Positions 1 to 64,000 of a stretch of 64,000 bases of DNA are shown here, one piece after another. Position 1 is the stretch's first letter, and the number at the start of each line of letters is the position of its first letter. The DNA comes from Bacteriovorax sp. MedPE-SWde (GTDB lineage Bacteria; Bdellovibrionota; Bacteriovoracia; Bacteriovoracales; Bacteriovoracaceae): the NCBI GenBank assembly GCA_001874305.1, contig MPCU01000010.1, positions 62,001-126,000 on the forward strand, written 5' to 3'. The notes beneath the pieces were generated by a model, which saw nothing but the letters and a program-made list of their open reading frames with translations, was not told where the DNA came from and did not search any database. The position numbers were made by a program, and so were the translations under genes.

Positions 1-1
1 A

Positions 2-1591
2 GAGTCATTTGATTATGAAAATCCAATAAATATTTCTACTATTTCAAATGCTAGTTTTAGTTATACGGATAATGGACAAAACTCTCGAGTTTCTCCTGCT
101 CCAAATACTGTTTACTTCTATGAAGTGAGACCAATTCTTACTCTTCCTGATACTTCGACTTTAGAAGTTTCAACGAATACAACTTTAAAGAATGTAAGAG
201 TTATGTCACCACCTGATAATATGGCATTTGCCCATAGATGGATGGTGAATAAGAAGATTTGTGACATGATGCAATCTTCTACAAATTCAAAGTATGAATA
301 TATTTGTCCATACACAGGACTAGAGGATGTAACACCTCCTGCTGATTATACTACTGATACAGGTATCACTAGTGTATTTGATATTGGTGGTGATTTACTT
401 ATTAATAGATTTGAATCAGGTTGTTCTTATACAAGTACAGGTTGTTCTACGACAGATGGTTCTTGTATAGATAATAGATCTCCTACTGGTGCTGATGGCT
501 CTAACGGTGATATCTTCTATGATAGATCTACTGCAACTTGTAGCATTAAGACAGCTGGTACATGGGGAGCGGTTACGACTGAAGACCTTGTTGCTTCACA
601 AAAAGCATACCTTCCACCTATTGCTAATATTACGAGCGGAAATGCAGCAACTTTCTGTGCTGCCCAAACTGTACCAACTGGGATAGATGGGATAAATGGT
701 GCTAGTCTAGGTAACTTTACAAATGGCTATGTTCTTCCGTCTAGACCTGATCAGATTGCGTATTCTCATTGGGAAATAACAGCAGCTGTAACTGATTCAG
801 ATGTCGCAATCTTAGAGCAGGGATTAGCACTAAACTCTGCGAGTAAATGTAACTCAACTAGTGCTAATGGAATCGAATTTGGTTACACTGATAATGAACT
901 TCCAGACTCTCTAACTTTCTATTCTCTTCCTGGTACAGCATCTTCTAGTATTAGATCTGTCTATACAGGATCTCCACAGACCGCATCTTGTGAGTCTTTA
1001 TTTGGAGTGCAAGATGTAATTGGAAATGTTGCTGAATGGACTACAACTTCTATGGCCTATGATGGTATTGTAGCGAATGCAAATTCATTTAATACATTTA
1101 ACTTTAATAGCTCTGTTGAAGCGGCATCATATTTTAATACTGCCAATATCTTTGGATTTGATTTTCAATCAGGTCCTTGTTTAGATGTTGATTCAAATGA
1201 TATATGTGATGATGGCCTTATGACGAGTTGGCTAATTGAAGACACGGCAACTTATAGTTCAACTCGATTTAATCTTGTAACTGGTATGCCTATTAGTTCA
1301 AATTTTGAAATTGTACAAGTTGGAGATATTGCAATCCCATTCTTATTAGATATTGGGCCTTCTTCAGGTGTAACTAATGATCAATTGCATGATGATACGA
1401 TCATAACTAATATGAGTGCCTTTGATGGTGTTGGTGCAGGAGCTACTGGTGTGATTGCTACAGGTGGTGGTTACACAACAGGTATGGGCGCAGGGACTTA
1501 TAATGCTGAGTTCCTAATTGATTCAGTGACTAGATCTGATATCGGCATGAGATGTATTATCAAAGTTCCACACTCTGATTATGTTGAGTAA
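2..1591 (+). CDS. Surface/exported protein with FGE-sulfatase-like C-terminal domain, 5' end outside window
   Basis: The frame is open from the first bases, so this is the C-terminal 529 residues of a longer protein. The visible N-terminal part is Ser/Thr/Asn-rich beta-type sequence, typical of cell-surface modules. The C-terminal half carries formylglycine-generating-enzyme/SUMF1 family hallmarks: the core GNVAEWT, an earlier YVLPSRPDQIAYSHWE segment in the place of the family's RLPTEAEWE motif, and a closing RSDIGMRCI segment like the family's GFRcv ending. Many bacterial proteins use this fold for binding rather than catalysis, and I cannot assign the oxidase cysteines. Several Cys pairs suggest an oxidised, extracytoplasmic location. 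Function inferred only; confidence in the fold is moderate. Confidence 0.6.
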   Translation, partial: ESFDYENPINISTISNASFSYTDNGQNSRVSPAPNTVYFYEVRPILTLPDTSTLEVSTNTTLKNVRVMSPPDNMAFAHRWMVNKKICDMMQSSTNSKYEYICPYTGLEDVTPPADYTTDTGITSVFDIGGDLLINRFESGCSYTSTGCSTTDGSCIDNRSPTGADGSNGDIFYDRSTATCSIKTAGTWGAVTTEDLVASQKAYLPPIANITSGNAATFCAAQTVPTGIDGINGASLGNFTNGYVLPSRPDQIAYSHWEITAAVTDSDVAILEQGLALNSASKCNSTSANGIEFGYTDNELPDSLTFYSLPGTASSSIRSVYTGSPQTASCESLFGVQDVIGNVAEWTTTSMAYDGIVANANSFNTFNFNSSVEAASYFNTANIFGFDFQSGPCLDVDSNDICDDGLMTSWLIEDTATYSSTRFNLVTGMPISSNFEIVQVGDIAIPFLLDIGPSSGVTNDQLHDDTIITNMSAFDGVGAGATGVIATGGGYTTGMGAGTYNAEFLIDSVTRSDIGMRCIIKVPHSDYVE

Positions 1592-1692
1592 AATACTCTT
1601 TTAATTCCCAGAAATATTATTCCTAATTAATGACTCCAAGTCACTATGGTGCTAATATGTATTTGTTTAATTCATTTGCGCTGTGAGGGCCT

Positions 1693-2547
1693 ATGTTCTT
1701 TAAGAAAGTAGAAAAGAAAGAAACTCCAAAAGGAAAGGTCATACCATTTCTCAATCAAAAAGGTGGGGTTGGTAAAACAACAATGTGTTTTAATTCAGCT
1801 TTCGCACTCGCAAAAAAAGGAAAGAAAGTCCTTTGTCTTGATATGGATCCCCAAGCGAACTTAAGTCTTTTATTTGGAATTGATACTTGTGAAAGTGGTG
1901 AGCTTAATATTCACCATCTGCTTGTAAATTCTGTTAGAGAGTTAAAGTCAATCCACACACCTTGTCTTGTGGATGATGTAATTCATGAAGGTGAAGTTGA
2001 TATTATTCCTGCTGGTCAAGAGTTGTCTGGCTTTGAATTAACAATGGCCGCGATATCAAGTCCAAGACAGTTAATACTAAAGAAGCTATTAGAAAAAAAT
2101 GATCTTCTAAATAGATATGATTATATCTTTGTTGATTGCCCTCCAACTCTTGGATTACTTGTAGTTAACGCTATCTGTGCTGGTCACGGGGTTATAGTTC
2201 CATTTAGACCCGACGACTTTTCTAAGAAGGGGATTATGCACTTCTACGATATGCTAGAAGATGTTCAAGATATGGGGATCGTTGAGGTTCCTCAAGTTCT
2301 TGCACATATTCCAAATCTCGTCGATGCACGAAGAAAGATAGAAGAGACGGACTTATTGGAGATTAGAGAGCTTATCTCAAAAAGGGTTGGTGAGGATAGG
2401 GTTGTTGATCCTTTCTTTAATAGGGCGCAATTGGTGAAGTCTCAGGCATCAAAAAAGTCAGTTTTTGACTATGGCGGTAAAGAATTTAGGCCATTACATC
2501 AACAATTTACTGAAATTGCCGATATAATAGAAACATGGAATAACTAG
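1693..2547 (+). CDS. ParA/MinD-family ATPase (orphan)
   Basis: A 284-residue deviant-Walker ATPase. The Walker A box QKGGVGKTT is at residues 22-30, the A' motif LDMDPQANLS follows about 25 residues later, and Walker B is YIFVDCPP. ParA-family proteins form ATP-dependent dimers that position DNA or protein cargo on the nucleoid. A Lys-rich tail of about 14 residues precedes the core. GAGG upstream supports the ATG. No parB or parS site lies beside it; the next gene (24 bases on) encodes a 93-residue protein that could be a partner or cargo adaptor. It is therefore more likely an orphan positioning ATPase than the chromosome-segregation ParA. Confidence 0.85.
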   Translation: MFFKKVEKKETPKGKVIPFLNQKGGVGKTTMCFNSAFALAKKGKKVLCLDMDPQANLSLLFGIDTCESGELNIHHLLVNSVRELKSIHTPCLVDDVIHEGEVDIIPAGQELSGFELTMAAISSPRQLILKKLLEKNDLLNRYDYIFVDCPPTLGLLVVNAICAGHGVIVPFRPDDFSKKGIMHFYDMLEDVQDMGIVEVPQVLAHIPNLVDARRKIEETDLLEIRELISKRVGEDRVVDPFFNRAQLVKSQASKKSVFDYGGKEFRPLHQQFTEIADIIETWNN

Positions 2548-2571
2548 AATTATTAGAAATACGGAGTACAT

Positions 2572-2853
2572 ATGACAGCAGTAAAGAATAAACGAGCTAA
2601 GAAGAATCCTTTATACGTTGTTACAAATGACGGAAAAGATGTTGAACAGGCCGAAGGTATGTTTGATGCTGTAATAAAGAGATTTGGATTAGAACCTCTT
2701 ATGGAGCTATTCAAGTCAGTTCTTAGTATGCTTTCAAGCCAAGTAGGAAATTATGGTTTCTTCTTATTTCTTCAAGAGTTTGTTGATGAAATTGTTGACT
2801 CGCTAGAAGATATTAAGGCCAAGATTGGTGCTATCGTTCCTATTTTTTCTTAG
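2572..2853 (+). CDS. Hypothetical 93-residue protein in the parA operon
   Basis: Not recognised. Basic N-terminus (residues 4-12 rich in Lys/Arg), then an amphipathic alpha-helical middle (about residues 30-60) and an acidic C-terminal helix ending in a hydrophobic tail. A GGAG precedes the ATG. It starts 24 bases after the ParA-like gene on the same strand, so co-transcription is likely. A basic N-terminal peptide next to a ParA is a feature of ParA-activating partners such as ParB or McdB N-termini, but this is only a positional inference. Confidence 0.5.
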   Translation: MTAVKNKRAKKNPLYVVTNDGKDVEQAEGMFDAVIKRFGLEPLMELFKSVLSMLSSQVGNYGFFLFLQEFVDEIVDSLEDIKAKIGAIVPIFS

Positions 2854-2870
2854 AAGTGCTAATTCTATTT

Positions 2871-3608
2871 ATGAAAGAAGCTTTAAATAGAATCTTTAAA
2901 TTACTAGTTATTTTTTCTATTTCATTAAATTCAATGTCTCAGGAATCTACAAGTTTTGCATGTAGCTATTTTCCTCCATATAAAATTAAGAATGAAGGCG
3001 ACCATATGGGGATCGACGTTGATATTATTAGTGAGGTTTACAAAAGTATTGGAAAGAAGAATAAATATATTTTCCTTCCATGGAAAAGAGCATTGAAAAG
3101 TGTAGAGAATGGTGAGTTAGATGCTCTTTGTGGCTGTTCCTATTTAAAGTCGAGAGAGAGACTCTTTCATTATTCGCAAGAGGTTGGTAAAAATTCTATT
3201 GGTATCTTCACACTTAAAGATAATAACACAGTAATAAAAAATATAATGGATCTCAATAGTCATTCTGTTGCAGTTGTTAGAGGATACAGCCTCGAAAATG
3301 AACTGTTATCTTCTTCTGCTAAGGTCGTCAGAGTCAAAGATGAATCACAGTTAATAAGGCTCTTAAAGTCTAAGAGAGTTGATGCTATTTATAGCTTTAA
3401 GAATCCAATTATGTATCTTCTTAAAAAGAATAAAATTGAAAATAATTTACGTTATCGAGAGTTTAAAAGTTCTTCCTATTATAGTTGCTTTAGTAAGAAA
3501 ACTACCAATGCTGATTTCATTAGCGAGTTTAACAAAGGTCTCAGTACTATAAGAAAGAATGGGATATATGAAAAAATTCTTATTAAATACTTGGGTGATC
3601 CTATATAG
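2871..3608 (+). CDS. Periplasmic solute-binding protein family 3-like (paralogue 1)
   Basis: A 245-residue protein with a cleavable signal peptide (residues 1 to about 25). It resembles SBP_bac_3 proteins: an N-terminal CSYFPPYKI strand, GIDVDIISEVYKSIG, then LPWKRALKSVENGELDALCG, where family members contact ligand. The LPWKR block recurs in two other genes here (13725 and 52103). No ABC permease or ATPase is nearby, so it may feed a sensor or act alone. The ATG at 2871 was chosen over an in-frame GTG at 2856 because it begins the signal peptide; no clear Shine-Dalgarno is seen. It follows the previous gene by 17 bases. Confidence 0.7.
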   Translation: MKEALNRIFKLLVIFSISLNSMSQESTSFACSYFPPYKIKNEGDHMGIDVDIISEVYKSIGKKNKYIFLPWKRALKSVENGELDALCGCSYLKSRERLFHYSQEVGKNSIGIFTLKDNNTVIKNIMDLNSHSVAVVRGYSLENELLSSSAKVVRVKDESQLIRLLKSKRVDAIYSFKNPIMYLLKKNKIENNLRYREFKSSSYYSCFSKKTTNADFISEFNKGLSTIRKNGIYEKILIKYLGDPI

Positions 3609-3828
3609 AGTATTTCCCGTATATAAATAGAGAACGTAAGTTGCTCAAAAGCTATTGTATTTATATAAGACAAATGTATTCTAATTTTACAGTTTCACCT
3701 TGTTTTTTTGAGCAGATTTAGCCACTTATAGAGTGGTATGAAGCTTGCATCTAAAATATCATGAACAAAATTATCTTTTTTTATCTAAAGCTAAAAATGT
3801 AAAATAAATATTTCACTATGAGGTGACC

Positions 3829-4326
3829 ATGAAAAAAGTTAAAATGACAATGATTACAATGTTGATATCTCTTTGCTCCTACGGTGAAGGAGTCGCTCTT
3901 AATCATATCAATGATGGACTAGAATCATACCTTAACTTAGATTTATCGCAAAAGAGAATTGTTCTATCCGGGACTTCTGGTGCTTTTGAACAAAGGAATT
4001 GCCGATTTATAATAGATAATGAAATAGGCACTCTTAAAATAGAAGATACAATGTTAGATTCTATGACATTGGATTTAAAGAAGTTTAGTAAGGGAAAGGG
4101 AGAAATTATTAAACCTGATAACTATGATGAAGGTCTTGAGTATAAAGAAGTTCAATCTCTTGAGAAATCATCTAAGTTAAAATCAAGACGTTATAGCATT
4201 CACTTAGGTAAGGATGTATATAATGGTGATATAACGGAGATAATAATAACTGACTCTAATCTCTTTGCCGGTGTCACTGTTGAGAATAATATACGTCGCT
4301 GCCGTATAGATAAGAATGATATTTAG
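3829..4326 (+). CDS. Small exported protein, unknown function
   Basis: 165 residues with a signal peptide (about residues 1-20). Unrecognised. The mature part has one Cys near each end (NCRF and RCRI), which could form a disulfide, and a Lys-rich middle. AGGTGA directly precedes the ATG at 3829; an in-frame GTG at 3823 overlaps that ribosome site and was rejected. The gene is monocistronic by spacing: 220 bases of AT-rich sequence before it and 134 after it. Confidence 0.55.
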   Translation: MKKVKMTMITMLISLCSYGEGVALNHINDGLESYLNLDLSQKRIVLSGTSGAFEQRNCRFIIDNEIGTLKIEDTMLDSMTLDLKKFSKGKGEIIKPDNYDEGLEYKEVQSLEKSSKLKSRRYSIHLGKDVYNGDITEIIITDSNLFAGVTVENNIRRCRIDKNDI

Positions 4327-4460
4327 AAATCACCTAAAATTTTCATCCAAATAAAAGAAAGTCCGTACTATCTTCTTACCCTATAATTTTAACCCTCTAT
4401 GTTGGAGGGGATATTCTTCTGTGCTAAATAAATTACACGTTATTAATTTAAGGAGATGAA

Positions 4461-5237
4461 ATGAGACAGATAGCAGTTCTATTTGCGGCACTTGTTTTGA
4501 CTACAGCAGCTCAGGCAGGAATATTAAAGCTAAAGTTTAATGGTAAACTTTTGAATTATACTAATCAAGATATGAGTGAGCTTGAAGGAAGTATCTTCTG
4601 GCAATGCTATAGGAAACCTCTATTTAGCTTTGGCGGTCTTAATGACGGTAGCTCGTGCGGTAGTGGAAATTCTCCAATCAAAATTGATTCTCAAGGTAAC
4701 TTCTCAGTTGATACAAGAGTTAAATACGGTAGTGGTGATAATACGCTACAGTTAAGAATAGGACCTAAAGGTGCAAACTATTCTTACCAATTAATAAAAC
4801 TTCCATATGATTTAAAAGCGATTAAGGAGAAGTTCTCAACTCTAAGTCTGTATAAGTTAAAGGCACAGAAGCTTGATATGAGTTTAGCTTCAGGAAGAAA
4901 TACAAAGAAGTGGTTAACTACTACTGGTAAGGCCACTCAGACTGATTTTGTATTTACTTTTCTAGATGAGGGAATGCGTACTCTTCTACGTGTTTCACAA
5001 CGTAATATTGGAAATAGAATAGCTAGTGAGTTAAGGGAGAGACATATTATTCTTTCTGGAGACAGAGGGAAACATCCTTTATACAAGCTTTCTATTGAAG
5101 TTAATAATTGGGAGATTACGGGGCATCTCAATAGCGCGAACCTATTTCGTAAGCGTTTAAAAGGCCCATATCGTTATGATGGACAGCTTCCTGCTGGTTC
5201 ACAAACGATAGAACTTAACGATAAGTACTTAGACTAG
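4461..5237 (+). CDS. Exported protein, unknown function
   Basis: 258 residues with a classic Sec signal peptide ending TAAQA about residue 19. The mature protein is beta-rich with two Cys (FWQCY and SSCGS) about 20 residues apart, and a basic C-terminal half. No family recognised. AAGGAG seven bases before the ATG is a strong ribosome site. An unusually long RNA hairpin begins 11 bases after the stop codon (separate entry). Confidence 0.6.
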   Translation: MRQIAVLFAALVLTTAAQAGILKLKFNGKLLNYTNQDMSELEGSIFWQCYRKPLFSFGGLNDGSSCGSGNSPIKIDSQGNFSVDTRVKYGSGDNTLQLRIGPKGANYSYQLIKLPYDLKAIKEKFSTLSLYKLKAQKLDMSLASGRNTKKWLTTTGKATQTDFVFTFLDEGMRTLLRVSQRNIGNRIASELRERHIILSGDRGKHPLYKLSIEVNNWEITGHLNSANLFRKRLKGPYRYDGQLPAGSQTIELNDKYLD

Positions 5238-5247
5238 TTTTATAAGT

Positions 5248-5299
5248 GATTACTCTGGTTATAAGGGCAAGATGATATGTCCTTGTTACTAGAGTGATC
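5248..5299 (+). other. Long RNA hairpin after the 4461 gene
   Basis: Arms of 22 bases (5248-5269 and 5278-5299) with an 8-base loop. Twenty-one of 22 positions pair if U-G wobbles are allowed. The four wobbles are all U-G in the plus-strand RNA and would be A-C mismatches in the minus-strand RNA, so the fold belongs to the plus-strand transcript. No T-tract follows, so it is not a standard intrinsic terminator; 3'-end stabiliser, RNase III site or small RNA are alternatives. Confidence 0.6.
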
Positions 5300-5392
5300 A
5301 ATCCTAATGACTACTTATTCTCATTTTATGTAAATAAATTTCTTTTTTCACTAACTCTTAATTATATCAGTTACTTATAAACCCGGAAAAAA

Positions 5393-5420
5393 TGAACCTT
5401 TCTAGGTATTCAAACGTCTA
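5393..5420 (+). promoter_or_regulatory. ECF-type promoter of the spy-like/sigma operon
   Basis: TGAACCTT (5393-5400) carries the AAC core of ECF -35 elements, and CGTCTA (5415-5420) is a typical ECF -10 element. The spacer between GAACCT and CGTCTA is 15 bases. Transcription would begin near 5427, about 39 bases before the GTG start at 5466. Because the operon encodes an ECF sigma factor, positive autoregulation is the natural reading. Confidence 0.6.
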
Positions 5421-5465
5421 AGAAGCATAATAACAAATAAGTTATTATTATTTTTGGAGGATATA

Positions 5466-5918
5466 GTGAATACCAAATCAATCATTAGCTATTCAATAGT
5501 TGCTTTACTTCTGTCAAATCAGGCCATGGCCAGAGGAGGAGAAGGTAAGGGGAGAGGTCACTTTAAAGAGTTGGCACAAGAGTTAAACCTTACTAAAGAG
5601 CAAATGCAAAAAATAAAGACTCATAGAAAGAGTATGAAGAGCTCAAACGGGTCTAAGGAAGATCGTAAGGCCAAGCGAGAAAAGAGAAAGCAATTGCGCC
5701 AAGATCTTAAACAGGCGTTTATAAATGGAGAGAGTGATTCAAAGATCACTGAAATTCACGGGAAGATTCAGTCATTAAGATCTGGAAATAAAGAAAGAAG
5801 AATTCAAAAAATGATTTTTATGAAGAATATTCTAAATAAAGAGCAAAGAGTAAAGTTCATGGAAATAAGAGAAAAGAAGAGAAGTGAAAGAAAGTCTAAG
5901 CGTAAAGGAAATAGCTAA
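5466..5918 (+). CDS. Spy/CpxP-like periplasmic protein (LTxxQ type)
   Basis: 150 residues: signal peptide (about 1-23, NQAMA cleavage), then a highly basic all-helical protein. LNLTKEQMQKI matches the LTxxQ signature of the Spy/CpxP/heavy-metal-resistance family, whose members act as periplasmic chaperones or as stress sensors holding back a sigma or two-component system. A second copy-like stretch (ILNKEQRVKF) lies near the C-terminus, as expected for this family. The GTG at 5466 is preceded by a perfect GGAGG five bases upstream, so an in-frame TTG at 5454 is rejected. First gene of a three-gene operon with the ECF sigma factor (4 bases on) and its anti-sigma-like protein. Confidence 0.75.
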   Translation: MNTKSIISYSIVALLLSNQAMARGGEGKGRGHFKELAQELNLTKEQMQKIKTHRKSMKSSNGSKEDRKAKREKRKQLRQDLKQAFINGESDSKITEIHGKIQSLRSGNKERRIQKMIFMKNILNKEQRVKFMEIREKKRSERKSKRKGNS

Positions 5919-5921
5919 GGC

Positions 5922-6473
5922 GTGAGCACTCTTGTAAAGAAAATACATAATCTTCTAATAGGTAATGGGCTTAGTAGTTTAAGTGATGAAGAGCTCATTA
6001 TTTTATTTAAAGAATACTTTGAGCAAACAAATGATTTTGTTAGAAGTTCGATTTACTGGATGGTTAGATCTTCTGATGTTGAAGACTTAGTGCAAGAGAG
6101 TTACTTGAAGGCGTGGAAAAGCTTTAGATTTTTTGATCAAAAATCTAGTTTTAAAACTTGGATTTATAGGATAGCGATGAATACCACATATGACTACCTA
6201 AGAAAGAGTAAAGAGGTGAACTCTCAAGAAACGATAGATTCCTCAAGCGGTATTTCTGATGATCTCTCAGATAAGGATCTTGTAACTAAGTCTTTGATGG
6301 AGTTAAGTATTAAACATCGTGAAGTGTTTATTTTATTTTATAAATTTGATTATAAGATTGACGAAATAGCTGATACATTATCAGTTCCGTCTGGGACAGT
6401 TAAGAGTCGTTTAAATAAGGCCCGGGATGTTTTTAAGAACGCAATAGCAATACACGGAGATGGACATGAATGA
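5922..6473 (+). CDS. ECF RNA polymerase sigma factor (sigma-70 family)
   Basis: 183 residues with both ECF regions. Region 2 runs about residues 30-95 (DVEDLVQESYLKAWKSF, then TWIYRIAMNTTYDYLRK). Region 4 runs about residues 125-175 (HREVFILFYKFDYKIDEIA, then the recognition helix around PSGTVKSRLNKA). It directs polymerase to stress promoters. The start is GTG, 4 bases after the Spy-like gene, and the end overlaps the next gene by 8 bases (ATGAATGA), so translation is coupled. An ECF-type promoter precedes the operon. Confidence 0.9.
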   Translation: MSTLVKKIHNLLIGNGLSSLSDEELIILFKEYFEQTNDFVRSSIYWMVRSSDVEDLVQESYLKAWKSFRFFDQKSSFKTWIYRIAMNTTYDYLRKSKEVNSQETIDSSSGISDDLSDKDLVTKSLMELSIKHREVFILFYKFDYKIDEIADTLSVPSGTVKSRLNKARDVFKNAIAIHGDGHE

Positions 6474-6765
6474 TGATAATTTAAAGAAATTTATTCAGTC
6501 TGATAGATCAGAAAAGAATCTTCGAAAGCAAGAATGGAGCTCGCTTCAAGCAGCAATTGATTTGGAGAAAAAAGAAAAGGGCCACCTGTGGTTGTGGGCT
6601 TCAAGTGCTATTGTAAGCTTAAGTGTGTTCTTCTTTCTTATTAGTGGTAATTACTCTAATAAGGCCTATGAACTTAGTGATATTGAGGTTGAGATATTAA
6701 GTGAGTATGTTAATGATCTTGAAAGTATAGAGACAAGTGAGTCTTTGAGTTATTTTGAATTATAG
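6466..6765 (+). CDS. Anti-sigma-like single-pass membrane protein
   Basis: 99 residues: an acidic/basic helical N-terminal part (1-37) that would face the cytoplasm and could hold the sigma factor, one membrane segment (about 40-60), and a short acidic C-terminus outside. Size, topology and coupling to the ECF gene fit an anti-sigma factor, but I see no HxxxCxxC zinc motif, so it is not a standard ZAS protein. The ATG at 6466 has GGAG at the right distance; an ATG at 6460 is too close to that site. The Spy-like product may be its periplasmic partner. Confidence 0.65.
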   Translation: MNDDNLKKFIQSDRSEKNLRKQEWSSLQAAIDLEKKEKGHLWLWASSAIVSLSVFFFLISGNYSNKAYELSDIEVEILSEYVNDLESIETSESLSYFEL

Positions 6766-6919
6766 TTAAACATATTAAAACCTCTAGATTTTAAAAGTAA
6801 TGTCTATATCTGTATTGTCTAAAAACTTTACGGCCAGTGAATCCTTTTCAAAATACATAATAAAAATACATAAAATGTTATATTAAACTACTTATTTACT
6901 ATAATTTAAGGTGTTTACA

Positions 6920-8068
6920 ATGAAGAATATTACATTACTCTTAGCTGCTTTTGTTGCTTCAGGTGCTACTTTCGCTAGTTCTGCATATGTAGAATTATGT
7001 ACAGGTGATCGTTATCTCTCTAAGAACTATGGTGATGGGAATATTGCAGGTCATGCTCTCATATATGTAAATGGTTTATGTAAAGATATGGGTAAGGACT
7101 TTCCACAGGTTAAATTATGTGACTCTGTTGATAGTCATGAAGGTGTAGGAATAAGTTTAGATGCTGCTTTTCAAAATGTGAAGTGGATGGCCGTTCCAAC
7201 TCGTGAGCTAGCACTTTTTGGAGACTATGGTAAAAATAAGGTAGATAACAAAGTTGTTCAAAATATATTCAATAAAGCTAAAGAGTATAAAGTATTTGAG
7301 AATGTAAAGTTTGATGAATCACAATTTCCTAAAGGTATCCTTGAATATACTAAAGACAAATTAGATCAGTTCACTCTCTATAGTATTGGAACTGGTATCG
7401 CTTTTAATACAGCACGAAATATGAATTGTGTTAAGACAAAGATTGGCCCAAAGCAACTGAGTAACTTGAAAACTTACTTAAATGGTATGAATGAAGATTT
7501 ATACTACGGTGAAAATAATTATGAATGGAGCCTCTCAGATAATTGTACACATCTAACGACTAATGCTTTTGCTAGTGTTGGGATTGTTAAAGAAAGACGT
7601 GTAAAAACTAAGAGAAGTTTAATTGGTAATATTTTAACTTTAACTTTACCAAAATCCGAGTTTTTAAAGCTCGTTAGAAGAGTTAATAAAAGAACATTCT
7701 CACCTCGTATTATTTGGGAGAATAAGAAGTATAGAGACTTCTTTAATGATTATAATAGTCTGCCTTGGACTTATGGAAACCTTGTTTCTAAGTATGACAT
7801 CATAAAAGATAATGACTTCTTTAATGTTGAAGGGGGATCTCTCTTTGCACTACCAACTATAGGTATGTCTTTAAATAAGGTTGAAAGAAAGAGATATACG
7901 GATAAGCAGTATAACTTAAAATCATATAAGAAGAAGATAGAAAAAGCTTTAAAGAGCCCTCATTTCAAATGGAAGTTTAAAAGAGAACCTCAACGTCGAA
8001 GCTTTCTTAAAAAGTATAAGAAGTTTCTTGTTTCTGAGTTACGTCAATTATCCCTACTTATTAAGTAG
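6920..8068 (+). CDS. Exported protein with possible permuted NlpC/P60 (LRAT-like) motifs
   Basis: 382 residues, signal peptide about 1-19. An early His in GNIAGHALIYVNG (His45) and a much later NCTHLTTNAF (Cys209) appear in the order and style of the circularly permuted NlpC/P60-LRAT superfamily, where HxxIY-type and NCEHF-type motifs supply the catalytic pair. Such enzymes cut peptide, amide or acyl bonds. The C-terminal third is very Lys-rich. The ATG at 6920 follows AAGGTG; an in-frame GTG at 6911 lies in that site. Catalytic role is inference from motifs only. Confidence 0.5.
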   Translation: MKNITLLLAAFVASGATFASSAYVELCTGDRYLSKNYGDGNIAGHALIYVNGLCKDMGKDFPQVKLCDSVDSHEGVGISLDAAFQNVKWMAVPTRELALFGDYGKNKVDNKVVQNIFNKAKEYKVFENVKFDESQFPKGILEYTKDKLDQFTLYSIGTGIAFNTARNMNCVKTKIGPKQLSNLKTYLNGMNEDLYYGENNYEWSLSDNCTHLTTNAFASVGIVKERRVKTKRSLIGNILTLTLPKSEFLKLVRRVNKRTFSPRIIWENKKYRDFFNDYNSLPWTYGNLVSKYDIIKDNDFFNVEGGSLFALPTIGMSLNKVERKRYTDKQYNLKSYKKKIEKALKSPHFKWKFKREPQRRSFLKKYKKFLVSELRQLSLLIK

Positions 8069-8070
8069 GG
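8052..8070 (+). terminator. Hairpin over the stop codon of the 6920 gene
   Basis: CCCTACTTA and TAAGTAGGG form 9-base complementary arms around one base. The stop codon TAG is inside the right arm. No long T-run follows, so it is either a weak terminator or an mRNA 3'-end structure. Confidence 0.4.
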
Positions 8071-8188
8071 TAGTCTTCCTCGATAATAATTGTAGGAATT
8101 TATTTCCATATAAAAATCATTTATTATAAATCTAAATTCGCAGATAACTTTGTACCGATAAGCTTGTAAACTACAAAGGACAAGTCTA

Positions 8189-9232
8189 ATGAAAGTATGC
8201 CTGTTATCTATGCTCTTTATGGGCCTTAGTGTGAATGCTGTTGAACTACCAAAGAAAAATGAGCTTAAGGATAAAGTTCTTAAGAAAGCCGCAGGCCTAA
8301 TTGGTGTCGAAAACAAAGAAAAGTCTGAATCTTCAAAATTTAAGTATGTAGCACTAGGTGTTGCTAACGTTGATTGGTATGACTCTGCCGTTGCTTCAAG
8401 AGAGTTTCAAACCACTCAGGACATGTATAAGTCTATTACATTCTCAATGGATCTAAGCGATGCTCTGCAATTTGGTGGCATAATCAACATTGATGATGAA
8501 ACTAATGATATTAAAGACTATATGGTTCAACTAGGTATGACTGACTACATATTTAGAGTTGATTATGGTGATATCAATGGAAAAGTTGTCTACGATGATC
8601 CTAATGGAGCTGATGCTTCTGTAGACAAAGATAAGACATTTGAAGGTACCTACAAAATGCTCAGTATTATAAAAAATAATGATGCAGACTCTGAAGGTTT
8701 TGTTATCGGTGGGGGGATTGCTCAATATGAAATGCCTGCTGATATTGAAAGAGGTAATGCTGGCACATCTAAAAGCTATGCCGAAAATATTCAAGTTGAT
8801 GATATGAAATATACTCTTGCTGGAGTTGGATTGTTTAAAGAAACGATGATTGATCTTCAAAGAAAAATACACAATGGTAAGCAAGTAAAAGAACATGACT
8901 GGTACTTTGATACAAGTTTATTGGCCATTGGTTTTGCTATTGCTAAAATGGATGGACTTGATGCAGATGAAACACCAACGAATAGAACACTTGAATCAAA
9001 ATCTTGGTGGGGAATGGGTCAGTCTGGTACCTATGAATTAGGGTATCGCTATATCAAAAAGTTTAAGAATGCTGTTGTCGGTGCGAAATTAGGTTATCAG
9101 GCAAGATCACATATCTACTTCATGTATGATACTTTCTCTGATCCGGATGATGAAGATGAAGATACTGTTGTCCATGGTGGAACTATTCACATTATGCATG
9201 GACCAAAATTTGAGCTCTCTGTTAGTTTTTAA
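8189..9232 (+). CDS. Probable outer-membrane beta-barrel protein
   Basis: 347 residues with a signal peptide (about 1-17). The mature protein alternates aromatic and charged residues in strand-like blocks and ends KFELSVSF. A terminal Phe with hydrophobic residues at alternate positions is the recognition signal for the BAM complex. Asp/Glu-rich loops (for example DPDDEDEDT) could be extracellular and bind divalent cations. No family recognised. An AAAGGA lies upstream of the ATG. Confidence 0.6.
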   Translation: MKVCLLSMLFMGLSVNAVELPKKNELKDKVLKKAAGLIGVENKEKSESSKFKYVALGVANVDWYDSAVASREFQTTQDMYKSITFSMDLSDALQFGGIINIDDETNDIKDYMVQLGMTDYIFRVDYGDINGKVVYDDPNGADASVDKDKTFEGTYKMLSIIKNNDADSEGFVIGGGIAQYEMPADIERGNAGTSKSYAENIQVDDMKYTLAGVGLFKETMIDLQRKIHNGKQVKEHDWYFDTSLLAIGFAIAKMDGLDADETPTNRTLESKSWWGMGQSGTYELGYRYIKKFKNAVVGAKLGYQARSHIYFMYDTFSDPDDEDEDTVVHGGTIHIMHGPKFELSVSF

Positions 9233-9348
9233 CGAATGCTAAGTTGTTGAAACTATATATTATGAAACTGTAAATATTTTTCAACTTAATTGAATTGGTT
9301 CTTGTTAGCTGTTAGATATTCCATATTAACTATCTTACAAGGATCAAT

Positions 9349-9681
9349 ATGAAGAAATTATTAGTTTTAGCCGTTTCAATTATTTCAGTTACAGCAAGTG
9401 CAAATTTTATGAGTTTTGAAGTTCCTGATTTTGATGAATATGAAGCAATGTCTGCAGAGTTTTCAAAAGACGTTGAAGCTATTAAGTCAGATAAATCAGT
9501 GGTTGAACTAGTTAGTTTTATCGAAGATCAAAATGATACTTCATGTTCTTCTACAGATAAAGATACTAAAGCTTTTGTATCATACTATGTAAGATATAAG
9601 TGTGAAAATGGTCAGAAAATAAAGATCAAAGCTAGAATTAAGAATGATAAAGTTTCTGTTCTTGGATATAAAATTAAATAG
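9349..9681 (+). CDS. Small exported protein, unknown function
   Basis: 110 residues with a signal peptide (about 1-18). Two Cys in the mature part (DTSCSS and RYKCEN) could form a disulfide. No family recognised. AAGGA precedes the ATG. The gene ends 18 bases before a strong bidirectional terminator. Confidence 0.55.
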   Translation: MKKLLVLAVSIISVTASANFMSFEVPDFDEYEAMSAEFSKDVEAIKSDKSVVELVSFIEDQNDTSCSSTDKDTKAFVSYYVRYKCENGQKIKIKARIKNDKVSVLGYKIK

Positions 9682-9698
9682 TATTAAAAAAAAATAAT

Positions 9699-9737
9699 GG
9701 CGCTAGTATAATATTAATTTTATCTAGCGCCTTTTTT
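9699..9737. terminator. Bidirectional intrinsic terminator
   Basis: GGCGCTAG (9699-9706) pairs with CTAGCGCC (9724-9731), followed by six T on the plus strand; an A-run on the left gives a T-tract on the minus strand. It separates the convergent genes ending at 9681 and 9741. Confidence 0.85.
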
Positions 9738-9740
9738 ATT

Positions 9741-10229
9741 CTATCTCTTTAGTTTTGATGCAATCTTCTTCGCAGCACTCAATGTCTCTGTTGGAAGAAA
9801 AGATCCAAGATCATCCCATAATTCTTTTGCATCTTCTATTTTAGAATCACTCGTCATTTCAAAAGATACTTCGTTCAGTACTAAATTTAGCTCTTCTAAA
9901 TTTTCGTTATATGACTCAATTTCAAGTTTTGTTAGGTTTAGTTGTGCTAGATTTTCGCTTTCAATTGTTATTTCTTTAAACACGAGCTGCTCTGAATTGT
10001 TGTCGAGAACAATTAATCCTAGGAGGCTGACAGCAAGGGCCTCTTCTATTCCATCCACAAAGAAACAATCTGTATCAAAGAACTTATCGCATATGTATGC
10101 AGTAGTGTACCAACTTGTACCGACTGTTAGTCCAGCAAGTGCCATACCTGGATTCCCTGTTACAAGTCCAACGATAGCTCTGGTCTCAAAACTTAGTAGT
10201 AATAGAGCTGCAATAATAAGTTTCTTCAT
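9741..10229 (-). CDS. Exported/membrane protein, unknown function
   Basis: 162 residues. N-terminal signal peptide or anchor, a Gly/Ala-rich hydrophobic stretch (about residues 20-45), a short segment with two Cys (ICDKFFDTDCFF), another hydrophobic stretch (about 68-80), then an acidic helical C-terminal half with regularly spaced Leu that may form a coiled coil. GGGAG precedes the ATG. No family recognised. Confidence 0.5.
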   Translation of the reverse strand: MKKLIIAALLLLSFETRAIVGLVTGNPGMALAGLTVGTSWYTTAYICDKFFDTDCFFVDGIEEALAVSLLGLIVLDNNSEQLVFKEITIESENLAQLNLTKLEIESYNENLEELNLVLNEVSFEMTSDSKIEDAKELWDDLGSFLPTETLSAAKKIASKLKR

Positions 10230-10355
10230 GATGTCTCCCTTTGATTAGTTGAGTCATTTATTGCAAAGTGAAGCTATATATACAATCCCCTGCTTTGACG
10301 ATAATAGTCAAAACTGTCAAAAGGGTGATTTAATCAGTGTTGAGGTAGTTTAGAC

Positions 10356-10384
10356 TTACCATATGTGGTTAGAGACCATATAAT
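10356..10384 (+). promoter_or_regulatory. Sigma-70-type promoter of the aldehyde dehydrogenase gene
   Basis: TTACCA (10356-10361), 17 bases, then a perfect TATAAT (10379-10384), 44 bases before the ATG at 10428. Confidence 0.5.
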
Positions 10385-10427
10385 TACTCCATTAAATGAT
10401 GATTTTAAGATATAGGCAGGTACTAAA

Positions 10428-11756
10428 ATGACAGAAAAGTTGAAATGCTTAAATGCAAGAACAGGTGAAGTTATGGAAGAGCTGGCAATTACTCCAGTTT
10501 CTGAAATCAAAAATATTGTAGCTAAGTCACACACTGCTCAAAAGAAATGGGCCCTTTTATCTATTGATGAAAGAAGTGACTATATTCGTAAAGCCTATGA
10601 AACAATCACTGAAGACTTAGAAGGGTTTGCAAATCTCATACATGAAGAAATGGGAAAAACTATGCCAGAGGCCTTAGGTGAGATTAAGGTTTACACTAGT
10701 GGTCTTGAAAATATGATCAAAGAAGTAAAAGAAGCGCTTACTCCTGAAGTAAATTCAGCGGGAGAGTTAGAGACGACGACTTACTTCGATTCTTTAGGTG
10801 TTTGTGCAAGTATTACTCCTTGGAACTTTCCTATGGGAATGCCACATACTCTAATGATGCCTTCTCTTATGGCGGGTAATACTATTGTATTTAAGCCAAG
10901 TGAAGAAGTTACTTTAATTGGTTTAGCTTATGCTAAATATTTAAATAAGTTCCTACCTGAAGATGTATTACAAGTTGTTGTTGGCGCTGGGGAACAAGGT
11001 AAAGCACTTGTTGAGGCCGACGTTCAATTAGTTACTTTTACCGGATCACAAAGAACTGGTAAGAATATCTTAGAGACAGGTGCAAAAGACTTAAAGCGCG
11101 TTATTCTTGAACTAGGTGGTAAAGATGCCCTTATTGTAATGGATGATGTTGATATTGATTCAGCTTCTAAGTTTGCAACAATCAATAGTTTTAGAAATTG
11201 TGGTCAAGTTTGTGTTTCCACAGAAAAAATTCTCGTAACTGATAAGAATCACGACATTTTCGTTGAGAAGCTAGTTGAGAGGGCCAAGAGGCTTGAAGTC
11301 AGCTCGTTAATTAATAAAACTCAGAAAAACCACGTATTAGCACAAATAGACGACGCCATGAAGAAAGGCGCAAAAATGGTATTGGGAGATCCTAGTAAGG
11401 ATGAAAAGAACTTTCTTTCTCCAGTAGTTCTTACGAATGTTACTAATGATATGGATATTATGATTGATGAAACATTCGGACCTGTAGCTTGTATTACCAA
11501 GGTTAATGATTTAGACCACGCTGTCGAATTGGCCAATGAAGGCGAATATGCTCTTGGATCAGTAATTTTTGGAAACGATAAAGAACAAGCTAAGAATGTA
11601 GCAAGAAGACTTAAGGCCGGAATGATAGGTATCAATAAGAGCTGTGGTGGAGTTAAGGGAAGTCCATGGGTTGGTGCAGGTCAAAGTGGCTATAACTTTC
11701 ATGGCTCAAGTGCTGGGCATCGTATGTTTACACAAGTTCGAATTGTTACTGCATAA
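10428..11756 (+). CDS. NAD(P)-dependent aldehyde dehydrogenase (succinate-semialdehyde dehydrogenase-like)
   Basis: 442 residues, soluble. Family motifs in order: ITPWNFP with Asn132, FTGSQRTG in the Rossmann domain, ELGGKDA with general base Glu228, NCGQVCVS with catalytic Cys262, and ETFGPV near the C-terminus. It oxidises an aldehyde to the acid through a thiohemiacetal on Cys262. The closest recognisable subgroup is succinate-semialdehyde dehydrogenase-like (GabD/YneI), but substrate cannot be read from sequence. Slightly short at the N-terminus compared with the usual 455-480 residues. Monocistronic, with its own promoter. Confidence 0.85.
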   Translation: MTEKLKCLNARTGEVMEELAITPVSEIKNIVAKSHTAQKKWALLSIDERSDYIRKAYETITEDLEGFANLIHEEMGKTMPEALGEIKVYTSGLENMIKEVKEALTPEVNSAGELETTTYFDSLGVCASITPWNFPMGMPHTLMMPSLMAGNTIVFKPSEEVTLIGLAYAKYLNKFLPEDVLQVVVGAGEQGKALVEADVQLVTFTGSQRTGKNILETGAKDLKRVILELGGKDALIVMDDVDIDSASKFATINSFRNCGQVCVSTEKILVTDKNHDIFVEKLVERAKRLEVSSLINKTQKNHVLAQIDDAMKKGAKMVLGDPSKDEKNFLSPVVLTNVTNDMDIMIDETFGPVACITKVNDLDHAVELANEGEYALGSVIFGNDKEQAKNVARRLKAGMIGINKSCGGVKGSPWVGAGQSGYNFHGSSAGHRMFTQVRIVTA

Positions 11757-11849
11757 TAATCTATTATAAACTAAGGGTTCATCTAAGAATGGGCCCTATG
11801 TTTCCCTCAAGTATTCTCTTGTTTTAGAAGACGCTCATTGATTTATTTA

Positions 11850-11858
11850 TGATATAAT
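11850..11858 (+). promoter_or_regulatory. Extended -10 promoter giving a leaderless mRNA
   Basis: TGATATAAT is a perfect extended -10 box. Six bases separate TATAAT from the ATG at 11865, which places transcription start at the A of the start codon. No Shine-Dalgarno lies upstream. Confidence 0.6.
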
Positions 11859-11864
11859 TTAAAA

Positions 11865-13205
11865 ATGAAGATTTATATCATTTTCTTTCTATCTCTAAAT
11901 ATTTATGCCAATGACTTTTTTCAAAAAAGGGTTGATTTGTATTCCTCGCGTAACGAAGTAGTTGAGAGATACTATAAGAGATATGAAAACTTTGTCTTCG
12001 TTCACGTCAAAATCAGGGACCTTAAATCAAAAAAAATAAAGAAGATAACTTTCAATTATATTTCAACTTTTCAAACACATGACGATAACCGAGATTGTCT
12101 AAAGCCAATTTATGATTCATTAGTTATGAAAAAGGAAGCTTTAGATAGCTTTTCAAAGTTGGCAGCTTTTGACGATAGGTTTTACAAAACGAAATATGGT
12201 GTCCTTGTCGAAAAATCATGTATCGAAAAAACTTCTAAAGAATATATGGAGAAAAATATTCTTAACTCTTACAGGCATGGTGTCCAGTGCCTAGAGAAGT
12301 TGGGAACGAAGGCCTCTGTTGAGTTGTTGAGTGATCTTGGGGAACTTTTTAAAAATAGATCTAGACCTCCAAAAATATTTTGTAATGAGTCCGATTTACA
12401 AATATCTATGAAGGGTATCAAGTGGGACTCTGCGAAGGCCTATGCAAGTCCTAACTCAAGTTTTGATACACTGGAAATGAAACATCCTTTTGTGTCATTT
12501 AGCCCGAAAGGGAATTGGCGTCGTGATTCTCATGGTTTTCAAGGAACCTTGTTTCACGAGCTTTTTCACAATACTGGAAATGTTCACACGGAGACTATTG
12601 AAAGACCATACTCTTGTCAGTCATGTTGTTTTAACACAATAGATGATCCTAATTTGTTTATGAGTGTTGCTGATCAAGCAATAGTAGCAAAGAAAGCTGC
12701 ATGTAAAGTATGTGGGTCAAGCTATGAAGGGATTACTGATCAGAAGTACTTAAAAGATTTTACAGATTTTAGAATTGCAGATGGCCGAACAGAAAGACTT
12801 TTTCCAGTTCTTAAAGTTTATATGAAGGAAGGACCTAAAGATAATTTTGCTATTAAAGAATTCTCTAGGGCCGATAGGGCCAGTTCAAACATGGTTGCAG
12901 AGCATTTAGATACGTTAATTAGTGGAAACGATCTTGAAGTAAAAGATGACATAAGTAAATTTGCAAAAGGTCTGTATCATTTTTCTCGTGGTGAGTATAG
13001 AGAGTCTGCTGAAATGATTAAACAGGTTAATAGTTGGTCTCCGGCCCTAAAGGGTAGTCTTTATAAAGGGATTTACGAAGATATTCAAAAGGACCTTTTT
13101 TTCATTTCTTTGACTGATGACTCATTTAATATGAAGACAAGTAGTGACCCTTTTTCAGATGGATTCTTCAAGAAAGCAGCAAAAGATTTTTCTCTAACAA
13201 AGTAA
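11865..13205 (+). CDS. Secreted metzincin-like zinc metallopeptidase
   Basis: 446 residues with a signal peptide (about 1-15). HELFHNTGNVH at residues 231-241 fits the metzincin zinc signature HExxHxxGxxH: His231, His235 and His241 bind zinc and Glu232 is the base. A candidate Met-turn (LFMSVAD, Met266) follows 25 residues later, and a Cys-rich stretch (SCQSCC then ACKVC) may form disulfides around the active site. The family cuts proteins outside the cell or in prey. No known metzincin subfamily recognised in the flanking sequence. Unusual start: extended -10 box six bases before the ATG and no ribosome site. Confidence 0.75.
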   Translation: MKIYIIFFLSLNIYANDFFQKRVDLYSSRNEVVERYYKRYENFVFVHVKIRDLKSKKIKKITFNYISTFQTHDDNRDCLKPIYDSLVMKKEALDSFSKLAAFDDRFYKTKYGVLVEKSCIEKTSKEYMEKNILNSYRHGVQCLEKLGTKASVELLSDLGELFKNRSRPPKIFCNESDLQISMKGIKWDSAKAYASPNSSFDTLEMKHPFVSFSPKGNWRRDSHGFQGTLFHELFHNTGNVHTETIERPYSCQSCCFNTIDDPNLFMSVADQAIVAKKAACKVCGSSYEGITDQKYLKDFTDFRIADGRTERLFPVLKVYMKEGPKDNFAIKEFSRADRASSNMVAEHLDTLISGNDLEVKDDISKFAKGLYHFSRGEYRESAEMIKQVNSWSPALKGSLYKGIYEDIQKDLFFISLTDDSFNMKTSSDPFSDGFFKKAAKDFSLTK

Positions 13206-13238
13206 TTAGAAACAAATATATTATCAATATTCTATTAA

Positions 13239-13267
13239 TTGCTCATTTCTTTAAATTTATATATACT
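13239..13267 (+). promoter_or_regulatory. Promoter giving a leaderless mRNA
   Basis: TTGCTC (13239-13244), 17 bases, TATACT (13262-13267), then six bases to the ATG at 13274. Start of transcription should coincide with the start codon. Confidence 0.5.
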
Positions 13268-13273
13268 AACTCA

Positions 13274-13717
13274 ATGAGTGAACTCTATGAATTTGTAAAA
13301 AAAAGAACGGCTAACTTTTCTGATACATCATACAGAAAACTATATGGACTTAACTCAATCTATTTGGGTAATTTACCCTTCATAGTGATTAGTTCTAATG
13401 AGCAGATAGTAGTAAAAGTTGATGACTTTGAAACTCGTAAAGTAATACTTAAAGTCCCTCATGTCATTGAATGGGTTCTCGATGATAAGTTAATGGAAAA
13501 TTGGTTGCTTCTTCCTGATACTTTTAATAAAAAGAAGAATAAATTATCGCCTGTTTTGGAAATGGCCTATAAGTCTTTCTTACACCCTAAGAAAGAGAAA
13601 AAGGTAAAAAAGAAAAAGTCTAAAACTAGAGGTAAGACTATCAAACAAGAGGTTGTTGTTAGTGATGAAAAATCACCTTCAATCCTTAGACGATTTATAA
13701 CTTTCGTAAGTAGATAA
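13274..13717 (+). CDS. Cytoplasmic protein, weak MmcQ/YjbR/TfoX-like look
   Basis: 147 residues, no signal peptide. The middle (LPFIVISSNEQIVVKVDDFETRK, then VIEWVLDDKLMENWLLLPDTF) is laid out like small MmcQ/YjbR or TfoX-N folds, which bind nucleic acid or small ligands; this is a weak resemblance. The C-terminal third (about 110-135) is extremely Lys-rich and could bind nucleic acid. No ribosome site. The next gene starts 7 bases after the stop. Confidence 0.4.
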   Translation: MSELYEFVKKRTANFSDTSYRKLYGLNSIYLGNLPFIVISSNEQIVVKVDDFETRKVILKVPHVIEWVLDDKLMENWLLLPDTFNKKKNKLSPVLEMAYKSFLHPKKEKKVKKKKSKTRGKTIKQEVVVSDEKSPSILRRFITFVSR

Positions 13718-13724
13718 TAAAACG

Positions 13725-14486
13725 ATGAAGATAGAGGCATTTTTGAGATATCAGTTAATTTTTCTTCTCATTTTCACTATGAGATCTGCTCAGGCAAGTT
13801 TTGTGGAATTTAATATTTGCCAGGATGAGAAAACATATCCTCCTTTTCATTACAGTGAGTCTGAAACTAAAGCTACTGGGAAGTTTGGTTTGGTAAAGAG
13901 GAGGCTTAACACGGCCGCAAAGGGATTAAACCTTAAAATAAACTATATTAAGCTCCCTTGGAAACGATGTCTTAAAATGTTTCAAACAAGTCGTGTAGAT
14001 GCTTTACTTGCAGCAATTTGGAGTAAAGATCGACAGGGTTGGGGTGTATTTCCAAAAAATAAGAAAGGTGAAATAGACCAATCAAAAAAGATCCTTTCAG
14101 TCCGTTATTCTATTTTTACACATCGAGACTCTAAAGTTAAATGGGATGGAAAAAGGGTCTATAATTTAACAGATGGTCTTTTTTCTCCAAAAGGTTATGT
14201 TGTGACAAGAATCTTAAAAGATCTTGGAATTCTACATCGTTACTTTTCAGAGCCTACTTCGATCGTTAATGTTGTTGCAAGAAAAAGACTTGATGGCTTT
14301 GTCTCTACTGAGAGAGTTGCTGATCTTATTATTAAAGAAAAGAATTTAGTAGGAGAAATAAAGAAACTTGATATTCCTATTCTGATAGATGATTGGCATA
14401 TCCCTGTCTCCCATTTGTTCTATAGAAAGAACCCAGATCTAGTTCAGTCATTTTGGAATCGACTTGAGAAGTCGAGAGATAAGTAA
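13725..14486 (+). CDS. Periplasmic solute-binding protein family 3-like (paralogue 2)
   Basis: 253 residues with a signal peptide ending near QASF (about residue 25). ICQDEKTYPPFHY, then LPWKRCLKMFQTSRVDALLAAIWSKDRQGWGVFPKN, align well with the 52103 product (RPWKRCL, DAIFAALWTKEREAWAAFPKK). The two are clear paralogues; the 2871 protein is a more distant third. This branch is common in marine bacteria without cognate permeases, so a sensory or scavenging role is possible. Likely co-transcribed with the preceding gene. Confidence 0.7.
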   Translation: MKIEAFLRYQLIFLLIFTMRSAQASFVEFNICQDEKTYPPFHYSESETKATGKFGLVKRRLNTAAKGLNLKINYIKLPWKRCLKMFQTSRVDALLAAIWSKDRQGWGVFPKNKKGEIDQSKKILSVRYSIFTHRDSKVKWDGKRVYNLTDGLFSPKGYVVTRILKDLGILHRYFSEPTSIVNVVARKRLDGFVSTERVADLIIKEKNLVGEIKKLDIPILIDDWHIPVSHLFYRKNPDLVQSFWNRLEKSRDK

Positions 14487-14588
14487 CTTAGATGTTGCTT
14501 CGAAGTTCAATGAAAACAACATAATTGTTAACTTAAGAAACCTTTAATTTTTATCACTTACAGTTCGATATCATTTTCATGATTTCAT

Positions 14589-14602
14589 CAACTTTAAAGT
14601 TG
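14589..14602. promoter_or_regulatory. Perfect 14-base palindrome before the ankyrin gene
   Basis: CAACTTTAAAGTTG, just upstream of a TATAGA-like -10 box at 14604-14609, so a bound regulator would block or assist polymerase. An AT-rich palindrome of this length could still be chance. Confidence 0.35.
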
Positions 14603-14639
14603 GTATAGAATATTCTTAATCTATACTTTTGGAGATGAA

Positions 14640-16478
14640 ATGAGTAAGTTAGCTACTTTTAAGGGAGAAGTTAAATATGATCAGGAACGAGCGAAAGAGT
14701 TTTTAACTTATCTAGATAAACAAACTGAAAATTCTCCTCTACTGTTTGCTTCTACATACACTGATTTTGAAGATATTATCGAACTTCTCATAGTTGATGG
14801 ACATAACCTAGATGAACAAAATGTCATTGGTCAGTCTCCTATAATACTTTGTTCTGTAAATAACATGTTATATTCTGTGAAAGCTCTAGTTTTTTCTGGT
14901 GCCAGTGTTGACCTTACTGATGATGATGGAAAAACTGCTCTGATTCACGCTTGTGTTCACAGTAGTAGTGATGTCGTACAATTTCTAATTACAAGTGGTG
15001 CTGATTTTAACATTGTTGATAAGTTAGGAAAGTCCTGTCTAATCTATGCTGTTATAAGTGGGAGTGAGGAGATTGTTGAGATGCTTCTTGCCCAAAAGGC
15101 CCTACTTAATGCATCTGATGAAGATGGTAAGACAGCTCTTGGTTACTCAACAGAGCATGGGGTCAATAATATTTTTGAGCAATTGATGAGTGCTGGTGCT
15201 AGTCTTGATATCCAGGACAATAATGGGCGAACAGCACTAATGAGATCTGTGGCCAAGCAACATAAGGGGATGACTGATACGTTAATTGCAAGTGGTGCAA
15301 ATGTTAACCTTAGGGATAAAGATGGTGTAGCCGCTCTTTCTCTTGGTGTGGCCACTGGTAACGATGATATTGTTGAAAGCTTAATTGCTGCTGGTGCAGA
15401 TGTTGATCAAGTTGACGACAACGGTAATACAGCTCTTTTTTCTATAAAAGATATTCTTGAGAATAATGAAAATACATTAGTAAAAGGTGCTCTAAGAGAA
15501 ATACTAGACGAAGTAGTCCATACATTAACTACGGTTGATGAGAATGATGGGAATACACTTGTTAAAGGTCGAGCTCTTAAAGATCAAAATGATTCTCAAC
15601 TCGTTCAATCAAAATATGAAGAAGAAGCGATAGAGCTTTTTAATATAAAAGGTGAGAAGAAAATCAATCACGATCTTGAGATTCAAAAAATAAAGAAATT
15701 AGATAACGAGAAAATCTCGAATGAACAACTCAAGAAAGTTCTTCATCTTTTGAATAAAGCATCTGCAGACATTGAAATAAAAAATGTAAAGGGTGTTAAA
15801 GCAAAGAATATTTCGCAAAAGTGTACTAATGACGAAATTTTAAAACTTTTAAATAGTTATGTTAATAAATCTAGGCCTTGTGAACAGGGTGTCACAATGG
15901 AAGAAAGTTCCGGTGAAGATGATATTATGAGCTACTTAAATCAGCTTAATGATTCTGATGGTTCAATCAAGATTCCATCTAAACTAACTAATAAGAGAAA
16001 TGCTAAAGGACAGAATATTTTAATGTTAGCATCACTTTTAGGTAATCGAGATGTTGTTAAAGCAGCTATAGAAAGTGGGATTAATATCAACTTAAAAGAC
16101 GTTAAGGGGCACAGTGCTGTTTGTTACGCTGCTAGAGCTGGGCATAGTAATATTATAGAACTATTAAATGAGCATGGAGCAGTATTAGACTCAAAGGATG
16201 TAAAAGTCCATGGACCTGTAACATTAGCTATCTTGGCCGGAAAGGTTGAGGCAGTACAAACATTGGCGAAACTTGGAGCTGATCTTAACAAAAAGACAAG
16301 AGGTATGACTATTTTGATGGTTATGGCGTCTAAGGGCAATTTTCAAATGGTACAAGTTCTGGTGCACTGTAAGGCCGATGTTTATGCGAAGGACTTTAAA
16401 GGAAAGAGTGCATCTGCCTATGCAAATGCTAATGGTCATGCTGAGATATACAAGTTCTTAAAGAAGTTCGAGCTATAA
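14640..16478 (+). CDS. Ankyrin-repeat protein
   Basis: 612 residues, no signal peptide. Two ankyrin blocks (about residues 60-265 and 440-608) show the repeating pattern G-x-TALxxA...G..ivexLi..GAdvn..d; examples are DDGKTALIHAC, NGRTALMRSV and KGKSASAYANANGHAEIYKFL. A charged, repeat-free segment of about 170 residues separates them. Ankyrin arrays bind other proteins. GGAG precedes the ATG. The stop is one base from the next start, so the STAS-CheX protein is co-translated and a physical partnership is plausible. Confidence 0.85.
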   Translation: MSKLATFKGEVKYDQERAKEFLTYLDKQTENSPLLFASTYTDFEDIIELLIVDGHNLDEQNVIGQSPIILCSVNNMLYSVKALVFSGASVDLTDDDGKTALIHACVHSSSDVVQFLITSGADFNIVDKLGKSCLIYAVISGSEEIVEMLLAQKALLNASDEDGKTALGYSTEHGVNNIFEQLMSAGASLDIQDNNGRTALMRSVAKQHKGMTDTLIASGANVNLRDKDGVAALSLGVATGNDDIVESLIAAGADVDQVDDNGNTALFSIKDILENNENTLVKGALREILDEVVHTLTTVDENDGNTLVKGRALKDQNDSQLVQSKYEEEAIELFNIKGEKKINHDLEIQKIKKLDNEKISNEQLKKVLHLLNKASADIEIKNVKGVKAKNISQKCTNDEILKLLNSYVNKSRPCEQGVTMEESSGEDDIMSYLNQLNDSDGSIKIPSKLTNKRNAKGQNILMLASLLGNRDVVKAAIESGININLKDVKGHSAVCYAARAGHSNIIELLNEHGAVLDSKDVKVHGPVTLAILAGKVEAVQTLAKLGADLNKKTRGMTILMVMASKGNFQMVQVLVHCKADVYAKDFKGKSASAYANANGHAEIYKFLKKFEL

Positions 16479-16479
16479 T

Positions 16480-17385
16480 ATGAAAGAAGATACAAACAAT
16501 AGCAATGAAGTAGGTAAGGTTTGCATTGTCGATCGTGGCCTATACATAAGTGTTGTGTTGCAAAATGATTGCGACTCTCTCATATTGGAGGATTCATTTA
16601 TTAGTATTGTTGAGCGTCCTAAGCATATTGTTTTCAACCTTGCTTACGTTGACAAAATGAATGCTCAGTTGATTCTTTCATTGAAGGCAATTATTCAACA
16701 GATTGAATCGCTTGGGATGAGCGTTTATTTCGTATTTGCTTGTGACTCTCTCGATCAATACCTAGAAATAGACCCAGTGGGTAAAGACTTTAAAGTTAGA
16801 CCTAATCTCATTTCTATTTTGGAAGAAATTAATGAGAATGCTACGAAGAATGATGTTGATGTAAGTTTCATTAAGTCTTTTGTTAATGCTACTGTGAGAA
16901 CTGTCTTTGTTCAGGCCAAGACATTAGCTAAAAGAGAAAGCCTTGGAATGATAGATAAAGAGAAGAACTTACTAAAAGGTGATATCTCTGGTGTTGTGAA
17001 TGTCGAGGCCACACAATATCCTTATGTAATTCTTCTTTCTTTTCCAAGTTCTACTTTTATAAATCTCATTAATATTATGACAGGTGAATCATATACTGAA
17101 ATAACTGATGACATAGCCGATGGTGCTAAAGAGTTGATGAATATTATCTATGGGCAAGCAAGTTTATCACTGAATAAGAAGGAGGATTTTAGACCGAATC
17201 CCCCTGAGATGATAAGAGGGACTGTGTTTCCAGGTAATGAAAGCATAGATGTAGTCACTAAGGTAACTACATCTCTTGAGTCTGGTGTAATGATGAGCGC
17301 TGTATTTACTTCAAAGGTTGGTGCTTTTAGTTTATGTTTTTGGTTTCCTGACGCTCGAGTCGCGCAAGCACTAATTCATTCTTAG
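16480..17385 (+). CDS. STAS-CheX fusion protein
   Basis: 301 residues, cytoplasmic. Residues about 10-105 look like a STAS/anti-sigma-antagonist domain (SIVERPKHIVFNLAYVDKMNAQLILSLKAII resembles the conserved strand-helix with the SpoIIAA phospho-Ser region, but with an Asn/Ala where Ser is usual). Residues about 130-300 look like CheX: the helix DGAKELMNIIYGQA carries the ExxN pair (Glu and Asn) used by CheX to hydrolyse phospho-CheY. The gene begins one base after the ankyrin stop, without its own ribosome site. The set suggests a CheY-P phosphatase whose activity or location is set by the STAS and ankyrin parts; inference. Confidence 0.7.
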   Translation: MKEDTNNSNEVGKVCIVDRGLYISVVLQNDCDSLILEDSFISIVERPKHIVFNLAYVDKMNAQLILSLKAIIQQIESLGMSVYFVFACDSLDQYLEIDPVGKDFKVRPNLISILEEINENATKNDVDVSFIKSFVNATVRTVFVQAKTLAKRESLGMIDKEKNLLKGDISGVVNVEATQYPYVILLSFPSSTFINLINIMTGESYTEITDDIADGAKELMNIIYGQASLSLNKKEDFRPNPPEMIRGTVFPGNESIDVVTKVTTSLESGVMMSAVFTSKVGAFSLCFWFPDARVAQALIHS

Positions 17386-17406
17386 AGAGTTTAGCTCTTA
17401 ACTTTT

Positions 17407-17952
17407 TTACATCTCTTTTATATTGTAGCTAGGTTTCCCGTGAGTATATCTTACTTCTCCTTCTCCACCACTTCCTGATATTGTTAAAATAGAGTTTAGT
17501 CCTTGCATTGTTGTTATATTAGTTAAATCATAATCAAAAGACTCACTAGGAGTAGTCATAGATAGCTTTTTATTAGCATCGTCCCATATGACTTTGACAT
17601 TATGATCATTAGCGAGAAAGTTTTTGAAATCTATTCTTTCTTGAACCAGTTCCGCTATGGATTTTGTTGTAATATATGAGTAAGTTGAATCTTCGCATGC
17701 GTTACCATTTTCAGAGTTTGTATATCTCAATGTTATACTTTCCTCATTTCTTTCTATAAGTTGTACCTCTTCTTTATCGTAATAATCACAGATCTTTATA
17801 CCGTTTCTTGTTACTTCTCCAGTTGATTCTGTAATATATAGTTTATTAAACTCATATCCACTGTGTAAGTGAGCTGTAAGCTGTTCAGACTCTAAGTCTG
17901 CAAATGAATACTGTGATGTAATAATTGCAAGCGATAGAATAAGTTTCTTCAT
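17407..17952 (-). CDS. Exported protein, unknown function
   Basis: 181 residues with a signal peptide (about 1-18). The mature sequence is acidic and beta-rich with two Cys (IKICDYY and GNACEDS) that could pair. No family recognised. GAGGAG precedes the ATG. It ends only 21 bases from the convergent STAS-CheX gene. Confidence 0.55.
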   Translation of the reverse strand: MKKLILSLAIITSQYSFADLESEQLTAHLHSGYEFNKLYITESTGEVTRNGIKICDYYDKEEVQLIERNEESITLRYTNSENGNACEDSTYSYITTKSIAELVQERIDFKNFLANDHNVKVIWDDANKKLSMTTPSESFDYDLTNITTMQGLNSILTISGSGGEGEVRYTHGKPSYNIKEM

Positions 17953-18074
17953 AGTTTCTCCTCATTTTTTCTTTCACAATATCATGAGGTTAGCTTCAAA
18001 TATGACTTATTGAAATATTTGTATATGCTGTATAAATTTTATTCATTGTTTCTTAAAAGGGAATAAGTGAGAAT

Positions 18075-18094
18075 GCCCCGTTATTTTTAGGGGC
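18075..18094. terminator. GC-rich hairpin beyond the MFS gene
   Basis: GCCCC (18075-18079) and GGGGC (18090-18094) around a ten-base T-rich loop, just after the MFS stop codon on the minus strand. No T-run follows on that strand, so termination would be weak. Confidence 0.4.
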
Positions 18095-18100
18095 GAATAT

Positions 18101-19318
18101 TTATGTATTTGGTACTTTAATTATATCTCTTTGTGTAAATATCACGATAAGAAGAGATGCAATTCCTAAAAAGAAGAAACCTTGAACTAAAGGAATGACT
18201 GTTCCATCATATGATAATCCAATCAAGGCCCCAAAACCAACAGATATAAGTGTCTGAACTGAGCTAATTACTGAGTTTGCCACACCTGCTATATGTCCCA
18301 GTGGCCCTACCGCGAGAGTATTTAAGTTTCCAAAGAGAATTCCAATACATAAGAAGGTTAGTGCTAGATATATAATTAGGAAGCTCAAAGGAGGATGACC
18401 TGATGTCATAAAAAGGAATGTGTAAAATGCCCCTGAAAGAAGTGTGATAAGAGAAAGAGCATACTTACAAAGTCGCTCCATCCCAAGTTTCATAACGAGT
18501 TTAGAATTTATAAATGATGATAGACCTATAGCGAGTGCCAAACAGCCGAAGTAGAGTGCAAAAGAGTCTCCAACTTTATATTGACCTTGTAGTATTTGTT
18601 GAGCAGAGCTTAGGTAGCCTACAAAAGCTCCAAAGCCAAGTCCGGCAGCTAGAGTATAGCCCCTAGCTGTAGGATGAGCTAATGTTTCCTTTGCGCCAGC
18701 AAAAATAGTTTTAAACGAAAACTTAACTCTATTCTCTATTAAGAGTGTTTCTGGTTGTCTCTTCCAAAGCCAGATTATTCCTAGTGCTCCAAGTATGATA
18801 AGTACTCCAAAGATTGTTCGCCATTGTGAGAATATCAATATTAATTGTCCAAGTGATGGTGCGAGAGCTGGTACCATTACAAATACAATCATAATAAGTG
18901 ACATGATCTTTCCCATCTCCCTACCGCTAAATTGATCTCTAATCATAGCGACTGATACCACTCTACACGAGGCGGCCCCAAAACCTTGAAGAAAGCGACC
19001 GACCAGCATCATTGTAAAGTTCGTTGCTAGCATTGAAAGAAAGCTGCCTACTATAAATATTGAGACTCCTAGATATATGCTTTTCTTGCGGCCAAAAGAA
19101 TCTGAGAGTGGTCCATAGAGCATAAGTCCAAATGACATTCCTAGAAACACTGTTGAGATAATTAATTGTGAGTCATTCTTATTTGCTACGCCTAAGCTTG
19201 TTCCTATTTGATTAAGGGCCGGTAACATTGCATCGATAGATAATGCAACAAGTGACATAAGAAGCGCCATAAGCGCCACAAACTCTCGTTGATTAAGTTG
19301 ATTATTGTCTTTGTTCAT
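18101..19318 (-). CDS. MFS drug-resistance transporter, Bcr/CflA type
   Basis: 405 residues with about 12 membrane segments. DAMLPALNQIGTSLG in the first helix, the loop motif GPLSDSFGRKK between helices 2 and 3, GRFLQGFGAASCRVVSVAMIRD in helix 4-5, and PALAPSLGQLI match the Bcr/CmlA drug:H+ antiporter branch. It would export small hydrophobic drugs or metabolites. No adjacent regulator. Start is ATG with a weak GAGAA upstream. Confidence 0.9.
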   Translation of the reverse strand: MNKDNNQLNQREFVALMALLMSLVALSIDAMLPALNQIGTSLGVANKNDSQLIISTVFLGMSFGLMLYGPLSDSFGRKKSIYLGVSIFIVGSFLSMLATNFTMMLVGRFLQGFGAASCRVVSVAMIRDQFSGREMGKIMSLIMIVFVMVPALAPSLGQLILIFSQWRTIFGVLIILGALGIIWLWKRQPETLLIENRVKFSFKTIFAGAKETLAHPTARGYTLAAGLGFGAFVGYLSSAQQILQGQYKVGDSFALYFGCLALAIGLSSFINSKLVMKLGMERLCKYALSLITLLSGAFYTFLFMTSGHPPLSFLIIYLALTFLCIGILFGNLNTLAVGPLGHIAGVANSVISSVQTLISVGFGALIGLSYDGTVIPLVQGFFFLGIASLLIVIFTQRDIIKVPNT

Positions 19319-19431
19319 AAGTTTCTCATTCTTTATTATTAGTACGTCATTTGAGCATACTAATAGTTATATGAATAGCTTTCATGTAAAGATGTTTTAA
19401 ATTCTATTTGTTGAGAGGGGTTGGCAATAGC

Positions 19432-19797
19432 TTAGCTTAGTATTTTGTTGAATAACTCCCAGGTAAGAATAAAGCTTTCATCTTTAAATTTACAAATTGA
19501 AATCGCATTCATATTTTTTTTGTAGTAAATCTGTGGAGTGCCACCTATTAGTCGACATAGTGGAGATGTTGGATTCACTCCGTCTGGCCCAACGTATACT
19601 TTCTTAAGTATGGATTTACTTGTATTGTTAATAACATTTATAGAAGTACACCTATTGTCTTGGCAAAGGTTCTTGGATAGAGATACTGACTTATATTTTT
19701 CAATAGTTATTGGAGTAGTCAGTTTTCTATCTTTATAGACATTCATTGAGTAGCTATGTGTTGTCATTAGAATTAGAGTAAGAAGTTTTACTTTCAT
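19432..19797 (-). CDS. Small exported protein coupled to the papain-like protease gene
   Basis: 121 residues with a signal peptide (about 1-18). Four Cys in the mature part (NLCQDNRC, SPLCRL and ISICKF) suggest two disulfides. Unrecognised. Its ATG overlaps the stop codon of the upstream protease gene (TAATG), so translation is coupled. A secreted small Cys-containing protein next to a papain-like protease could be an inhibitor, immunity protein or chaperone; that is positional inference. Confidence 0.55.
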   Translation of the reverse strand: MKVKLLTLILMTTHSYSMNVYKDRKLTTPITIEKYKSVSLSKNLCQDNRCTSINVINNTSKSILKKVYVGPDGVNPTSPLCRLIGGTPQIYYKKNMNAISICKFKDESFILTWELFNKILS

Positions 19798-20840
19798 TAT
19801 TTTACCTCTAAATATTCTAATGTTTTAGTATGCTTGAGTATATTCTCTGCATCTTCCCAGCCTTCTAGACCAGAGCCTTCGCCCCAAGAGTTTCTAATAT
19901 TGATAAGACAGCGGCCATTTTTAAATTTCATCCCATTAACTACTACTGAGTGATTACCACAACGAGAATTCTCTACTTTTTTTTCATACTCTTCTTTTGT
20001 TGTTCCCCAGGAGCTCATAAAGAATAAATCCTCAAATCTGTCATTTCTGGCCCTTTGACCGCAAAGTCCGATACTAACACTTCTTCCTTTCATCAGTCTT
20101 TCTTTTAGCATCGTGAACTTTTTATTTGGTGTTTTAAATTCTATAAACTTAATTCTGGGTCTAATATTATTTGTTTTTAAAAACTGTCTGTTTTCCTTAC
20201 AGTCTTGTGTGATAAAAATTCCTTTCAAAGCATCTGTATAATGTTTTGAAGATAAAAGTGCTTTCTCATAGTTTATATTTAATCGACCGTAGTAAATTGA
20301 CATGTCTTGAATGAGTGAATTCGTAATTTTTCCAAAGTCTTCAAGAAAACTATTTATTTGTCCTTTGCTTATGTCTATACAACCATTATGAGTCACAATT
20401 TCATACTTGTCTTTGGCCCTACTTGTTGAACGAAGGGCCCTCGCCACTAGTCTATTGTATTTATTTTGACTTTCTCCCTTGCGCTCTATGGTTTCCATAA
20501 ACGGGGCATTTTCTTCAAGGCATACGCCGTTATTTATTACACAATCTGTAAAATAACCTGAGCCAGCCGCTGCTGTTTTTCTTGTTCCTAGACCCTGACT
20601 CTGATTCCAAAAGCATCGATGTCCATCAATAATTGAAACTTGTTCTTTTCCACATTTTTCCGGTGACTCAATACAAAACTGTTCCTCAATAAGTGCTGAT
20701 CCACTAAATGCCCAACAGAGTCCATTTCCGTCCTGGTCTCTTGTTGGCGTGAAACGATCCTCGTAATTAATAGACGGGCATTGCTCTTTTGTTAAGGCAT
20801 TACTATTTATGCAGAATATGATGATGATAATAAACTTCAT
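19797..20840 (-). CDS. Secreted papain-like (C1) cysteine protease
   Basis: 347 residues with a signal peptide (about 1-15). DQDGNGLCWAFSGSALIEE is the papain active-site segment with Cys42 and a preceding Gly/Asn oxyanion region. The catalytic His is His297 in NHSVVVNG, and the Asn is Asn317 in RNSWGEG, followed by GLEGWE as in papains. No propeptide is evident between signal and catalytic Cys. It likely acts outside the cell or in prey. No ribosome site; TAGAAT lies seven bases before the ATG, so the mRNA may be leaderless. Overlaps the next gene by one base. Confidence 0.8.
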   Translation of the reverse strand: MKFIIIIIFCINSNALTKEQCPSINYEDRFTPTRDQDGNGLCWAFSGSALIEEQFCIESPEKCGKEQVSIIDGHRCFWNQSQGLGTRKTAAAGSGYFTDCVINNGVCLEENAPFMETIERKGESQNKYNRLVARALRSTSRAKDKYEIVTHNGCIDISKGQINSFLEDFGKITNSLIQDMSIYYGRLNINYEKALLSSKHYTDALKGIFITQDCKENRQFLKTNNIRPRIKFIEFKTPNKKFTMLKERLMKGRSVSIGLCGQRARNDRFEDLFFMSSWGTTKEEYEKKVENSRCGNHSVVVNGMKFKNGRCLINIRNSWGEGSGLEGWEDAENILKHTKTLEYLEVK

Positions 20841-20918
20841 ATAAAATATTCTAATAATTAGATTTTAATATATATAGAGGGAAGCTTGATTTGTGTTACA
20901 AGTTAACTGTATCGCATC

Positions 20919-21857
20919 TTACTTTGCTAGGAAGGCGACTCCCCATTCATGAATTTGCAGAGCACCCTTTGAAGAAGGTAATCTGTAAACTGCACTAAGT
21001 GGGTTCCAGCCTTTATTTGGTCTCTTTTTAAATGATGCTGACTTACCTGTTTCGATTTGGTTACTTGGTATAACAACAAAGAGAACTCTTTTAAAGTATG
21101 CTGGAGCTACCGAGCTATTCCACTGGGCAGACTTTTGAAGATCATCATGTGACTGGGGATAAACGCAGAAGTTACCCTTTGGAAGTTTTAAAGACCAAAA
21201 CTCTTCGAAGTCTGTTATTTCCTTATCTTTAAATTGCATTTGATTAAGTGTACTAACCATTTTCTTGTAAATATCTGTTCTGTCTCCACAGAAGCCTTTC
21301 TCGTTTTGCAATGTATTTGAGTCAAGTTTGTAATCATAGTAAAGATAGTCGTGAGCAACACCATCTACAGTTATTTTCTTATTCTTTGTTTTAAATAACC
21401 ATCCGTCTTTACTGTGAATAGGACTAGCTGCTAAGAGATTACTCTTGCCTTTGAATTTAATTTGAAATCTTGTTTCTTCTGCACTGCCATGAATATAGAG
21501 ATTGGGTTTTCCCGCTACAATATTACCTGGTCCTGGATAATAGTTTTGAGAAAGTCCGCCTCTTTGCCATACTCCTGGACGATTATAGTTTGGGTATGAG
21601 TATTGGCCATAAGAGTGCCACCATGGGTAGCGATATGGGACCATGTTAAATCCCCAGTTTGGTTGACTCATATATTGACAGTTATAGCAAAATTGTCCCG
21701 GACGTGTTCCACTTGAGTTACCCATACACTGTGGTGTCATGGCCATACAGGTTGCTTTTTGGCCCCCGCTAACTGGTGCCATACCCATTGCGTGAATACT
21801 TTGAATACTAGATGTAATAATCGAAGTGAATATAATTAAGCTGATAAATATTTTCAT
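20919..21857 (-). CDS. Exported Tyr/Pro/Trp-rich protein, unknown function
   Basis: 312 residues with a signal peptide (about 1-23). The mature N-terminus has four Cys (TCMAMTPQC, then FCYNC) followed by a segment very rich in Trp, Tyr, Pro and Gly (about residues 65-110), as in surface or matrix proteins. The C-terminal two-thirds is a mixed alpha/beta domain I cannot place. Overlaps the previous gene by four bases (ATGA), so it is the second gene of an operon with the 96-residue protein. Confidence 0.5.
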   Translation of the reverse strand: MKIFISLIIFTSIITSSIQSIHAMGMAPVSGGQKATCMAMTPQCMGNSSGTRPGQFCYNCQYMSQPNWGFNMVPYRYPWWHSYGQYSYPNYNRPGVWQRGGLSQNYYPGPGNIVAGKPNLYIHGSAEETRFQIKFKGKSNLLAASPIHSKDGWLFKTKNKKITVDGVAHDYLYYDYKLDSNTLQNEKGFCGDRTDIYKKMVSTLNQMQFKDKEITDFEEFWSLKLPKGNFCVYPQSHDDLQKSAQWNSSVAPAYFKRVLFVVIPSNQIETGKSASFKKRPNKGWNPLSAVYRLPSSKGALQIHEWGVAFLAK

Positions 21858-22144
21858 TTAGATACCTTGAAATTAATCGTCTGCTCTTTAGTCGAGTGGG
21901 GGATAGTTTTATCAAATGAACAACCGTTCTTTGTAAGATATGAAAACTTAAACTTTCCTTTTGGAAGTTCAATATTAAAACTCCCTTTTGTAGGAATTTC
22001 TATTTGATAAATTAATTGTCCATTTTCAGAAACAAAGAGCTGTCCTGTTTTGGAGCTCTCACATTCTTTTGTTGGAGATAGCTTTCCTACTATTTGGGCG
22101 GCCTGTATATTAAATGCTAAAACTAAGAGTAAGACATATTTCAT
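21854..22144 (-). CDS. Small exported protein, leaderless start
   Basis: 96 residues with a signal peptide (about 1-16). The mature part is a small beta sandwich-like sequence (IEIPTKGSFNIELPKGKFKFSYLTKNGC) reminiscent of carboxypeptidase-regulatory-like domains, with two Cys. No Shine-Dalgarno; the start follows an extended -10 box by six bases (separate entry). First gene of the operon with the 312-residue protein. Confidence 0.55.
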   Translation of the reverse strand: MKYVLLLVLAFNIQAAQIVGKLSPTKECESSKTGQLFVSENGQLIYQIEIPTKGSFNIELPKGKFKFSYLTKNGCSFDKTIPHSTKEQTINFKVSK

Positions 22145-22150
22145 AGAGAA

Positions 22151-22180
22151 ATTATATCAATTACTCTATGCCTGCATCAA
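22151..22180 (-). promoter_or_regulatory. Strong promoter giving a leaderless mRNA
   Basis: On the minus strand: TTGATG (22180-22175), 18 bases, TGA then perfect TATAAT (22156-22151), six bases, then the ATG at 22144. All promoter elements agree, and no ribosome site is present. Confidence 0.65.
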
Positions 22181-22209
22181 GAGGGGGAATTATTGATTCT
22201 TTTGACGAA

Positions 22210-22803
22210 TTAACAGAAGCTATTTAAGAAAAAGCTCTTCGCTGAGTCCTTTGCATGGCCGATACTTTCTTCTGTAAGCTCCTCAAAACCAAATAGAACG
22301 GGATAGAATATTTGTCCTTTAATAAGCGAGTGAAATTGTTTGGCAATAAGCTGAGAATCGAGCTGAGATTTGATCTGACCGTCTGTCTTTGCTTGATCTA
22401 TCCAATTTATGAATCTCATCTCTGATTCCATAAACTTAGCAAAATGCTCTTCATTAATGGCCCTTCCTTTAATGAGTTCACTAAGAACTAGCTTAGAGGT
22501 TTTCATATAACCGGGGTATGTTAAGAGTTCAACCTTTCTAGAGATTATGGCATTAATTTGGGAACCTATTGCTAGGCCTGGCTCATAGGAAGGTAATTCA
22601 AAATTACAGAATGTATCTAATAAATTCTTTGTTATCGTATCGAAGATTATATCTTTGTTAGCGAAATACTTATATAGTGTTCGCTTTGAGACATCGGCCT
22701 TCTTTGCAATGCTCTCCATTGAGCTCATATCAAGCCCTTTTACTAGCATTTCATCTATGCTGGCGTTAATAATACTATTTGATATATCTTCTTTTCTTCC
22801 CAT
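22210..22803 (-). CDS. TetR-family transcriptional regulator
   Basis: 197 residues. N-terminal TetR helix-turn-helix about residues 5-50: MESIAKKADVSKRTLYKYFANKDIIFD. The C-terminal ligand domain is helical. It diverges from a metallo-beta-lactamase-fold lipoprotein gene and an SDR gene. The intergenic region holds two copies of one palindrome, GTAnACGnnnnCGTnTAC, so it probably represses both directions and responds to a small molecule handled by the neighbours. AAAGG precedes the ATG. Confidence 0.85.
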   Translation of the reverse strand: MGRKEDISNSIINASIDEMLVKGLDMSSMESIAKKADVSKRTLYKYFANKDIIFDTITKNLLDTFCNFELPSYEPGLAIGSQINAIISRKVELLTYPGYMKTSKLVLSELIKGRAINEEHFAKFMESEMRFINWIDQAKTDGQIKSQLDSQLIAKQFHSLIKGQIFYPVLFGFEELTEESIGHAKDSAKSFFLNSFC

Positions 22804-22837
22804 GCAAGCCTTTGTAATTATTGCTTTAATCTAATAA

Positions 22838-22855
22838 GTAAACGGTGTCGTGTAC
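22838..22855. promoter_or_regulatory. Putative TetR operator, copy 1
   Basis: GTAAACG-GTGT-CGTGTAC fits the dyad GTAnACGnnnnCGTnTAC exactly. It lies 35 bases upstream of the TetR gene start, in its promoter region. Confidence 0.6.
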
Positions 22856-22889
22856 TTTTTGATTGCAATTAATAGCGGTGACCTATAAA

Positions 22890-22907
22890 GTAAACGCATG
22901 CGTATAC
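22890..22907. promoter_or_regulatory. Putative TetR operator, copy 2
   Basis: GTAAACG-CATG-CGTATAC, the same dyad as copy 1, 52 bases away (start to start). It directly follows a TATAAA at 22884-22889, so it would cover the start site of the metallo-beta-lactamase-fold gene. Confidence 0.6.
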
Positions 22908-22939
22908 TATAGCTCATTGCTATAAAAATAGGAAGCCTT

Positions 22940-24046
22940 ATGAAGCTATTTATAATATTGAGTCTGATTTTATCTTTAGGAGGTTTTATGCTTACAAGTT
23001 GTTCTACTTTCGGTTCTAGACCTAAGAACTTTGATATGTCTGGGATTGAAAGATCACCTAATTTTGATAAGGACGAGAAAAAGTTTGTTAATAGACGAGC
23101 GAATATAATTAAGGAAATGAAAAAGAATGGATTCTCTTTCAAGATGATAAAGGATTGGATGGTCGGTGGAGATAGAACATTTCCAGACCATAAACTTCCT
23201 GAAGTGATCCCTGATATGGAGGAGTTTTTAAGGCCTTCAAATGAGGCCAAGTTTATATGGTTTGGACACTCTTCATTTCTAATGAATATTAATGCAAAGA
23301 TGATACTTGTGGACCCTGTTTTTTCAAACTCTGCTGCTCCTGTAGGATTCATGGTAAAAAGATTTCAAAAAGCCGTTCTAGATCTGGCCGATCTTCCCAA
23401 AATTGATTACATCGTAATTTCTCATGATCACTATGATCACCTTGATATGAAGACTGTAAAATTCTTTGCAGAGACTGATACTCAATTTATAACACCGTTA
23501 GGCGTCGGCTCCCATTTAAAGTCATGGGGGATAGGCGAAAGTCGTATCACGGAACTTGATTGGTGGCAGAGTACAGTAAGAGATGGTATCGACATTATTG
23601 CTACGCCTGCTCAACACTTTTCAGGTAGAACAGGATTTAATGATAACGAGACACTTTGGGCATCTTGGGTGATTAAAACTAAGGATCAAAGAATCTATTT
23701 TAGTGGTGACTCTGGATATGATACCCACTTTAAAGATATAGGTGATAAGTATGGCCCTTTTGATATCGCATTTATAGAAAATGGGCAATATAACAAAAGT
23801 TGGGAAGCTGTACATATGATGCCTGATCAAGCCGCACAGGCCTATTTTGATCTTAAGGCCAATATGTTTTTCCCCATTCATTGGGGAATGTTTGAACTGG
23901 CAATGCACAGTTGGTTTGATCCAATTGTACAAATAGATAAGCTATCACAAGAGAAAGGAATAAACTTAATAACACCAAAAATTGGGGAGTCTATTACTTT
24001 AACTAAGGAAATAAAGACGACAAAGTGGTGGGAATCATACCTATAA
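22940..24046 (+). CDS. Metallo-beta-lactamase-fold lipoprotein, NAPE-PLD/UlaG-like
   Basis: 368 residues. Lipoprotein signal peptide with lipobox LTSC (Cys21). The metal site HDHYDHLD matches HxHxDH; GHSSFLMN precedes it, and GDSGYD and PIHWGMF follow, as in the NAPE-phospholipase D/UlaG branch. That branch hydrolyses phosphodiester or lactone bonds. Being membrane-anchored, it may act on lipids in the periplasm. AGGAAG precedes the ATG. The SDR gene follows after 13 bases in the same operon, under the divergent TetR regulator. Confidence 0.8.
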   Translation: MKLFIILSLILSLGGFMLTSCSTFGSRPKNFDMSGIERSPNFDKDEKKFVNRRANIIKEMKKNGFSFKMIKDWMVGGDRTFPDHKLPEVIPDMEEFLRPSNEAKFIWFGHSSFLMNINAKMILVDPVFSNSAAPVGFMVKRFQKAVLDLADLPKIDYIVISHDHYDHLDMKTVKFFAETDTQFITPLGVGSHLKSWGIGESRITELDWWQSTVRDGIDIIATPAQHFSGRTGFNDNETLWASWVIKTKDQRIYFSGDSGYDTHFKDIGDKYGPFDIAFIENGQYNKSWEAVHMMPDQAAQAYFDLKANMFFPIHWGMFELAMHSWFDPIVQIDKLSQEKGINLITPKIGESITLTKEIKTTKWWESYL

Positions 24047-24059
24047 ACAGGAGAGTATA

Positions 24060-24998
24060 ATGGCGTTCAAAATTACAGATAGTGGATTCAAAGATTGGCA
24101 TCCTAACAAGTTAAATGACTTGGATGGAAAAACATTTTTTATAACAGGAGGTAATTCTGGAATTGGACTTGAAGCGGCAATTATTCTTGCATCTAAAGGT
24201 GCAAATATTCTTATCAGTTCAAGAAGTGTTAAGAAGGCCGAGATTGCAATTGGAAAAATAAAGAAGAACTCTCGTGCTAAAGTTGATTACGTTATTCTGG
24301 ATCTTTCTAGTAAGGACTCAATTGACAATTGTACTTCTGTTGTAAAAGAAAAATATAATAAGCTTGATGCTATTATTAATAATGCTGGGATAATGCAAAC
24401 TCCACAGACTAAAACAGTTGATGGTCATGAGCTACAGTTTGCTACTAATCATTTAGGGCACTTCTATCTAAATTCACAATTATTTAATCTTGTTGAAAAT
24501 GCAGCAGGTAGAATTGTTGTTGTCTCAAGTATAGCCCATAAACTTGGAGGTATAAACTTTGATGATATTATGCATGAGCATAATTATGATTCAACAAAAG
24601 TTTACGCTCAAAGTAAGTTGGCAAACCTTATGTATGGATTAGAACTTGATAGAAGATTGAAGAATACAGGAAGTCCGGTTGCATGTGTTATCTGTCATCC
24701 AGGATATTCAAATACTAATCTACAGAGTTCTGGACCTAGGCTAGGCTGGAAGTTTCTTTATAAATTTACGAATATTCTTATTTCTCAACCTGCCTTTAAT
24801 GGTGCAATTCCAACAGTTTTAGCGGCCGCTGGTGAAGAGGCCGTTGCCGGTGCATATTACGGACCTCAGCTTATGGCCGAAAGCCGAGGTCGAGTGAGTG
24901 ATGCTAATGTTGCTAAGCAAGCACTAGATGAAAAAAGTGCAGAACTTCTTTGGAAGAGAAGTGAAGAGCTTCTAGATTATACTTGGGACATACATTAA
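24060..24998 (+). CDS. Short-chain dehydrogenase/reductase (retinol-dehydrogenase-like)
   Basis: 312 residues. NAD(P) site TGGNSGIG (residues 29-36), DLSS after strand 4, NNAGIM, the catalytic Ser in VVSSIAH and YAQSK as the YxxxK pair. The insertion and C-terminal layout match the retinol-dehydrogenase/oxidoreductase-like subgroup, which acts on alcohol/ketone groups of lipophilic molecules. Same operon as the metallo-beta-lactamase-fold lipoprotein. The stop overlaps the convergent uvrA stop by four bases. Confidence 0.85.
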   Translation: MAFKITDSGFKDWHPNKLNDLDGKTFFITGGNSGIGLEAAIILASKGANILISSRSVKKAEIAIGKIKKNSRAKVDYVILDLSSKDSIDNCTSVVKEKYNKLDAIINNAGIMQTPQTKTVDGHELQFATNHLGHFYLNSQLFNLVENAAGRIVVVSSIAHKLGGINFDDIMHEHNYDSTKVYAQSKLANLMYGLELDRRLKNTGSPVACVICHPGYSNTNLQSSGPRLGWKFLYKFTNILISQPAFNGAIPTVLAAAGEEAVAGAYYGPQLMAESRGRVSDANVAKQALDEKSAELLWKRSEELLDYTWDIH

Positions 24999-27853
24999 AG
25001 TAGCATATCTCTTATAAAAACACCTGTAGGGCTCTCTGTAATTTCGCAAACGTCCTCAGGTGTGCCCTGTGCAATAATTTGTCCTCCTCCCTGACCACCT
25101 TCTGGCCCAAGATCAATAACCCAATCAGCACATTTTATAACGTCCAGATTATGCTCTATGACCACAATCGTGTTACCGGCATCTGTTAGTTTTTGTATGA
25201 CATTAAGGAGATTTTCAATATCCTGAAAATGCAAACCAGTGGTAGGCTCATCCAGAATAAAGAGTGTCGAGCCAGTATCTCGTTTTGAGAGTTCTCTTGC
25301 CAATTTTATTCTTTGCGCTTCCCCTCCCGATAATGTCGTTGCTGGTTGACCTAGCTTGATATAACCGAGTCCGACTTCCATGAGAGTATCTAATATCCTT
25401 GCTATTTTTGGATGATTCATAAAAAGTTCTCTCGCTTGTTCAACTGATAAATCAAGAACATCAGCAATAGAGTGTTGTTTAAATTTTACTTTTAATGTTC
25501 CATCATTAAAGCGTTTGGTTTTACATTCGTCACAAGCAACCATGACGTCGGCCAGAAAGTGCATCTCGACAGTAATATATCCATCTCCTTGGCACTTCTC
25601 ACATCGTCCACCCTTTACATTAAAGGAGAATCTACCCTTCTTGTAGCCAAGCATTTTTGATTCAGGAAGCTCAGAAAAGAGGTCTCTTACGAGATCAAAG
25701 AGTTTTGTATACGTTGCTGGATTACTTCGCGGTGTCTTGCCAATAGGCTTTTGATCAATATTTATAACTTTATCTATGTGCTCTAATCCCGTGAGCTTAG
25801 AATGTTCTCCGACTTCAAGTTCTGATTTGTGAAGTATATTATTCAGTGCAGGATATAGTATTTGATTTACAAGAGAAGACTTTCCAGCTCCAGATACACC
25901 TGTGATGCATGTAAATAGGCTTATCGGTATATTACAATTTACATTTCTTAAATTGTTGGCCTTTGCTCCATGTATTTTTATCCAGTCACCAGTTGAAACT
26001 CTTCTCTCTGTTGGTACCTCTATTTGTAATTTTCCTGATAAGTATTTACCTGTAATAGAGGATTTATTTTTCTTTAGTTGTGAAGGAGTCCCTTGGGCAA
26101 TTACTTGTCCTCCCAGACGGCCTGCTCCTGGCCCTATGTCCATTATCCAGTCAGCAGACTCCATTGTCTCGTGATCGTGCTCGACAACAATTAGAGAGTT
26201 GCCAATATCACGTAAGTGACAAAGAGTTTTAATCAATTTTATATTATCTCTTTGGTGTAGGCCGATTGAAGGCTCATCTAGTATATAGAGAACTCCTGTT
26301 AACTCACTTCCTATTTGTGATGCTAGTCTTATCCTTTGGGCCTCGCCTCCAGATAGGGTAGGACCATTTCTATCTAGGGAGAGATAGTTGAGACCGACGT
26401 TCACTAGAAAACCAAGTCTTGTTGTAATTTCCTTCAGTAGTTCTTCTGAAATAGTTTTATTATTTCCTGTTAATTTTAGCTTTAAGAAGAAATCATGACA
26501 GTCTTGGATACTCATTGAGGTGATATCAATGATTGATTTTTTCTTTATATGTACAGAGGTGACTTCAGGTTTTAACCTTTTTCCGCTACATTCACGACAG
26601 GGAAGTACTGAAGTATACTTGGTTACCCAGGATCTCTTTCCATCTGTTTTTGCTTTCATGTAGAGTCTAAGTAATCTCGGGATTAGCCCTTCGTAATTTG
26701 CTGTCCAGTTGTACTCACTATCATCACCTTCCCATACAAGATCTAGTTGATGTTTTGGATTGTCTGAGCCATAGAGAACTCTATCTCGAAGTGTCTTAGG
26801 GATTTTATTCCACGGTTTATCCAGTGGCAGGCCCCAACATTCTTCCATGGCATTTATTCTAGCTAATCCCCAATTTATTCCTTTTTTTTCTCCATTTGCA
26901 TGAAAGTAATTATCCCATGGCTTCATTCCACCCATACATATTGAGATATTCTTGTCGGGGACCATTTTATTTTCATCAATAGTCGTAACGTGACCTATTC
27001 CATTACATGATGTACACATTCCCTGTGGGGAGTTAAAAGAGAATAACTGTGGAATTAGTTCTGGAAAAGCATGTCCACAGCATGTTCTTTGTTCACTCAT
27101 TTTTAAATCTTCTCTACCTTCAACGTGAACTATAAGTTGTCCATCACCGGCCTTTAGGGCAACTTCTACACTGTCTAATAGTCTTCTTTTTAGCTTTGAT
27201 TCTTCCTTTATTTTTAAGCGATCAACGACAACTTCTATATTATGTTTCTTGTTCTTAGCTAGTGAAACGACATCATTTATATTTTGAATTACTCCATCTA
27301 TTCTGACTCTTGTGAAACCATCGCCTCCAAGTTTTAAGAGTAGGTCTTTGTATTCACCTTTTCTATTGTCTACGATAGGAGCAAGGATAATCACTCTTGA
27401 GCCTTCTGGGATCTTCAATATTTGCGCCACCATGCTTTGAGCGTCTCCACGACCTACTTCTTTTCCACATATATGACATAATTGAGTTCCGACTCTTGCA
27501 AAAAGAACTCTTAAGTAGTCATAGACTTCTGTAATAGTACCTACTGTTGAGCGTGGATTCTTACTCGCTGCTTTTTGTTCGATTGCTATCGTAGGTGCGA
27601 GCCCTCGAATGGTGTCATATTTAGGTTTTTCCATTTGACCAAGGAACTGTCTTGCGTAAGAGGAGAGTGATTCAACATATCGTCTTTGTCCCTCGGCATA
27701 GATTGTGTCAAATGCGAGAGAAGACTTTCCTGAGCCAGAAACGCCGGTGATAACGACTAGTTTCTTCTTTGGGATATTGACATCAATATTCTTTAAGTTA
27801 TGTTCTCTTGCTCCAAGTACTTGGATCACATCTAATTCTTTTATTTTTTTCAT
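24995..27853 (-). CDS. uvrA: Excinuclease ABC subunit A (nucleotide-excision repair)
   Basis: 952 residues, full length. Two ABC ATPase units with Walker A GVSGSGKSS and GVSGAGKSS, signatures LSGGEAQRIRLA and LSGGEAQRIKLA, and Walker B LFILDEPTTGLH. The second zinc module (CEKCQGDGY to CDECKTKRF) is normal. The first is altered: RTCCGH stands where CPxCGH is usual, so the CxxC pair becomes CC, with CTSC downstream intact. UvrA dimers scan DNA for damage and load UvrB. It has a good sigma-70 promoter with repeats in the spacer (separate entry). Confidence 0.97.
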   Translation of the reverse strand: MKKIKELDVIQVLGAREHNLKNIDVNIPKKKLVVITGVSGSGKSSLAFDTIYAEGQRRYVESLSSYARQFLGQMEKPKYDTIRGLAPTIAIEQKAASKNPRSTVGTITEVYDYLRVLFARVGTQLCHICGKEVGRGDAQSMVAQILKIPEGSRVIILAPIVDNRKGEYKDLLLKLGGDGFTRVRIDGVIQNINDVVSLAKNKKHNIEVVVDRLKIKEESKLKRRLLDSVEVALKAGDGQLIVHVEGREDLKMSEQRTCCGHAFPELIPQLFSFNSPQGMCTSCNGIGHVTTIDENKMVPDKNISICMGGMKPWDNYFHANGEKKGINWGLARINAMEECWGLPLDKPWNKIPKTLRDRVLYGSDNPKHQLDLVWEGDDSEYNWTANYEGLIPRLLRLYMKAKTDGKRSWVTKYTSVLPCRECSGKRLKPEVTSVHIKKKSIIDITSMSIQDCHDFFLKLKLTGNNKTISEELLKEITTRLGFLVNVGLNYLSLDRNGPTLSGGEAQRIRLASQIGSELTGVLYILDEPSIGLHQRDNIKLIKTLCHLRDIGNSLIVVEHDHETMESADWIMDIGPGAGRLGGQVIAQGTPSQLKKNKSSITGKYLSGKLQIEVPTERRVSTGDWIKIHGAKANNLRNVNCNIPISLFTCITGVSGAGKSSLVNQILYPALNNILHKSELEVGEHSKLTGLEHIDKVINIDQKPIGKTPRSNPATYTKLFDLVRDLFSELPESKMLGYKKGRFSFNVKGGRCEKCQGDGYITVEMHFLADVMVACDECKTKRFNDGTLKVKFKQHSIADVLDLSVEQARELFMNHPKIARILDTLMEVGLGYIKLGQPATTLSGGEAQRIKLARELSKRDTGSTLFILDEPTTGLHFQDIENLLNVIQKLTDAGNTIVVIEHNLDVIKCADWVIDLGPEGGQGGGQIIAQGTPEDVCEITESPTGVFIRDMLL

Positions 27854-27881
27854 GATAGCTACCTATTTTTGAATCCTAAAA

Positions 27882-27910
27882 AGTGTATGCGTAAGTAGTG
27901 CGTAAGTCAA
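27882..27910 (-). promoter_or_regulatory. uvrA promoter with direct repeats in the spacer
   Basis: On the minus strand: TTGACT (27910-27905), exactly 17 bases, TACACT (27887-27882). The spacer region contains ACTTACGCA twice at an 11-base period (27907-27899 and 27896-27888), which would lie on one face of the helix. The repeat does not match the TTACnnnGTAA LexA box described for Bdellovibrio. Confidence 0.6.
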
Positions 27911-27990
27911 GTTGTGGTTTATAATCTATTTACACTGGCTGAAGTGCTCTTAATGTTTTAAAATTAGCTTTTATATAAATGGATTAGTGC

Positions 27991-28647
27991 ATGAATGAAT
28001 ATATGACAGAAGAAGAAATTAAAGAATTAGCGGCACAGCTTCGCTGTCCTACAGAAGATGAAATTTGCGAACTGATGGAGGATTCAAATTCCTTTATGAT
28101 ATCTGAAACGCTGAAGAAGTTAAGTCTTGGTGTAGGTGATGTTGTCATGGAGCTTGGGCCAGGTAATGGACATCACTTAAAAAGTATACTTAAGACTGCA
28201 AAAGAAGCATTTATTGTGGATATTTCTGATTATACAATCTCTGCAATAGGAGAGCGATACTCTAAGTCAGTTTTGGAGGGGAAGCTTAAGACGATACTTA
28301 CTGATGGTGTATCAATTGATATTGAGTCAGGTATTGTAGATAAGGGTTTTACTGTAAATACAATCTACTTTTGGCAAGATCCGATCTCATATTTAAATGA
28401 GATAGGAAAAGTATTTAAAAATGATGGTGAGTTCTTTATTACTTTTGCTCATCAAGACTCTGTAAAAGATCTCCCATTTGTTAAGTATGGTTTTGAACTA
28501 TATAACGAAGAGAAGCTTCAAAAGCTTTGCGAAGGAAGTTGTTTCTCCGTTTCTGAGTTATTACTTAAAACTGAAAAAATATCTTCTAAGATTGGAGAAG
28601 AGCTTCAGCGTGACTTCGTAATTGCGAAATTAATAAAATCTTCTTAG
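27991..28647 (+). CDS. SAM-dependent methyltransferase (class I)
   Basis: 218 residues. Motif I VVMELGPGNGHHL binds S-adenosylmethionine, an acidic residue ends strand 2 (IVDISDY), and the later VNTIYFWQDP and GEFFITFAH segments fit motifs IV and VI of Methyltransferase-11-type enzymes. Substrate unknown. An acidic N-terminal helix (1-45) precedes the core. Weak ribosome site; a TATAAA 11 bases before the ATG suggests a very short leader. Confidence 0.75.
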   Translation: MNEYMTEEEIKELAAQLRCPTEDEICELMEDSNSFMISETLKKLSLGVGDVVMELGPGNGHHLKSILKTAKEAFIVDISDYTISAIGERYSKSVLEGKLKTILTDGVSIDIESGIVDKGFTVNTIYFWQDPISYLNEIGKVFKNDGEFFITFAHQDSVKDLPFVKYGFELYNEEKLQKLCEGSCFSVSELLLKTEKISSKIGEELQRDFVIAKLIKSS

Positions 28648-28648
28648 T

Positions 28649-28852
28649 CTACCTGTTGGCGATAAACTTCTTAATGAAGAGATATAGTGGAACTGTTGAG
28701 AACAGTGACACCGGAATAAATGTAAGTGGTGGAATGAGGTAATAAAGTCCTAACTCAAATAAAATAACACCCCCATAGATCGAAATAACTGTTTCAGAAG
28801 AAATTGCGACGATTGCGCATCCTAGACCATGGTTTTTAGCGAGGTGTTTAAT
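28649..28852 (-). CDS. Small two-helix membrane ORF, apparent ATT start
   Basis: The frame is open for 67 codons and encodes a short basic N-terminus, then two hydrophobic segments (GLGCAIVAISSETVISIYGG and LIPPLTFIPVSLFSTVPLYL), ending in KKFIANR: a convincing small membrane protein. Yet the only ATG, GTG or TTG codon in the frame is a GTG near its end. A perfect AAGGAG (28864-28859) lies six bases before an ATT codon at 28852, where a start codon should be. Either ATT is used, as in infC, or this is a decayed or frameshifted gene. No family recognised. Confidence 0.4.
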   Translation of the reverse strand: MKHLAKNHGLGCAIVAISSETVISIYGGVILFELGLYYLIPPLTFIPVSLFSTVPLYLFIKKFIANR

Positions 28853-28864
28853 ATCAATCTCCTT

Positions 28865-29051
28865 GTTAGTCGTTTGTTAGGCAACTTGTCGATTGTATAT
28901 GTATACCAATTTGCTTTTTAATAATTTTTTTTATGATTAGATAAAAGTAAAGATTCTAAAGACTTAAGTGCCTTTTGATTATTTTCTGTTTTCTTGTATT
29001 GAGATGAGTATTCTTAAGTATTGCCAATTTTATATGCTTTTAGTGGTGGCC
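28865..29051. other. Intergenic stretch with no recognised feature
   Basis: AT-rich sequence between the small membrane ORF and the peroxidase terminator. I found no open frame with a ribosome site, no tRNA-like fold and no repeat. Confidence 0.5.
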
Positions 29052-29090
29052 AAAAAACAGAGAGTACTCATTTACGTAAATACTCTCTGT
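29052..29090 (-). terminator. Intrinsic terminator of the peroxidase gene
   Basis: ACAGAGAGTA (29057-29066) and TACTCTCTGT (29081-29090) form a perfect 10-base stem; on the minus strand it is followed by six T. The loop contains the palindrome TTTACGTAAA. Confidence 0.85.
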
Positions 29091-29107
29091 CGAAGTTGAT
29101 AGAATAA

Positions 29108-30397
29108 TTAATTACTCAATGACTTCATAAAGTTCACTAAATCTGTTCTCTCTTGAGAAGATAAATTTAGCCCACTTCTTAACCTTCTATTATCAATTGC
29201 ATTAAAGCGATTTGTTTGTCTTGCAAAGTTCTTATCAACAAGTATTTCCTCTTGATACGATGCCTGTAAGTCTGGACTAATCTGGTAATTCGATAAACTA
29301 TTACCAATATTATTATAGTGATTAACTACATCCTCTAAAGTCTTTATTGATCCATTGTGCATGAACGGGGAAGTTTTTGATATGTTTCTAAGGCCGGGTG
29401 TTTTAAAGCGATAACGATCTGAGCTAAGTCCTGTCACCTCTTCCCTTCCTGTATCATCAGAGTTACTAGAAAGAGAAGGGTAGATATGTGGGACACCAAC
29501 ACTATGTAGTTGGTTATCTGTTAAATTTGGGCCACTGTGACATTGAATACATTGACCTCTTGTTAGAAAGACTTCTAGACCTCTTTTTTGTGAAAGGTTT
29601 AATGCGCTAGTGTCTCCAAGAATGTATTTGTCATAAGGAGTATTAGATACTAGGAATTCGTTCTTTATAAACTCCCCAAGTGCACGCCCAATATGACCAA
29701 TATTGTATGTTTGTGTTGTTGGATAGGCACTTTGTAGCAGAGTTAAATAATCCGTGTCTATTAGAACTCTTCTGCTCATTATATTATCCCAAATTGTATG
29801 GTTATCTGATGATGTTGCAAGATCATTAGAGTTTAACTGTCCCAGCATTTCATCATTACTTAATAGAGGAAAAATCGTTTGAGCATCCAAAGCGCTTGTT
29901 AGTAGCGATGATATATTTGCGTTGATAGAGACTGGGGTTGTAAGTATACCGTTTCTCATTTGAACTCTTCCATCATAGAAGGCCATCTCCTGCTCATCTT
30001 GTCCTAGATTAAATAATTGAGGTGAATGTCTTCTTATAGTTTTAGAATTAGAGTTGATTTGAACTCTATTTGGTCCTTCTCCTGTTGCTCCTGTCCCTAT
30101 TGAGAGTGCAAGTGAATCACTAGTTCCAAAATTAGGATCGTGACAACTCGAGCATGATATATCTCTATTTCCACTAAGGTTCTTATCGTTAAATAGCTTT
30201 TTGCCAAGCTCTGTAAGATTATTGAACTGTGCACTGTTGTTAACAGCGACAAGGCCGCTTTCTCTGATTAATCCATTTAGCCTTCTGTCTGTTTGTACTT
30301 CAGCTGGTGAAAGTTTTACTTCTTCAATACCTGAGTCATTACATGATGTGAGAATTAAAATTGAAATCATAATGATAATAATTTGTAGTAAGTACAT
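29108..30397 (-). CDS. Dihaem cytochrome c peroxidase/MauG-family lipoprotein
   Basis: 429 residues with a lipobox (LTSC) after a hydrophobic N-terminus, so membrane-anchored in the periplasm. Two haem-binding CxxCH sites, CSSCH and CIQCH, in the usual order, with GFxTP-like FKTPGLRNISKTSPFMHNGS near the C-terminus as in the CcpA/MauG family. Such enzymes reduce H2O2 or oxidise proteins using cytochrome electrons. The ATG at 30397 was chosen because AAGGAG lies six bases before it; the earlier in-frame ATG at 30403 touches the ribosome site. Confidence 0.88.
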   Translation of the reverse strand: MYLLQIIIIMISILILTSCNDSGIEEVKLSPAEVQTDRRLNGLIRESGLVAVNNSAQFNNLTELGKKLFNDKNLSGNRDISCSSCHDPNFGTSDSLALSIGTGATGEGPNRVQINSNSKTIRRHSPQLFNLGQDEQEMAFYDGRVQMRNGILTTPVSINANISSLLTSALDAQTIFPLLSNDEMLGQLNSNDLATSSDNHTIWDNIMSRRVLIDTDYLTLLQSAYPTTQTYNIGHIGRALGEFIKNEFLVSNTPYDKYILGDTSALNLSQKRGLEVFLTRGQCIQCHSGPNLTDNQLHSVGVPHIYPSLSSNSDDTGREEVTGLSSDRYRFKTPGLRNISKTSPFMHNGSIKTLEDVVNHYNNIGNSLSNYQISPDLQASYQEEILVDKNFARQTNRFNAIDNRRLRSGLNLSSQERTDLVNFMKSLSN

Positions 30398-30576
30398 AAA
30401 CATCTCCTTAATACGTCTCTTTATCAGTATCTTATCAATCTTAGGGGTTTCTTAGTGTTGCCTTTTGTAAAATTTTGTATCTGAAAAGATCGAAACAAAT
30501 TGTTACATTTCAAAACATTAGTGAAAACTAGGGCCGGCACTTGTTTGATAAATTTAGATTACACAAGGAGATAAAT

Positions 30577-30753
30577 ATGACTTTAGATTATAGAGAATTA
30601 AAGAAAGAGTTTTTAAAGAAGCAAAGACAAGAAAAGGAAAGTTGGAAAAAAAATAATCTTGAAGAAGATGAGTGTATGACTAAGGAAGAGGCGCTTCTTA
30701 GAGACAAGAAGCAAGAGCATTGGGAATATTTAGTTGGTAAACTATTTAAATGA
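30577..30753 (+). CDS. Small charged helical protein, unknown function
   Basis: 58 residues, very rich in Lys and Glu with heptad-like spacing, so a single long helix or coiled coil is likely. A good AAGGAG precedes the ATG at 30577; the longer frame from TTG at 30541 lacks support. It ends overlapping the convergent histidine-kinase gene by eight bases. Confidence 0.55.
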   Translation: MTLDYRELKKEFLKKQRQEKESWKKNNLEEDECMTKEEALLRDKKQEHWEYLVGKLFK

Positions 30754-32080
30754 GTTTCTTTGGAAAAGAAAGTGTTGTTGTTGTTCCTACATTATCTCCA
30801 TGCGTGGATGAATTGACCTTGATTTGTCCACCATAGGAGATCATGAACTTTTTAACGAGAGGCATACCAAAACCTGTTCCTAATTCACCATCAGTTCCAA
30901 GTCGTGAAGTTTGCTCTGTTTCACTAAAGAGATTACTTAATAGTTCCTCTGGGATTCCTATTCCATAGTCAGTAATGATGACCTCATTAACATCTTCTTT
31001 TTCAATTGAGGATATATGAATTTCTCCACCTTCGTGAGAGAATTTTATAGAATTTGTTAGTATATTGTTAAGAATAGAGTTAACCAAGCTTGTTTCTTCT
31101 GCAAATACTTCTAAGTCTTTATCATGGCCTTCAGTAATGGTTATATTCTTTGATTTAATTTTTTCGTTAAGTGTTTTAAGTGATTTATTTAAAGAGTTTG
31201 AGAACTTTATTGGAGTTGACTCAACCTTAAATTTACCTGCTTCTAGGGCCTGCATCTTTCTCGTTAGGTCAATAATGTCCAAAGATTCTTTTGCATTTTC
31301 TTTAATATTTTCAAGCATGTTGCTCTTTGCTTCTTCATTAAGTAAATGGCCCATTTCTGTAAGGCTATATATAGCACTAACAGGATTCCCTAGATCATGA
31401 CACAGAACATGTATTAAGGTTTCTCGCTGCTTACTGAGGAGGTTTGCTCTGTCTTGCGCAGCTAATCTTTCTCTAAGGTTTTCTGCATATCCTATATAGA
31501 CTTTTCTTATGAGGAACATAAGGAATAATATAGTAAATAGAGAGACACCAACTGTTTGAGTTATGGTTTTTAAGATTCTTTGAGAGTTCTTGTCTCTATT
31601 TTCTGCTAGCGCCTCTGTTGAATCATAAATTTCTAAGGAGAAGTCACTGAGTTGGTTTTGAAAGTCTTTACTTATAGATAGTTTCTTTGCCTCGACCAAC
31701 TTTTCCTTTGTAAGGAGATATATAATCTCTCTACCATCTTTAAATAGCTTTGTAGCTGATTCTTTGGATGTTTTTGATCTTACATTAAGAGACTTATAGT
31801 TTTGTTCAAGAGACTCAAAGTTCATTTTCAGATCTTGAGCAATACTCCTATCTTGATTTTCAAAAACTAATTTAAATTGATAATTAATCTGATTAACTAG
31901 TCTAACATTTATTGCACTTCTTTCAGTAAGAGGAAAGTGTAACTCATCAATTTCTTCAAGTGTATTCCACATTTTACTTATAATAGAGATAGTAAGAATA
32001 ACGAGAAATATTGATAATAGTAAGCCTAGTATAGAGGCCTTCTTTGGGAATAAATTAACTTCTTTAGTGTTTTCTATCAT
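30746..32080 (-). CDS. Membrane sensor histidine kinase
   Basis: 444 residues. Two membrane segments (17-36 and 172-192) frame a helical periplasmic domain like the four-helix sensors of chemoreceptors. A signal helix follows, then the phospho-acceptor HDLGNPVSAIY with His228, and a catalytic domain with NILTNSIKFS (N box), DYGIGIPEEL and GTGFGMPLVKKF (G boxes). The HDLGNP form of the H box is common in kinases that talk to chemotaxis-like receivers. It overlaps the upstream receiver-TPR gene by four bases, so the two work as a pair. Confidence 0.9.
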   Translation of the reverse strand: MIENTKEVNLFPKKASILGLLLSIFLVILTISIISKMWNTLEEIDELHFPLTERSAINVRLVNQINYQFKLVFENQDRSIAQDLKMNFESLEQNYKSLNVRSKTSKESATKLFKDGREIIYLLTKEKLVEAKKLSISKDFQNQLSDFSLEIYDSTEALAENRDKNSQRILKTITQTVGVSLFTILFLMFLIRKVYIGYAENLRERLAAQDRANLLSKQRETLIHVLCHDLGNPVSAIYSLTEMGHLLNEEAKSNMLENIKENAKESLDIIDLTRKMQALEAGKFKVESTPIKFSNSLNKSLKTLNEKIKSKNITITEGHDKDLEVFAEETSLVNSILNNILTNSIKFSHEGGEIHISSIEKEDVNEVIITDYGIGIPEELLSNLFSETEQTSRLGTDGELGTGFGMPLVKKFMISYGGQIKVNSSTHGDNVGTTTTLSFPKKLI

Positions 32081-33360
32081 AGTATTAGTGACATTGACCT
32101 TGCATATGACTCGAAGTCTTGAATCATTTTTGTTGATGCTTCTTTCTTTATTTTCTTATGGAGGTGATAAATACAATCCGAATCATACTCTACACCTTCA
32201 AGTCTTGTCGCAGCTTCATTGATAATCATCTCAATTGGTTTATTAGATTGGATTTCTCTAATATAAGCACACGTTCTAAATTCTGGAGTTTTTTCATTTT
32301 CTACAGAGAACTTAGCGTATGTATTTTCTGAGTTATTATATAGTTCAAACTTTGCAAAAGTCTTAAAGATATTTCTTAATATTTTAGGATCATTTTGTGA
32401 GTACTTTAGGGCCTTTGTTAACAGAGACACTCCTTCGATTTCACTTCCCTTTTTTAGAGTATCTAATGCACAAACAGTAATTCCTGATGCGCAAAACCTT
32501 ACAATATCGATATTGTTTGATTCATCATCAAGAATTTTTGTACAGTACTTCTCTAGTTCTACAAATTTACCTGAAAGAATAGCGAGCCTAAACATGTCAT
32601 ATATTCTCACCATACTAAGAGGGAATGTTTTAAAAACTTTCTTAAGTACTTTGTAGGCCTTGTCATAGTTCTCTTCTTCAAAATAGAGATCATGTAAAAT
32701 TAAGAGGCATTTGTAATGATCTTTATTAAATCTAAGTCCTTGTATTGCCAGTGAGATTGCTTCTTGGTTGTTACTTTCGCTCATTTGTATTTTGGCGAGA
32801 TAGTAATAAACCATCGATGGTCTAGGATGAAGAGCTTGAGCAACGTGGGCCATCGCCTGTGCTCCAGCATAGTCTTTAGACTCAGTTTTAACTTTTATCT
32901 CATTAAGTATATATTTGTACTGGGAAGGGAATGTTTTGTTAATTAAGGTCTTTTCAATTTTCTTTAATAGTTTTGTTTGATCATATGGCTCGACAATATA
33001 GTCATCAATATCTTCTTCAAGTGCTTGAGCAAATGTGTAGATGGCCTTATTTAAAGAAAACGCAAGGAAGAATCTTTCAAAGTTGTTAGGAATAAGGGAC
33101 TTATGCTTGTCAATTAGCTTAAATATCTCTTTGTCATTTGTTTCAATAAAGCATGCTAAATATGATGGCTTATTTTTTTGTAAAAACGTAAGAGATTCTT
33201 CTATTGTTTTCGTTGAATGTATATTTTCTTCTTTTACACCAAGGTTAGTGAGTGTATTTATTGTAACACTTTTTATTTTCTCTTTAGGATCAAGAATTAA
33301 ATATTGCAGGTTCGTGATCTTTGAATTTAGTTCAGCTCGTTGAGTTGCATTTACGCTCAT
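32077..33360 (-). CDS. Degenerate receiver-TPR protein
   Basis: 427 residues. Residues about 15-140 follow the receiver fold (YLILDPKEKIKSVTINTL; end EDIDDYIVEPYDQTKLLKKIEKTL), but the phosphorylated Asp is replaced in the YLACFIETND segment, and the conserved Lys is Glu (VEP instead of VKP). From about residue 150 on come tetratricopeptide-like helix pairs (AGAQAMAHVAQALHPRPSMVYYYLAKIQMSE, EEENYDKAYKVLKKVFKTFP). A phosphorylation-independent adaptor is the likely role. First gene of the operon with the histidine kinase; diverges from CheY-CheX-like genes. Confidence 0.75.
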   Translation of the reverse strand: MSVNATQRAELNSKITNLQYLILDPKEKIKSVTINTLTNLGVKEENIHSTKTIEESLTFLQKNKPSYLACFIETNDKEIFKLIDKHKSLIPNNFERFFLAFSLNKAIYTFAQALEEDIDDYIVEPYDQTKLLKKIEKTLINKTFPSQYKYILNEIKVKTESKDYAGAQAMAHVAQALHPRPSMVYYYLAKIQMSESNNQEAISLAIQGLRFNKDHYKCLLILHDLYFEEENYDKAYKVLKKVFKTFPLSMVRIYDMFRLAILSGKFVELEKYCTKILDDESNNIDIVRFCASGITVCALDTLKKGSEIEGVSLLTKALKYSQNDPKILRNIFKTFAKFELYNNSENTYAKFSVENEKTPEFRTCAYIREIQSNKPIEMIINEAATRLEGVEYDSDCIYHLHKKIKKEASTKMIQDFESYARSMSLIL

Positions 33361-33371
33361 TTAATTCTCTA

Positions 33372-33408
33372 TATAATACTTTTATAATATCTATTATATT
33401 GTATAATA
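33372..33408. promoter_or_regulatory. Divergent AT-only promoter region with TATAATA repeats
   Basis: Three copies of TATAATA at 33372, 33383 and 33402 in a 79-base gap between divergent signalling operons. The first two are 11 bases apart. They may be alternative -10 boxes for both directions. Confidence 0.35.
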
Positions 33409-33439
33409 TTTTGTAATATATAAAAGGGGAAAACTTCGT

Positions 33440-33802
33440 ATGAAAGTACTTGTTGTTGATGATAGTGCTGCTCAAAGATTGATTCTCAAGTCAGTTGTTC
33501 AAAATTTTGATAAAGATCTTGATGTTATTGATCTCGCAGATGGAACTCAGGCCCTTAAAGAGCTTAAGAATGGCGGAGTATCATTAGTATTCTCTGACAT
33601 CAATATGGAGCCGATGTCTGGAATAGAACTAGTGAATGAATGTAAAGCCCTAGACATTGACCCTGTTTTTGCCTTTGTTACATCCCATTTAACAGATACG
33701 ATGAAAGAGAAGGCTGATTCTATAGGTGTAAAGTATTTCATTACTAAGCCAATTACCCAAGACAAGATTGAAGAAGTTCTTAAAGAGGTTCTTCATGCTT
33801 AG
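33440..33802 (+). CDS. CheY-like single-domain response regulator
   Basis: 120 residues, a complete receiver: Asp7/Asp8 in VVDDS, phosphorylated Asp53 in VFSDINM, Thr/Ser81-82, and Lys103 in ITKP. No output domain, so it acts by protein contact as CheY does. The stop overlaps the CheX-like gene by eight bases (ATGCTTAG). The divergent histidine kinase is the obvious phosphate donor. The ATG is preceded by GGGGA. Confidence 0.9.
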   Translation: MKVLVVDDSAAQRLILKSVVQNFDKDLDVIDLADGTQALKELKNGGVSLVFSDINMEPMSGIELVNECKALDIDPVFAFVTSHLTDTMKEKADSIGVKYFITKPITQDKIEEVLKEVLHA

Positions 33803-34262
33803 TTTAAGTAGCTTTTCAGATAATATAGTTAACAGTTGTAAAGCGACATCTATTGAGTTTCTTGGTGCGAAAGATGTCTCTATCACAGTAGTTAATCCTG
33901 AAGTTATATTCGAAGAAATTTCTGGTCCTAGCATTGAAGTTCGAGGTAAAAAAATACACTACTCTTGTATTCTCGAGTATAAGGCCGATCAGAGTTTACA
34001 AATCTTAGACTTATTTTCTCAAAATTATCCTTTCTTAAATAAAGATGAATTACCTGAATTAGATCTTCTTGATTTGTTAGGAGAGTTTCTTAATATTCTT
34101 TCTGGAAAGATTAATAAAGAATTAGAATCTGTAGAAGGTGACCTTTCTATTGAAATCCCATACTTTGAATATGGAATAGATGTAGAAGAGTCTCAGCAGT
34201 TTGGCTCGATTGAGTGTTTATTCGATAATGTTAAGTTTAATATACACTTTGTGATTAATTAG
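33795..34262 (+). CDS. CheX-like phosphatase/chemotaxis protein
   Basis: 155 residues. The helix LLDLLGEFLNILSGKINKEL has the ExxN arrangement of CheX, where Glu and Asn drive hydrolysis of phospho-CheY, followed by the beta strands GDLSIEIPYFEYG. Paired with the overlapping CheY, it would reset that receiver. The ATG at 33795 has AGAGG six bases upstream; the longer TTG frame at 33768 is rejected. Its stop overlaps that of the convergent PstS-like gene by four bases. Confidence 0.7.
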   Translation: MLSLSSFSDNIVNSCKATSIEFLGAKDVSITVVNPEVIFEEISGPSIEVRGKKIHYSCILEYKADQSLQILDLFSQNYPFLNKDELPELDLLDLLGEFLNILSGKINKELESVEGDLSIEIPYFEYGIDVEESQQFGSIECLFDNVKFNIHFVIN

Positions 34263-34726
34263 TCTTCAATAGGTTCAAGTCTGTTCTCTGACTTCTTAGG
34301 ACTGAAGAAGTGTAGTCCCTTATATTTCTTTGATGGTAAACTCGAAATTACTGCAATAGCACCTTCGGTTCTATGGACATATTCGAGTACTTTTCTATCT
34401 GATTCAAGCTCAATTGGGGGATGACCTTTTCCTGAAAAGAGTCTACGTCTCCAGTATTTATTGTATTGACGAGGATTCATAGAAACAACATTATTTAGAA
34501 AGTCGATCATGTGAGATGATTTCTTTCCAATATGTGCAGCAAATATTCTCTCTCCGTTACGCCATAAAACCCTGTGACCTAAGAATATATCTTTAAGGTC
34601 TTTTAGGTCTACATTCTCTTCAATTGCGGACTCTGTAGAGCTCATAACTACATAGCTATCGGCCATTGCAACAGGTGTTAGAATTAGGAATAAAAGTAAA
34701 TATCTTATATACATATTATTTTTCAT
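34259..34726 (-). CDS. Small periplasmic PstS-like substrate-binding protein
   Basis: 155 residues with a signal peptide (about 1-22). VDLKDLKDIFLGHRVLWRNGERIFAAHI, then a segment MNPRQYNKYWRRRLFSGKGHPP and EGAIAVISSLP, match the short phosphate-ABC-transporter substrate-binding-like family found beside sensors and porins in marine bacteria. It corresponds to about one lobe and a half of full PstS. No permease is nearby, so a sensory or accessory role is likely. Divergent from a porin-like gene 79 bases away. Confidence 0.7.
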   Translation of the reverse strand: MKNNMYIRYLLLFLILTPVAMADSYVVMSSTESAIEENVDLKDLKDIFLGHRVLWRNGERIFAAHIGKKSSHMIDFLNNVVSMNPRQYNKYWRRRLFSGKGHPPIELESDRKVLEYVHRTEGAIAVISSLPSKKYKGLHFFSPKKSENRLEPIED

Positions 34727-34805
34727 TTGTTTTAATTAGCTAATAGAATCCAGTATTATTTTTGATTTGTCCAAAAAAAAACTTAAGAAAAGTGAAATAA
34801 AATTA

Positions 34806-35912
34806 ATGAAGATAAATAGATTATTCCTTATTGTTTCAACGGTGTTTTTTACATTGAAAACAACGGCATTTGAACTACAGACTAAAGGTTTTTTAAGCTT
34901 TGGTTATAGCAGAAGTAATACCGAGAAACCTTATCAGGCTACACTCACTAAAGATGGTGAGTATACTGAATTAACTAGAGCTGGTCTTCAATTTTCAAGC
35001 GTTATTAGTCATAAGACTGAAGCTTTTGTTCAGGCCCTCGCTGATGGAAGTGATGGTCGTGATGTTAACTTTAGTTTAGATATTGCTCATATAACTCACA
35101 ACTTCAATAACAAGCACAAACTCTTAGTTGGTAAGATTAGACTCCCTGTCTGGTTGATATCAGAGTATTTACAAGTAAGTGCTTTGTACCCTTGGATTAA
35201 TCCTCCTGAGGAAGTTTACGAATTAGTTCCCTTTGATGATATTGGGGGGACAGAAACTTTCTTTGGTGCTTCATTTGAAGGACAGGTCTTTAGAAATTCT
35301 CATAATCAACTTAATTATCGTATTTATAACGGTGGATCTGAAAGTCATTCAAACGGTATTCAGTCAAGAGTTGAGAACCTTCATGGTATAACATTTGATT
35401 ATTTGCAAGGAGACCTAGAGTTAAAGCTTAACTATTTGAATATGATTAGTTCTGCCGAGCAAGAAGATGATTTAGGGGAGAAGCTAGACGTATCTAAGGG
35501 TCGTACTGAGTATTTCTCTGTAGGGCTTAGGTTTGATACTGAATCTTATATAGTGATGTCTGAAATGTCTCAAGTATATAGTGAAACGACAAGCTTTGAG
35601 GATGTCCTCTCATACTATGTTATGGGTGGACTTTATTTCGATGATCAGAAATATCTTCTTCATGCAACTTATTCTGAAGTTTCTGATAATGCCAAGTCAG
35701 ATTTAGATCTATTTCAAGAGACTCTAAGTTTAGGTCTTAATTATCATCTCGATTATTCAACAGTTCTCAAGTTCGAGGCCAAGAGAGTATTTCTTCCTGA
35801 GCCTCCAAAATTTGAACCAGGTAAGAAGAAGCCAAAGGGTTCTGGTTTATTTGATGAACACCCTGATAAAGATGTCGATATTATTTCTGTATCTATAAGT
35901 ACTATTTTCTAA
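34806..35912 (+). CDS. Porin-like outer-membrane protein
   Basis: 368 residues with a signal peptide (about 1-23) and a mature start ELQTKGFLSFGYSR. The sequence is made of amphipathic strands typical of 16-18-stranded porins found beside small PstS-like proteins, and ends VSISTIF with the C-terminal Phe used for BAM assembly. The ATG at 34806 opens the signal peptide; an upstream TTG at 34767 gives an unlikely charged extension. A clear terminator follows. Confidence 0.7.
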   Translation: MKINRLFLIVSTVFFTLKTTAFELQTKGFLSFGYSRSNTEKPYQATLTKDGEYTELTRAGLQFSSVISHKTEAFVQALADGSDGRDVNFSLDIAHITHNFNNKHKLLVGKIRLPVWLISEYLQVSALYPWINPPEEVYELVPFDDIGGTETFFGASFEGQVFRNSHNQLNYRIYNGGSESHSNGIQSRVENLHGITFDYLQGDLELKLNYLNMISSAEQEDDLGEKLDVSKGRTEYFSVGLRFDTESYIVMSEMSQVYSETTSFEDVLSYYVMGGLYFDDQKYLLHATYSEVSDNAKSDLDLFQETLSLGLNYHLDYSTVLKFEAKRVFLPEPPKFEPGKKKPKGSGLFDEHPDKDVDIISVSISTIF

Positions 35913-35916
35913 TAAA

Positions 35917-35943
35917 AAAAGACCACTTCATGTGGTCTTTTTT
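35917..35943 (+). terminator. Intrinsic terminator of the porin gene
   Basis: GACCAC (35921-35926), TTCAT loop, GTGGTC (35932-35937) and six T. The preceding A-run extends the stem and makes it work in both directions. Confidence 0.85.
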
Positions 35944-35977
35944 GAGACAATTGCTAGTTCTAATATCCTTATTAGCT

Positions 35978-36031
35978 CTATATATAATTTGCGAACTCAA
36001 CTAAGACTATAAGTAGGACAAAGCTTTTCAT
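35978..36031 (-). CDS. Possible 17-residue hydrophobic peptide
   Basis: ATG with GAGAGG six bases upstream opens a 17-codon frame, MKSFVLLIVLVEFANYI. It is almost entirely hydrophobic, like a tiny single-pass membrane peptide. It starts 13 bases after the lipoprotein gene on the same strand. Too short to judge by coding statistics. Confidence 0.3.
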   Translation of the reverse strand: MKSFVLLIVLVEFANYI

Positions 36032-36044
36032 CTCATACCTCTCA

Positions 36045-36614
36045 TTAGTCTATGTAGATTTTTATTACGTAGTGGTATATTCCACCAGGAAAGTCTTCTG
36101 TCGCTGCGAACCTTCCTCCATTGTTATCAAGTCTAGGATCTTCGTCATAGTGATTAATCATATGACCATATATTGGTGACCCATCTCTGTGAACTCCAAT
36201 CATTCTCAAATTCCCATTTTGTTGAATGAAATGTTGCGGGCTTCTTTCAAACTGAAATTGAGTTTGCCCCCTTGAGTTTCTATTACAGATAATCCTACTG
36301 CCATCTGTTGCCATCCCGTACTGATTTCCTAGGTTTGAGTATTGCCCATACGACTGTGGCCCTCTTGGTGGTAATCGGAATCTTTCATCTTCATAGCCTC
36401 CACCGTACATACTCATTTGATAATTATCATCCTCTTCAAAATAGTTATTTCCAAAGTTGTTCTGCATTGCTTGACCATACTGGCCACCTTGTTGATCTTG
36501 GTCTCTCTCTTGAGACTCTTGGGCCGACTCTAAAGCTTCCTCTGCTGAAGGTATATCAACACAGCTAATTAATGAAAAACTTAGTAAACTTAAAAGTATA
36601 AATTGCGTCTTCAT
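36045..36614 (-). CDS. Gln/Asn/Gly-rich lipoprotein, unknown function
   Basis: 189 residues. Lipobox LISC about residue 18, then a low-complexity Glu/Gln/Asn/Gly/Tyr-rich stretch (residues 20-100), then a small C-terminal domain (SRIICNRNSRGQTQFQFERSPQHF to the end). The middle looks disordered, as in surface-exposed lipoproteins. GGGGGG precedes the ATG. It diverges from the OmpR-type regulator gene and shares its repeat-containing promoter region, so it is a likely target. Confidence 0.6.
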   Translation of the reverse strand: MKTQFILLSLLSFSLISCVDIPSAEEALESAQESQERDQDQQGGQYGQAMQNNFGNNYFEEDDNYQMSMYGGGYEDERFRLPPRGPQSYGQYSNLGNQYGMATDGSRIICNRNSRGQTQFQFERSPQHFIQQNGNLRMIGVHRDGSPIYGHMINHYDEDPRLDNNGGRFAATEDFPGGIYHYVIKIYID

Positions 36615-36684
36615 ATTTATCCCCCCTGTGGATATTGGTATGGATATACAATATCTAAGAATGAGAGTGCGCTGTTTTCACTAG

Positions 36685-36710
36685 TGTAAACTAATGTAAC
36701 AAAATGTTTC
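36685..36710. promoter_or_regulatory. Three TGT half-sites at exact 10-base period
   Basis: TGTAAA (36685), TGTAAC (36695) and TGTTTC (36705) fall every 10 bases in the gap between the lipoprotein and the OmpR-family regulator. Tandem sites with 10-11 base period are how OmpR/PhoB proteins bind DNA. Confidence 0.5.
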
Positions 36711-36768
36711 TACCTACAAGCTATAGCGTGAATATGCTAAAATAATCCTAAATTACAAGGATTTACAT

Positions 36769-37452
36769 ATGCAAAAAATTATAATGATTGATGATGATAA
36801 AAAGCTATGTGATAAGCTTTCTGAGTACTTCGACGGTTTTCAGCTTAGTCTTAGCTCTTTTCAGACTTCTAAAGATGGATTAGATGCTATTAAAGAGTCG
36901 GACTTTTCAGTCCTTATCTTGGATGGAATGCTTCCTGATATGGATGGATTTGAAGTATGTAAAGAAGTAAGAAAGTTCTCTGACATTCCCATTATATTTT
37001 TAACAGGTAGAGTAGAGGAGACGGACAAAATATTAGGTCTAGAATACGGTGCAGATGACTATGTAACAAAGCCTTTTAGTGCAAGAGAGCTCGTGGCCCG
37101 TGTAAAATCTCAAATTAGAAGAATAGATGTAAAAGGTTCTAGTAATAAAGAGCTAGAAAGCGCAGGTCTAACTCTAAATCCTGGAAGCTATACAGCAAGC
37201 TATATGGCAAAAGATATCGACTTAACTGCAACAGAGTTTGAGATATTAAAGTTTCTTTTTGAAAACAAGGGAGAAACTAAATCTAGAGAAGAGATAATGG
37301 AAGGTCTTTATGGAGATACATGGGAAGCTTTTGATCGATCTCTAGATATAGCAATTAGTAGGATTAGAAAGAAGTTAAAGTCAGCATGTCCAGATGTTGA
37401 ATTCATAAAGACTGTAAGACTTAAAGGATATATCTTTGTTGACTTTAATTAA
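36769..37452 (+). CDS. OmpR-family response regulator
   Basis: 227 residues. Receiver domain 1-118 with Asp8-Asp10, phosphorylated Asp52 (LILDGML), Thr79 and Lys101. Winged-helix DNA-binding domain about 130-227 (LTATEFEILKFLFENKGETKSREEIM, DRSLDIAISRIRKKL, VRLKGYIF). Together with the overlapping kinase gene it forms a complete two-component system. AAGGA precedes the ATG. Autoregulation through the phased repeats upstream is likely. Confidence 0.93.
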   Translation: MQKIIMIDDDKKLCDKLSEYFDGFQLSLSSFQTSKDGLDAIKESDFSVLILDGMLPDMDGFEVCKEVRKFSDIPIIFLTGRVEETDKILGLEYGADDYVTKPFSARELVARVKSQIRRIDVKGSSNKELESAGLTLNPGSYTASYMAKDIDLTATEFEILKFLFENKGETKSREEIMEGLYGDTWEAFDRSLDIAISRIRKKLKSACPDVEFIKTVRLKGYIFVDFN

Positions 37453-38203
37453 CTCTCTATTGCTAACGGCCCTTTTCTTTTCTTGTTCTATTACATTCTT
37501 TTTAATGAGGAAGTTAAAGTTTCAACATAAAGAAGAGCTTCAAAGAAAAGATAAAGAAAACCAGTTTCTAATAAGTGCACGAGATAATCTTCTTCGCTCT
37601 GTAAATCATGAACTGAGGGCCCCTCTTGCTAGAATAAAGTTAGATGTAGAAATGTTAAATGATATGAGTTCTAAAAAGTCTTTGAATGAGGATGTCTTAT
37701 TTATGGAAGGACTTATTGATGAATTAATGGATCTCGAAAAGATCAAGGTTGGAAAGTTATCAAAGAATGAAATTAATATTACTAAACTAATTCAAGATGT
37801 TGTAGATAGATTAAATATTGATCTAGAATCACTTCATTTTGATAGCTCTGAAAGTATTGATTTCGATTGTGATGAAAGACTACTCGTAAAATTAGTTAAG
37901 AATCTTTTAGAGAATGCTTATAAATATAGAGCGCAAGGCGGAGATGTTCGAGTAAATTTAAAGAATGAAGATAAGAGAATTGTTTTAACAGTAATGAATG
38001 AAGGTGCAAATATTCCTTCTGAGGAAATACCATTTCTGTTTGAGCCGTTTTATAGGGCCAAAGGTTCAAAGGTTAATGGAGAGAGCGGTCTAGGTCTTGG
38101 GCTTAATATCTGTAAAGAGATTGCGATTGCACACAATGGTAAGATTCAAGTCTCATCTAAAAAAGATTTAGGAACTACATTTAAAGTGGTTCTTGCAAAG
38201 TAA
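37436..38203 (+). CDS. Histidine kinase, partner of the OmpR-type regulator
   Basis: 255 residues, short: one N-terminal membrane segment (5-24), a short linker, the H box NHELRAPLARIK with His58, the N box NLLENAYKY, and the G box ESGLGLGLNICKEI. It has almost no periplasmic domain, so it senses in the membrane or cytoplasm. Starts at TTG 37436 with AAAGGA seven bases upstream, inside the end of the regulator gene (17-base overlap), which couples their translation. Confidence 0.88.
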   Translation: MLTLINSLLLTALFFSCSITFFLMRKLKFQHKEELQRKDKENQFLISARDNLLRSVNHELRAPLARIKLDVEMLNDMSSKKSLNEDVLFMEGLIDELMDLEKIKVGKLSKNEINITKLIQDVVDRLNIDLESLHFDSSESIDFDCDERLLVKLVKNLLENAYKYRAQGGDVRVNLKNEDKRIVLTVMNEGANIPSEEIPFLFEPFYRAKGSKVNGESGLGLGLNICKEIAIAHNGKIQVSSKKDLGTTFKVVLAK

Positions 38204-38205
38204 TT

Positions 38206-38952
38206 TTATATAGTGAAAGACTCCCATCTTGTTTTATATTCACTGAAGCAAAATAGCCATCGTACAGATACAATTTTGTTCTTTGGAAGTAAATTCTTGT
38301 CTCGTAGGGCAAGTGAACAGTATTTTTTTGTAAGCTCATCAAGCTCTGCCATTAATTGACTCTTTGTTTCTAAACCCATTTCAACTTCACTGTTATGATA
38401 ATATGAGTTGTTATCATATTCTCCATCAAATTGTTCTAGAAATGGAGTAGTTAGTTCTTTTCTTAATAAGACTTCAAGCTTGGTATGCTTGTTTAGCTCC
38501 ATTACTCCTTGAGGGATTATCTTTACTTTATTTTTCTCGTGAACTTCTATTAGTTGTAACTTTTCTAATTTTATTAGAATAGAAAAGAGTTGATTATTAT
38601 TTAATTTCCATCTCTTTTTTATGTCAGCAATTGTGTTCTTTCTGTAGAGTTCACGAAAGATAGCAAAGTGACCTAAGTTTTTCACAAAGTAGCGATCTTG
38701 CTCTTGATTTAAAGCAAAGTGCTTTCTTGTATTATCCTTTGCTAGTTCAACAAGTTCAAAGAAAGGTATTTCCATACATTCACATATTTCAAAAATCTTA
38801 GAGGAGTAGCTATGATCACTTTGTGAGAAGAATCTCTTTATTGTAACTTCTGAAACCTCCATTTTTTCTGCAATATTTGCATATGTTAGAGATTTAGCCT
38901 TTAGCATATCTTTTAAAGTTTCCTTTATTTTCTTATATTCAATTTCAGTCAT
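38206..38952 (-). CDS. XRE/Cro-type helix-turn-helix regulator with C-terminal domain
   Basis: 248 residues. Residues about 10-65 form a Cro/CI-type HTH (SLTYANIAEKMEVSEVTIKRFFSQ). A second possible winged-helix segment follows (ADIKKRWKLNNNQLFSILIKLEKLQLIEVHEKNKVKIIPQG), then a helical C-terminus. The ATG at 38952 is used; a longer frame from TTG at 39042 adds about 30 residues with no conserved look. It ends three bases from the convergent kinase gene and diverges from the vWA gene, a possible target. Confidence 0.7.
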   Translation of the reverse strand: MTEIEYKKIKETLKDMLKAKSLTYANIAEKMEVSEVTIKRFFSQSDHSYSSKIFEICECMEIPFFELVELAKDNTRKHFALNQEQDRYFVKNLGHFAIFRELYRKNTIADIKKRWKLNNNQLFSILIKLEKLQLIEVHEKNKVKIIPQGVMELNKHTKLEVLLRKELTTPFLEQFDGEYDNNSYYHNSEVEMGLETKSQLMAELDELTKKYCSLALRDKNLLPKNKIVSVRWLFCFSEYKTRWESFTI

Positions 38953-39074
38953 ATTGATACCTATATTGTTTAAAAGTTTCAGCCAGTGATACTTTCGTGT
39001 CTTTTGTTGCTTCTTAGTATCATGATAGCTAAAAAGCTTCAAGCCAATAACGGCAAACTTTCATAGGAGAAAAT

Positions 39075-40262
39075 ATGAAAAAATTAATTATGGGGCTAGC
39101 TCTAGCAGCAAATATCAGTGTCTTTGCCCAACCAACAATCGAAATCGGCCTCCTACTAGATACTAGTGGAAGTATGGGAGGCCTTATTAATAAGACTAGG
39201 AATACTCTGTGGGAGGTCTTGAATATTCTTGATGATACCCATAAAAATGGAGAGATACCCAAAGTCTCACTTGGAATTTATTCATATGGAAACGGGGTAA
39301 GTCCTGATGCCCAAGATGAAATAGTCATGATTTCCAACTTAACAACTGATCATGATTCACTCTCATTAAAGTTCTTTGAGCTAGGTGCAACGGGGAGCCT
39401 TGAATTAGCAGGTAAGACTATCAGTAAGTCAGTTAAAGAGTTTAACTGGACTGAAGAAGGTGATTTTAAGGCCCTCTTCTTAGCAGGTAATGAAACTCTT
39501 AAGCAGGGGGAAGTTTCTGTTGAATCTGCTTCTGAGCTAACTCTAGATAATGATATCTTTTTAAATACTATTTATGCAAATGATTCGTATATTAGTGGGC
39601 CAAGTAAGATACCTTCATTTGGTGCTAGTACACGTGCACCTCTAAGAAAAATACCTGTAGGTAACTCATCTAGAGGACAATTTAATCAAGAAGATATTAT
39701 AAAGGAAGAATGGAATAACCTTGCTGTTTTATCTGGTGGAAGCTTTGCTCATATTTCTAATAATGAAGTATTAGCGCATATTGATACACCTTTTGATAGT
39801 AAGTTATTAGAGCTAGACCAAGAACTTAATAAGACTTTTGTTTACTTTGGTAAGTTTGGGCATAGTTCTTATCAACAAATGATAAACTTAGACTCTCAGA
39901 TTGGTAATTCATCGTCATCTGCAATGGTCTCTCGTGGTCGTTATAAAGTTGGGCACGGATACAGTGTAAAGAAGTGGGATCTTGTTGAAGCATACTTTGA
40001 AGGTAGCATTAATATCGCTGATGTTGATAAAAAGACATTGCAAAAAGATCTTCAAGGATTAAATGACATTGACTTGATTATGCATTTAACAAAAATGAAG
40101 AAGCTTCGAAAAGATATCAAAAACGAGACTAAGGAACTTTATAAGAAGCACAAAGAGTACGTGGATCAAAAGAGACTGGAGATGGGTAAGAAAACTATAG
40201 AAATGGTTATGATTGATTCTCTAAAGGAACAGTTAAGTAAAAAAGGTTTTGATTTTAAATAA
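39075..40262 (+). CDS. Exported von Willebrand factor A domain protein
   Basis: 395 residues with a signal peptide (about 1-18). The MIDAS metal site DTSGS is at residues 29-33 at the very start of the mature protein; the vWA fold extends to about residue 250. The C-terminal 80 residues are Lys/Glu-rich helices. Such exported vWA proteins bind other proteins via a bound divalent metal. AGGAG precedes the ATG, and a strong terminator follows. Confidence 0.8.
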   Translation: MKKLIMGLALAANISVFAQPTIEIGLLLDTSGSMGGLINKTRNTLWEVLNILDDTHKNGEIPKVSLGIYSYGNGVSPDAQDEIVMISNLTTDHDSLSLKFFELGATGSLELAGKTISKSVKEFNWTEEGDFKALFLAGNETLKQGEVSVESASELTLDNDIFLNTIYANDSYISGPSKIPSFGASTRAPLRKIPVGNSSRGQFNQEDIIKEEWNNLAVLSGGSFAHISNNEVLAHIDTPFDSKLLELDQELNKTFVYFGKFGHSSYQQMINLDSQIGNSSSSAMVSRGRYKVGHGYSVKKWDLVEAYFEGSINIADVDKKTLQKDLQGLNDIDLIMHLTKMKKLRKDIKNETKELYKKHKEYVDQKRLEMGKKTIEMVMIDSLKEQLSKKGFDFK

Positions 40263-40268
40263 GTAAGG

Positions 40269-40292
40269 AAGCTCCCTATAAGGGAGCTTTTT
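40269..40292 (+). terminator. Intrinsic terminator of the vWA gene
   Basis: AAGCTCCCT and AGGGAGCTT around a three-base loop, followed by a T-run. Confidence 0.85.
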
Positions 40293-40316
40293 TCATTACG
40301 TTTTACTTAATTTATA

Positions 40317-40736
40317 TTAGCTATTATTTCCTCTCATCTTTTCAAGTTTTGGGCAACGAAGAATACTTTTACAAATCCCCGAATACTCCTTACTAAATAC
40401 CCCTAAATATACGAGACAAACTAGAGATACAATTGGTACCGCCAGTCCAGCAGGGGCCAGAAATAGGTGAAAGAGCAAGATATTCGCCACTATAGGAGAT
40501 AGAAGCATTAGTGCAAATGGAACGAATGCTCCTAGCAACAATAGGCCTCCTGCAATTATTTCGCATATTTTTAAGAATGGAAAGAAGTAGCCTGTACCAG
40601 CTAATGCACCTAAGAACTTACCTGCTTCTCCTGGCATTGGAGGCATTGGGATGAAGTGAAAAAAGCCATTTAGTCCAAAGACAAAGAATATTAGCCCCAG
40701 GACAACTCTTGCGGTCAAAGTTATTTTTGATTGCAT
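40317..40736 (-). CDS. DoxX-family membrane protein
   Basis: 139 residues with four membrane segments. LTARVVLGLIFFVFGLNGFF at the N-terminus and GxxxFLKICEIIAGGLLLLG in the middle match DoxX-type proteins, linked in some bacteria to redox or thiosulfate metabolism and stress. C-terminal tail has two Cys (GICKSILRCPK), unusual for the family. GGAGG precedes the ATG. Downstream of yjdM on the same strand, with a hairpin between them. Confidence 0.8.
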   Translation of the reverse strand: MQSKITLTARVVLGLIFFVFGLNGFFHFIPMPPMPGEAGKFLGALAGTGYFFPFLKICEIIAGGLLLLGAFVPFALMLLSPIVANILLFHLFLAPAGLAVPIVSLVCLVYLGVFSKEYSGICKSILRCPKLEKMRGNNS

Positions 40737-40836
40737 AGATTCCTCCTTATCTTAAAAAGATAATTAGCTCTATTATAGATCAACTAGTGAACTTTCAATG
40801 ATACTTAGAATTAATTATGAGAGTCGTTGTAATTAG

Positions 40837-40871
40837 CTAATAAGATAGTGAAGTTGATACTATCTTATTAG
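40837..40871 (-). other. Perfect 13-base hairpin between yjdM and the DoxX gene
   Basis: CTAATAAGATAGT (40837-40849) pairs with ACTATCTTATTAG (40859-40871) without mismatch; loop nine bases. The yjdM stop codon is in the stem. No clean T-run follows, so partial termination or 3'-end protection is more likely than full termination. Confidence 0.55.
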
Positions 40872-41203
40872 GCCTTCTTAACAACTGAGCATTTGAGATA
40901 CATTGCTCCATGTCCATCAACTTTACAGGAGATATCATGACCATTTACCGGCTCATCTAAGAGTTTAATATTTTTGGCCTTAGTTCCAACTTTTATAGTT
41001 CCCTTTCCGGCCTTAAGATCTCTGACTGTTGTCACTGAATCACCATCTTGTAATGGGTTTCCATTTACATCTACAAATTTTGGGCCTTGGTCTTCAACCT
41101 CTAGTGACCATTCATGGAAACATTCTGGGCAAACCCATAGTTGAGCGTCAGGGTATCCGTAAGGAGAATTACATTTTGGGCATTTTTGAGTATCTTCAGT
41201 CAT
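40868..41203 (-). CDS. yjdM: YjdM/PhnA family zinc-ribbon protein
   Basis: 111 residues. The N-terminal zinc ribbon has CPKCNS and VCPECFHEW. The C-terminal beta domain has DVNGNPLQDGDSVTTVRDLKAGKGTIKVGTKAKNI and ends with CSVVKKA, all typical of YjdM (formerly PhnA). The E. coli homologue is not the phosphonoacetate hydrolase once claimed; its function is uncertain. Full family length. No Shine-Dalgarno; the AT-rich TAATAT six bases before the ATG may be a leaderless arrangement, but this is weaker than the other cases. Confidence 0.92.
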   Translation of the reverse strand: MTEDTQKCPKCNSPYGYPDAQLWVCPECFHEWSLEVEDQGPKFVDVNGNPLQDGDSVTTVRDLKAGKGTIKVGTKAKNIKLLDEPVNGHDISCKVDGHGAMYLKCSVVKKA

Positions 41204-41247
41204 GTAGATATATTATTACCTAAGGGGAGCAAAGTAAAATAGATTGC

Positions 41248-42507
41248 TTAGAAATATTTGCCAATCGGAATACCAATAGAGATTCCCATTGTTGTCGCAT
41301 CTCTATTATCACGACCCCAACGTATATAGTTCAGCTCCCAGAAATAACCTCGACCCCAGCGTAGCCAAATATTATCGTATTTTTCATCAGTTTGAGTTGA
41401 TAGAAACATCCCGTAGGTCATATGATAATTTTTAATTCCAAAAATATGCTTATATGTCGCTTCAAAGCCTTGAGGGTAAATTATTTTATTAGATGTTTTA
41501 GAATTTGAATCATATTTAAAAGTGAGGACTTGTGCTCCAAGTAGAGGAACAAGTTTAAAGCGATTATCAAGTGCTGTTGCAAGATCATAAGCAAAGTAGA
41601 GTCCGGCATTATTGAAATATGATTTATTTGCTACAAATGCATTGAAGCCTCTCAGCGAGCTTGCACTTGTTAGGTCCCACTTACCGTATAGCATAAAGGC
41701 CGGTGCTATTTTCGTACTACTGATACGGGCACCATCTTTAGTTTTTAATGAATAAGGTCCAAGGCCTACTGCCATTTTTAATCTGTTAAACCTCTTTGAA
41801 AACTTTGCGGATATTTTAACAGACCTAGTATCACCTTTGGAATTTACCATATTAAAAGTAATCGGCTGATTATTCATTAGTACGGACGTATATGGAGATC
41901 CTTGTGTAGAAAGTAGTTTATAGTTTGTTGTTGACCAGCTGAGGATAAGGCGGGATCTTTCTTTTCCTATTTTTCCGACTCGCTCCATATTACAACCAAG
42001 TGATAAGTATTGATCATCAAGTCCTTCGATCTCTATTGAGTATGAAGAGCAGGTATAATCAATAAGGTGCCCTTTTTTATTTTTTACAATAGTCTTTGAA
42101 CTTAGACGGAGGCTTTCAATGTTATTCTTACCAAGAAATACTTTTATATCTCCAGGGTTAAAGATATTCAGATACAGTTTTGTATTCTTTATATCGCTTC
42201 CTTGTAAAATAATACTCTTACCTTGATGCAATAAACTTACTGTCTGCTTAGATTTTACAGAAATAGAAACAAGAGCACGAGGTGTTAGAAGATTGTCTGC
42301 TGTTCTTATCCATTGAGTTGAGTTTTTTATAATCCTTGTCTTAACAAGATCGCTCTTATGTTCTTTCTCAATTTTAAAGTTGGCGAGGTCAATATCTATT
42401 CTCTTTTCGCCTAGCTTCACTGGGCCAAAGGAAATGGATATCGGTGATTGTGAAAGTACCTCTGTGGCCAAAAATAGAATGGTAATTATTTTTATAAGGA
42501 TGTGCAT
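41248..42507 (-). CDS. Probable outer-membrane beta-barrel protein
   Basis: 419 residues with a signal peptide (about 1-19). The N-terminal half is a soluble beta domain with two Cys (DYTCSSY and SLGCNM). From about residue 240 the sequence becomes barrel-like, with aromatic girdles (YFWELNYIRWG) and the end GISIGIPIGKYF carrying the C-terminal Phe. No family recognised. TATAAT lies 13 bases before the ATG with no ribosome site, so the leader is only a few bases. Confidence 0.55.
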   Translation of the reverse strand: MHILIKIITILFLATEVLSQSPISISFGPVKLGEKRIDIDLANFKIEKEHKSDLVKTRIIKNSTQWIRTADNLLTPRALVSISVKSKQTVSLLHQGKSIILQGSDIKNTKLYLNIFNPGDIKVFLGKNNIESLRLSSKTIVKNKKGHLIDYTCSSYSIEIEGLDDQYLSLGCNMERVGKIGKERSRLILSWSTTNYKLLSTQGSPYTSVLMNNQPITFNMVNSKGDTRSVKISAKFSKRFNRLKMAVGLGPYSLKTKDGARISSTKIAPAFMLYGKWDLTSASSLRGFNAFVANKSYFNNAGLYFAYDLATALDNRFKLVPLLGAQVLTFKYDSNSKTSNKIIYPQGFEATYKHIFGIKNYHMTYGMFLSTQTDEKYDNIWLRWGRGYFWELNYIRWGRDNRDATTMGISIGIPIGKYF

Positions 42508-42657
42508 AGAATCATTTTAGATTATATCTATTGATATAAAAGGCTGAAAAATCTATCAAATGTGCATATATCCTCGTAATTCCAATCGATTAGAGATCTT
42601 TGTAACTTTCCATATCTCAATATTTATGGTAATTCTGTGCATAATTAGGAGATATTG

Positions 42658-43092
42658 ATGGAAATCAACAAGAGAATAGAAGAACTCTCAAATGAGTTCT
42701 CTGGTTTTACAGACTGGGAAGATAAGTACAAGCATATTATTGGACTTGGAAAGGCCTTGGCCGAAATGCCAGAAGACTTAAAAACTGAAGAAAATAAAGT
42801 TAAAGGCTGTCAGTCTCAAGTATGGCTTCATGCTTCTCTTAATGATGGAAAGATTATTTTCGTTGCTGATTCAGATGCTTCTATAGTTAAAGGTATTGCT
42901 TCAGTTCTTGTAAGAGTTTATTCAAACTCAACTCCTGAAGAAGTTCTTGCAACTAAACCAGACTTTTTAGATGAGATAGGCTTAAGGCAACATCTCTCTA
43001 TGTCTCGAGCTAATGGATTATCAAGTATGGTTAAGCAAATCTCTTTATATGCTTTGGCCTTTCAAACAAAAATTAAAATGGGACTTGCTTAA
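42658..43092 (+). CDS. sufE: SufE-family cysteine desulfuration protein
   Basis: 144 residues. VKGCQSQVW holds the acceptor Cys51, the same position as in E. coli SufE; it takes persulfide sulfur from the desulfurase SufS for Fe-S cluster assembly. The rest (GIASVLVRVYSNSTPEEVLA, LSMSRANGLSSMVKQI) is typical. No sufS or sufBCD is nearby. The ATG at 42658 has AGGAG at the right distance. TAATG overlap with hemB means the two are co-translated, linking sulfur delivery and haem synthesis. Confidence 0.93.
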   Translation: MEINKRIEELSNEFSGFTDWEDKYKHIIGLGKALAEMPEDLKTEENKVKGCQSQVWLHASLNDGKIIFVADSDASIVKGIASVLVRVYSNSTPEEVLATKPDFLDEIGLRQHLSMSRANGLSSMVKQISLYALAFQTKIKMGLA

Positions 43093-44072
43093 TGTTAAAT
43101 ACATCTCGCCCTAGAAGAAATAGAAAGTCACATGCGATAAGAAGTCTCATGAGAGAAACAACTCTTACTGTTGACGACCTCATTGCTCCGCTATTTGTAA
43201 TTAATGGAAAAAATAAGATTGATCATATTGAGTCAATGCCTGGTTATGCAAGACTAAGTAGAGACCTCCTTGTTAAAGAAGTTAAAGAACTATCACAAAT
43301 GGGAATAAAGTGTGTTTCACTTTTTCCTGCTTTAGATGATTCTTTTAAAGACAAGTTTGCAACTGAATCAAAGAATCCTAATGGTCTACTTCAAACGACT
43401 ATTAAAGATATCAAAGATGCTGTTCCTGAAATGCTTGTTATGACAGATGTTGCAATGGATCCATACTCTAGTGATGGTCATGATGGTCTTGTCGATGACA
43501 AAACCGGAGAAATTCTCAATGATGAAACTCTTGATATTCTAGCTGCCATGGCCATTGCTCAGGCAGAAGCAGGGAGTGATATTGTTGGTCCTAGTGATAT
43601 GATGGATGGGAGAGTTGCAAGAATTCGCGCTGGTCTTGATGAGTCTAGTTTCACAAATACTTTAATTATGTCTTATACAGCAAAGTATGCTTCTTCATTT
43701 TACGGACCTTTTAGAGATGCACTTGATAGTGCACCAAAGGCCGGAGACAAGAAGACTTATCAAATGGACTTCTCAAATCGTGTTGAAGCACTAAGAGAAA
43801 TAGAGCTTGATGAAAAAGAGGGCGCTGATATTCTAATGGTAAAGCCTGGAATCTCATACCTCGATGTGATTAAAGATATGAAAGATCATACTAAACTGCC
43901 TGTTGCTGCGTATAATGTAAGTGGTGAGTATAGTATGGTCAAAGCTGCTGCTGAGAGAGGATGGCTTGATGGTGATAAGATTGCACTTGAAATGCTGACA
44001 TCTTTTAAGCGCGCAGGCGCTGACATGATTCTTACTTACTTCTCTAAGGAAGTTGCTAGAATGTTAGATTAA
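43092..44072 (+). CDS. hemB: Delta-aminolevulinic acid dehydratase (porphobilinogen synthase)
   Basis: 326 residues, full length. It condenses two 5-aminolevulinate molecules to porphobilinogen in haem biosynthesis. The metal site reads DVAMDPYSSDGHDG: aspartates and alanine replace the three zinc cysteines, so this is the magnesium-type enzyme. LMVKPGISYLD contains the Schiff-base Lys, and VSGEYSMVKAA the substrate loop. The ATG overlaps the sufE stop. A 7-base GC hairpin lies 16 bases after the stop, inside the opposite small gene. Confidence 0.97.
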   Translation: MLNTSRPRRNRKSHAIRSLMRETTLTVDDLIAPLFVINGKNKIDHIESMPGYARLSRDLLVKEVKELSQMGIKCVSLFPALDDSFKDKFATESKNPNGLLQTTIKDIKDAVPEMLVMTDVAMDPYSSDGHDGLVDDKTGEILNDETLDILAAMAIAQAEAGSDIVGPSDMMDGRVARIRAGLDESSFTNTLIMSYTAKYASSFYGPFRDALDSAPKAGDKKTYQMDFSNRVEALREIELDEKEGADILMVKPGISYLDVIKDMKDHTKLPVAAYNVSGEYSMVKAAAERGWLDGDKIALEMLTSFKRAGADMILTYFSKEVARMLD

Positions 44073-44073
44073 A

Positions 44074-44211
44074 TTACTTTTGATTTTGGCGGGCCTTTTG
44101 CCCGTCATTTACCTTAACTGGAATAGGAACTAGAACTTTCTTTCTCGATTCTCTTTCCTTTAAAATTACAGCTCCGATAATAACACCAACCGCAATAACT
44201 GATATCCACAT
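44074..44211 (-). CDS. Small single-pass membrane protein (45 residues)
   Basis: AGGAG five bases before the ATG. The first 17 residues, MWISVIAVGVIIGAVIL, form a membrane segment; the rest is basic and Gln-rich, facing the cytoplasm by the positive-inside rule. It is convergent with hemB, one base from its stop. No family recognised; the ribosome site and topology make it a credible gene. Confidence 0.5.
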   Translation of the reverse strand: MWISVIAVGVIIGAVILKERESRKKVLVPIPVKVNDGQKARQNQK

Positions 44212-44316
44212 ATGGTCTCCTGTAGAAGTATGTCTAATACTTCCTTTCATACTTATTATACGGCATATAGAAGATATTTGTTAATAGTTACTTTGTTAAT
44301 TCTTTGTTAAGTTTAT

Positions 44317-44610
44317 TCAACTATTTGAATTTAGGTAGTTTATGATGTCTGAGATTGACTCTTTTGAGGCCAGTTTAAACCATTTTGCCTCTGGGTAGAC
44401 CACTATATGAATACCCTCATTACATACTCCAAGACAGCCTGAAGCGTTGACTCGAAGAAGATCTTTAGAGAATAACTCTTTGCATTTTGCTTTTAGTTCA
44501 GAACGCAATTCCTTTGCATAGTCGTCATTTTCGCAAAAATTATCATTCTTACAGCTAGTACATACAAAAATATGCCTTTTATATTGTGGTGGAACTGTAT
44601 TTTCTTTCAT
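44317..44610 (-). CDS. [2Fe-2S] thioredoxin-like ferredoxin
   Basis: 97 residues. FVCTSCKNDNFCEN then ASGCLGVCNEG supply the four-cysteine pattern of thioredoxin-fold [2Fe-2S] ferredoxins (NuoE-like), with VVYPEAKWF after it. It carries single electrons in the cytoplasm. Partner unknown. It diverges, with a 52-base gap, from the conserved 469-residue protein, so shared regulation or function is possible. AGGAT precedes the ATG. Confidence 0.85.
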   Translation of the reverse strand: MKENTVPPQYKRHIFVCTSCKNDNFCENDDYAKELRSELKAKCKELFSKDLLRVNASGCLGVCNEGIHIVVYPEAKWFKLASKESISDIINYLNSNS

Positions 44611-44662
44611 AATTTGTTATCCTATTCTTATATTTTATAAAATACAAGAGGAGTATGGCCAA

Positions 44663-46072
44663 ATGGATTTTTGCCAAATACTAGAACCTAAACAAAAGGC
44701 ACTAAGAATCAACTTAGATGCCCATATTTATGGAACCCTTGCCGAGATTGGTGCGGGACAAGAAGTTGCAAGACACTTCTTTCAGGCCGGAGGTGCTGCA
44801 GGAACTGTAGCTAAGACAATGTCGGCCTATGACATGATCATTTCTGATAAAATTTATGGACGTGAAAAAAGCGGTCGTTATGTCTGTCAAGATCGTCTCG
44901 AAAAAATGTTAAATCATGAGTATCATCTTGTTGTTGATAGGCTTGCAGATATTCGTGGAGAAGATACAAAGTTTTTTGCGTTTGCAGATACAGTGGCGGC
45001 CAAGAGTTATTCTGGCCGTGGAGATTGTCACGGTTGGCTAGGTGTTCGCTTTCAACACGAGTCCGGTGCCGAGGCCAGTGAAATTCTCTTGCATGTAAGA
45101 ATGCTTGATCAGGAAAATATTCAACAACAAGAAGCGGTTGGAATCCTTGGTGTAAACTTGATTTATGCTTGTTTTAATTACGCGTCAGATCCAGTGAAGA
45201 TTGTTTCGACACTTATGGATAATCTCACAACACGTAGAATTGAAATTGATATGATTCGAGTTAAAGGTGATGCTTTTGCTGGAATTGATAGTCGTGTTCT
45301 TTCTCTTGAGTTAGTTAAAAGAAAATTTACTAGCATGGTTATGTTTGATGAAAATGGACAGGTTATTGCCGCTAAAGATTCTCTTTATAAGAAAAATCTT
45401 GTTGTCCTTCGTGGGAGTTTTAGACCACCAACTCATGTAAATATGGATATGCTTGACTGTGGAAAGAATATGTTCTTAAAAGAGCTTTCTGAAGATGATA
45501 AAAAGTCTCTAGAAGTACTTCCTGAGATTAGTATGTCAAAGCTTATTGAACGTGGTGAAGTTGATAATAAAGACTTTCTTGCTCGTGTTGATTTACTATC
45601 AACAATTAAGCAGAAAGTTTTAATAACCAATTACGATGGTTACTTTTCTTTAAATATGGAACTACAATCTATTTGTAAAAAGAAAATTTGCTTTGTGACA
45701 GGAGTCTATAATCTTCAAGAAATCCTAGATATTGAAAAATATGAAAATAAGCCAAGTGGTATTCTTGGAGCACTTGGAGAGTTATTTGGACATTCAACGA
45801 AGCTCTATATTTATCCGGCCCATGATGATGAAGATCCAACTAAGTTAAATACAATTTCTGATGTTCCATTTGATAGCTCTATTAAAAATCTTGTAAATCA
45901 CTTACTTGAGAATGAACTCTTAGTAGATGTTAAAGATTATAACCCTGAGTACTCAGGTATTTGGTCTCGTACAGTTCTTAAGATGATTCAAAATGATGAG
46001 CCTGGTTGGGAGAAAATGATTCCTGAAGAGGTTGGAAAAAGAGTACTCGAGAAGTCACTTTTTAAATCTTAA
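44663..46072 (+). CDS. Conserved cytoplasmic protein of unclear function (often mislabelled nicotinate-nucleotide adenylyltransferase)
   Basis: 469 residues, no signal peptide. The N-terminal block (NLDAHIYGTLAEIGAGQEVA, then FFQAGGAAGTVAKTMSAYDM) is one I recognise from a widely distributed family that databases label nicotinate-nucleotide adenylyltransferase or TonB-dependent receptor. I see neither a nucleotidyltransferase HxGH motif nor a beta barrel, so both labels look wrong. Conserved GRGDCHGWLGVRFQ suggests a real catalytic or binding core. AGAGGAG nine bases upstream of the ATG. Followed by a hairpin and a stand-alone receiver. Confidence 0.7.
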   Translation: MDFCQILEPKQKALRINLDAHIYGTLAEIGAGQEVARHFFQAGGAAGTVAKTMSAYDMIISDKIYGREKSGRYVCQDRLEKMLNHEYHLVVDRLADIRGEDTKFFAFADTVAAKSYSGRGDCHGWLGVRFQHESGAEASEILLHVRMLDQENIQQQEAVGILGVNLIYACFNYASDPVKIVSTLMDNLTTRRIEIDMIRVKGDAFAGIDSRVLSLELVKRKFTSMVMFDENGQVIAAKDSLYKKNLVVLRGSFRPPTHVNMDMLDCGKNMFLKELSEDDKKSLEVLPEISMSKLIERGEVDNKDFLARVDLLSTIKQKVLITNYDGYFSLNMELQSICKKKICFVTGVYNLQEILDIEKYENKPSGILGALGELFGHSTKLYIYPAHDDEDPTKLNTISDVPFDSSIKNLVNHLLENELLVDVKDYNPEYSGIWSRTVLKMIQNDEPGWEKMIPEEVGKRVLEKSLFKS

Positions 46073-46088
46073 GAGTTTATTTAGTCTG

Positions 46089-46126
46089 TTGAGAAAATAA
46101 ATCTTAGCTAAGGATTATTTTCTCAA
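46089..46126 (+). other. Intercistronic AT-rich hairpin
   Basis: TTGAGAAAATA (46089-46099) pairs with TATTTTCTCAA (46116-46126), extended by ATC/GAT across a one-base bulge. It sits between the 469-residue gene and the receiver gene on the same strand. It may attenuate or process the message. Confidence 0.5.
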
Positions 46127-46154
46127 TGACGAATAAATTTATTGCGGAGGCTTA

Positions 46155-46547
46155 ATGGCAAGTTTAAGATGTTTGATTGTTGATGATGAACAGGATATTT
46201 GTGATATTCTTGAGTTTTATTTAGAAAGAACGGGACTTTTTTCTCACATCGTAACTGCTACTGATGGTAACGATGCTATGTTTAAATTAGAGAATCAAGT
46301 TTTTGATTTAATTCTTTTAGATTGTAATATGCCTAAGGCCTCAGGACATACTGTTGTAAAAAATATTGGAAGAAATGATTTAGGAAATGTTTGTATTGTC
46401 TCTGGTGATATTGATATAGAATCAGCAGGAGATTTTATGAAACATGGAGTAAAGAATTTTCTAATGAAACCTTTTGATCAAAAGACTTTTATTGAGAAAA
46501 TTGCTGTTATTGTCAAAGGTAAGGGAAAAAGAGAGATGGCCTGCTAG
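46155..46547 (+). CDS. CheY-like single-domain response regulator
   Basis: 130 residues: acidic pocket Asp10-Asp11, phosphorylated Asp56 in LILLDCNM, Ser83 in IVSGD, Lys105 in LMKPF. No output domain and no kinase gene next to it. GCGGAGG precedes the ATG. The C-terminal tail is Lys-rich. Confidence 0.88.
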   Translation: MASLRCLIVDDEQDICDILEFYLERTGLFSHIVTATDGNDAMFKLENQVFDLILLDCNMPKASGHTVVKNIGRNDLGNVCIVSGDIDIESAGDFMKHGVKNFLMKPFDQKTFIEKIAVIVKGKGKREMAC

Positions 46548-46559
46548 AGGCCTCTCCTA

Positions 46560-48254
46560 TCAGTTGCAATTATTTTTATCTGACCTGTGACCATTTTCTA
46601 TTTTTCTATTCATATCAATTTCTTTAATCATTCCTTGAACTTTTTGAAAATCTCTTTCTTCTGGAGTGTAAGCTAGTTGCTCATCCTTCATAAGGTGAAG
46701 TGTTTGAGTTGGGAATGCAAAACTAACTTCCATTTCTTTGGCAACTCTCATAATATCTAAAAGTAAGTTATGTCTTTCATTTAACTCACAAGACCAATCA
46801 GGCACTTTCCAAAAGACATAAAGAAGAATTTCTAAAGAGCTCGCGGCCATGTCATTAAAGTAAACATGAAAGTAATCCTTTCTAGTGTTTGGATGCTTGA
46901 GAATGAGTTGTCTTATGGCCTCACAGAAGTTCTCTATCTTCTCAACTGGTGTTGAGTAATCAATAGTAAGCTTTGTTGAATATCGTCTATACGTTCTTTG
47001 ACCAAGATTATCTATATGGGCATTAGTAAGCGTTCCATTAGGGACAGTTATTATAGAGTCATAGAATGTTTTAATTCTTGTTGAACGTAGCCCAACTTCT
47101 ACTACAGTACCTTCTACCTTAGAGTTGATAACAACCCAGTCTCCTATACTAAATGGTCTATCAACTAGAACAGTGAATGATCCAAAGAGGTTAGATACTG
47201 TATCTTTGGCGGCAAGAGCGAAAGCGATACCACCAATACCCATACCTGCAAGGATATTCTTCATATTAATATCTAGTGCATCACCGATGAAAATTACCCC
47301 AAAAGAGTATACAAAGAATCTTGATGTCTTTCTTATTAATGGAACAAGGATGTCATCAAATTTATTTTCTGTTTCCTTCGCTTTCTTTTCTAGAAAGAGG
47401 CAAACAATATCAATTAGTTTAACTACGACTAGAATGATACTGACTGTTATCGCAATCTCACAACCTTTTAAGAAGTAGGACAGAATTTTATCTGGTAGCT
47501 CAAGCCCTTTTACCGCCCAGTTTAAAGTTAAAGTGAAAGCAAGAAAACCTATTGGTGTCGTAAATTTCTTTTGTTCTTTTTCTGTGAACTTAACTCCTTT
47601 TCTTCCAAGGAGGCCTACAAGTCTGACTGCAATATAGAGTCTTACAATCCTGTCTACGATATAAGAAACTAATATTATAAAAAATAGTGCTAACCATTGG
47701 ACATTGAGAAGTAGAAAGTTTTCTTTAAAGGCCCACTCTGGTAACTCTCTTCTTAGCTTTTCTTTAAAGGTGTTGTTAATTGCAACATTCTTTACTACTT
47801 TTCTACTCTTTAAGTACTTATCGTATGATTTTAAAGAAAGAAGTGTTTCCTTAGTAAATAGCCAGTTTCCATTCGACGTCTTTGCAATTGATATTTCTAC
47901 CTTCTCTTTCTTTCCATCTAACTCTAAATTCTCTGCCCTATAAAACCATATATTGTGCTTTGGTTTAGACGGAATTTTCTTAACATCTATATATTCAATT
48001 TTATCAAATGTATTACTTAGCTTTATGGCATATTCTCTACCTTTAATTTCTTGTGTTTTCGAATCAAGAGATTCAAGGTTCAAAGTTTTCGTCGCTAGTG
48101 ACAGACCTCTTGTATTGCCAAGCTTGTGACCTTTCATAGTTTTTAAGAAGTAATTCATAGTCTTTTGAGGACTAGATAAATCGAGATTCGGATACTCGTA
48201 TGAGTATGTAGAGAGAGACAGTATTAGGAGAATGAGTGTTGAGAAAAATTTCAT
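46560..48254 (-). CDS. MscS-family mechanosensitive channel
   Basis: 564 residues with a signal peptide, a soluble periplasmic N-terminal domain (about 20-170), then five or so membrane segments (about 180-370). The pore helix and beta domain are recognisable: GIGGIAFALAAKDTVSNLFGSFTVLVDRPFSIGDWV, VEVGLRSTRIKTFYDSIITVPNGTL and the C-terminal alpha-beta domain. Such channels open on hypo-osmotic shock to release solutes. The extra periplasmic domain is like that of larger MscS relatives. AGGA precedes the ATG. Confidence 0.92.
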   Translation of the reverse strand: MKFFSTLILLILSLSTYSYEYPNLDLSSPQKTMNYFLKTMKGHKLGNTRGLSLATKTLNLESLDSKTQEIKGREYAIKLSNTFDKIEYIDVKKIPSKPKHNIWFYRAENLELDGKKEKVEISIAKTSNGNWLFTKETLLSLKSYDKYLKSRKVVKNVAINNTFKEKLRRELPEWAFKENFLLLNVQWLALFFIILVSYIVDRIVRLYIAVRLVGLLGRKGVKFTEKEQKKFTTPIGFLAFTLTLNWAVKGLELPDKILSYFLKGCEIAITVSIILVVVKLIDIVCLFLEKKAKETENKFDDILVPLIRKTSRFFVYSFGVIFIGDALDINMKNILAGMGIGGIAFALAAKDTVSNLFGSFTVLVDRPFSIGDWVVINSKVEGTVVEVGLRSTRIKTFYDSIITVPNGTLTNAHIDNLGQRTYRRYSTKLTIDYSTPVEKIENFCEAIRQLILKHPNTRKDYFHVYFNDMAASSLEILLYVFWKVPDWSCELNERHNLLLDIMRVAKEMEVSFAFPTQTLHLMKDEQLAYTPEERDFQKVQGMIKEIDMNRKIENGHRSDKNNCN

Positions 48255-48335
48255 TAAAATGAATTCCTATTTCTTAATTATTAATCAGTTATAAGTAATA
48301 TCTATACTTAAATGATTCAATATTTACTAAATTTG

Positions 48336-48374
48336 GTCAAGTGGGACTTGACACTAAAAAATATGCACCCATCT
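48336..48374 (+). promoter_or_regulatory. Sigma-32-like heat-shock promoter with overlapping palindrome
   Basis: CTTGAC (48347-48352), 14 bases, ACCCATCT (48367-48374): close to the RpoH consensus CTTGAA-N13-15-CCCCATnT. A perfect palindrome GTCAAGTGGGACTTGAC (48336-48352) covers the -35 element, so a repressor could also act here. Transcription of clpB would start near 48380. Confidence 0.65.
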
Positions 48375-48414
48375 TTTAATTAGTGATAAGAAACCTAGTA
48401 TTTAGGGAGGAATA

Positions 48415-50784
48415 ATGAATAAGTTTGATTCAATAGTAGCTGGAGCACTGGATTTAGCTCAAACCGAGTTACTTAAAAGAAAGAACTCACAACTTGAAGC
48501 AGAGCACTTATTATTTGGACTGATAACTCATCCTTCAACTTTCTGTTCGAGAGCATTAAAGAAATATAAGAAAGAAGTCTCTCAACACTTAGATCGTCTA
48601 TCTACACTTAGCGATGCTATTGCTCTTGATAACGTGAGACCGTCAGCTAAGTTCAGCGAATGGTTAACATACTCTTCTAGTCACGCAATACAAAATGGTC
48701 GACAAGAAATTTCAGAGACTGATTTAGTCAGATATATTCCACAGATCTTTAAATCTTTAGATATTAATCCCGAAATCTTTAATCAGGCACATGATATGGA
48801 GGAAGAAGTTCCGGCATTCCTCATAAATTTGAATGAACTTGCTGAGCAAGGAAAACTTGATCCCGTTATAGGTCGGACAAAAGAAATTCGAGCTGTGATG
48901 GAAATCCTTGGTCGTAGAGGTAAGAATAATCCTGTTCTTGTAGGACCTGCGGGGGTTGGTAAAACTGCTATTGTTGAAGGTCTTGCTGAAGCGATAGTGA
49001 AAGGAAATGTTCCAGATGTTCTCGAAGGAAAGACTGTCTACTCTTTAGATATGGGCGCCTTGATGGCCGGAACTAAGTTTAGAGGAGAGTTTGAAGAAAG
49101 GTTACAAAGCCTTTTAAAGTATATTAAAGAACATGCAACGGAGTCTATTCTCTTCATCGATGAGATGCACCAATTGGTTGGTGCTGGTAAGACTGACGGT
49201 GCGATGGATGCAGCGAATCTATTAAAACCTGCGCTGGCCAGAGGTGAGCTGAACTGTATTGGTGCCACAACTCCTGAAGAGTATCAAAAATATATACTAG
49301 GTGATAGTGCTCTTGATAGAAGGTTTAGATCTGTTCCTGTCAATGAGCCTACTTGTGAGGATGCAATTGAAATCATCATGGGGATAAGAGAGAAGTTAGA
49401 GATCCATCATGGTATTAAGATTTCTGATGATGCTGTCTTTAATGCAGTCTTTTTATCTGATCAATATATTACTGATAAGAATCTTCCCGACAAGGCAATT
49501 GACCTTGTAGATGAAGCATCATCTGCACTTAAACTTTCTGCTGAAGCAATGCCGGCCAAGTTAGCTGAGCTAGAGGGTGTCATTCGATCTAAGAAAGTCT
49601 ATTTGCAAGTTGAGCCAAATAATAATGATATTAAAAAAGAAATTGAGTCTCTTGAGTCAAACTTCTTAAAAGAGAAGGCCGTCTGGGAAAAAGAAGTTCT
49701 TTCTTTGAAAAAGGTTTCAGAACTTAAGAATCAGTTAGATCGTCACAGATTTGAGCTTGAACAAGCTGAAAGATCTCAGAATTATGAAGAAGCATCACGC
49801 TTAAAATACTCTATTCTCCCTGAGCTCGAGAAGCAGGTCGAGGAGTGTCATCATGATTGGGTTTTAGGAACAAAAGATATTGCCAATGTGATCTCTAGAC
49901 AAAAAGGGATACCTGTTGAAAAGATATTAAAGTCTAAGCAAGATAATATCTTAAAGCTTGAGGACTACTTACAAGAAAGAGTATTTGGTCAGCAAGTTCC
50001 GATATCAGAAATATCTGAAACTTTGATCTCTGCACATGCAGGAATGAGTGACCCGTCAAGGCCTCTTGGTTCATTTTTACTTAAGGGACCTTCTGGAGTT
50101 GGAAAAACAGAGACAGCAAAATGTATTTCAGAGTTTATTTTTGATACTCAAGATAATCTGATAAGGTTTGATCTTTCAGAGTTTAGCGAAAAACATTCTG
50201 TATCTAAACTCATTGGAGCAGCACCTGGATATGTTGGTTATGAAGAAGGAGGAGTTCTAACTGAAGCAGTCAGAAGGAGACCATATAGTGTGATTCTCTT
50301 TGATGAAGTTGAAAAAGCACATAGAGACTTCTCTGATATTCTATTACAAATTCTTGATGATGGACGCCTAACAGATAATAAGGGAAGAACGATAGATTTT
50401 AGAAATACAATCATTCTTGTTACAACAAACTCTAAAGATCTTGGATTGGACTTTAAACCAGAAGTCCTAGGACGTTTAGATGATGTTCTTGAATTTAACT
50501 CTCTAGATAAAGCGGTAATGAAGAGTCTTATAGATAAGCAACTGTCTCTTTTAAATGAAAGAGTCCAATCAAAAGAGTTGTCTATTGAAATGGATGACTC
50601 TGTCTATTCTCATATTTCAGATCTCGGCCATAGTGATCAGTATGGAGCGAGGCCGCTACAAAGCGTATTTAACAAATATATAATTCGACCACTGTCTAAG
50701 AAGGTCTTGGCCGGAGAGTTGCCTACGGGAAAAATAACTCTTTCATGGGATGAATCAGTGGCCGGTCATATCGTTATTAAATAA
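48415..50784 (+). CDS. clpB: ClpB-type AAA+ disaggregase (short form)
   Basis: 789 residues against about 857 in E. coli. Clp N domain (1-150); D1 with Walker [10 protein letters not shown], Walker B LFIDEMH and LDRRF; a coiled-coil middle domain of near-normal length (about 385-480, ending [11 protein letters not shown]); D2 with GPSGVGKTE and [10 protein letters not shown]. The middle domain marks it as ClpB rather than ClpA/ClpC. No IGF/IGL ClpP-docking tripeptide is present: the D2 stretch between VTTNS and [10 protein letters not shown] is about 20 residues shorter than usual. With DnaK it would pull apart aggregates. TAGGGAGG ribosome site and heat-shock-type promoter. Confidence 0.88.
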
Positions 50785-50813
50785 GAAGGGCATTTTGACC
50801 TCCTTTTAATTTG

Positions 50814-50858
50814 TTGAGACTTTGAATAAAATGTTTTTATAGGAGTCTCAATAATATG
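50814..50858 (+). promoter_or_regulatory. Putative fourU-like RNA thermometer before the cNMP-binding gene
   Basis: TTGAGACT (50814-50821) pairs with AGTCTCAA (50844-50851); UU (50822-50823) wobble-pairs with GG (50843-50842); a second stem ATAAAA/TTTTAT caps it. The Shine-Dalgarno AGGAG (50841-50845) is almost wholly paired to CUUU. AU-rich stems would melt on warming and free the site. It lies 30 bases after heat-shock gene clpB. Confidence 0.5.
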
Positions 50859-51209
50859 GCCGATACAGTTTTTTTAAAACCAGAAGAGTTTCTCATGAGA
50901 GAAGGTGAAGAAAGTACTAATATGTACTATCTTCAAAGTGGTACATTGGCGATCTATAAGCTCAAAGGACAGGCCGAGCAACAAATTGGTACAATATATG
51001 CCGGAGAGCTTGTAGGTGAAATGAGCTTCTTAGATAAGAAGCCTCGTAGTGCTTCTGTTAAAGCGATCCAAGAGTCTACGCTTGTTGTTGTTCCCCTAGA
51101 GAAATTTCAAAGCTATCTGGATACACAACCTGCTTGGTATAAGGCCCTGATTGATACGCTCTTAGATCGTCTTAGAAGAGCAAATACACGTGTAAAATTC
51201 GAAATTTAA
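50856..51209 (+). CDS. Stand-alone cyclic-nucleotide-binding domain protein
   Basis: 117 residues, one cNMP-binding beta-roll: FLMREGEESTNMYYLQSGTLAIYK, then the phosphate-binding cassette GELVGEMSFLDKKPRSASV with its Glu and Arg, then the lid helices. No DNA-binding helix, so unlike CRP it must act through another protein. Follows clpB by 71 bases and precedes CBS and DUF6868-like genes. Its ribosome site lies inside a hairpin. Confidence 0.88.
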   Translation: MADTVFLKPEEFLMREGEESTNMYYLQSGTLAIYKLKGQAEQQIGTIYAGELVGEMSFLDKKPRSASVKAIQESTLVVVPLEKFQSYLDTQPAWYKALIDTLLDRLRRANTRVKFEI

Positions 51210-51259
51210 TAAATAATGAACATTTAAAAGTATGACTTAGATCATTATAAATCAGTCCG

Positions 51260-51271
51260 TTCTCATGAGAA
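51260..51271. promoter_or_regulatory. 12-base palindrome before the CBS gene
   Basis: TTCTCATGAGAA, perfectly symmetric, immediately upstream of TATACT (51274-51279), a likely -10 box for the CBS gene. Operator-like position. Confidence 0.35.
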
Positions 51272-51297
51272 AATATACTTGTAAGAAAGGAGAGTAT

Positions 51298-51792
51298 ATG
51301 AAAATTAATGATTCGAAAATTATGGATATTATGAATGTAGATATTATCGCTATACACAGAGGTGATGATATCCTAGATGCAATTAACTATTTAAAGCAAT
51401 ATGAGGCTTCATCGCTTCCTGTCGTGGATGATGAGAATCACGTTGTAGGATTTGTTAGTGATATCGATCTTATAAAGAGCTTGAGTCATTCTCTATATCA
51501 AGGCTCACCTCAAGAAATTCAGCTTGGTGATATCATGGTTAAGGACGCAGTTGTCTTTAATGGTAGTGATAATATTTTTGATGTTGTTGAAAAGTTTTGC
51601 TCTAGTCATTTTAAATCAGCTCCTGTTGTAGACAGTGAAAACCATCTCATTGGTATGATCTCTAGAAGTGAGTTATTAAATGCTTTAGAGAGAGCGGCCA
51701 GTGAGGCAAGAGGCTTTAAGTCTTCTTCTAAAGGAGCAAGAAAGCTTGAAGTTTCGCAAAATAAGAGAGTAAGACTAATCTTATCTAGCTAG
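51298..51792 (+). CDS. Two-CBS-domain protein
   Basis: 164 residues. CBS1 about 8-65 (MNVDIIAIHRGDDILDAINYLKQYEASSLPVVDDENHVVGFVSDIDLIK); CBS2 about 75-135 (IMVKDAVVFNGSDNIFDVVEKF, SAPVVDSENHLIGMISRSELL). CBS pairs bind adenosine nucleotides and report energy state. Lys/Arg-rich tail. The ATG at 51298 has AAAGGAGA upstream; the TTG/ATG frame at 51265 has no ribosome site. Operon with the DUF6868-like gene eight bases downstream. Confidence 0.88.
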   Translation: MKINDSKIMDIMNVDIIAIHRGDDILDAINYLKQYEASSLPVVDDENHVVGFVSDIDLIKSLSHSLYQGSPQEIQLGDIMVKDAVVFNGSDNIFDVVEKFCSSHFKSAPVVDSENHLIGMISRSELLNALERAASEARGFKSSSKGARKLEVSQNKRVRLILSS

Positions 51793-51800
51793 GAGAGATT

Positions 51801-52043
51801 ATGAATGTTGGATATTTAAAAGAATTACTGGGGTATAGTGCTCTGATAAATTTTGTGGTTCTTATGATCTGGTTCTTTATGCTGCAGTTTTGCAAAGATT
51901 GGGTCTTTGGTCTTCATAGTAAAATTTTTGGTATCCCTGTAGGTGATGTGGGTAAAATTCACTTCTTCTTAATGGGGTTTTATAAGTTAGGAATTTATCT
52001 TTTCCTACTAATACCGTTTCTAGTAATTCATTTTATTCTGTGA
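51801..52043 (+). CDS. Small membrane protein, DUF6868-like
   Basis: 80 residues with two membrane segments (about 10-30 and 57-80). GYSALINFVVLMIWFFMLQFCKDWVFGLHSKIFGIP, then FYKLGIYLFLLIPF, fits the small two-helix family I know as DUF6868. Function unknown. AGGAGA precedes the ATG. Its CBS neighbour suggests energy- or stress-linked membrane regulation; positional inference. Confidence 0.65.
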   Translation: MNVGYLKELLGYSALINFVVLMIWFFMLQFCKDWVFGLHSKIFGIPVGDVGKIHFFLMGFYKLGIYLFLLIPFLVIHFIL

Positions 52044-52048
52044 TTAAT

Positions 52049-52075
52049 GTGGGTCATTTTTTCACAATGACCCAC
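52049..52075 (+). terminator. Hairpin after the DUF6868-like gene
   Basis: GTGGGTCATT (52049-52058) pairs with AATGACCCAC (52066-52075). It is strong, but GGGTT rather than a T-run follows, so it is an imperfect terminator. Confidence 0.55.
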
Positions 52076-52091
52076 GGGTTCTATTTCGCGG

Positions 52092-52097
52092 TATAAT
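52092..52097 (+). promoter_or_regulatory. TATAAT five bases before the ATG (leaderless promoter)
   Basis: Perfect -10 hexamer at 52092-52097; start codon at 52103; no Shine-Dalgarno. No convincing -35 seen. Confidence 0.45.
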
Positions 52098-52102
52098 AAA
52101 TT

Positions 52103-52876
52103 ATGTTTAAATATTTTATCATCAGTTTCATCTGTCTAATTACCTCAAACATTTATAGTAAAACTATTAAGATTTGCTATGAAGATCAAGATTATTCTCC
52201 TTACATTAGTGATCTAAGATATTCGCACAAGGGAAGGGGCATACTTGTCGATCTCGTTGAAATGTCCGTTAAGAATGTCGGCCTTGATGTCGAGTTTATT
52301 CGAAGACCTTGGAAGAGATGCTTAAGCATGATGAAAAATGGTAGTGTTGACGCTATCTTTGCTGCTCTGTGGACTAAAGAAAGAGAAGCTTGGGCGGCAT
52401 TTCCAAAAAAGAAAGATAACTTAAAGAAACTTGATGAGAGCTTATCTCTATGGGATTCCCAGTATGTAGTATTTAAAAGAGTTGATTCCGAGCTATCTTA
52501 CTCTGGTGGTAAATTTAAAAATGTAATTAGTGGCATAGATGCTCCTCCTGGGTATGTGGCGTATAAAATGCTTAAAGATATGAAAGTTCTTTCACGCTCA
52601 AATAATACACCTGAAAAAGGACTAAAATTAGTGAGGCTTAAAAGGATTGATGGCTATGTTGTCGAAAGAAATATTGGTAATTATATAATAAATAAGAATA
52701 AGTCTAATGATGTAATAGACTCGATCGGTGAAGTCTTCTTTGAGGGGCATTGGTTCTTACCTTTTTCAAAAAAGTTTTATAAGAAATCTCCAGAGCTTTC
52801 TAGTAAGATTTGGAATATGATCGCAATTATGAAAAAGAAGAATGGTTCTATGCTTATAAAGAAGTATTCGAAATAG
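52103..52876 (+). CDS. Periplasmic solute-binding protein family 3-like (paralogue 3)
   Basis: 257 residues with a signal peptide (about 1-19). ICYEDQDYSPYI, RGILVDLVEMS, RRPWKRCLSMMKNGSVDAIFAALWTKEREAWAAFPKK and a later DAPPGYVAYKMLKDM line up with the 13725 product. No transporter genes nearby. The stop is directly followed by the start of the desaturase-like gene, so the two are co-expressed. Confidence 0.7.
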   Translation: MFKYFIISFICLITSNIYSKTIKICYEDQDYSPYISDLRYSHKGRGILVDLVEMSVKNVGLDVEFIRRPWKRCLSMMKNGSVDAIFAALWTKEREAWAAFPKKKDNLKKLDESLSLWDSQYVVFKRVDSELSYSGGKFKNVISGIDAPPGYVAYKMLKDMKVLSRSNNTPEKGLKLVRLKRIDGYVVERNIGNYIINKNKSNDVIDSIGEVFFEGHWFLPFSKKFYKKSPELSSKIWNMIAIMKKKNGSMLIKKYSK

Positions 52877-53674
52877 ATGTCAAAATTAATTCGTGACTAT
52901 ATTCTAGCAATTCCAACAATAGTTCTAAGCTTACTATCTCTTGTTAGTTGGTTCTCAGTTGTCGCAATATATTTAGACGGTCAAATATCATTTCAAAGTG
53001 CACTACTACTGTGCGCTCTTTTTGGTTATATTAACTTTACTCCAATGCATGAAGCTGCCCATGGAAATATTTGTGGTAGACATAAGTCCTATGAGAATCT
53101 TGAGATTCTTATAGGCCACCTAAGTGCTTTCACGCTCTTTATTCCATTTAGTATCTTTAAACTTCTACACTTAAGACATCATAGCTTCACTAATGTTAAA
53201 GAACATGATCCTGACTATTGGGTAGCAACATGCAATCCCTTACTTCTTTTACTTAAGTGTTTAACTATAAAACTTAGCTATTATTATCACGCTATATTTA
53301 GACCAACTAAGGCCATAAGAGAGAAATGGCCAAGTATGTTTATGTCCCTAGCTCTATATTTCACGCTTCTTTTTTTTGCCTGGAGTTTTGATTTAGGAAT
53401 GCAGCTATTTGAGCTTTGGATCACAAGTGCAATTATTGCTATGGCCATGTTGGCATTTGGTTTCGATTGGCTCCCTCACACTCCTCACAGTGGTATTGGA
53501 AGATATCAAGATACAGTTATTATTGATAAGAAGTGGTTAACAATTCCTTTACTATTTCAGAACTATCATCTTATTCACCATCTCTATCCTAGAGTGCCTT
53601 TTTATCGCTATAAGAAGGTTTATGGTGAGATTCAAGAAGAACTTATTACGAATAACTCTAGAATTATTAAGTAG
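52877..53674 (+). CDS. Membrane fatty-acid desaturase/hydroxylase-like enzyme
   Basis: 265 residues with about four membrane segments and the three His boxes of the di-iron desaturase superfamily: HEAAH (58-62), HLRHH (98-102) and HLIHH near residue 238. The layout (short, HEAAHGN first box) is near the beta-carotene hydroxylase/CrtR-DesA-like branch. It would insert a double bond or hydroxyl in a lipid using O2. A TetR regulator follows 144 bases later and might control it. Confidence 0.82.
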   Translation: MSKLIRDYILAIPTIVLSLLSLVSWFSVVAIYLDGQISFQSALLLCALFGYINFTPMHEAAHGNICGRHKSYENLEILIGHLSAFTLFIPFSIFKLLHLRHHSFTNVKEHDPDYWVATCNPLLLLLKCLTIKLSYYYHAIFRPTKAIREKWPSMFMSLALYFTLLFFAWSFDLGMQLFELWITSAIIAMAMLAFGFDWLPHTPHSGIGRYQDTVIIDKKWLTIPLLFQNYHLIHHLYPRVPFYRYKKVYGEIQEELITNNSRIIK

Positions 53675-53770
53675 CGCTCTTTTCCGTCTATATAACTGTC
53701 AGGAATTACAGTAATATTATAATTAACTACTAAAGTAGAGTATAATATATACTTAAGGTCTTTACTAAAC

Positions 53771-53797
53771 TTTGGGTTTGCTGTAAGTTTGGTTTGC
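53771..53797 (+). repeat. Direct repeat TTTGGGTTTGC / TTTGGTTTGC
   Basis: Two near-identical units (53771-53781 and 53788-53797), 17 bases apart start to start, directly upstream of the TetR gene. They may be regulator half-sites. Confidence 0.35.
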
Positions 53798-53818
53798 ACT
53801 AAAGTTTTGGAGCAGTAT

Positions 53819-54478
53819 ATGAAAATTGGTCTTAGAGAGAAGAAAATATCACAAAATAAGATAAAGATTCTCAATGCATTCACACTTAAAATCCTCTCCG
53901 GTGTTAAGTTTGGTGATATCTCTACAAAAGAGATCTGTAATGAGATTGAGATCTCTGAGGCCACTTTTTATAATTATTTTCCACAAAAACAGGATCTTTT
54001 ATTCTTCTTAATAAACTTATGGCTTTTAAGAATATTCGCTGAAGTTGAAATGGAGAATGGACCCGTATCGGGGATAGATTATATTAAGGCATTCTTTTCA
54101 ACAGTTATCGGATATATGAGAGATGACCATAGTGTACTTTTAGAAGCAATCCAGTTTGTTGATCCTAAATCTGGTAAAGGTCCGAGTAGTACAATTAGTG
54201 AATACGAGTTATCTCTTGCTTTTGAAGAGGACTATAAAGAAGTTTTAAAATTTAAAGATACAAATATTAATCAAATGATTTTTAAGCATTTGAAAATTGC
54301 TCAACAAAATGGTGATGTGGCCTCTGGTCATGATCTTGGTTTAGCAACGGCAGCCGTGTTAGGTGTTCTCGTTAGAGGACCAATTTTATCGCAAGGCCAA
54401 TTTCAAGGCTCAAGTAAAGAGTATATTAAATTTAATCTCGAACTGGTACTCAATGGATTAAAAATGGGTATCTCTTAA
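53819..54478 (+). CDS. TetR-family transcriptional regulator
   Basis: 219 residues. N-terminal HTH about 10-55: KFGDISTKEICNEIEISEATFYNYFPQKQDLLFFL. The C-terminal helical ligand pocket shows no specific subfamily motif. The ATG at 53819 has TTGGAG upstream; a longer frame to 53789 lacks support. Neighbours (desaturase-like enzyme before, exported protein after) suggest control of envelope lipids; inference. Confidence 0.82.
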   Translation: MKIGLREKKISQNKIKILNAFTLKILSGVKFGDISTKEICNEIEISEATFYNYFPQKQDLLFFLINLWLLRIFAEVEMENGPVSGIDYIKAFFSTVIGYMRDDHSVLLEAIQFVDPKSGKGPSSTISEYELSLAFEEDYKEVLKFKDTNINQMIFKHLKIAQQNGDVASGHDLGLATAAVLGVLVRGPILSQGQFQGSSKEYIKFNLELVLNGLKMGIS

Positions 54479-54534
54479 CCAAAATTTATAGCGCTAGGAT
54501 GGCCAAAAAATTAATTCTTCTGGGAGGGAGTTTT

Positions 54535-56109
54535 ATGAATCTTTCAATTTCGATGAAAGTAGGCTTCTGTGTGCTTTTTTCAATGTTATCTTTTGCCGGA
54601 GAGTCTGCTCCAGTCAACCCATTTCTTGCTCATAGTACATACCCTCTTGGGCATGGAAACTCTGCACAACAAGACTCTGTTGATATTAGGGGTCCTATTG
54701 AGCAATCACGTTTTCTGCAAGAAAATGAAAAACGCTATACCCATCTTGGACCGATGCACTTTGGTTCTTTGATATCTAGTCCATACGTAAATAATAAAAG
54801 AGTTATATGGAGTAATGGGTCTGACCGAATAGTTAAGGTTGACCATGAAACGGACGAGGTCATTGATACTTTATACTTTTCAGGTAAGGAAGAATATACA
54901 AAGAAAAAGGCAGATCGTGTAATAAAGCAATTGAATAGTTTAACTGGTAAACCAGCAATGTTGTACGCTCTTAAGCAATCCACAATGTTTAAGAATCTGG
55001 CAGGTGTTTATACTTTATTGGATAATAATGGACACTATTACATGGGAACAAACGAAGGCATTGCTGTATATGGAGACAGTATAAAGGGTGATGCTAACTC
55101 TAAGATAAAAGAGCTCAGAAGGTTTATTAAGCCTGCTTTTATTACAGGCTCCTTTATTGGAATGAATATGAGCTTTGACGGACGGATTATCCTTGTTACT
55201 GAACATGGTTTTGTATTAGCTCTTAGTAGAGACTTCTCAAGTTACAGCTATACAAAAATGAAGTTCAGTGAGGGGAAGAATAAAGATTCTAAAACTGGTT
55301 ATGGTTGGGTGAGAAATGGCTTTGCTGTTGATAGAGATGGAGGGATATATATAGCTTCACAAAATCATATGCATAAAGTTGTATGGACTGGAACTCACTT
55401 ATCGACTGAGTCTGTTGATGGAGCATGGACTTCTCCATATAGTAACACAACTGGGAATGGTACAGGATCAACTCCTGCATTAATGGGCTTTGATGGTGAA
55501 GATCAATTTGTCGTAATTACAGATGGCGATAAATTAATGAACTTAACTTTATTTTGGCGTAATTCAATCCCAGAAGATTGGAAGGGAATTAAAAATGAAG
55601 ACATGAGAATCGCTGGTAAGGCCGCTGTTGATATGGGCGACCCTTTAAGAAAAGCCCTTCAGTCAGAACAATCTGTTGTTGTTTCTGGTTATGGAGCGGC
55701 AGTTGTAAACAATGAACCAAGAAACTCATTTGAAAAGCTACCAGGGCAGATGAATTCTCTACTTGTTGGATTCTTAGGTAATGATATCAATTATCAACCT
55801 TTTGGTGTTCAGAAGTTTAAATGGAATTCTAAAAAAAGAAAATTAGAAATGGATTGGGTAAATAAAATGATTAGTTCTCCAAATGCAATGCCAATTGTTA
55901 GTAAGAGCTCTAATATTTTCTATACAGTAGGGGCGAGAAACTCTAAGTGGACGATTGAAGGGATAGATTGGACTACTGGTAGATCAGAGTTTCATTATGT
56001 CGTAGGTGATCAGAAATTTAATAGTCTATTCTCAGGCTTACTTCTTGATGAGAATGGAGAACTCATGTATGGAACAATCTTTGGAAGAGTAAGAATTAAC
56101 TTGAAGTAA
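54535..56109 (+). CDS. Exported beta-propeller-like protein, unknown function
   Basis: 524 residues with a signal peptide (about 1-23). Repeated blade-like segments, such as VNNKRVIWSNGSDRIVKVDHETDEVIDTL, GGIYIASQNHMHKVVWTG and GELMYGTIFGRVRI, suggest a beta propeller of the SMP-30/quinoprotein type, which may bind metals or hydrolyse lactones. This is by repeat feel only. The ATG at 54535 follows a very strong GGGAGGGAG; the frame from 54499 is rejected. It lies 56 bases downstream of the TetR gene. Confidence 0.5.
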   Translation: MNLSISMKVGFCVLFSMLSFAGESAPVNPFLAHSTYPLGHGNSAQQDSVDIRGPIEQSRFLQENEKRYTHLGPMHFGSLISSPYVNNKRVIWSNGSDRIVKVDHETDEVIDTLYFSGKEEYTKKKADRVIKQLNSLTGKPAMLYALKQSTMFKNLAGVYTLLDNNGHYYMGTNEGIAVYGDSIKGDANSKIKELRRFIKPAFITGSFIGMNMSFDGRIILVTEHGFVLALSRDFSSYSYTKMKFSEGKNKDSKTGYGWVRNGFAVDRDGGIYIASQNHMHKVVWTGTHLSTESVDGAWTSPYSNTTGNGTGSTPALMGFDGEDQFVVITDGDKLMNLTLFWRNSIPEDWKGIKNEDMRIAGKAAVDMGDPLRKALQSEQSVVVSGYGAAVVNNEPRNSFEKLPGQMNSLLVGFLGNDINYQPFGVQKFKWNSKKRKLEMDWVNKMISSPNAMPIVSKSSNIFYTVGARNSKWTIEGIDWTTGRSEFHYVVGDQKFNSLFSGLLLDENGELMYGTIFGRVRINLK

Positions 56110-56119
56110 CTAAGATATT

Positions 56120-56152
56120 ATACTGGTGTAACTTAATTTGTTACGCCAGTAT
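56120..56152. terminator. Hairpin between convergent genes
   Basis: ATACTGGTGTAAC (56120-56132) pairs with GTTACGCCAGTAT (56140-56152) with one wobble; seven-base loop. The right arm encodes the end of the minus-strand membrane protein. No T-run, so a weak bidirectional terminator at best. Confidence 0.45.
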
Positions 56153-57962
56153 CACTTTCAAGTCTTTCATGAGCTTCAAATTCTCTAAAGTAACTTCTTA
56201 TCTCTCTAGACTCATTGTTTGGAAAACTTATTATTTCACTCGTGACCGATTTTTTTATGTCATTTTTTAAAGTTGCATAATACTTATATTCTTCGAGTCT
56301 ATTACGTGATTTGAGAAATAGCATCCTTTCTTCGATGCTACCTAGATTCTCATAGTAAACAGAATAGACAGCGCCTTTTCCAACAAGTGATTTTGTGTAA
56401 TAACCCATGTCTCTTAACTCAGAAACATTCTGGCTTCCATTATAGAGGTTTAATCCTGAAAGAAGAAGGTAGGCGGATGTAATATATGCAGTGGTAATGA
56501 AACATAGCCTTTTAAGAGAAACTCTTGAAGCAAGGTAGAATACACCAAAAATAATTATGAATAGGGGAAAGAAGTTTACGAGCTTAATTTTAGCAGCACT
56601 AAAATTAACAATATGCTTTGATATTATTTCTAGTAGAATCTCTGGCCTAGAAAGGAAGCCGAAGTAGTAACTATATACATTATTAAGAGGAATGAGGTCT
56701 ATGACTCTTTGCTGTTGACCGATATATATTGTCATTAAAAAGAAAGACCAAAGAGATCCTACTATAGAGACTACCCTGAATAATCTTCGTTTTACCTTGT
56801 GATGAGATATTACTCTGTCGTAGTAGGAAGTTAGAAATAAAAGAAGAAAAGGTATTTCTGGTATAAACTGTCTACCTCCAAAAATTCCTGACCCATGGGA
56901 GTATGTGAGACCATATGCCAAGATTTTTGCAATGATAGCAAGTATAACAAAGAGCTCGACTTTAAACTTCTTTATGTAATCGACTTGTATAGAGATAAGA
57001 GCTAGAACAAGAACTATTGTAAAGAATGGTCCGTGAGTGAGTACTCCTTGATAAGAGGAGAAGTATGTATCAATAAGTGTTCTGTAATTTAATAGTAATG
57101 TCGATGAATAACCATAACTATAAACACCAAGAATTGATTTTATAGTAATGGCCTGTGGGATGAGTCCTAGAAGGAACCCTCCTATGTAGGATAATATATA
57201 CTTACTATTCTTATAGTCCTTCTTCTTAATAATTTCGAATAGAATAAACTCACCGAGAAGTACCATATAGAATATAGTATCTACTTTTATGGCAAAGGCG
57301 ATCGCATGAAATACTCCGAATAAAAACCATTCGTGAATTTTATTTTCCTTCCTTATTTCTTTGTAGAATACATATGTTAGAAAGCTTAGAAAGACCGCAT
57401 TGATTGTTGCATTCCCTGGTTCATAAACTGTGTAATAGAGAAAGGGAGAGGAGATAAGCGCAAAGATGGCCAGCTTTGTGAATGTCGTTATATTAAACTT
57501 TGGAGCTTGAGATAGGTACTTAAATAGTAACATCAGACCTAGCATAGAGATAAATATAGTACTCATCACAAGAGACATCTGTTTGATATATCTATTGGAC
57601 GAGTCATCCTCTTCAAAAGGTTTGTAGAGAGGTCCTTCTTTGGAGATTTTTTTTGGATCGTATTTTACTTCAGGTAATTTAAATATATCACTGACCAGTT
57701 TTCCATAAGTATAAAATGGTGCCCAGATAACAGTACCTGCGTGACTATGAAAGTTTGGATAATATCCAGTTGAAGTTGTTGCAATCTTTTGACCTGGAAA
57801 GAACATTTCGTCCACTAGATTATAGTCTCCATCTTCAATAATTGACTCAGAATATGAGGAGTATACTCCAAACTCCACATGTGCAAAGTATGGCCTTGCC
57901 ACCAAAAAGAGAAAGACTGTTATTAATGTAAATATCAGAGGGAGCTTTGCTTTAGACACCAT
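56133..57962 (-). CDS. Polytopic membrane glycosyltransferase-like protein (GT-C fold)
   Basis: 609 residues with about a dozen membrane segments. The first long outer loop, with acidic residues (SESIIEDGDYNLVDE) and a YPNFHSHAGTVIWAPFY segment, is built like lipid-linked-sugar-dependent GT-C transferases (PMT/ArnT type), where an acidic residue in loop 1 is the base. C-terminal 100 residues are soluble. The ATG at 57962 starts inside the radical SAM gene (11-base overlap) after an AGGA; a start at 58022 would overlap 71 bases. It probably glycosylates an envelope molecule together with that enzyme. Confidence 0.6.
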   Translation of the reverse strand: MVSKAKLPLIFTLITVFLFLVARPYFAHVEFGVYSSYSESIIEDGDYNLVDEMFFPGQKIATTSTGYYPNFHSHAGTVIWAPFYTYGKLVSDIFKLPEVKYDPKKISKEGPLYKPFEEDDSSNRYIKQMSLVMSTIFISMLGLMLLFKYLSQAPKFNITTFTKLAIFALISSPFLYYTVYEPGNATINAVFLSFLTYVFYKEIRKENKIHEWFLFGVFHAIAFAIKVDTIFYMVLLGEFILFEIIKKKDYKNSKYILSYIGGFLLGLIPQAITIKSILGVYSYGYSSTLLLNYRTLIDTYFSSYQGVLTHGPFFTIVLVLALISIQVDYIKKFKVELFVILAIIAKILAYGLTYSHGSGIFGGRQFIPEIPFLLLFLTSYYDRVISHHKVKRRLFRVVSIVGSLWSFFLMTIYIGQQQRVIDLIPLNNVYSYYFGFLSRPEILLEIISKHIVNFSAAKIKLVNFFPLFIIIFGVFYLASRVSLKRLCFITTAYITSAYLLLSGLNLYNGSQNVSELRDMGYYTKSLVGKGAVYSVYYENLGSIEERMLFLKSRNRLEEYKYYATLKNDIKKSVTSEIISFPNNESREIRSYFREFEAHERLESDTGVTN

Positions 57963-58956
57963 AGAGATCCTGGTGTAGTGTTTCACAATTCTTGCATACA
58001 TCAAAAGGGTCGGCGTTTTCATCCAGAAGATTCTTTCTTAACTCTTGATAGTAAGGTGCATTCCAAGAGTCTGGCGTATTGAAATTCCCATACTTCTCTT
58101 CATTAGGAGAAAGGAAGCAACATGCTCCGAGACTCCCTTTATTATCCAAGTATTGAAAGTTAAATGGAATTCTACATTTCTTGGGTGCAAGAGTTCTCTT
58201 AATTGCGCAAAACCAATTGATATTTATCTTACCCTTATATTTTAAACTGAGAACCTTTGAGGCCTTCTTATATTCTTCATTATCATCATAAACAGTTAAG
58301 GCCTTATCCTCTTCAGACATAGGGTAGTAATTAGATAGTTGAAGATTTTTACAACCTATAGAAATTGCAAAAGCAATAATTGATTCTATTTTCGAGATCT
58401 CGTTTGATGCAATAATTTTTTGCATCCAAAAGTTCTTCTTATAAATGACTAATTGTTCAGCAACTCTCTTCACATCCATTGAATTATCTTCATAGAGGCT
58501 AAGTCCTATTGCTGAAACAGGTGTTTTACATAGAAGCTCTAACTTCTCCCCTTTGAGGAGAGTACAGTTTGTAACAACAGTAGAAATTTTTCTTCGTTTA
58601 TATAACTCATCTAGGAAGCTAAATACTTCTGGGTGTAGAAAGGGTTCTCCGCCGAGTAGGCCAACTCTTAAAGTTCTTCGACCAGATTTTGAATTGAGAA
58701 ATGTTATAAGTTCGTCATAGGTAAGATTAAAACTATTAGCGTCACTATTATTGAGATCTGCACTCGTAAAACAAAACTCACAAGTAAGATTACATTTCTT
58801 ATTGATGAAGAATACAAGGGAGATAGGAAAGTGTTTGAGTACGATTTTCTTTCTTATGTGCGCAAGCTTGTACGAAAGATAGTTGATAAATACTAAAGGG
58901 TTTGGCGGCCTTTTTATTAAATCAATTATTATTGGAAAGTATAAGCTTCTTCTCAT
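57952..58956 (-). CDS. Radical SAM/SPASM-domain enzyme
   Basis: 334 residues. CNLTCEFC supplies Cys55, Cys59 and Cys62 for the SAM-cleaving [4Fe-4S] cluster; GLLGGEPFLHPE is the SAM-binding GGE motif. C-terminal Cys (KCRIPF, GACCF and DVCKNCE) look like a SPASM auxiliary-cluster region. Such enzymes modify peptides or sugars by radical chemistry. No precursor peptide is visible nearby, and the downstream GT-C gene overlaps by 11 bases, so an envelope glycan or lipid substrate is possible. Confidence 0.88.
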   Translation of the reverse strand: MRRSLYFPIIIDLIKRPPNPLVFINYLSYKLAHIRKKIVLKHFPISLVFFINKKCNLTCEFCFTSADLNNSDANSFNLTYDELITFLNSKSGRRTLRVGLLGGEPFLHPEVFSFLDELYKRRKISTVVTNCTLLKGEKLELLCKTPVSAIGLSLYEDNSMDVKRVAEQLVIYKKNFWMQKIIASNEISKIESIIAFAISIGCKNLQLSNYYPMSEEDKALTVYDDNEEYKKASKVLSLKYKGKININWFCAIKRTLAPKKCRIPFNFQYLDNKGSLGACCFLSPNEEKYGNFNTPDSWNAPYYQELRKNLLDENADPFDVCKNCETLHQDLYGV

Positions 58957-59041
58957 TATTTTTAATATCTCTTCATGTGATAATTTATAAATTTCAAACT
59001 TCTATAGTATACTATGATAGTTAGCAGATTGAAGAAAATAT

Positions 59042-59749
59042 ATGGATAAAATAAAAGTACTTATATTATGTGGTGGACTAGGGACGAGATTAAGTGACGT
59101 TCTTAAAGATACGCCTAAGCCAATGGCCCCTATTGAGGGTCGACCATTTCTTTACTATCAAGTAGAGCTTTTAAAAAGGTATGGATTTACTGATTTTTGT
59201 TTTCTATCAGGATATATGTCAGAGAAAATTAGCGACTACTTTAAAGATGGCCCTGATTTTGGAATCAATTGTACCTACTCTATAGAAGATACGGTACTTG
59301 GAACTGGAGGAGCTGTTAGCGCAGCAATAAGCAGTGATACAGATGAAAGTGAGGGCTACCTTATTCTCAACGGAGATACTTTCTTCGATATAGATTACAA
59401 AAACTTTTGCGAGAATAGTCATGGCACATTCTCTATTGGGCTCGTCTCTGTCGAGGATTCAAGTCGCTACGGTGGTGTTGAGATTGATGAAGATAACACT
59501 GTATTGTCCTTTAGAGAGAAGGTCGACTCTAGTGGGGAATCATTGGTAAACTCCGGGGTTTATTACCTGGATTCAGGGTTTAAGAAGCATTTGTTAAATG
59601 GGAAGTATTCTTTGGAAAAAGACCTCTTTCCGTGTCTAGTAAGTGAAGGACTTTTGCGGTCTCAAGTTCTTGATGGCTTCTTCATTGATATAGGTATTCC
59701 TGCTGACTACAGTAGAGCACAGAATATAGTCCCTAAAATACTTAAGTAA
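59042..59749 (+). CDS. Sugar-1-phosphate nucleotidyltransferase, HddC-like
   Basis: 235 residues. LCGGLGTRLSDVLKDTPKPMAPI is the NTP-binding signature; GRPFLYYQVELL and LILNGDTFFDID (metal Asp) follow. The PKPMAPIxGRPFL form is typical of D-glycero-alpha-D-manno-heptose-1-phosphate guanylyltransferase (HddC). It would make an activated heptose for surface polysaccharide or S-layer glycan. No gmhA/hddA genes in the window. Divergent from the radical SAM/GT-C pair, which also points to glycan work. Confidence 0.82.
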   Translation: MDKIKVLILCGGLGTRLSDVLKDTPKPMAPIEGRPFLYYQVELLKRYGFTDFCFLSGYMSEKISDYFKDGPDFGINCTYSIEDTVLGTGGAVSAAISSDTDESEGYLILNGDTFFDIDYKNFCENSHGTFSIGLVSVEDSSRYGGVEIDEDNTVLSFREKVDSSGESLVNSGVYYLDSGFKKHLLNGKYSLEKDLFPCLVSEGLLRSQVLDGFFIDIGIPADYSRAQNIVPKILK

Positions 59750-59854
59750 TATCAGTTAGTTATCGGTGCACTCCTATACAATTTACAGGTGCTATATAAA
59801 TCAGTGTTGCGTTGTGTTATTTTTCGAATGAATTATTTTTTTCGGGGGATAAGA

Positions 59855-60622
59855 ATGAAATTATTAGCAATGATAGCACTAATCGGGATAGTAGCATCTA
59901 CTCAAGCTGCAAGTACTGCGACCTCTAAAAGTGAGTTTTGCCAAAATAATAAGCGTCAATTTCATCACCGTAACCTTTTGCTCGAAATGGAGAGTCGTAT
60001 CGCCTTTAGAAATCAGGGGGGATTCTTTGGAGGTGGGACTTGCTGGTGGCACAGTCGTTTTACGAGGAACGCGGCATATCTCACAATTTTTAGGCCAGAG
60101 TTAGAAAGACCATCTAAAGAAGATACCTATAAAATTATACATAAAATAAGACTCGGTAAAGAAGTTGTAACCGTTCCTGGGTATACAGATCTTTTTGAAT
60201 TTACTTACGCGAATGAAGAGCTTGTTCAAAAGCAGTTAAATGCCTGGCAAAGACATGACAGTTTGGTAAATATGGGCTGGCTCCAAGGTCTCATAGGTGG
60301 GACAAAGAATTCACCAAAGAAGTTTAAAAAGAAAATGGACAAGCTATATAAGAAGGTTGTTGGCGGAGATATTGTATATCAGGTTCTTCAACTTAAGGGT
60401 GTTCTCGCCCACGCTTGGCTTGTTGTTGATATGGAAAAAACTGAGAAAGGTTATGACCTCGCTGTTGTTGATAGTAACTATCCAATGTCTACAAATCTCT
60501 ATCAGTTTGAAGAAGGTATGGAGAGTTTTGATTACGATGGTTGGGGAAGCTTTATTCCATATACATATAAGAAGTCTGAGCTAAAGCGTATTAAAAGAAT
60601 TGGTACAAAGTTCTGTAAGTAA
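59855..60622 (+). CDS. Exported papain-fold-like protein (C39/transglutaminase-like triad)
   Basis: 255 residues with a signal peptide (about 1-19). GGGTCWWHSRFTRNA (Cys63), HAWLVVDM (His186) and AVVDSNYP (Asp206/Asn208) occur in the Cys-His-Asp order and spacing of papain-fold peptidases. The Gly-rich run before CWW and the HA(W) step resemble C39 or transglutaminase-like members. No family assigned. The ATG at 59855 has GGGGGA upstream. Confidence 0.55.
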   Translation: MKLLAMIALIGIVASTQAASTATSKSEFCQNNKRQFHHRNLLLEMESRIAFRNQGGFFGGGTCWWHSRFTRNAAYLTIFRPELERPSKEDTYKIIHKIRLGKEVVTVPGYTDLFEFTYANEELVQKQLNAWQRHDSLVNMGWLQGLIGGTKNSPKKFKKKMDKLYKKVVGGDIVYQVLQLKGVLAHAWLVVDMEKTEKGYDLAVVDSNYPMSTNLYQFEEGMESFDYDGWGSFIPYTYKKSELKRIKRIGTKFCK

Positions 60623-60628
60623 TATCGA

Positions 60629-61195
60629 TTAAATTGTGATCTTGAATTTATTAAAAATTCGAGATCGCTCTTCTTCACTGAACTGGTTACCATCTAGGGA
60701 CATGTGGATAAGAGAGTCTAGTTCCTCAACTTCCCAAGGTAGAGTTGTAAATTTGTTACTATCTAAGTTCAGTCTTTTTAATTTTTTCAGTTCACTAAAA
60801 AAATCAGGTAAATCAAATAACTCATTCCCATGTAAGTCAAGAACCTCAAGAGAGCCTGAAAGGCCTCTCCAGTTAGGAACTTTTTCAAGTTTAAGTTTGG
60901 CCAGTTGAAGTGTTTTCAGCTTTGGAAAGTACGCCTGATCTGTGAATTCTATTTCTGTTGAGTTTTTTATTTTTAGTAGCTCTATCTTTTCTAATTTATA
61001 GAAGCTTTGTGGCAGCTGTTTAAGTAGTGGGCAATGAAGCTCTAGCACTAAGAGATTTGTGAGTTCATTAAATCTATCTGGAATTTCTTCTAAGCTAGGG
61101 GAGATTATCTCTAACCTGGAACAGTCTGATGTAATAAGAGAATCCCAGTTAAAGTCTCTCTTACCTTTTCGTAATTTAATAGTAGTGCTCGACAT
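60629..61195 (-). CDS. Leucine-rich-repeat protein
   Basis: 188 residues, no signal peptide. About six repeats of the bacterial LRR type LxxLxLxxNxLxxLPxxx: LKTLQLAKLKLEKVPNW, LEVLDLHGNELFDLPDF, LKRLNLDSNKFTTLP. It forms a curved protein-binding surface in the cytoplasm. No catalytic domain attached. No clear ribosome site. Six bases from the convergent papain-like gene. Confidence 0.82.
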   Translation of the reverse strand: MSSTTIKLRKGKRDFNWDSLITSDCSRLEIISPSLEEIPDRFNELTNLLVLELHCPLLKQLPQSFYKLEKIELLKIKNSTEIEFTDQAYFPKLKTLQLAKLKLEKVPNWRGLSGSLEVLDLHGNELFDLPDFFSELKKLKRLNLDSNKFTTLPWEVEELDSLIHMSLDGNQFSEEERSRIFNKFKITI

Positions 61196-61242
61196 ATATA
61201 AATTATATGTCGATCTTAAGTTTTGTGAAATGGGGTATTAAA

Positions 61243-61584
61243 TTATAAGTACTGAACGAACTTATTATTCTGATCAACTAATATTTGCTTCGCTTCCACA
61301 GGAGTGTCGGAGAACTTAAATCCAATGATGATGACTTCGTGACCTTTTTCTACTAAGTGAGCAGCAGCACCATTAATACATATCTCTCCTGAGCCTCTTT
61401 CACCTTTAATAACGTATGTCTCAATTCGAGCTCCGTTAGTGTTAGAAACTATGAGAACTTTTTGACCTGGCCATAGATCAACTGTTTCGAGAAGGTCTTC
61501 ATCGATTGTAACTGAGCCTATATATCCAAGGTCAGCTTGTGTGACGATGGCCTTGTGAATTTTTGATTGTAGAAGTTCTCTCAT
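61243..61584 (-). CDS. panD: Aspartate 1-decarboxylase precursor
   Basis: 113 residues. It makes beta-alanine for pantothenate and coenzyme A. The self-cleavage site YIGSVTID places Gly23-Ser24 at the pyruvoyl-forming bond; Lys8, [15 protein letters not shown] and VIII/IGF strands are all as in the family. No Shine-Dalgarno: the -10 box is nine bases before the ATG, leaving a leader of about three bases. Its promoter is interlocked with the serB terminator. Confidence 0.95.
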
Positions 61585-61593
61585 ATGTGAGCG

Positions 61594-61622
61594 AATATAA
61601 TAAAAAAGACCCTCATTATCAA
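61594..61622 (-). promoter_or_regulatory. panD promoter
   Basis: On the minus strand: TTGATA (61622-61617), 17 bases, TATATT (61599-61594). The -35 box is in the loop of the serB terminator, and its T-run is in the spacer. Confidence 0.6.
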
Positions 61623-61636
61623 TTGTTTTGAGGGTC
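61602..61636 (-). terminator. serB intrinsic terminator
   Basis: GACCCTCA (61636-61629) pairs with TGAGGGTC (61615-61608), followed by six T on the minus strand. Confidence 0.85.
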
Positions 61637-61660
61637 TATGTAAAAATAATTTTATAGATA

Positions 61661-62860
61661 TTAACTATTTACAGGTCCAGGGATACCAAGAAAGTATAAA
61701 ATTGATGTCATTGGTCCGTGAGACATATGGTTTTGTGCTTTGCGTTTAACAATGTCTTTAGCGTGAAAGGCTATTCCAAGTCCAGCTTGAGAGAGCATTG
61801 GAAGATCATTTGCGCCATCGCCAATTGCTACAACTTGCTCAATTGAGATATTTTCCTGTTGAGCTATAAGATTAACAAGAATAGCTTTTTGTTCAGCGTT
61901 TACAATTGTACCGACGACTTTTCCTGTTAGCTGGCCGTCTTGGATTTCTAACTCATTTGCAAAAGCGTAATCTAGGCCTAACCTATCCTTTAGCGCATTA
62001 GCAAAGTAAGTAAACCCTCCAGAGATAACAGCTACTTTATATCCGAGTTTTTTTACAGTTTTTAAAAAATCTTCAAGTCCTGGAGTAAGAGGAAGATTCT
62101 CTAGAATATCTTGCATTTTACTAGAGTCAAGCCCCTTGAGCATGCCAACACGTTCGATGAGCGATTCATTAAAATCTAGTTCACCATTCATCGCGCGCTC
62201 AGTGATCGCCTTAATTTTTTCACCTACGCCATGTGCTTCGGCCAGTTCATCGATGACTTCCGTTTGAATTAAAGTTGAGTCCATATCGAATACAATAAGT
62301 CTCTTAGATCTTCTAAAAACATTGTCTTTTAAGAATGCAACATCAACTTTGTGAATATTTGATACCCCAAGAAGCTCTTCCTTAAGAAGATCTTGGTTAA
62401 GGGATTTTGGAACTGTTGTTAGTATTTCAAGAGAGCTGAATTCTCTAGGCGAAACCTTATCGATTCTATTAATGTTAACATTGTGATTCGCTAGAGTAGA
62501 AGAAATGTCATAGACAAAAGAGCTTGAAATTGATTCAGGAGCTACACAGTTGAGTATAAACTTATCGACCTCTAATGAGTCATCAAAGCTCTCATCATCA
62601 ACGATTTTATAGTCAAGGCTCATTCCCATTTTATATGCTTCAAAGAGAAGATCTTTGATAACATGGGAGTTTACATTTTCATCATCGCCGATTTCTATTA
62701 CAAAACTTAGAGAGAGCAACCCGTGAGTTACGGACTGTCCAATATCTTTGATTGTTGTTTTATCCTGACTAACTATCTTCATGAGACGGCTAGTAATACC
62801 CGGGTGATCGGGACCTGAAATGGTAATTAAGACGTTCTTTCCTTGAAAATCGTCAGGCAT
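61661..62860 (-). CDS. serB: Phosphoserine phosphatase with N-terminal ACT domains
   Basis: 399 residues. Residues 1-180 hold two ACT-type regulatory domains (LITISGPDHPGITSRLMKIV is typical). The HAD phosphatase starts at VFDMDSTL, with nucleophile Asp192 and Asp194, then the ISGGFTYF and GDGANDLPML motifs. Last step of serine synthesis. ACT domains suggest feedback by an amino acid. AAAGGAAG precedes the ATG; pgsA ends 13 bases upstream on the same strand, so they form an operon. Confidence 0.94.
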   Translation of the reverse strand: MPDDFQGKNVLITISGPDHPGITSRLMKIVSQDKTTIKDIGQSVTHGLLSLSFVIEIGDDENVNSHVIKDLLFEAYKMGMSLDYKIVDDESFDDSLEVDKFILNCVAPESISSSFVYDISSTLANHNVNINRIDKVSPREFSSLEILTTVPKSLNQDLLKEELLGVSNIHKVDVAFLKDNVFRRSKRLIVFDMDSTLIQTEVIDELAEAHGVGEKIKAITERAMNGELDFNESLIERVGMLKGLDSSKMQDILENLPLTPGLEDFLKTVKKLGYKVAVISGGFTYFANALKDRLGLDYAFANELEIQDGQLTGKVVGTIVNAEQKAILVNLIAQQENISIEQVVAIGDGANDLPMLSQAGLGIAFHAKDIVKRKAQNHMSHGPMTSILYFLGIPGPVNS

Positions 62861-62873
62861 TGGCTTCCTTTGG

Positions 62874-63530
62874 TTAGGCCTTTTTTTCGGCCGTCTTTGC
62901 TAGTTTCTTTTCTTTGCGAACAGCTTTTACTTTTGAGTAGAGGCCATAAGTATAGAGGCCCGCAGAGTATACGCTGAAAAAGAAAGCAAGATATATAAAA
63001 ATTGATCCTAATAGTGGATATGGAATTCCCCAAGGTTTGTCCCAGGCCATAAGCATTGGGATAGCAATCATTTGAAATGCAGTCTTCCATTTTCCTAATT
63101 GATTTACAGGAACTTTTATTCCACGTTCTGAGGCCAAGAGTCTTAGCGCTGTCATATACATTTCTCTAAGCACAAGAGCTACAACAATGAGAACAGGGAT
63201 TCTTCCAAGCTCTTGAAGGAGTATAAGTGATGATACAACGAGGAATTTGTCAGCAATTGGGTCTAGGAATGAACCGAATACAGTTACTATCCCTCGTTTT
63301 CTTGCAATGTATCCATCAAAGAAGTCTGTTATTGAAGCAACAACGAATGTCCAGCCTGCAATATAGCCTAGAGTTTTAACAGGAAGTCCTACAAAGTCAT
63401 TTTGAAACTTAATGAAGAAGAGTGACATGAGAATGACTGGAATTAGAAGTACTCTGAAAAAAGTTAACCTATTTGGTAGGTTATCGATTTCCCATTCATC
63501 TTTTGTTGTATCAACTTGATCATTATTCAT
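62874..63530 (-). CDS. pgsA: CDP-diacylglycerol-glycerol-3-phosphate 3-phosphatidyltransferase
   Basis: 218 residues with about four membrane segments. The CDP-alcohol phosphotransferase motif DFFDGYIARKRG...GSFLDPIADK is complete (DxxDGxxAR-x8-GxxxDxxxD). It makes phosphatidylglycerol-phosphate, the precursor of phosphatidylglycerol. NLPNRLTFFRVLLIP at the start is typical of PgsA. AGGAAG precedes the ATG. Lys-rich C-terminal tail. Confidence 0.94.
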   Translation of the reverse strand: MNNDQVDTTKDEWEIDNLPNRLTFFRVLLIPVILMSLFFIKFQNDFVGLPVKTLGYIAGWTFVVASITDFFDGYIARKRGIVTVFGSFLDPIADKFLVVSSLILLQELGRIPVLIVVALVLREMYMTALRLLASERGIKVPVNQLGKWKTAFQMIAIPMLMAWDKPWGIPYPLLGSIFIYLAFFFSVYSAGLYTYGLYSKVKAVRKEKKLAKTAEKKA

Positions 63531-63582
63531 TATTTCTTCCTGTAAAAGGCATTTTTAATAAGCTTAACATAGTGTTTTTTTA

Positions 63583-63601
63583 CAAGTCTAGTTAAGACTT
63601 G
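63583..63601. promoter_or_regulatory. Inverted repeat between pgsA and the PilZ gene
   Basis: CAAGTCT-AGTTA-AGACTTG. It lies between divergent genes, so it cannot be a terminator for either; an operator is more likely. Confidence 0.4.
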
Positions 63602-63678
63602 CATCAATTTCCCCGTACCAGAAAATAATGGGGTGGGTTAAAATATATAGGTATTATTTTTAAAAAAAAGGGCAAGAT

Positions 63679-64000
63679 ATGGAGAGACACCTCAATCTTA
63701 TTAAAACTGGTCACCAAGAAGTAGAGAAAAGAGTTTTTCCAAGGTTTCCATTTAGTTATCTCGTTTTCAGAGAAGACGGCGATGGTGGAAAGAGTTTTGA
63801 GGTAAAAGATATCTCATTTACTGGTATGCAAGTTTGTTTAAAAGATGGTGAATCCAATTATAAAGAAGGTGATACACTTACTGGAGAAATTCACTGGTAT
63901 GCACAGAAAGTTACTATTAAAGGTACAGTTAAGAGAGCAGCGAAGTCTAATCTTGGAATTGAGTTTGATGGTGGTGAAGTTATTGAGTCAAAAATTAAAG
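63679..64000 (+). CDS. PilZ-domain (c-di-GMP-binding) protein, 3' end outside window
   Basis: The first 107 residues are visible. EKRVFPRFPF supplies the RxxxR c-di-GMP motif, and DISFTGMQV the DxSxxG motif; strands IKGTVKRAAKSNLGIEFDGG complete the barrel. PilZ proteins pass c-di-GMP signals to motility or secretion machines. Start chosen at the ATG after AAAGGGC. The frame is open to the end of the window. Confidence 0.85.
   Translation, partial: MERHLNLIKTGHQEVEKRVFPRFPFSYLVFREDGDGGKSFEVKDISFTGMQVCLKDGESNYKEGDTLTGEIHWYAQKVTIKGTVKRAAKSNLGIEFDGGEVIESKIK

What the first reader, a model, noticed from the sequence alone, without database searches (positions are those of the whole stretch)
30746..35912. 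Divergent signalling island: kinase, dead receiver-TPR, CheY, CheX, PstS-like protein, porin
Six genes in 5 kb, overlapping in pairs, join outer-membrane entry (porin), periplasmic binding (PstS-like), a membrane kinase, a CheY and its likely eraser CheX, plus a receiver that has lost both its Asp and its Lys and carries TPRs. It could be one system that senses a nutrient such as phosphate and steers motility without a chemoreceptor array.
Basis: partly seen in the sequence, partly recalled or inferred. Interest (0 to 1): 0.6.

Follow-up and report, generated by a model that had tools for sequence, protein, structure and literature searches.

The report
Porin–PstS-lobe sensor wired to CheY/CheX
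In a marine relative of predatory bacteria, an outer-membrane pore and a half-sized phosphate-binding-like protein sit beside a sensor kinase, a small relay protein with its own eraser and a 'dead' relay protein; the set is kept together in three genera and looks like a known cholera-bacterium biofilm sensor re-wired to a different output.

Summary
All six genes are present as described. Three genomes of three Bacteriovoracaceae genera keep them in identical order and orientation (42-64% identity) while most surrounding genes differ: one unit. The input half is a widespread module, porin plus a single PstS lobe. In the phylum, 68 of 73 such loci have the porin within two genes and 49 of 73 a kinase, cyclase or chemoreceptor within three. 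The architecture matches Vibrio cholerae VpvABC (porin, binding protein, diguanylate cyclase), with a histidine kinase in place of the cyclase; its sensor domain is homologous to those of other kinases at such loci. CheY and CheX keep catalytic residues. The receiver-TPR protein lost Asp and Lys in all three orthologues; 13 of 21 paralogues keep both. Phosphate sensing is not supported (one lobe missing, phosphate loop changed). Motility steering is doubtful: a canonical CheY/CheX pair lies elsewhere in the genome.

The parts
30746..32080 (-). Membrane histidine kinase: helical periplasmic sensor domain, HisKA (H228 in HDLGNP), HATPase
   Evidence: Pfam; motifs kept in three orthologues; sensor domain homologous to kinases beside other PstS-like/porin loci, E 2.7e-23
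32077..33360 (-). Receiver-TPR protein with degenerate receiver (phospho-Asp site F71, Lys site Glu) and TPR array
   Evidence: AlphaFold2 model pLDDT 86.6; alignment with CheY and 21 paralogues; orthologues in L119 and L120
33361..33439 (.). 79-bp shared intergenic region of the two divergent pairs receiver-TPR/kinase and CheY/CheX
   Evidence: coordinates; similar 78-bp gaps in the two other genomes
33440..33802 (+). CheY-like single-domain response regulator, D53/T81/K103 kept
   Evidence: Pfam 4.4e-20; alignment of three orthologues
33795..34262 (+). CheX-like phosphatase; D93-x3-E97-x2-N100 and P122 invariant in three orthologues
   Evidence: Pfam PF13690 22.6 bits, under cut-off 27; alignment
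34259..34726 (-). Secreted single-lobe PstS-like protein (VpvB-like by context)
   Evidence: model pLDDT 90; Foldseek top hits PstS; 4q8r residues 80-194, Z 12.4
34806..35912 (+). Outer-membrane porin of the family found beside PstS-like genes (VpvA-like by context); 34806 is my choice of ATG, the listed ORF starts at TTG 34767
   Evidence: relatives beside PstS-like genes
36769..37452 (+). OmpR-type response regulator, co-occurs with the cluster
   Evidence: E<=1e-60 match only in the 3 cluster genomes of 12 searched; synteny
37436..38203 (+). Short histidine kinase paired with the OmpR-type regulator
   Evidence: syntenic in L052 and L119 at 46-51%
36677..36710 (+). Operator copy 1, upstream of the OmpR-type regulator
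30492..30525 (-). Operator copy 2, upstream of the di-haem peroxidase gene
29108..30403 (-). MauG/cytochrome c peroxidase-like di-haem protein; flanks the cluster in 2 of 3 genomes
   Evidence: CCP_MauG 7.7e-31; TIGR03981 252 bits, under its cut-off of 340; orthologue in L119, none in the fetched stretch L052
36045..36614 (-). YHYH-like secreted protein, also present in L119, not seen in L052
   Evidence: (under cut-off)

Best explanation
The island is one signalling unit. The porin lets an unknown small molecule through the outer membrane. The secreted single-lobe PstS-like protein binds it and docks on the helical periplasmic domain of the 30746 kinase. The kinase passes phosphate to the 33440 CheY-like regulator and CheX removes it quickly, giving a short-lived signal. 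The receiver-TPR protein cannot itself be phosphorylated by the usual chemistry and most likely acts as a scaffold or decoy that ties kinase, CheY or CheX to the final target through its TPRs. An OmpR-type kinase/regulator pair on the porin side belongs to the same island and probably supplies a transcriptional branch that, in two of three genomes, controls itself and a di-haem peroxidase through a private two-site operator. Shown by computation: gene content, synteny, folds, catalytic residues, sensor-domain homology, operator copies. Inferred: ligand passage, docking, phosphotransfer, scaffold role, which regulator owns the operator.
For: Same six genes, order and orientation in three genera while most flanking genes differ. 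PstS-like/porin pairing 68 of 73 and a signalling gene within three genes 49 of 73, falling with distance. The kinase sensor domain matches a profile of 16 other PstS-adjacent kinases at E 2.7e-23; best hit from loci fetched for other reasons 0.0054, among 321 targets. CheY and CheX active residues kept. Receiver-TPR lost Asp and Lys in all three orthologues; 13 of 21 paralogues keep both. OmpR-type regulator in 3 of 3 cluster genomes and 0 of 9 others. Operator found exactly twice per genome in two genomes. VpvABC precedent: PMC12456836.
Against: No interaction or phosphotransfer can be shown by sequence. The five genus-mates searched lack the cluster (completeness 73-99%). CheX is under the Pfam cut-off and has no useful sequence match among solved structures. 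The sensor-domain profile covers only the 420-490 aa kinases; longer kinases at PstS-like loci match weakly or not at all. 23 of 73 loci have a porin but no signalling gene within three genes (10 of them near contig edges; two are known undercounts). The operator is absent in the third cluster genome.
Confidence: 0.55

Rival explanations
1. The CheY is a second flagellar-switch regulator: the system steers swimming directly, bypassing the chemoreceptor array.
For: CheY plus CheX is a chemotaxis-like pair; the genome has FliM/FliN; a PstS-like/porin pair lies beside an MCP gene in Pseudoalteromonas, and MCP-like genes lie near PstS-like genes at three of the surveyed loci.
Against: Island CheY scores 43 bits against solved chemotaxis CheY, the C8 CheY of the same genome 142 bits, and that one already lies close to a stronger CheX match. 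The island CheY has DINME where the canonical one has DWNMP.
Confidence: 0.15
2. Two neighbouring but separate systems: a porin/PstS-lobe/kinase sensor and an unrelated CheY/CheX/receiver-TPR group held together by chance or shared ancestry.
For: Each half occurs without the other in many relatives: receiver-TPR relatives in 52 of 115 genomes, PstS-like genes in 70 of 368.
Against: The gene of the kinase with the PstS-type sensor domain overlaps the receiver-TPR gene by 4 nt on the same strand, and the interleaved order is kept in three genera at 42-64% identity although surrounding genes differ.
Confidence: 0.15
3. The kinase's true partner is the OmpR-type 36769 regulator, and CheY/CheX form a phosphate sink that drains the kinase.
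For: The OmpR-type regulator co-occurs perfectly with the cluster in the 12 genomes searched; single-domain regulators acting as sinks are known (recalled).
Against: The OmpR-type regulator gene overlaps its own kinase gene 37436-38203, which is its likelier partner.
Confidence: 0.12

Closest known systems
VpvABC of Vibrio cholerae (porin VpvA, periplasmic binding protein VpvB, diguanylate cyclase VpvC; PMC12456836, passages and one section read)
   Same: Porin plus periplasmic binding protein next to a membrane signalling enzyme; proposed chain of entry, binding, activation; that paper already suggests vpvAB is a sensing unit that was linked to vpvC later.
   Different: Output is a histidine kinase with CheY/CheX and a degenerate receiver-TPR, not a diguanylate cyclase; the host belongs to the Bacteriovoracaceae, while the section read reports Gamma- and Betaproteobacteria. 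Sequence homology to VpvA/VpvB themselves could not be tested here.
PstS phosphate-binding proteins
   Same: Fold of one lobe (Z 12.4 to 4q8r).
   Different: Half length; no Pst transporter genes beside it; phosphate-loop residues not kept.
CheX/CheY pairs of chemotaxis systems
   Same: Overlapping genes for a single-domain regulator and a CheX-type phosphatase with D-x3-E-x2-N.
   Different: No CheA, CheW or receptor gene in the cluster; a separate canonical CheY and CheX exist in the genome.
Sensor kinases using a periplasmic binding protein as co-receptor (TorT/TorS, LuxP/LuxQ; recalled)
   Same: Periplasmic binding protein proposed as co-receptor of a membrane kinase.
   Different: Binding protein is one PstS lobe and is paired with a porin; downstream parts differ.

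Membership tests
VpvABC-type three-component sensor | Porin and periplasmic binding protein genes adjacent | tested here: met
   Adjacent, divergent in the window; porin within two genes at 68 of 73 phylum loci
VpvABC-type three-component sensor | Third component is a membrane diguanylate cyclase | tested here: not met
   Third component is a histidine kinase; GGDEF versions were seen in L126, L128-L131, loci named as Desulfobacterota-type or other deltaproteobacterial MAGs
VpvABC-type three-component sensor | Sequence homology to VpvA and VpvB themselves | not tested
   No VpvA/VpvB sequence was at hand; only indirect: Alteromonas, a genus the paper lists for vpvAB, gave a matching PstS-like gene beside a porin-family gene
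PstS phosphate-binding protein | Two-lobed periplasmic binding protein | tested here: not met
   155 aa; model residues 24-155 cover residues 80-194 of 4q8r only
PstS phosphate-binding protein | Phosphate-loop residues R-x-D-G-S-G-T (contact role recalled) | tested here: not met
   Profile alignment to 4q8r puts GKKSSHM there
CheX phosphatase family | Pfam PF13690 above cut-off | tested here: not met
   22.6 bits, cut-off 27; 22.8 bits
CheX phosphatase family | D/S-x3-E-x2-N active-site motif (recalled) | tested here: met
   D93, E97, N100 invariant in three orthologues and aligned with two other CheX of the genome that keep E-x2-N
HisKA-type two-component kinase | Phospho-His motif and ATP-binding motifs | tested here: met
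   HDLGNP, NILTNS, DYGIGIP, GTGFGMP; corresponding motifs in both orthologues
Flagellar-switch CheY | Close sequence kinship with canonical chemotaxis CheY | tested here: not met
   43 bits against 142 bits for the C8 CheY of the same genome
Flagellar-switch CheY | Binds FliM/FliN when phosphorylated | not testable with these tools
   needs a protein assay
Phosphorylatable receiver domain (receiver-TPR protein) | Acceptor Asp and beta-5 Lys | tested here: not met
   F/Y/Y and E/S/E in the three orthologues

The most novel reading that the evidence does not exclude
The porin plus single PstS lobe is a portable sensing head that bacteria plug into kinases, diguanylate cyclases, nucleotide cyclases and chemoreceptors. 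In these marine bacteria it has been plugged into a CheY/CheX switch outside any chemoreceptor array, read out by a dedicated non-phosphorylatable receiver-TPR protein and coupled to a private two-operator regulon that controls a di-haem peroxidase: a chemotaxis-style fast on/off signal re-used for a non-motility output.
Probability: 0.4. Interest if true: 0.65.

Novelty: new variant of a known kind. Interest (0 to 1): 0.5.

Why it matters
The signal sensed by VpvAB-like units is called unknown in the passages read (PMC12456836). A phylum survey showing the same pair in front of many outputs argues that it is a general input device, and supplies kinases whose activity can be read out directly in vitro with candidate ligands. 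The cluster also gives a compact, naturally isolated CheY/CheX pair with a candidate non-CheA kinase, useful to test how CheX-type phosphatases and degenerate receivers are used outside chemotaxis.

Tried and rejected
Phosphate sensing as read-out of the PstS label: rejected as unsupported (missing lobe, changed loop). Motility steering: downgraded after another CheY and CheX of the genome were found. An operator shared by the two inner intergenic regions: the gaps were printed for the three genomes and show no common operator by eye; the operator found lies outside the six genes. Rfam and tRNA scans of the window gave nothing. Direct PDB sequence searches with the single PstS-like and CheX proteins gave nothing useful. 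PADLOC, PHROGs, phage and viral collections were not searched. Paper searches; of their results PMC12456836 was read by passages and one section, PMC8754643 by passages, all others were seen only as listings. None of these eight listings showed, by title or start of abstract, a paper on this cluster or on a VpvAB-like unit with a histidine kinase; that is no proof of absence, since the library holds open-licence papers only.

Counting notes: of 85 PstS-like rows, the 7 weakest (E above 1e-10) were not fetched and the window's own row was left out; of the other 77, my simple gene caller recovered 73. Loci from related genomes are not independent. In one search, L148 (a cluster locus, kinase four genes away) and L058 (Hpt plus kinase ATPase by Pfam, missed by my kinase profile) are counted as lacking a signalling gene, and the L052 kinase within three genes is the OmpR-pair kinase. 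My local GGDEF profile found nothing in these loci. The operator pattern was derived from its own two window copies, so its perfect match there is by construction; its absence elsewhere in two whole genomes, and its presence at both homologous promoters of the second genome, are not. The pattern was loosened after seeing the L148 copies.
Full report
What is there. The six genes exist at the stated coordinates with the stated strands and overlaps. Pfam supports a histidine kinase, a receiver-only protein and, weakly, a CheX protein; the receiver-TPR protein hits TPR models but no receiver model, and the PstS-like protein and porin hit nothing. The window lies in a 3.76-Mb genome at G000:C2:62001-126000. 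Named relatives holding a similar PstS-like gene are mostly Halobacteriovorax and other Bacteriovoracaceae.

Conserved linkage. A search of 115 relatives with the receiver-TPR protein found relatives in 52 genomes, but one stands out, G012 at 46% over nearly the full length. Its neighbourhood (L052) carries the same six genes in the same order and orientation at 46-64% identity. A scan of named genomes found a third, Halobacteriovorax marinus 36_234_T64 (L119), again with all six, at 42-58%; G012 is the uncultured Halobacteriovorax genome L120. G139 carries a PstS-like gene at the place matching L119, and its stretch L148 holds the same genes as L119. The wider flanks do not match anything in the 64-kb window except, in both, the OmpR-type regulator/kinase pair, and in L119 also the MauG-like and YHYH-like genes. 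CheX orthologues were found in 2 of 115 genomes, G000 and G012; G139 was not in that set. None of the five genus-mates searched has the CheX; their receiver-TPR hits are weak paralogues. The cluster is therefore patchy: one genome seen in each of three genera.

The input half. The PstS-like protein folds at pLDDT 90. Foldseek's best 30 hits are phosphate-binding proteins, the top at E 1.3e-4, and the second-look aligner gives Z 12.4 to 4q8r with model residues 24-155 on chain residues 80-194. It is thus one lobe of a PstS. A profile of 15 relatives finds PstS entries at about 1e-5 in two pieces; at the loop R-E-D-G-S-G-T of 4q8r the window protein reads G-K-K-S-S-H-M. The role of that loop in phosphate binding is recalled, not tested here. 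In 368 genomes of the phylum, 70 have such a protein. Around 73 recovered loci, a porin of the same family lies within two genes at 68 and a kinase, cyclase or chemoreceptor within three genes at 49. Signalling genes make up 27 of 144 neighbours at distance one, 23 of 135 at two, 6 of 120 at three, 4 of 95 at four and 1 of 152 beyond. Checked by Pfam, signalling neighbours include histidine kinases, a guanylate/adenylate-type cyclase (L064), a protein with an Hpt and a kinase ATPase domain (L058) and, in desulfobacterial and other deltaproteobacterial MAGs, PAS-GGDEF proteins. Two of the Pfam-checked neighbours were not signalling proteins at all (PEPCK in L122, DNA polymerase I in L066), and one was LptF/G (L063). 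Plasmid-collection loci of Gamma- and Betaproteobacteria show the pair next to an MCP gene, an EAL gene, and, one gene further, an ATP-binding protein with a sigma-54 regulator. The porin profile matches RefSeq 'porin' of Pseudoalteromonas at 1.6e-59.

The known precedent is VpvABC of Vibrio cholerae. [quoted passage not shown] I could not compare sequences with VpvA and VpvB directly.

The kinase belongs to the input. A profile of the N-terminal 215 residues of 16 kinases of 420-490 aa that lie within three genes of other PstS-like genes finds the window kinase at E 2.7e-23 and its two orthologues at 3.6e-19 and 5.5e-18. Among 321 target N-termini the best one from loci fetched for other reasons scored 0.0054; longer kinases at PstS-like loci matched at best at 8e-5. 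So this sensor domain is a mark of a class of PstS-like/porin loci, which argues that the PstS-like protein is its co-receptor.

The cytoplasmic half. CheY keeps D53, T81, K103 in all three genomes. CheX keeps D93-x3-E97-x2-N100 and P122 in all three. The receiver-TPR model shows receiver strands and helices at residues 20-143 followed by helical repeats; Foldseek hits are TPR proteins and, lower, response regulators such as PorX and RssB. At the acceptor Asp the three orthologues have F, Y, Y and at the Lys E, S, E, while 13 of 21 paralogues keep both Asp and Lys and 18 of 21 keep Lys. The loss is a conserved property of the cluster copy, though four of the paralogues carry Glu and four another residue at the Asp site, so degeneration is not unique to it.

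Motility. The genome has FliM/FliN and three CheA-type matches. On contig C8 a CheY (142 bits to a solved chemotaxis CheY) lies two genes from a CheX of 73.5 bits. The island CheY scores 43 bits. Direct motor control by the island is therefore possible but not the likeliest reading.

An OmpR-type regulator (36769-37452) and a short kinase (37436-38203) lie on the porin side in all three genomes. At E<=1e-60 the regulator was found in the three cluster genomes and in none of nine others, five of them of the window's own genus. A 34-bp sequence occurs upstream of this regulator and, on the other side of the cluster, upstream of the MauG-like gene, with none expected in shuffles; in two whole genomes a loosened form of the pattern is found exactly twice each, at these two promoters, and nowhere in the third, where no MauG-like gene was seen in the fetched stretch. 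The simplest reading is that the regulator controls itself and the peroxidase gene. Whether the six inner genes feed it is unknown.

Verdict. I file the island as a new variant of a known kind: a VpvAB-like sensing head on a two-component kinase with CheY, CheX and a degenerate receiver-TPR. The patchy distribution, the absence of any biochemical test and the small number of independent genomes limit confidence.

Noticed in passing
window 30492-30525(-) and 36677-36710(+); G139:C6:131198-131232(-) and 137706-137740(+): 34-bp operator-like repeat upstream of the MauG-like gene and of the OmpR-type regulator; exactly two copies per whole genome in two genomes.
   Followed up: partly
window 16480-17385(+): A 301-aa protein matching CheX (39 bits over 64 positions), directly after a 612-aa protein that looks like ankyrin repeats by eye.
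   Followed up: no
window 29108-30403(-): MauG-like di-haem protein scoring 252 bits on TIGR03981, the His-Xaa-Ser system-associated family (cut-off 340).
   Followed up: no
G000:C8:321980-322915 (L086): A second receiver-TPR gene in the same genome is followed by a kinase 32% identical to the island kinase over the aligned part; no PstS-like gene was seen there.
   Followed up: no
L132, Alteromonas mediterranea plasmid MRG65-300: PstS-like/porin-family pair lies about 0.7 kb from type IV CRISPR genes csf1-csf3 and csf5.
   Followed up: no
L130 5710-14321: One Desulfocapsa locus holds two porin/PstS-like pairs, with a histidine kinase and a sigma-54 response regulator between them and a GGDEF protein after the second.
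   Followed up: no
L124 and L119 (H. marinus 36_234_T64): The same genome carries a second, separate PstS-like/porin/kinase locus at 24-35% identity to the window's, so parallel sensors may coexist.
   Followed up: partly
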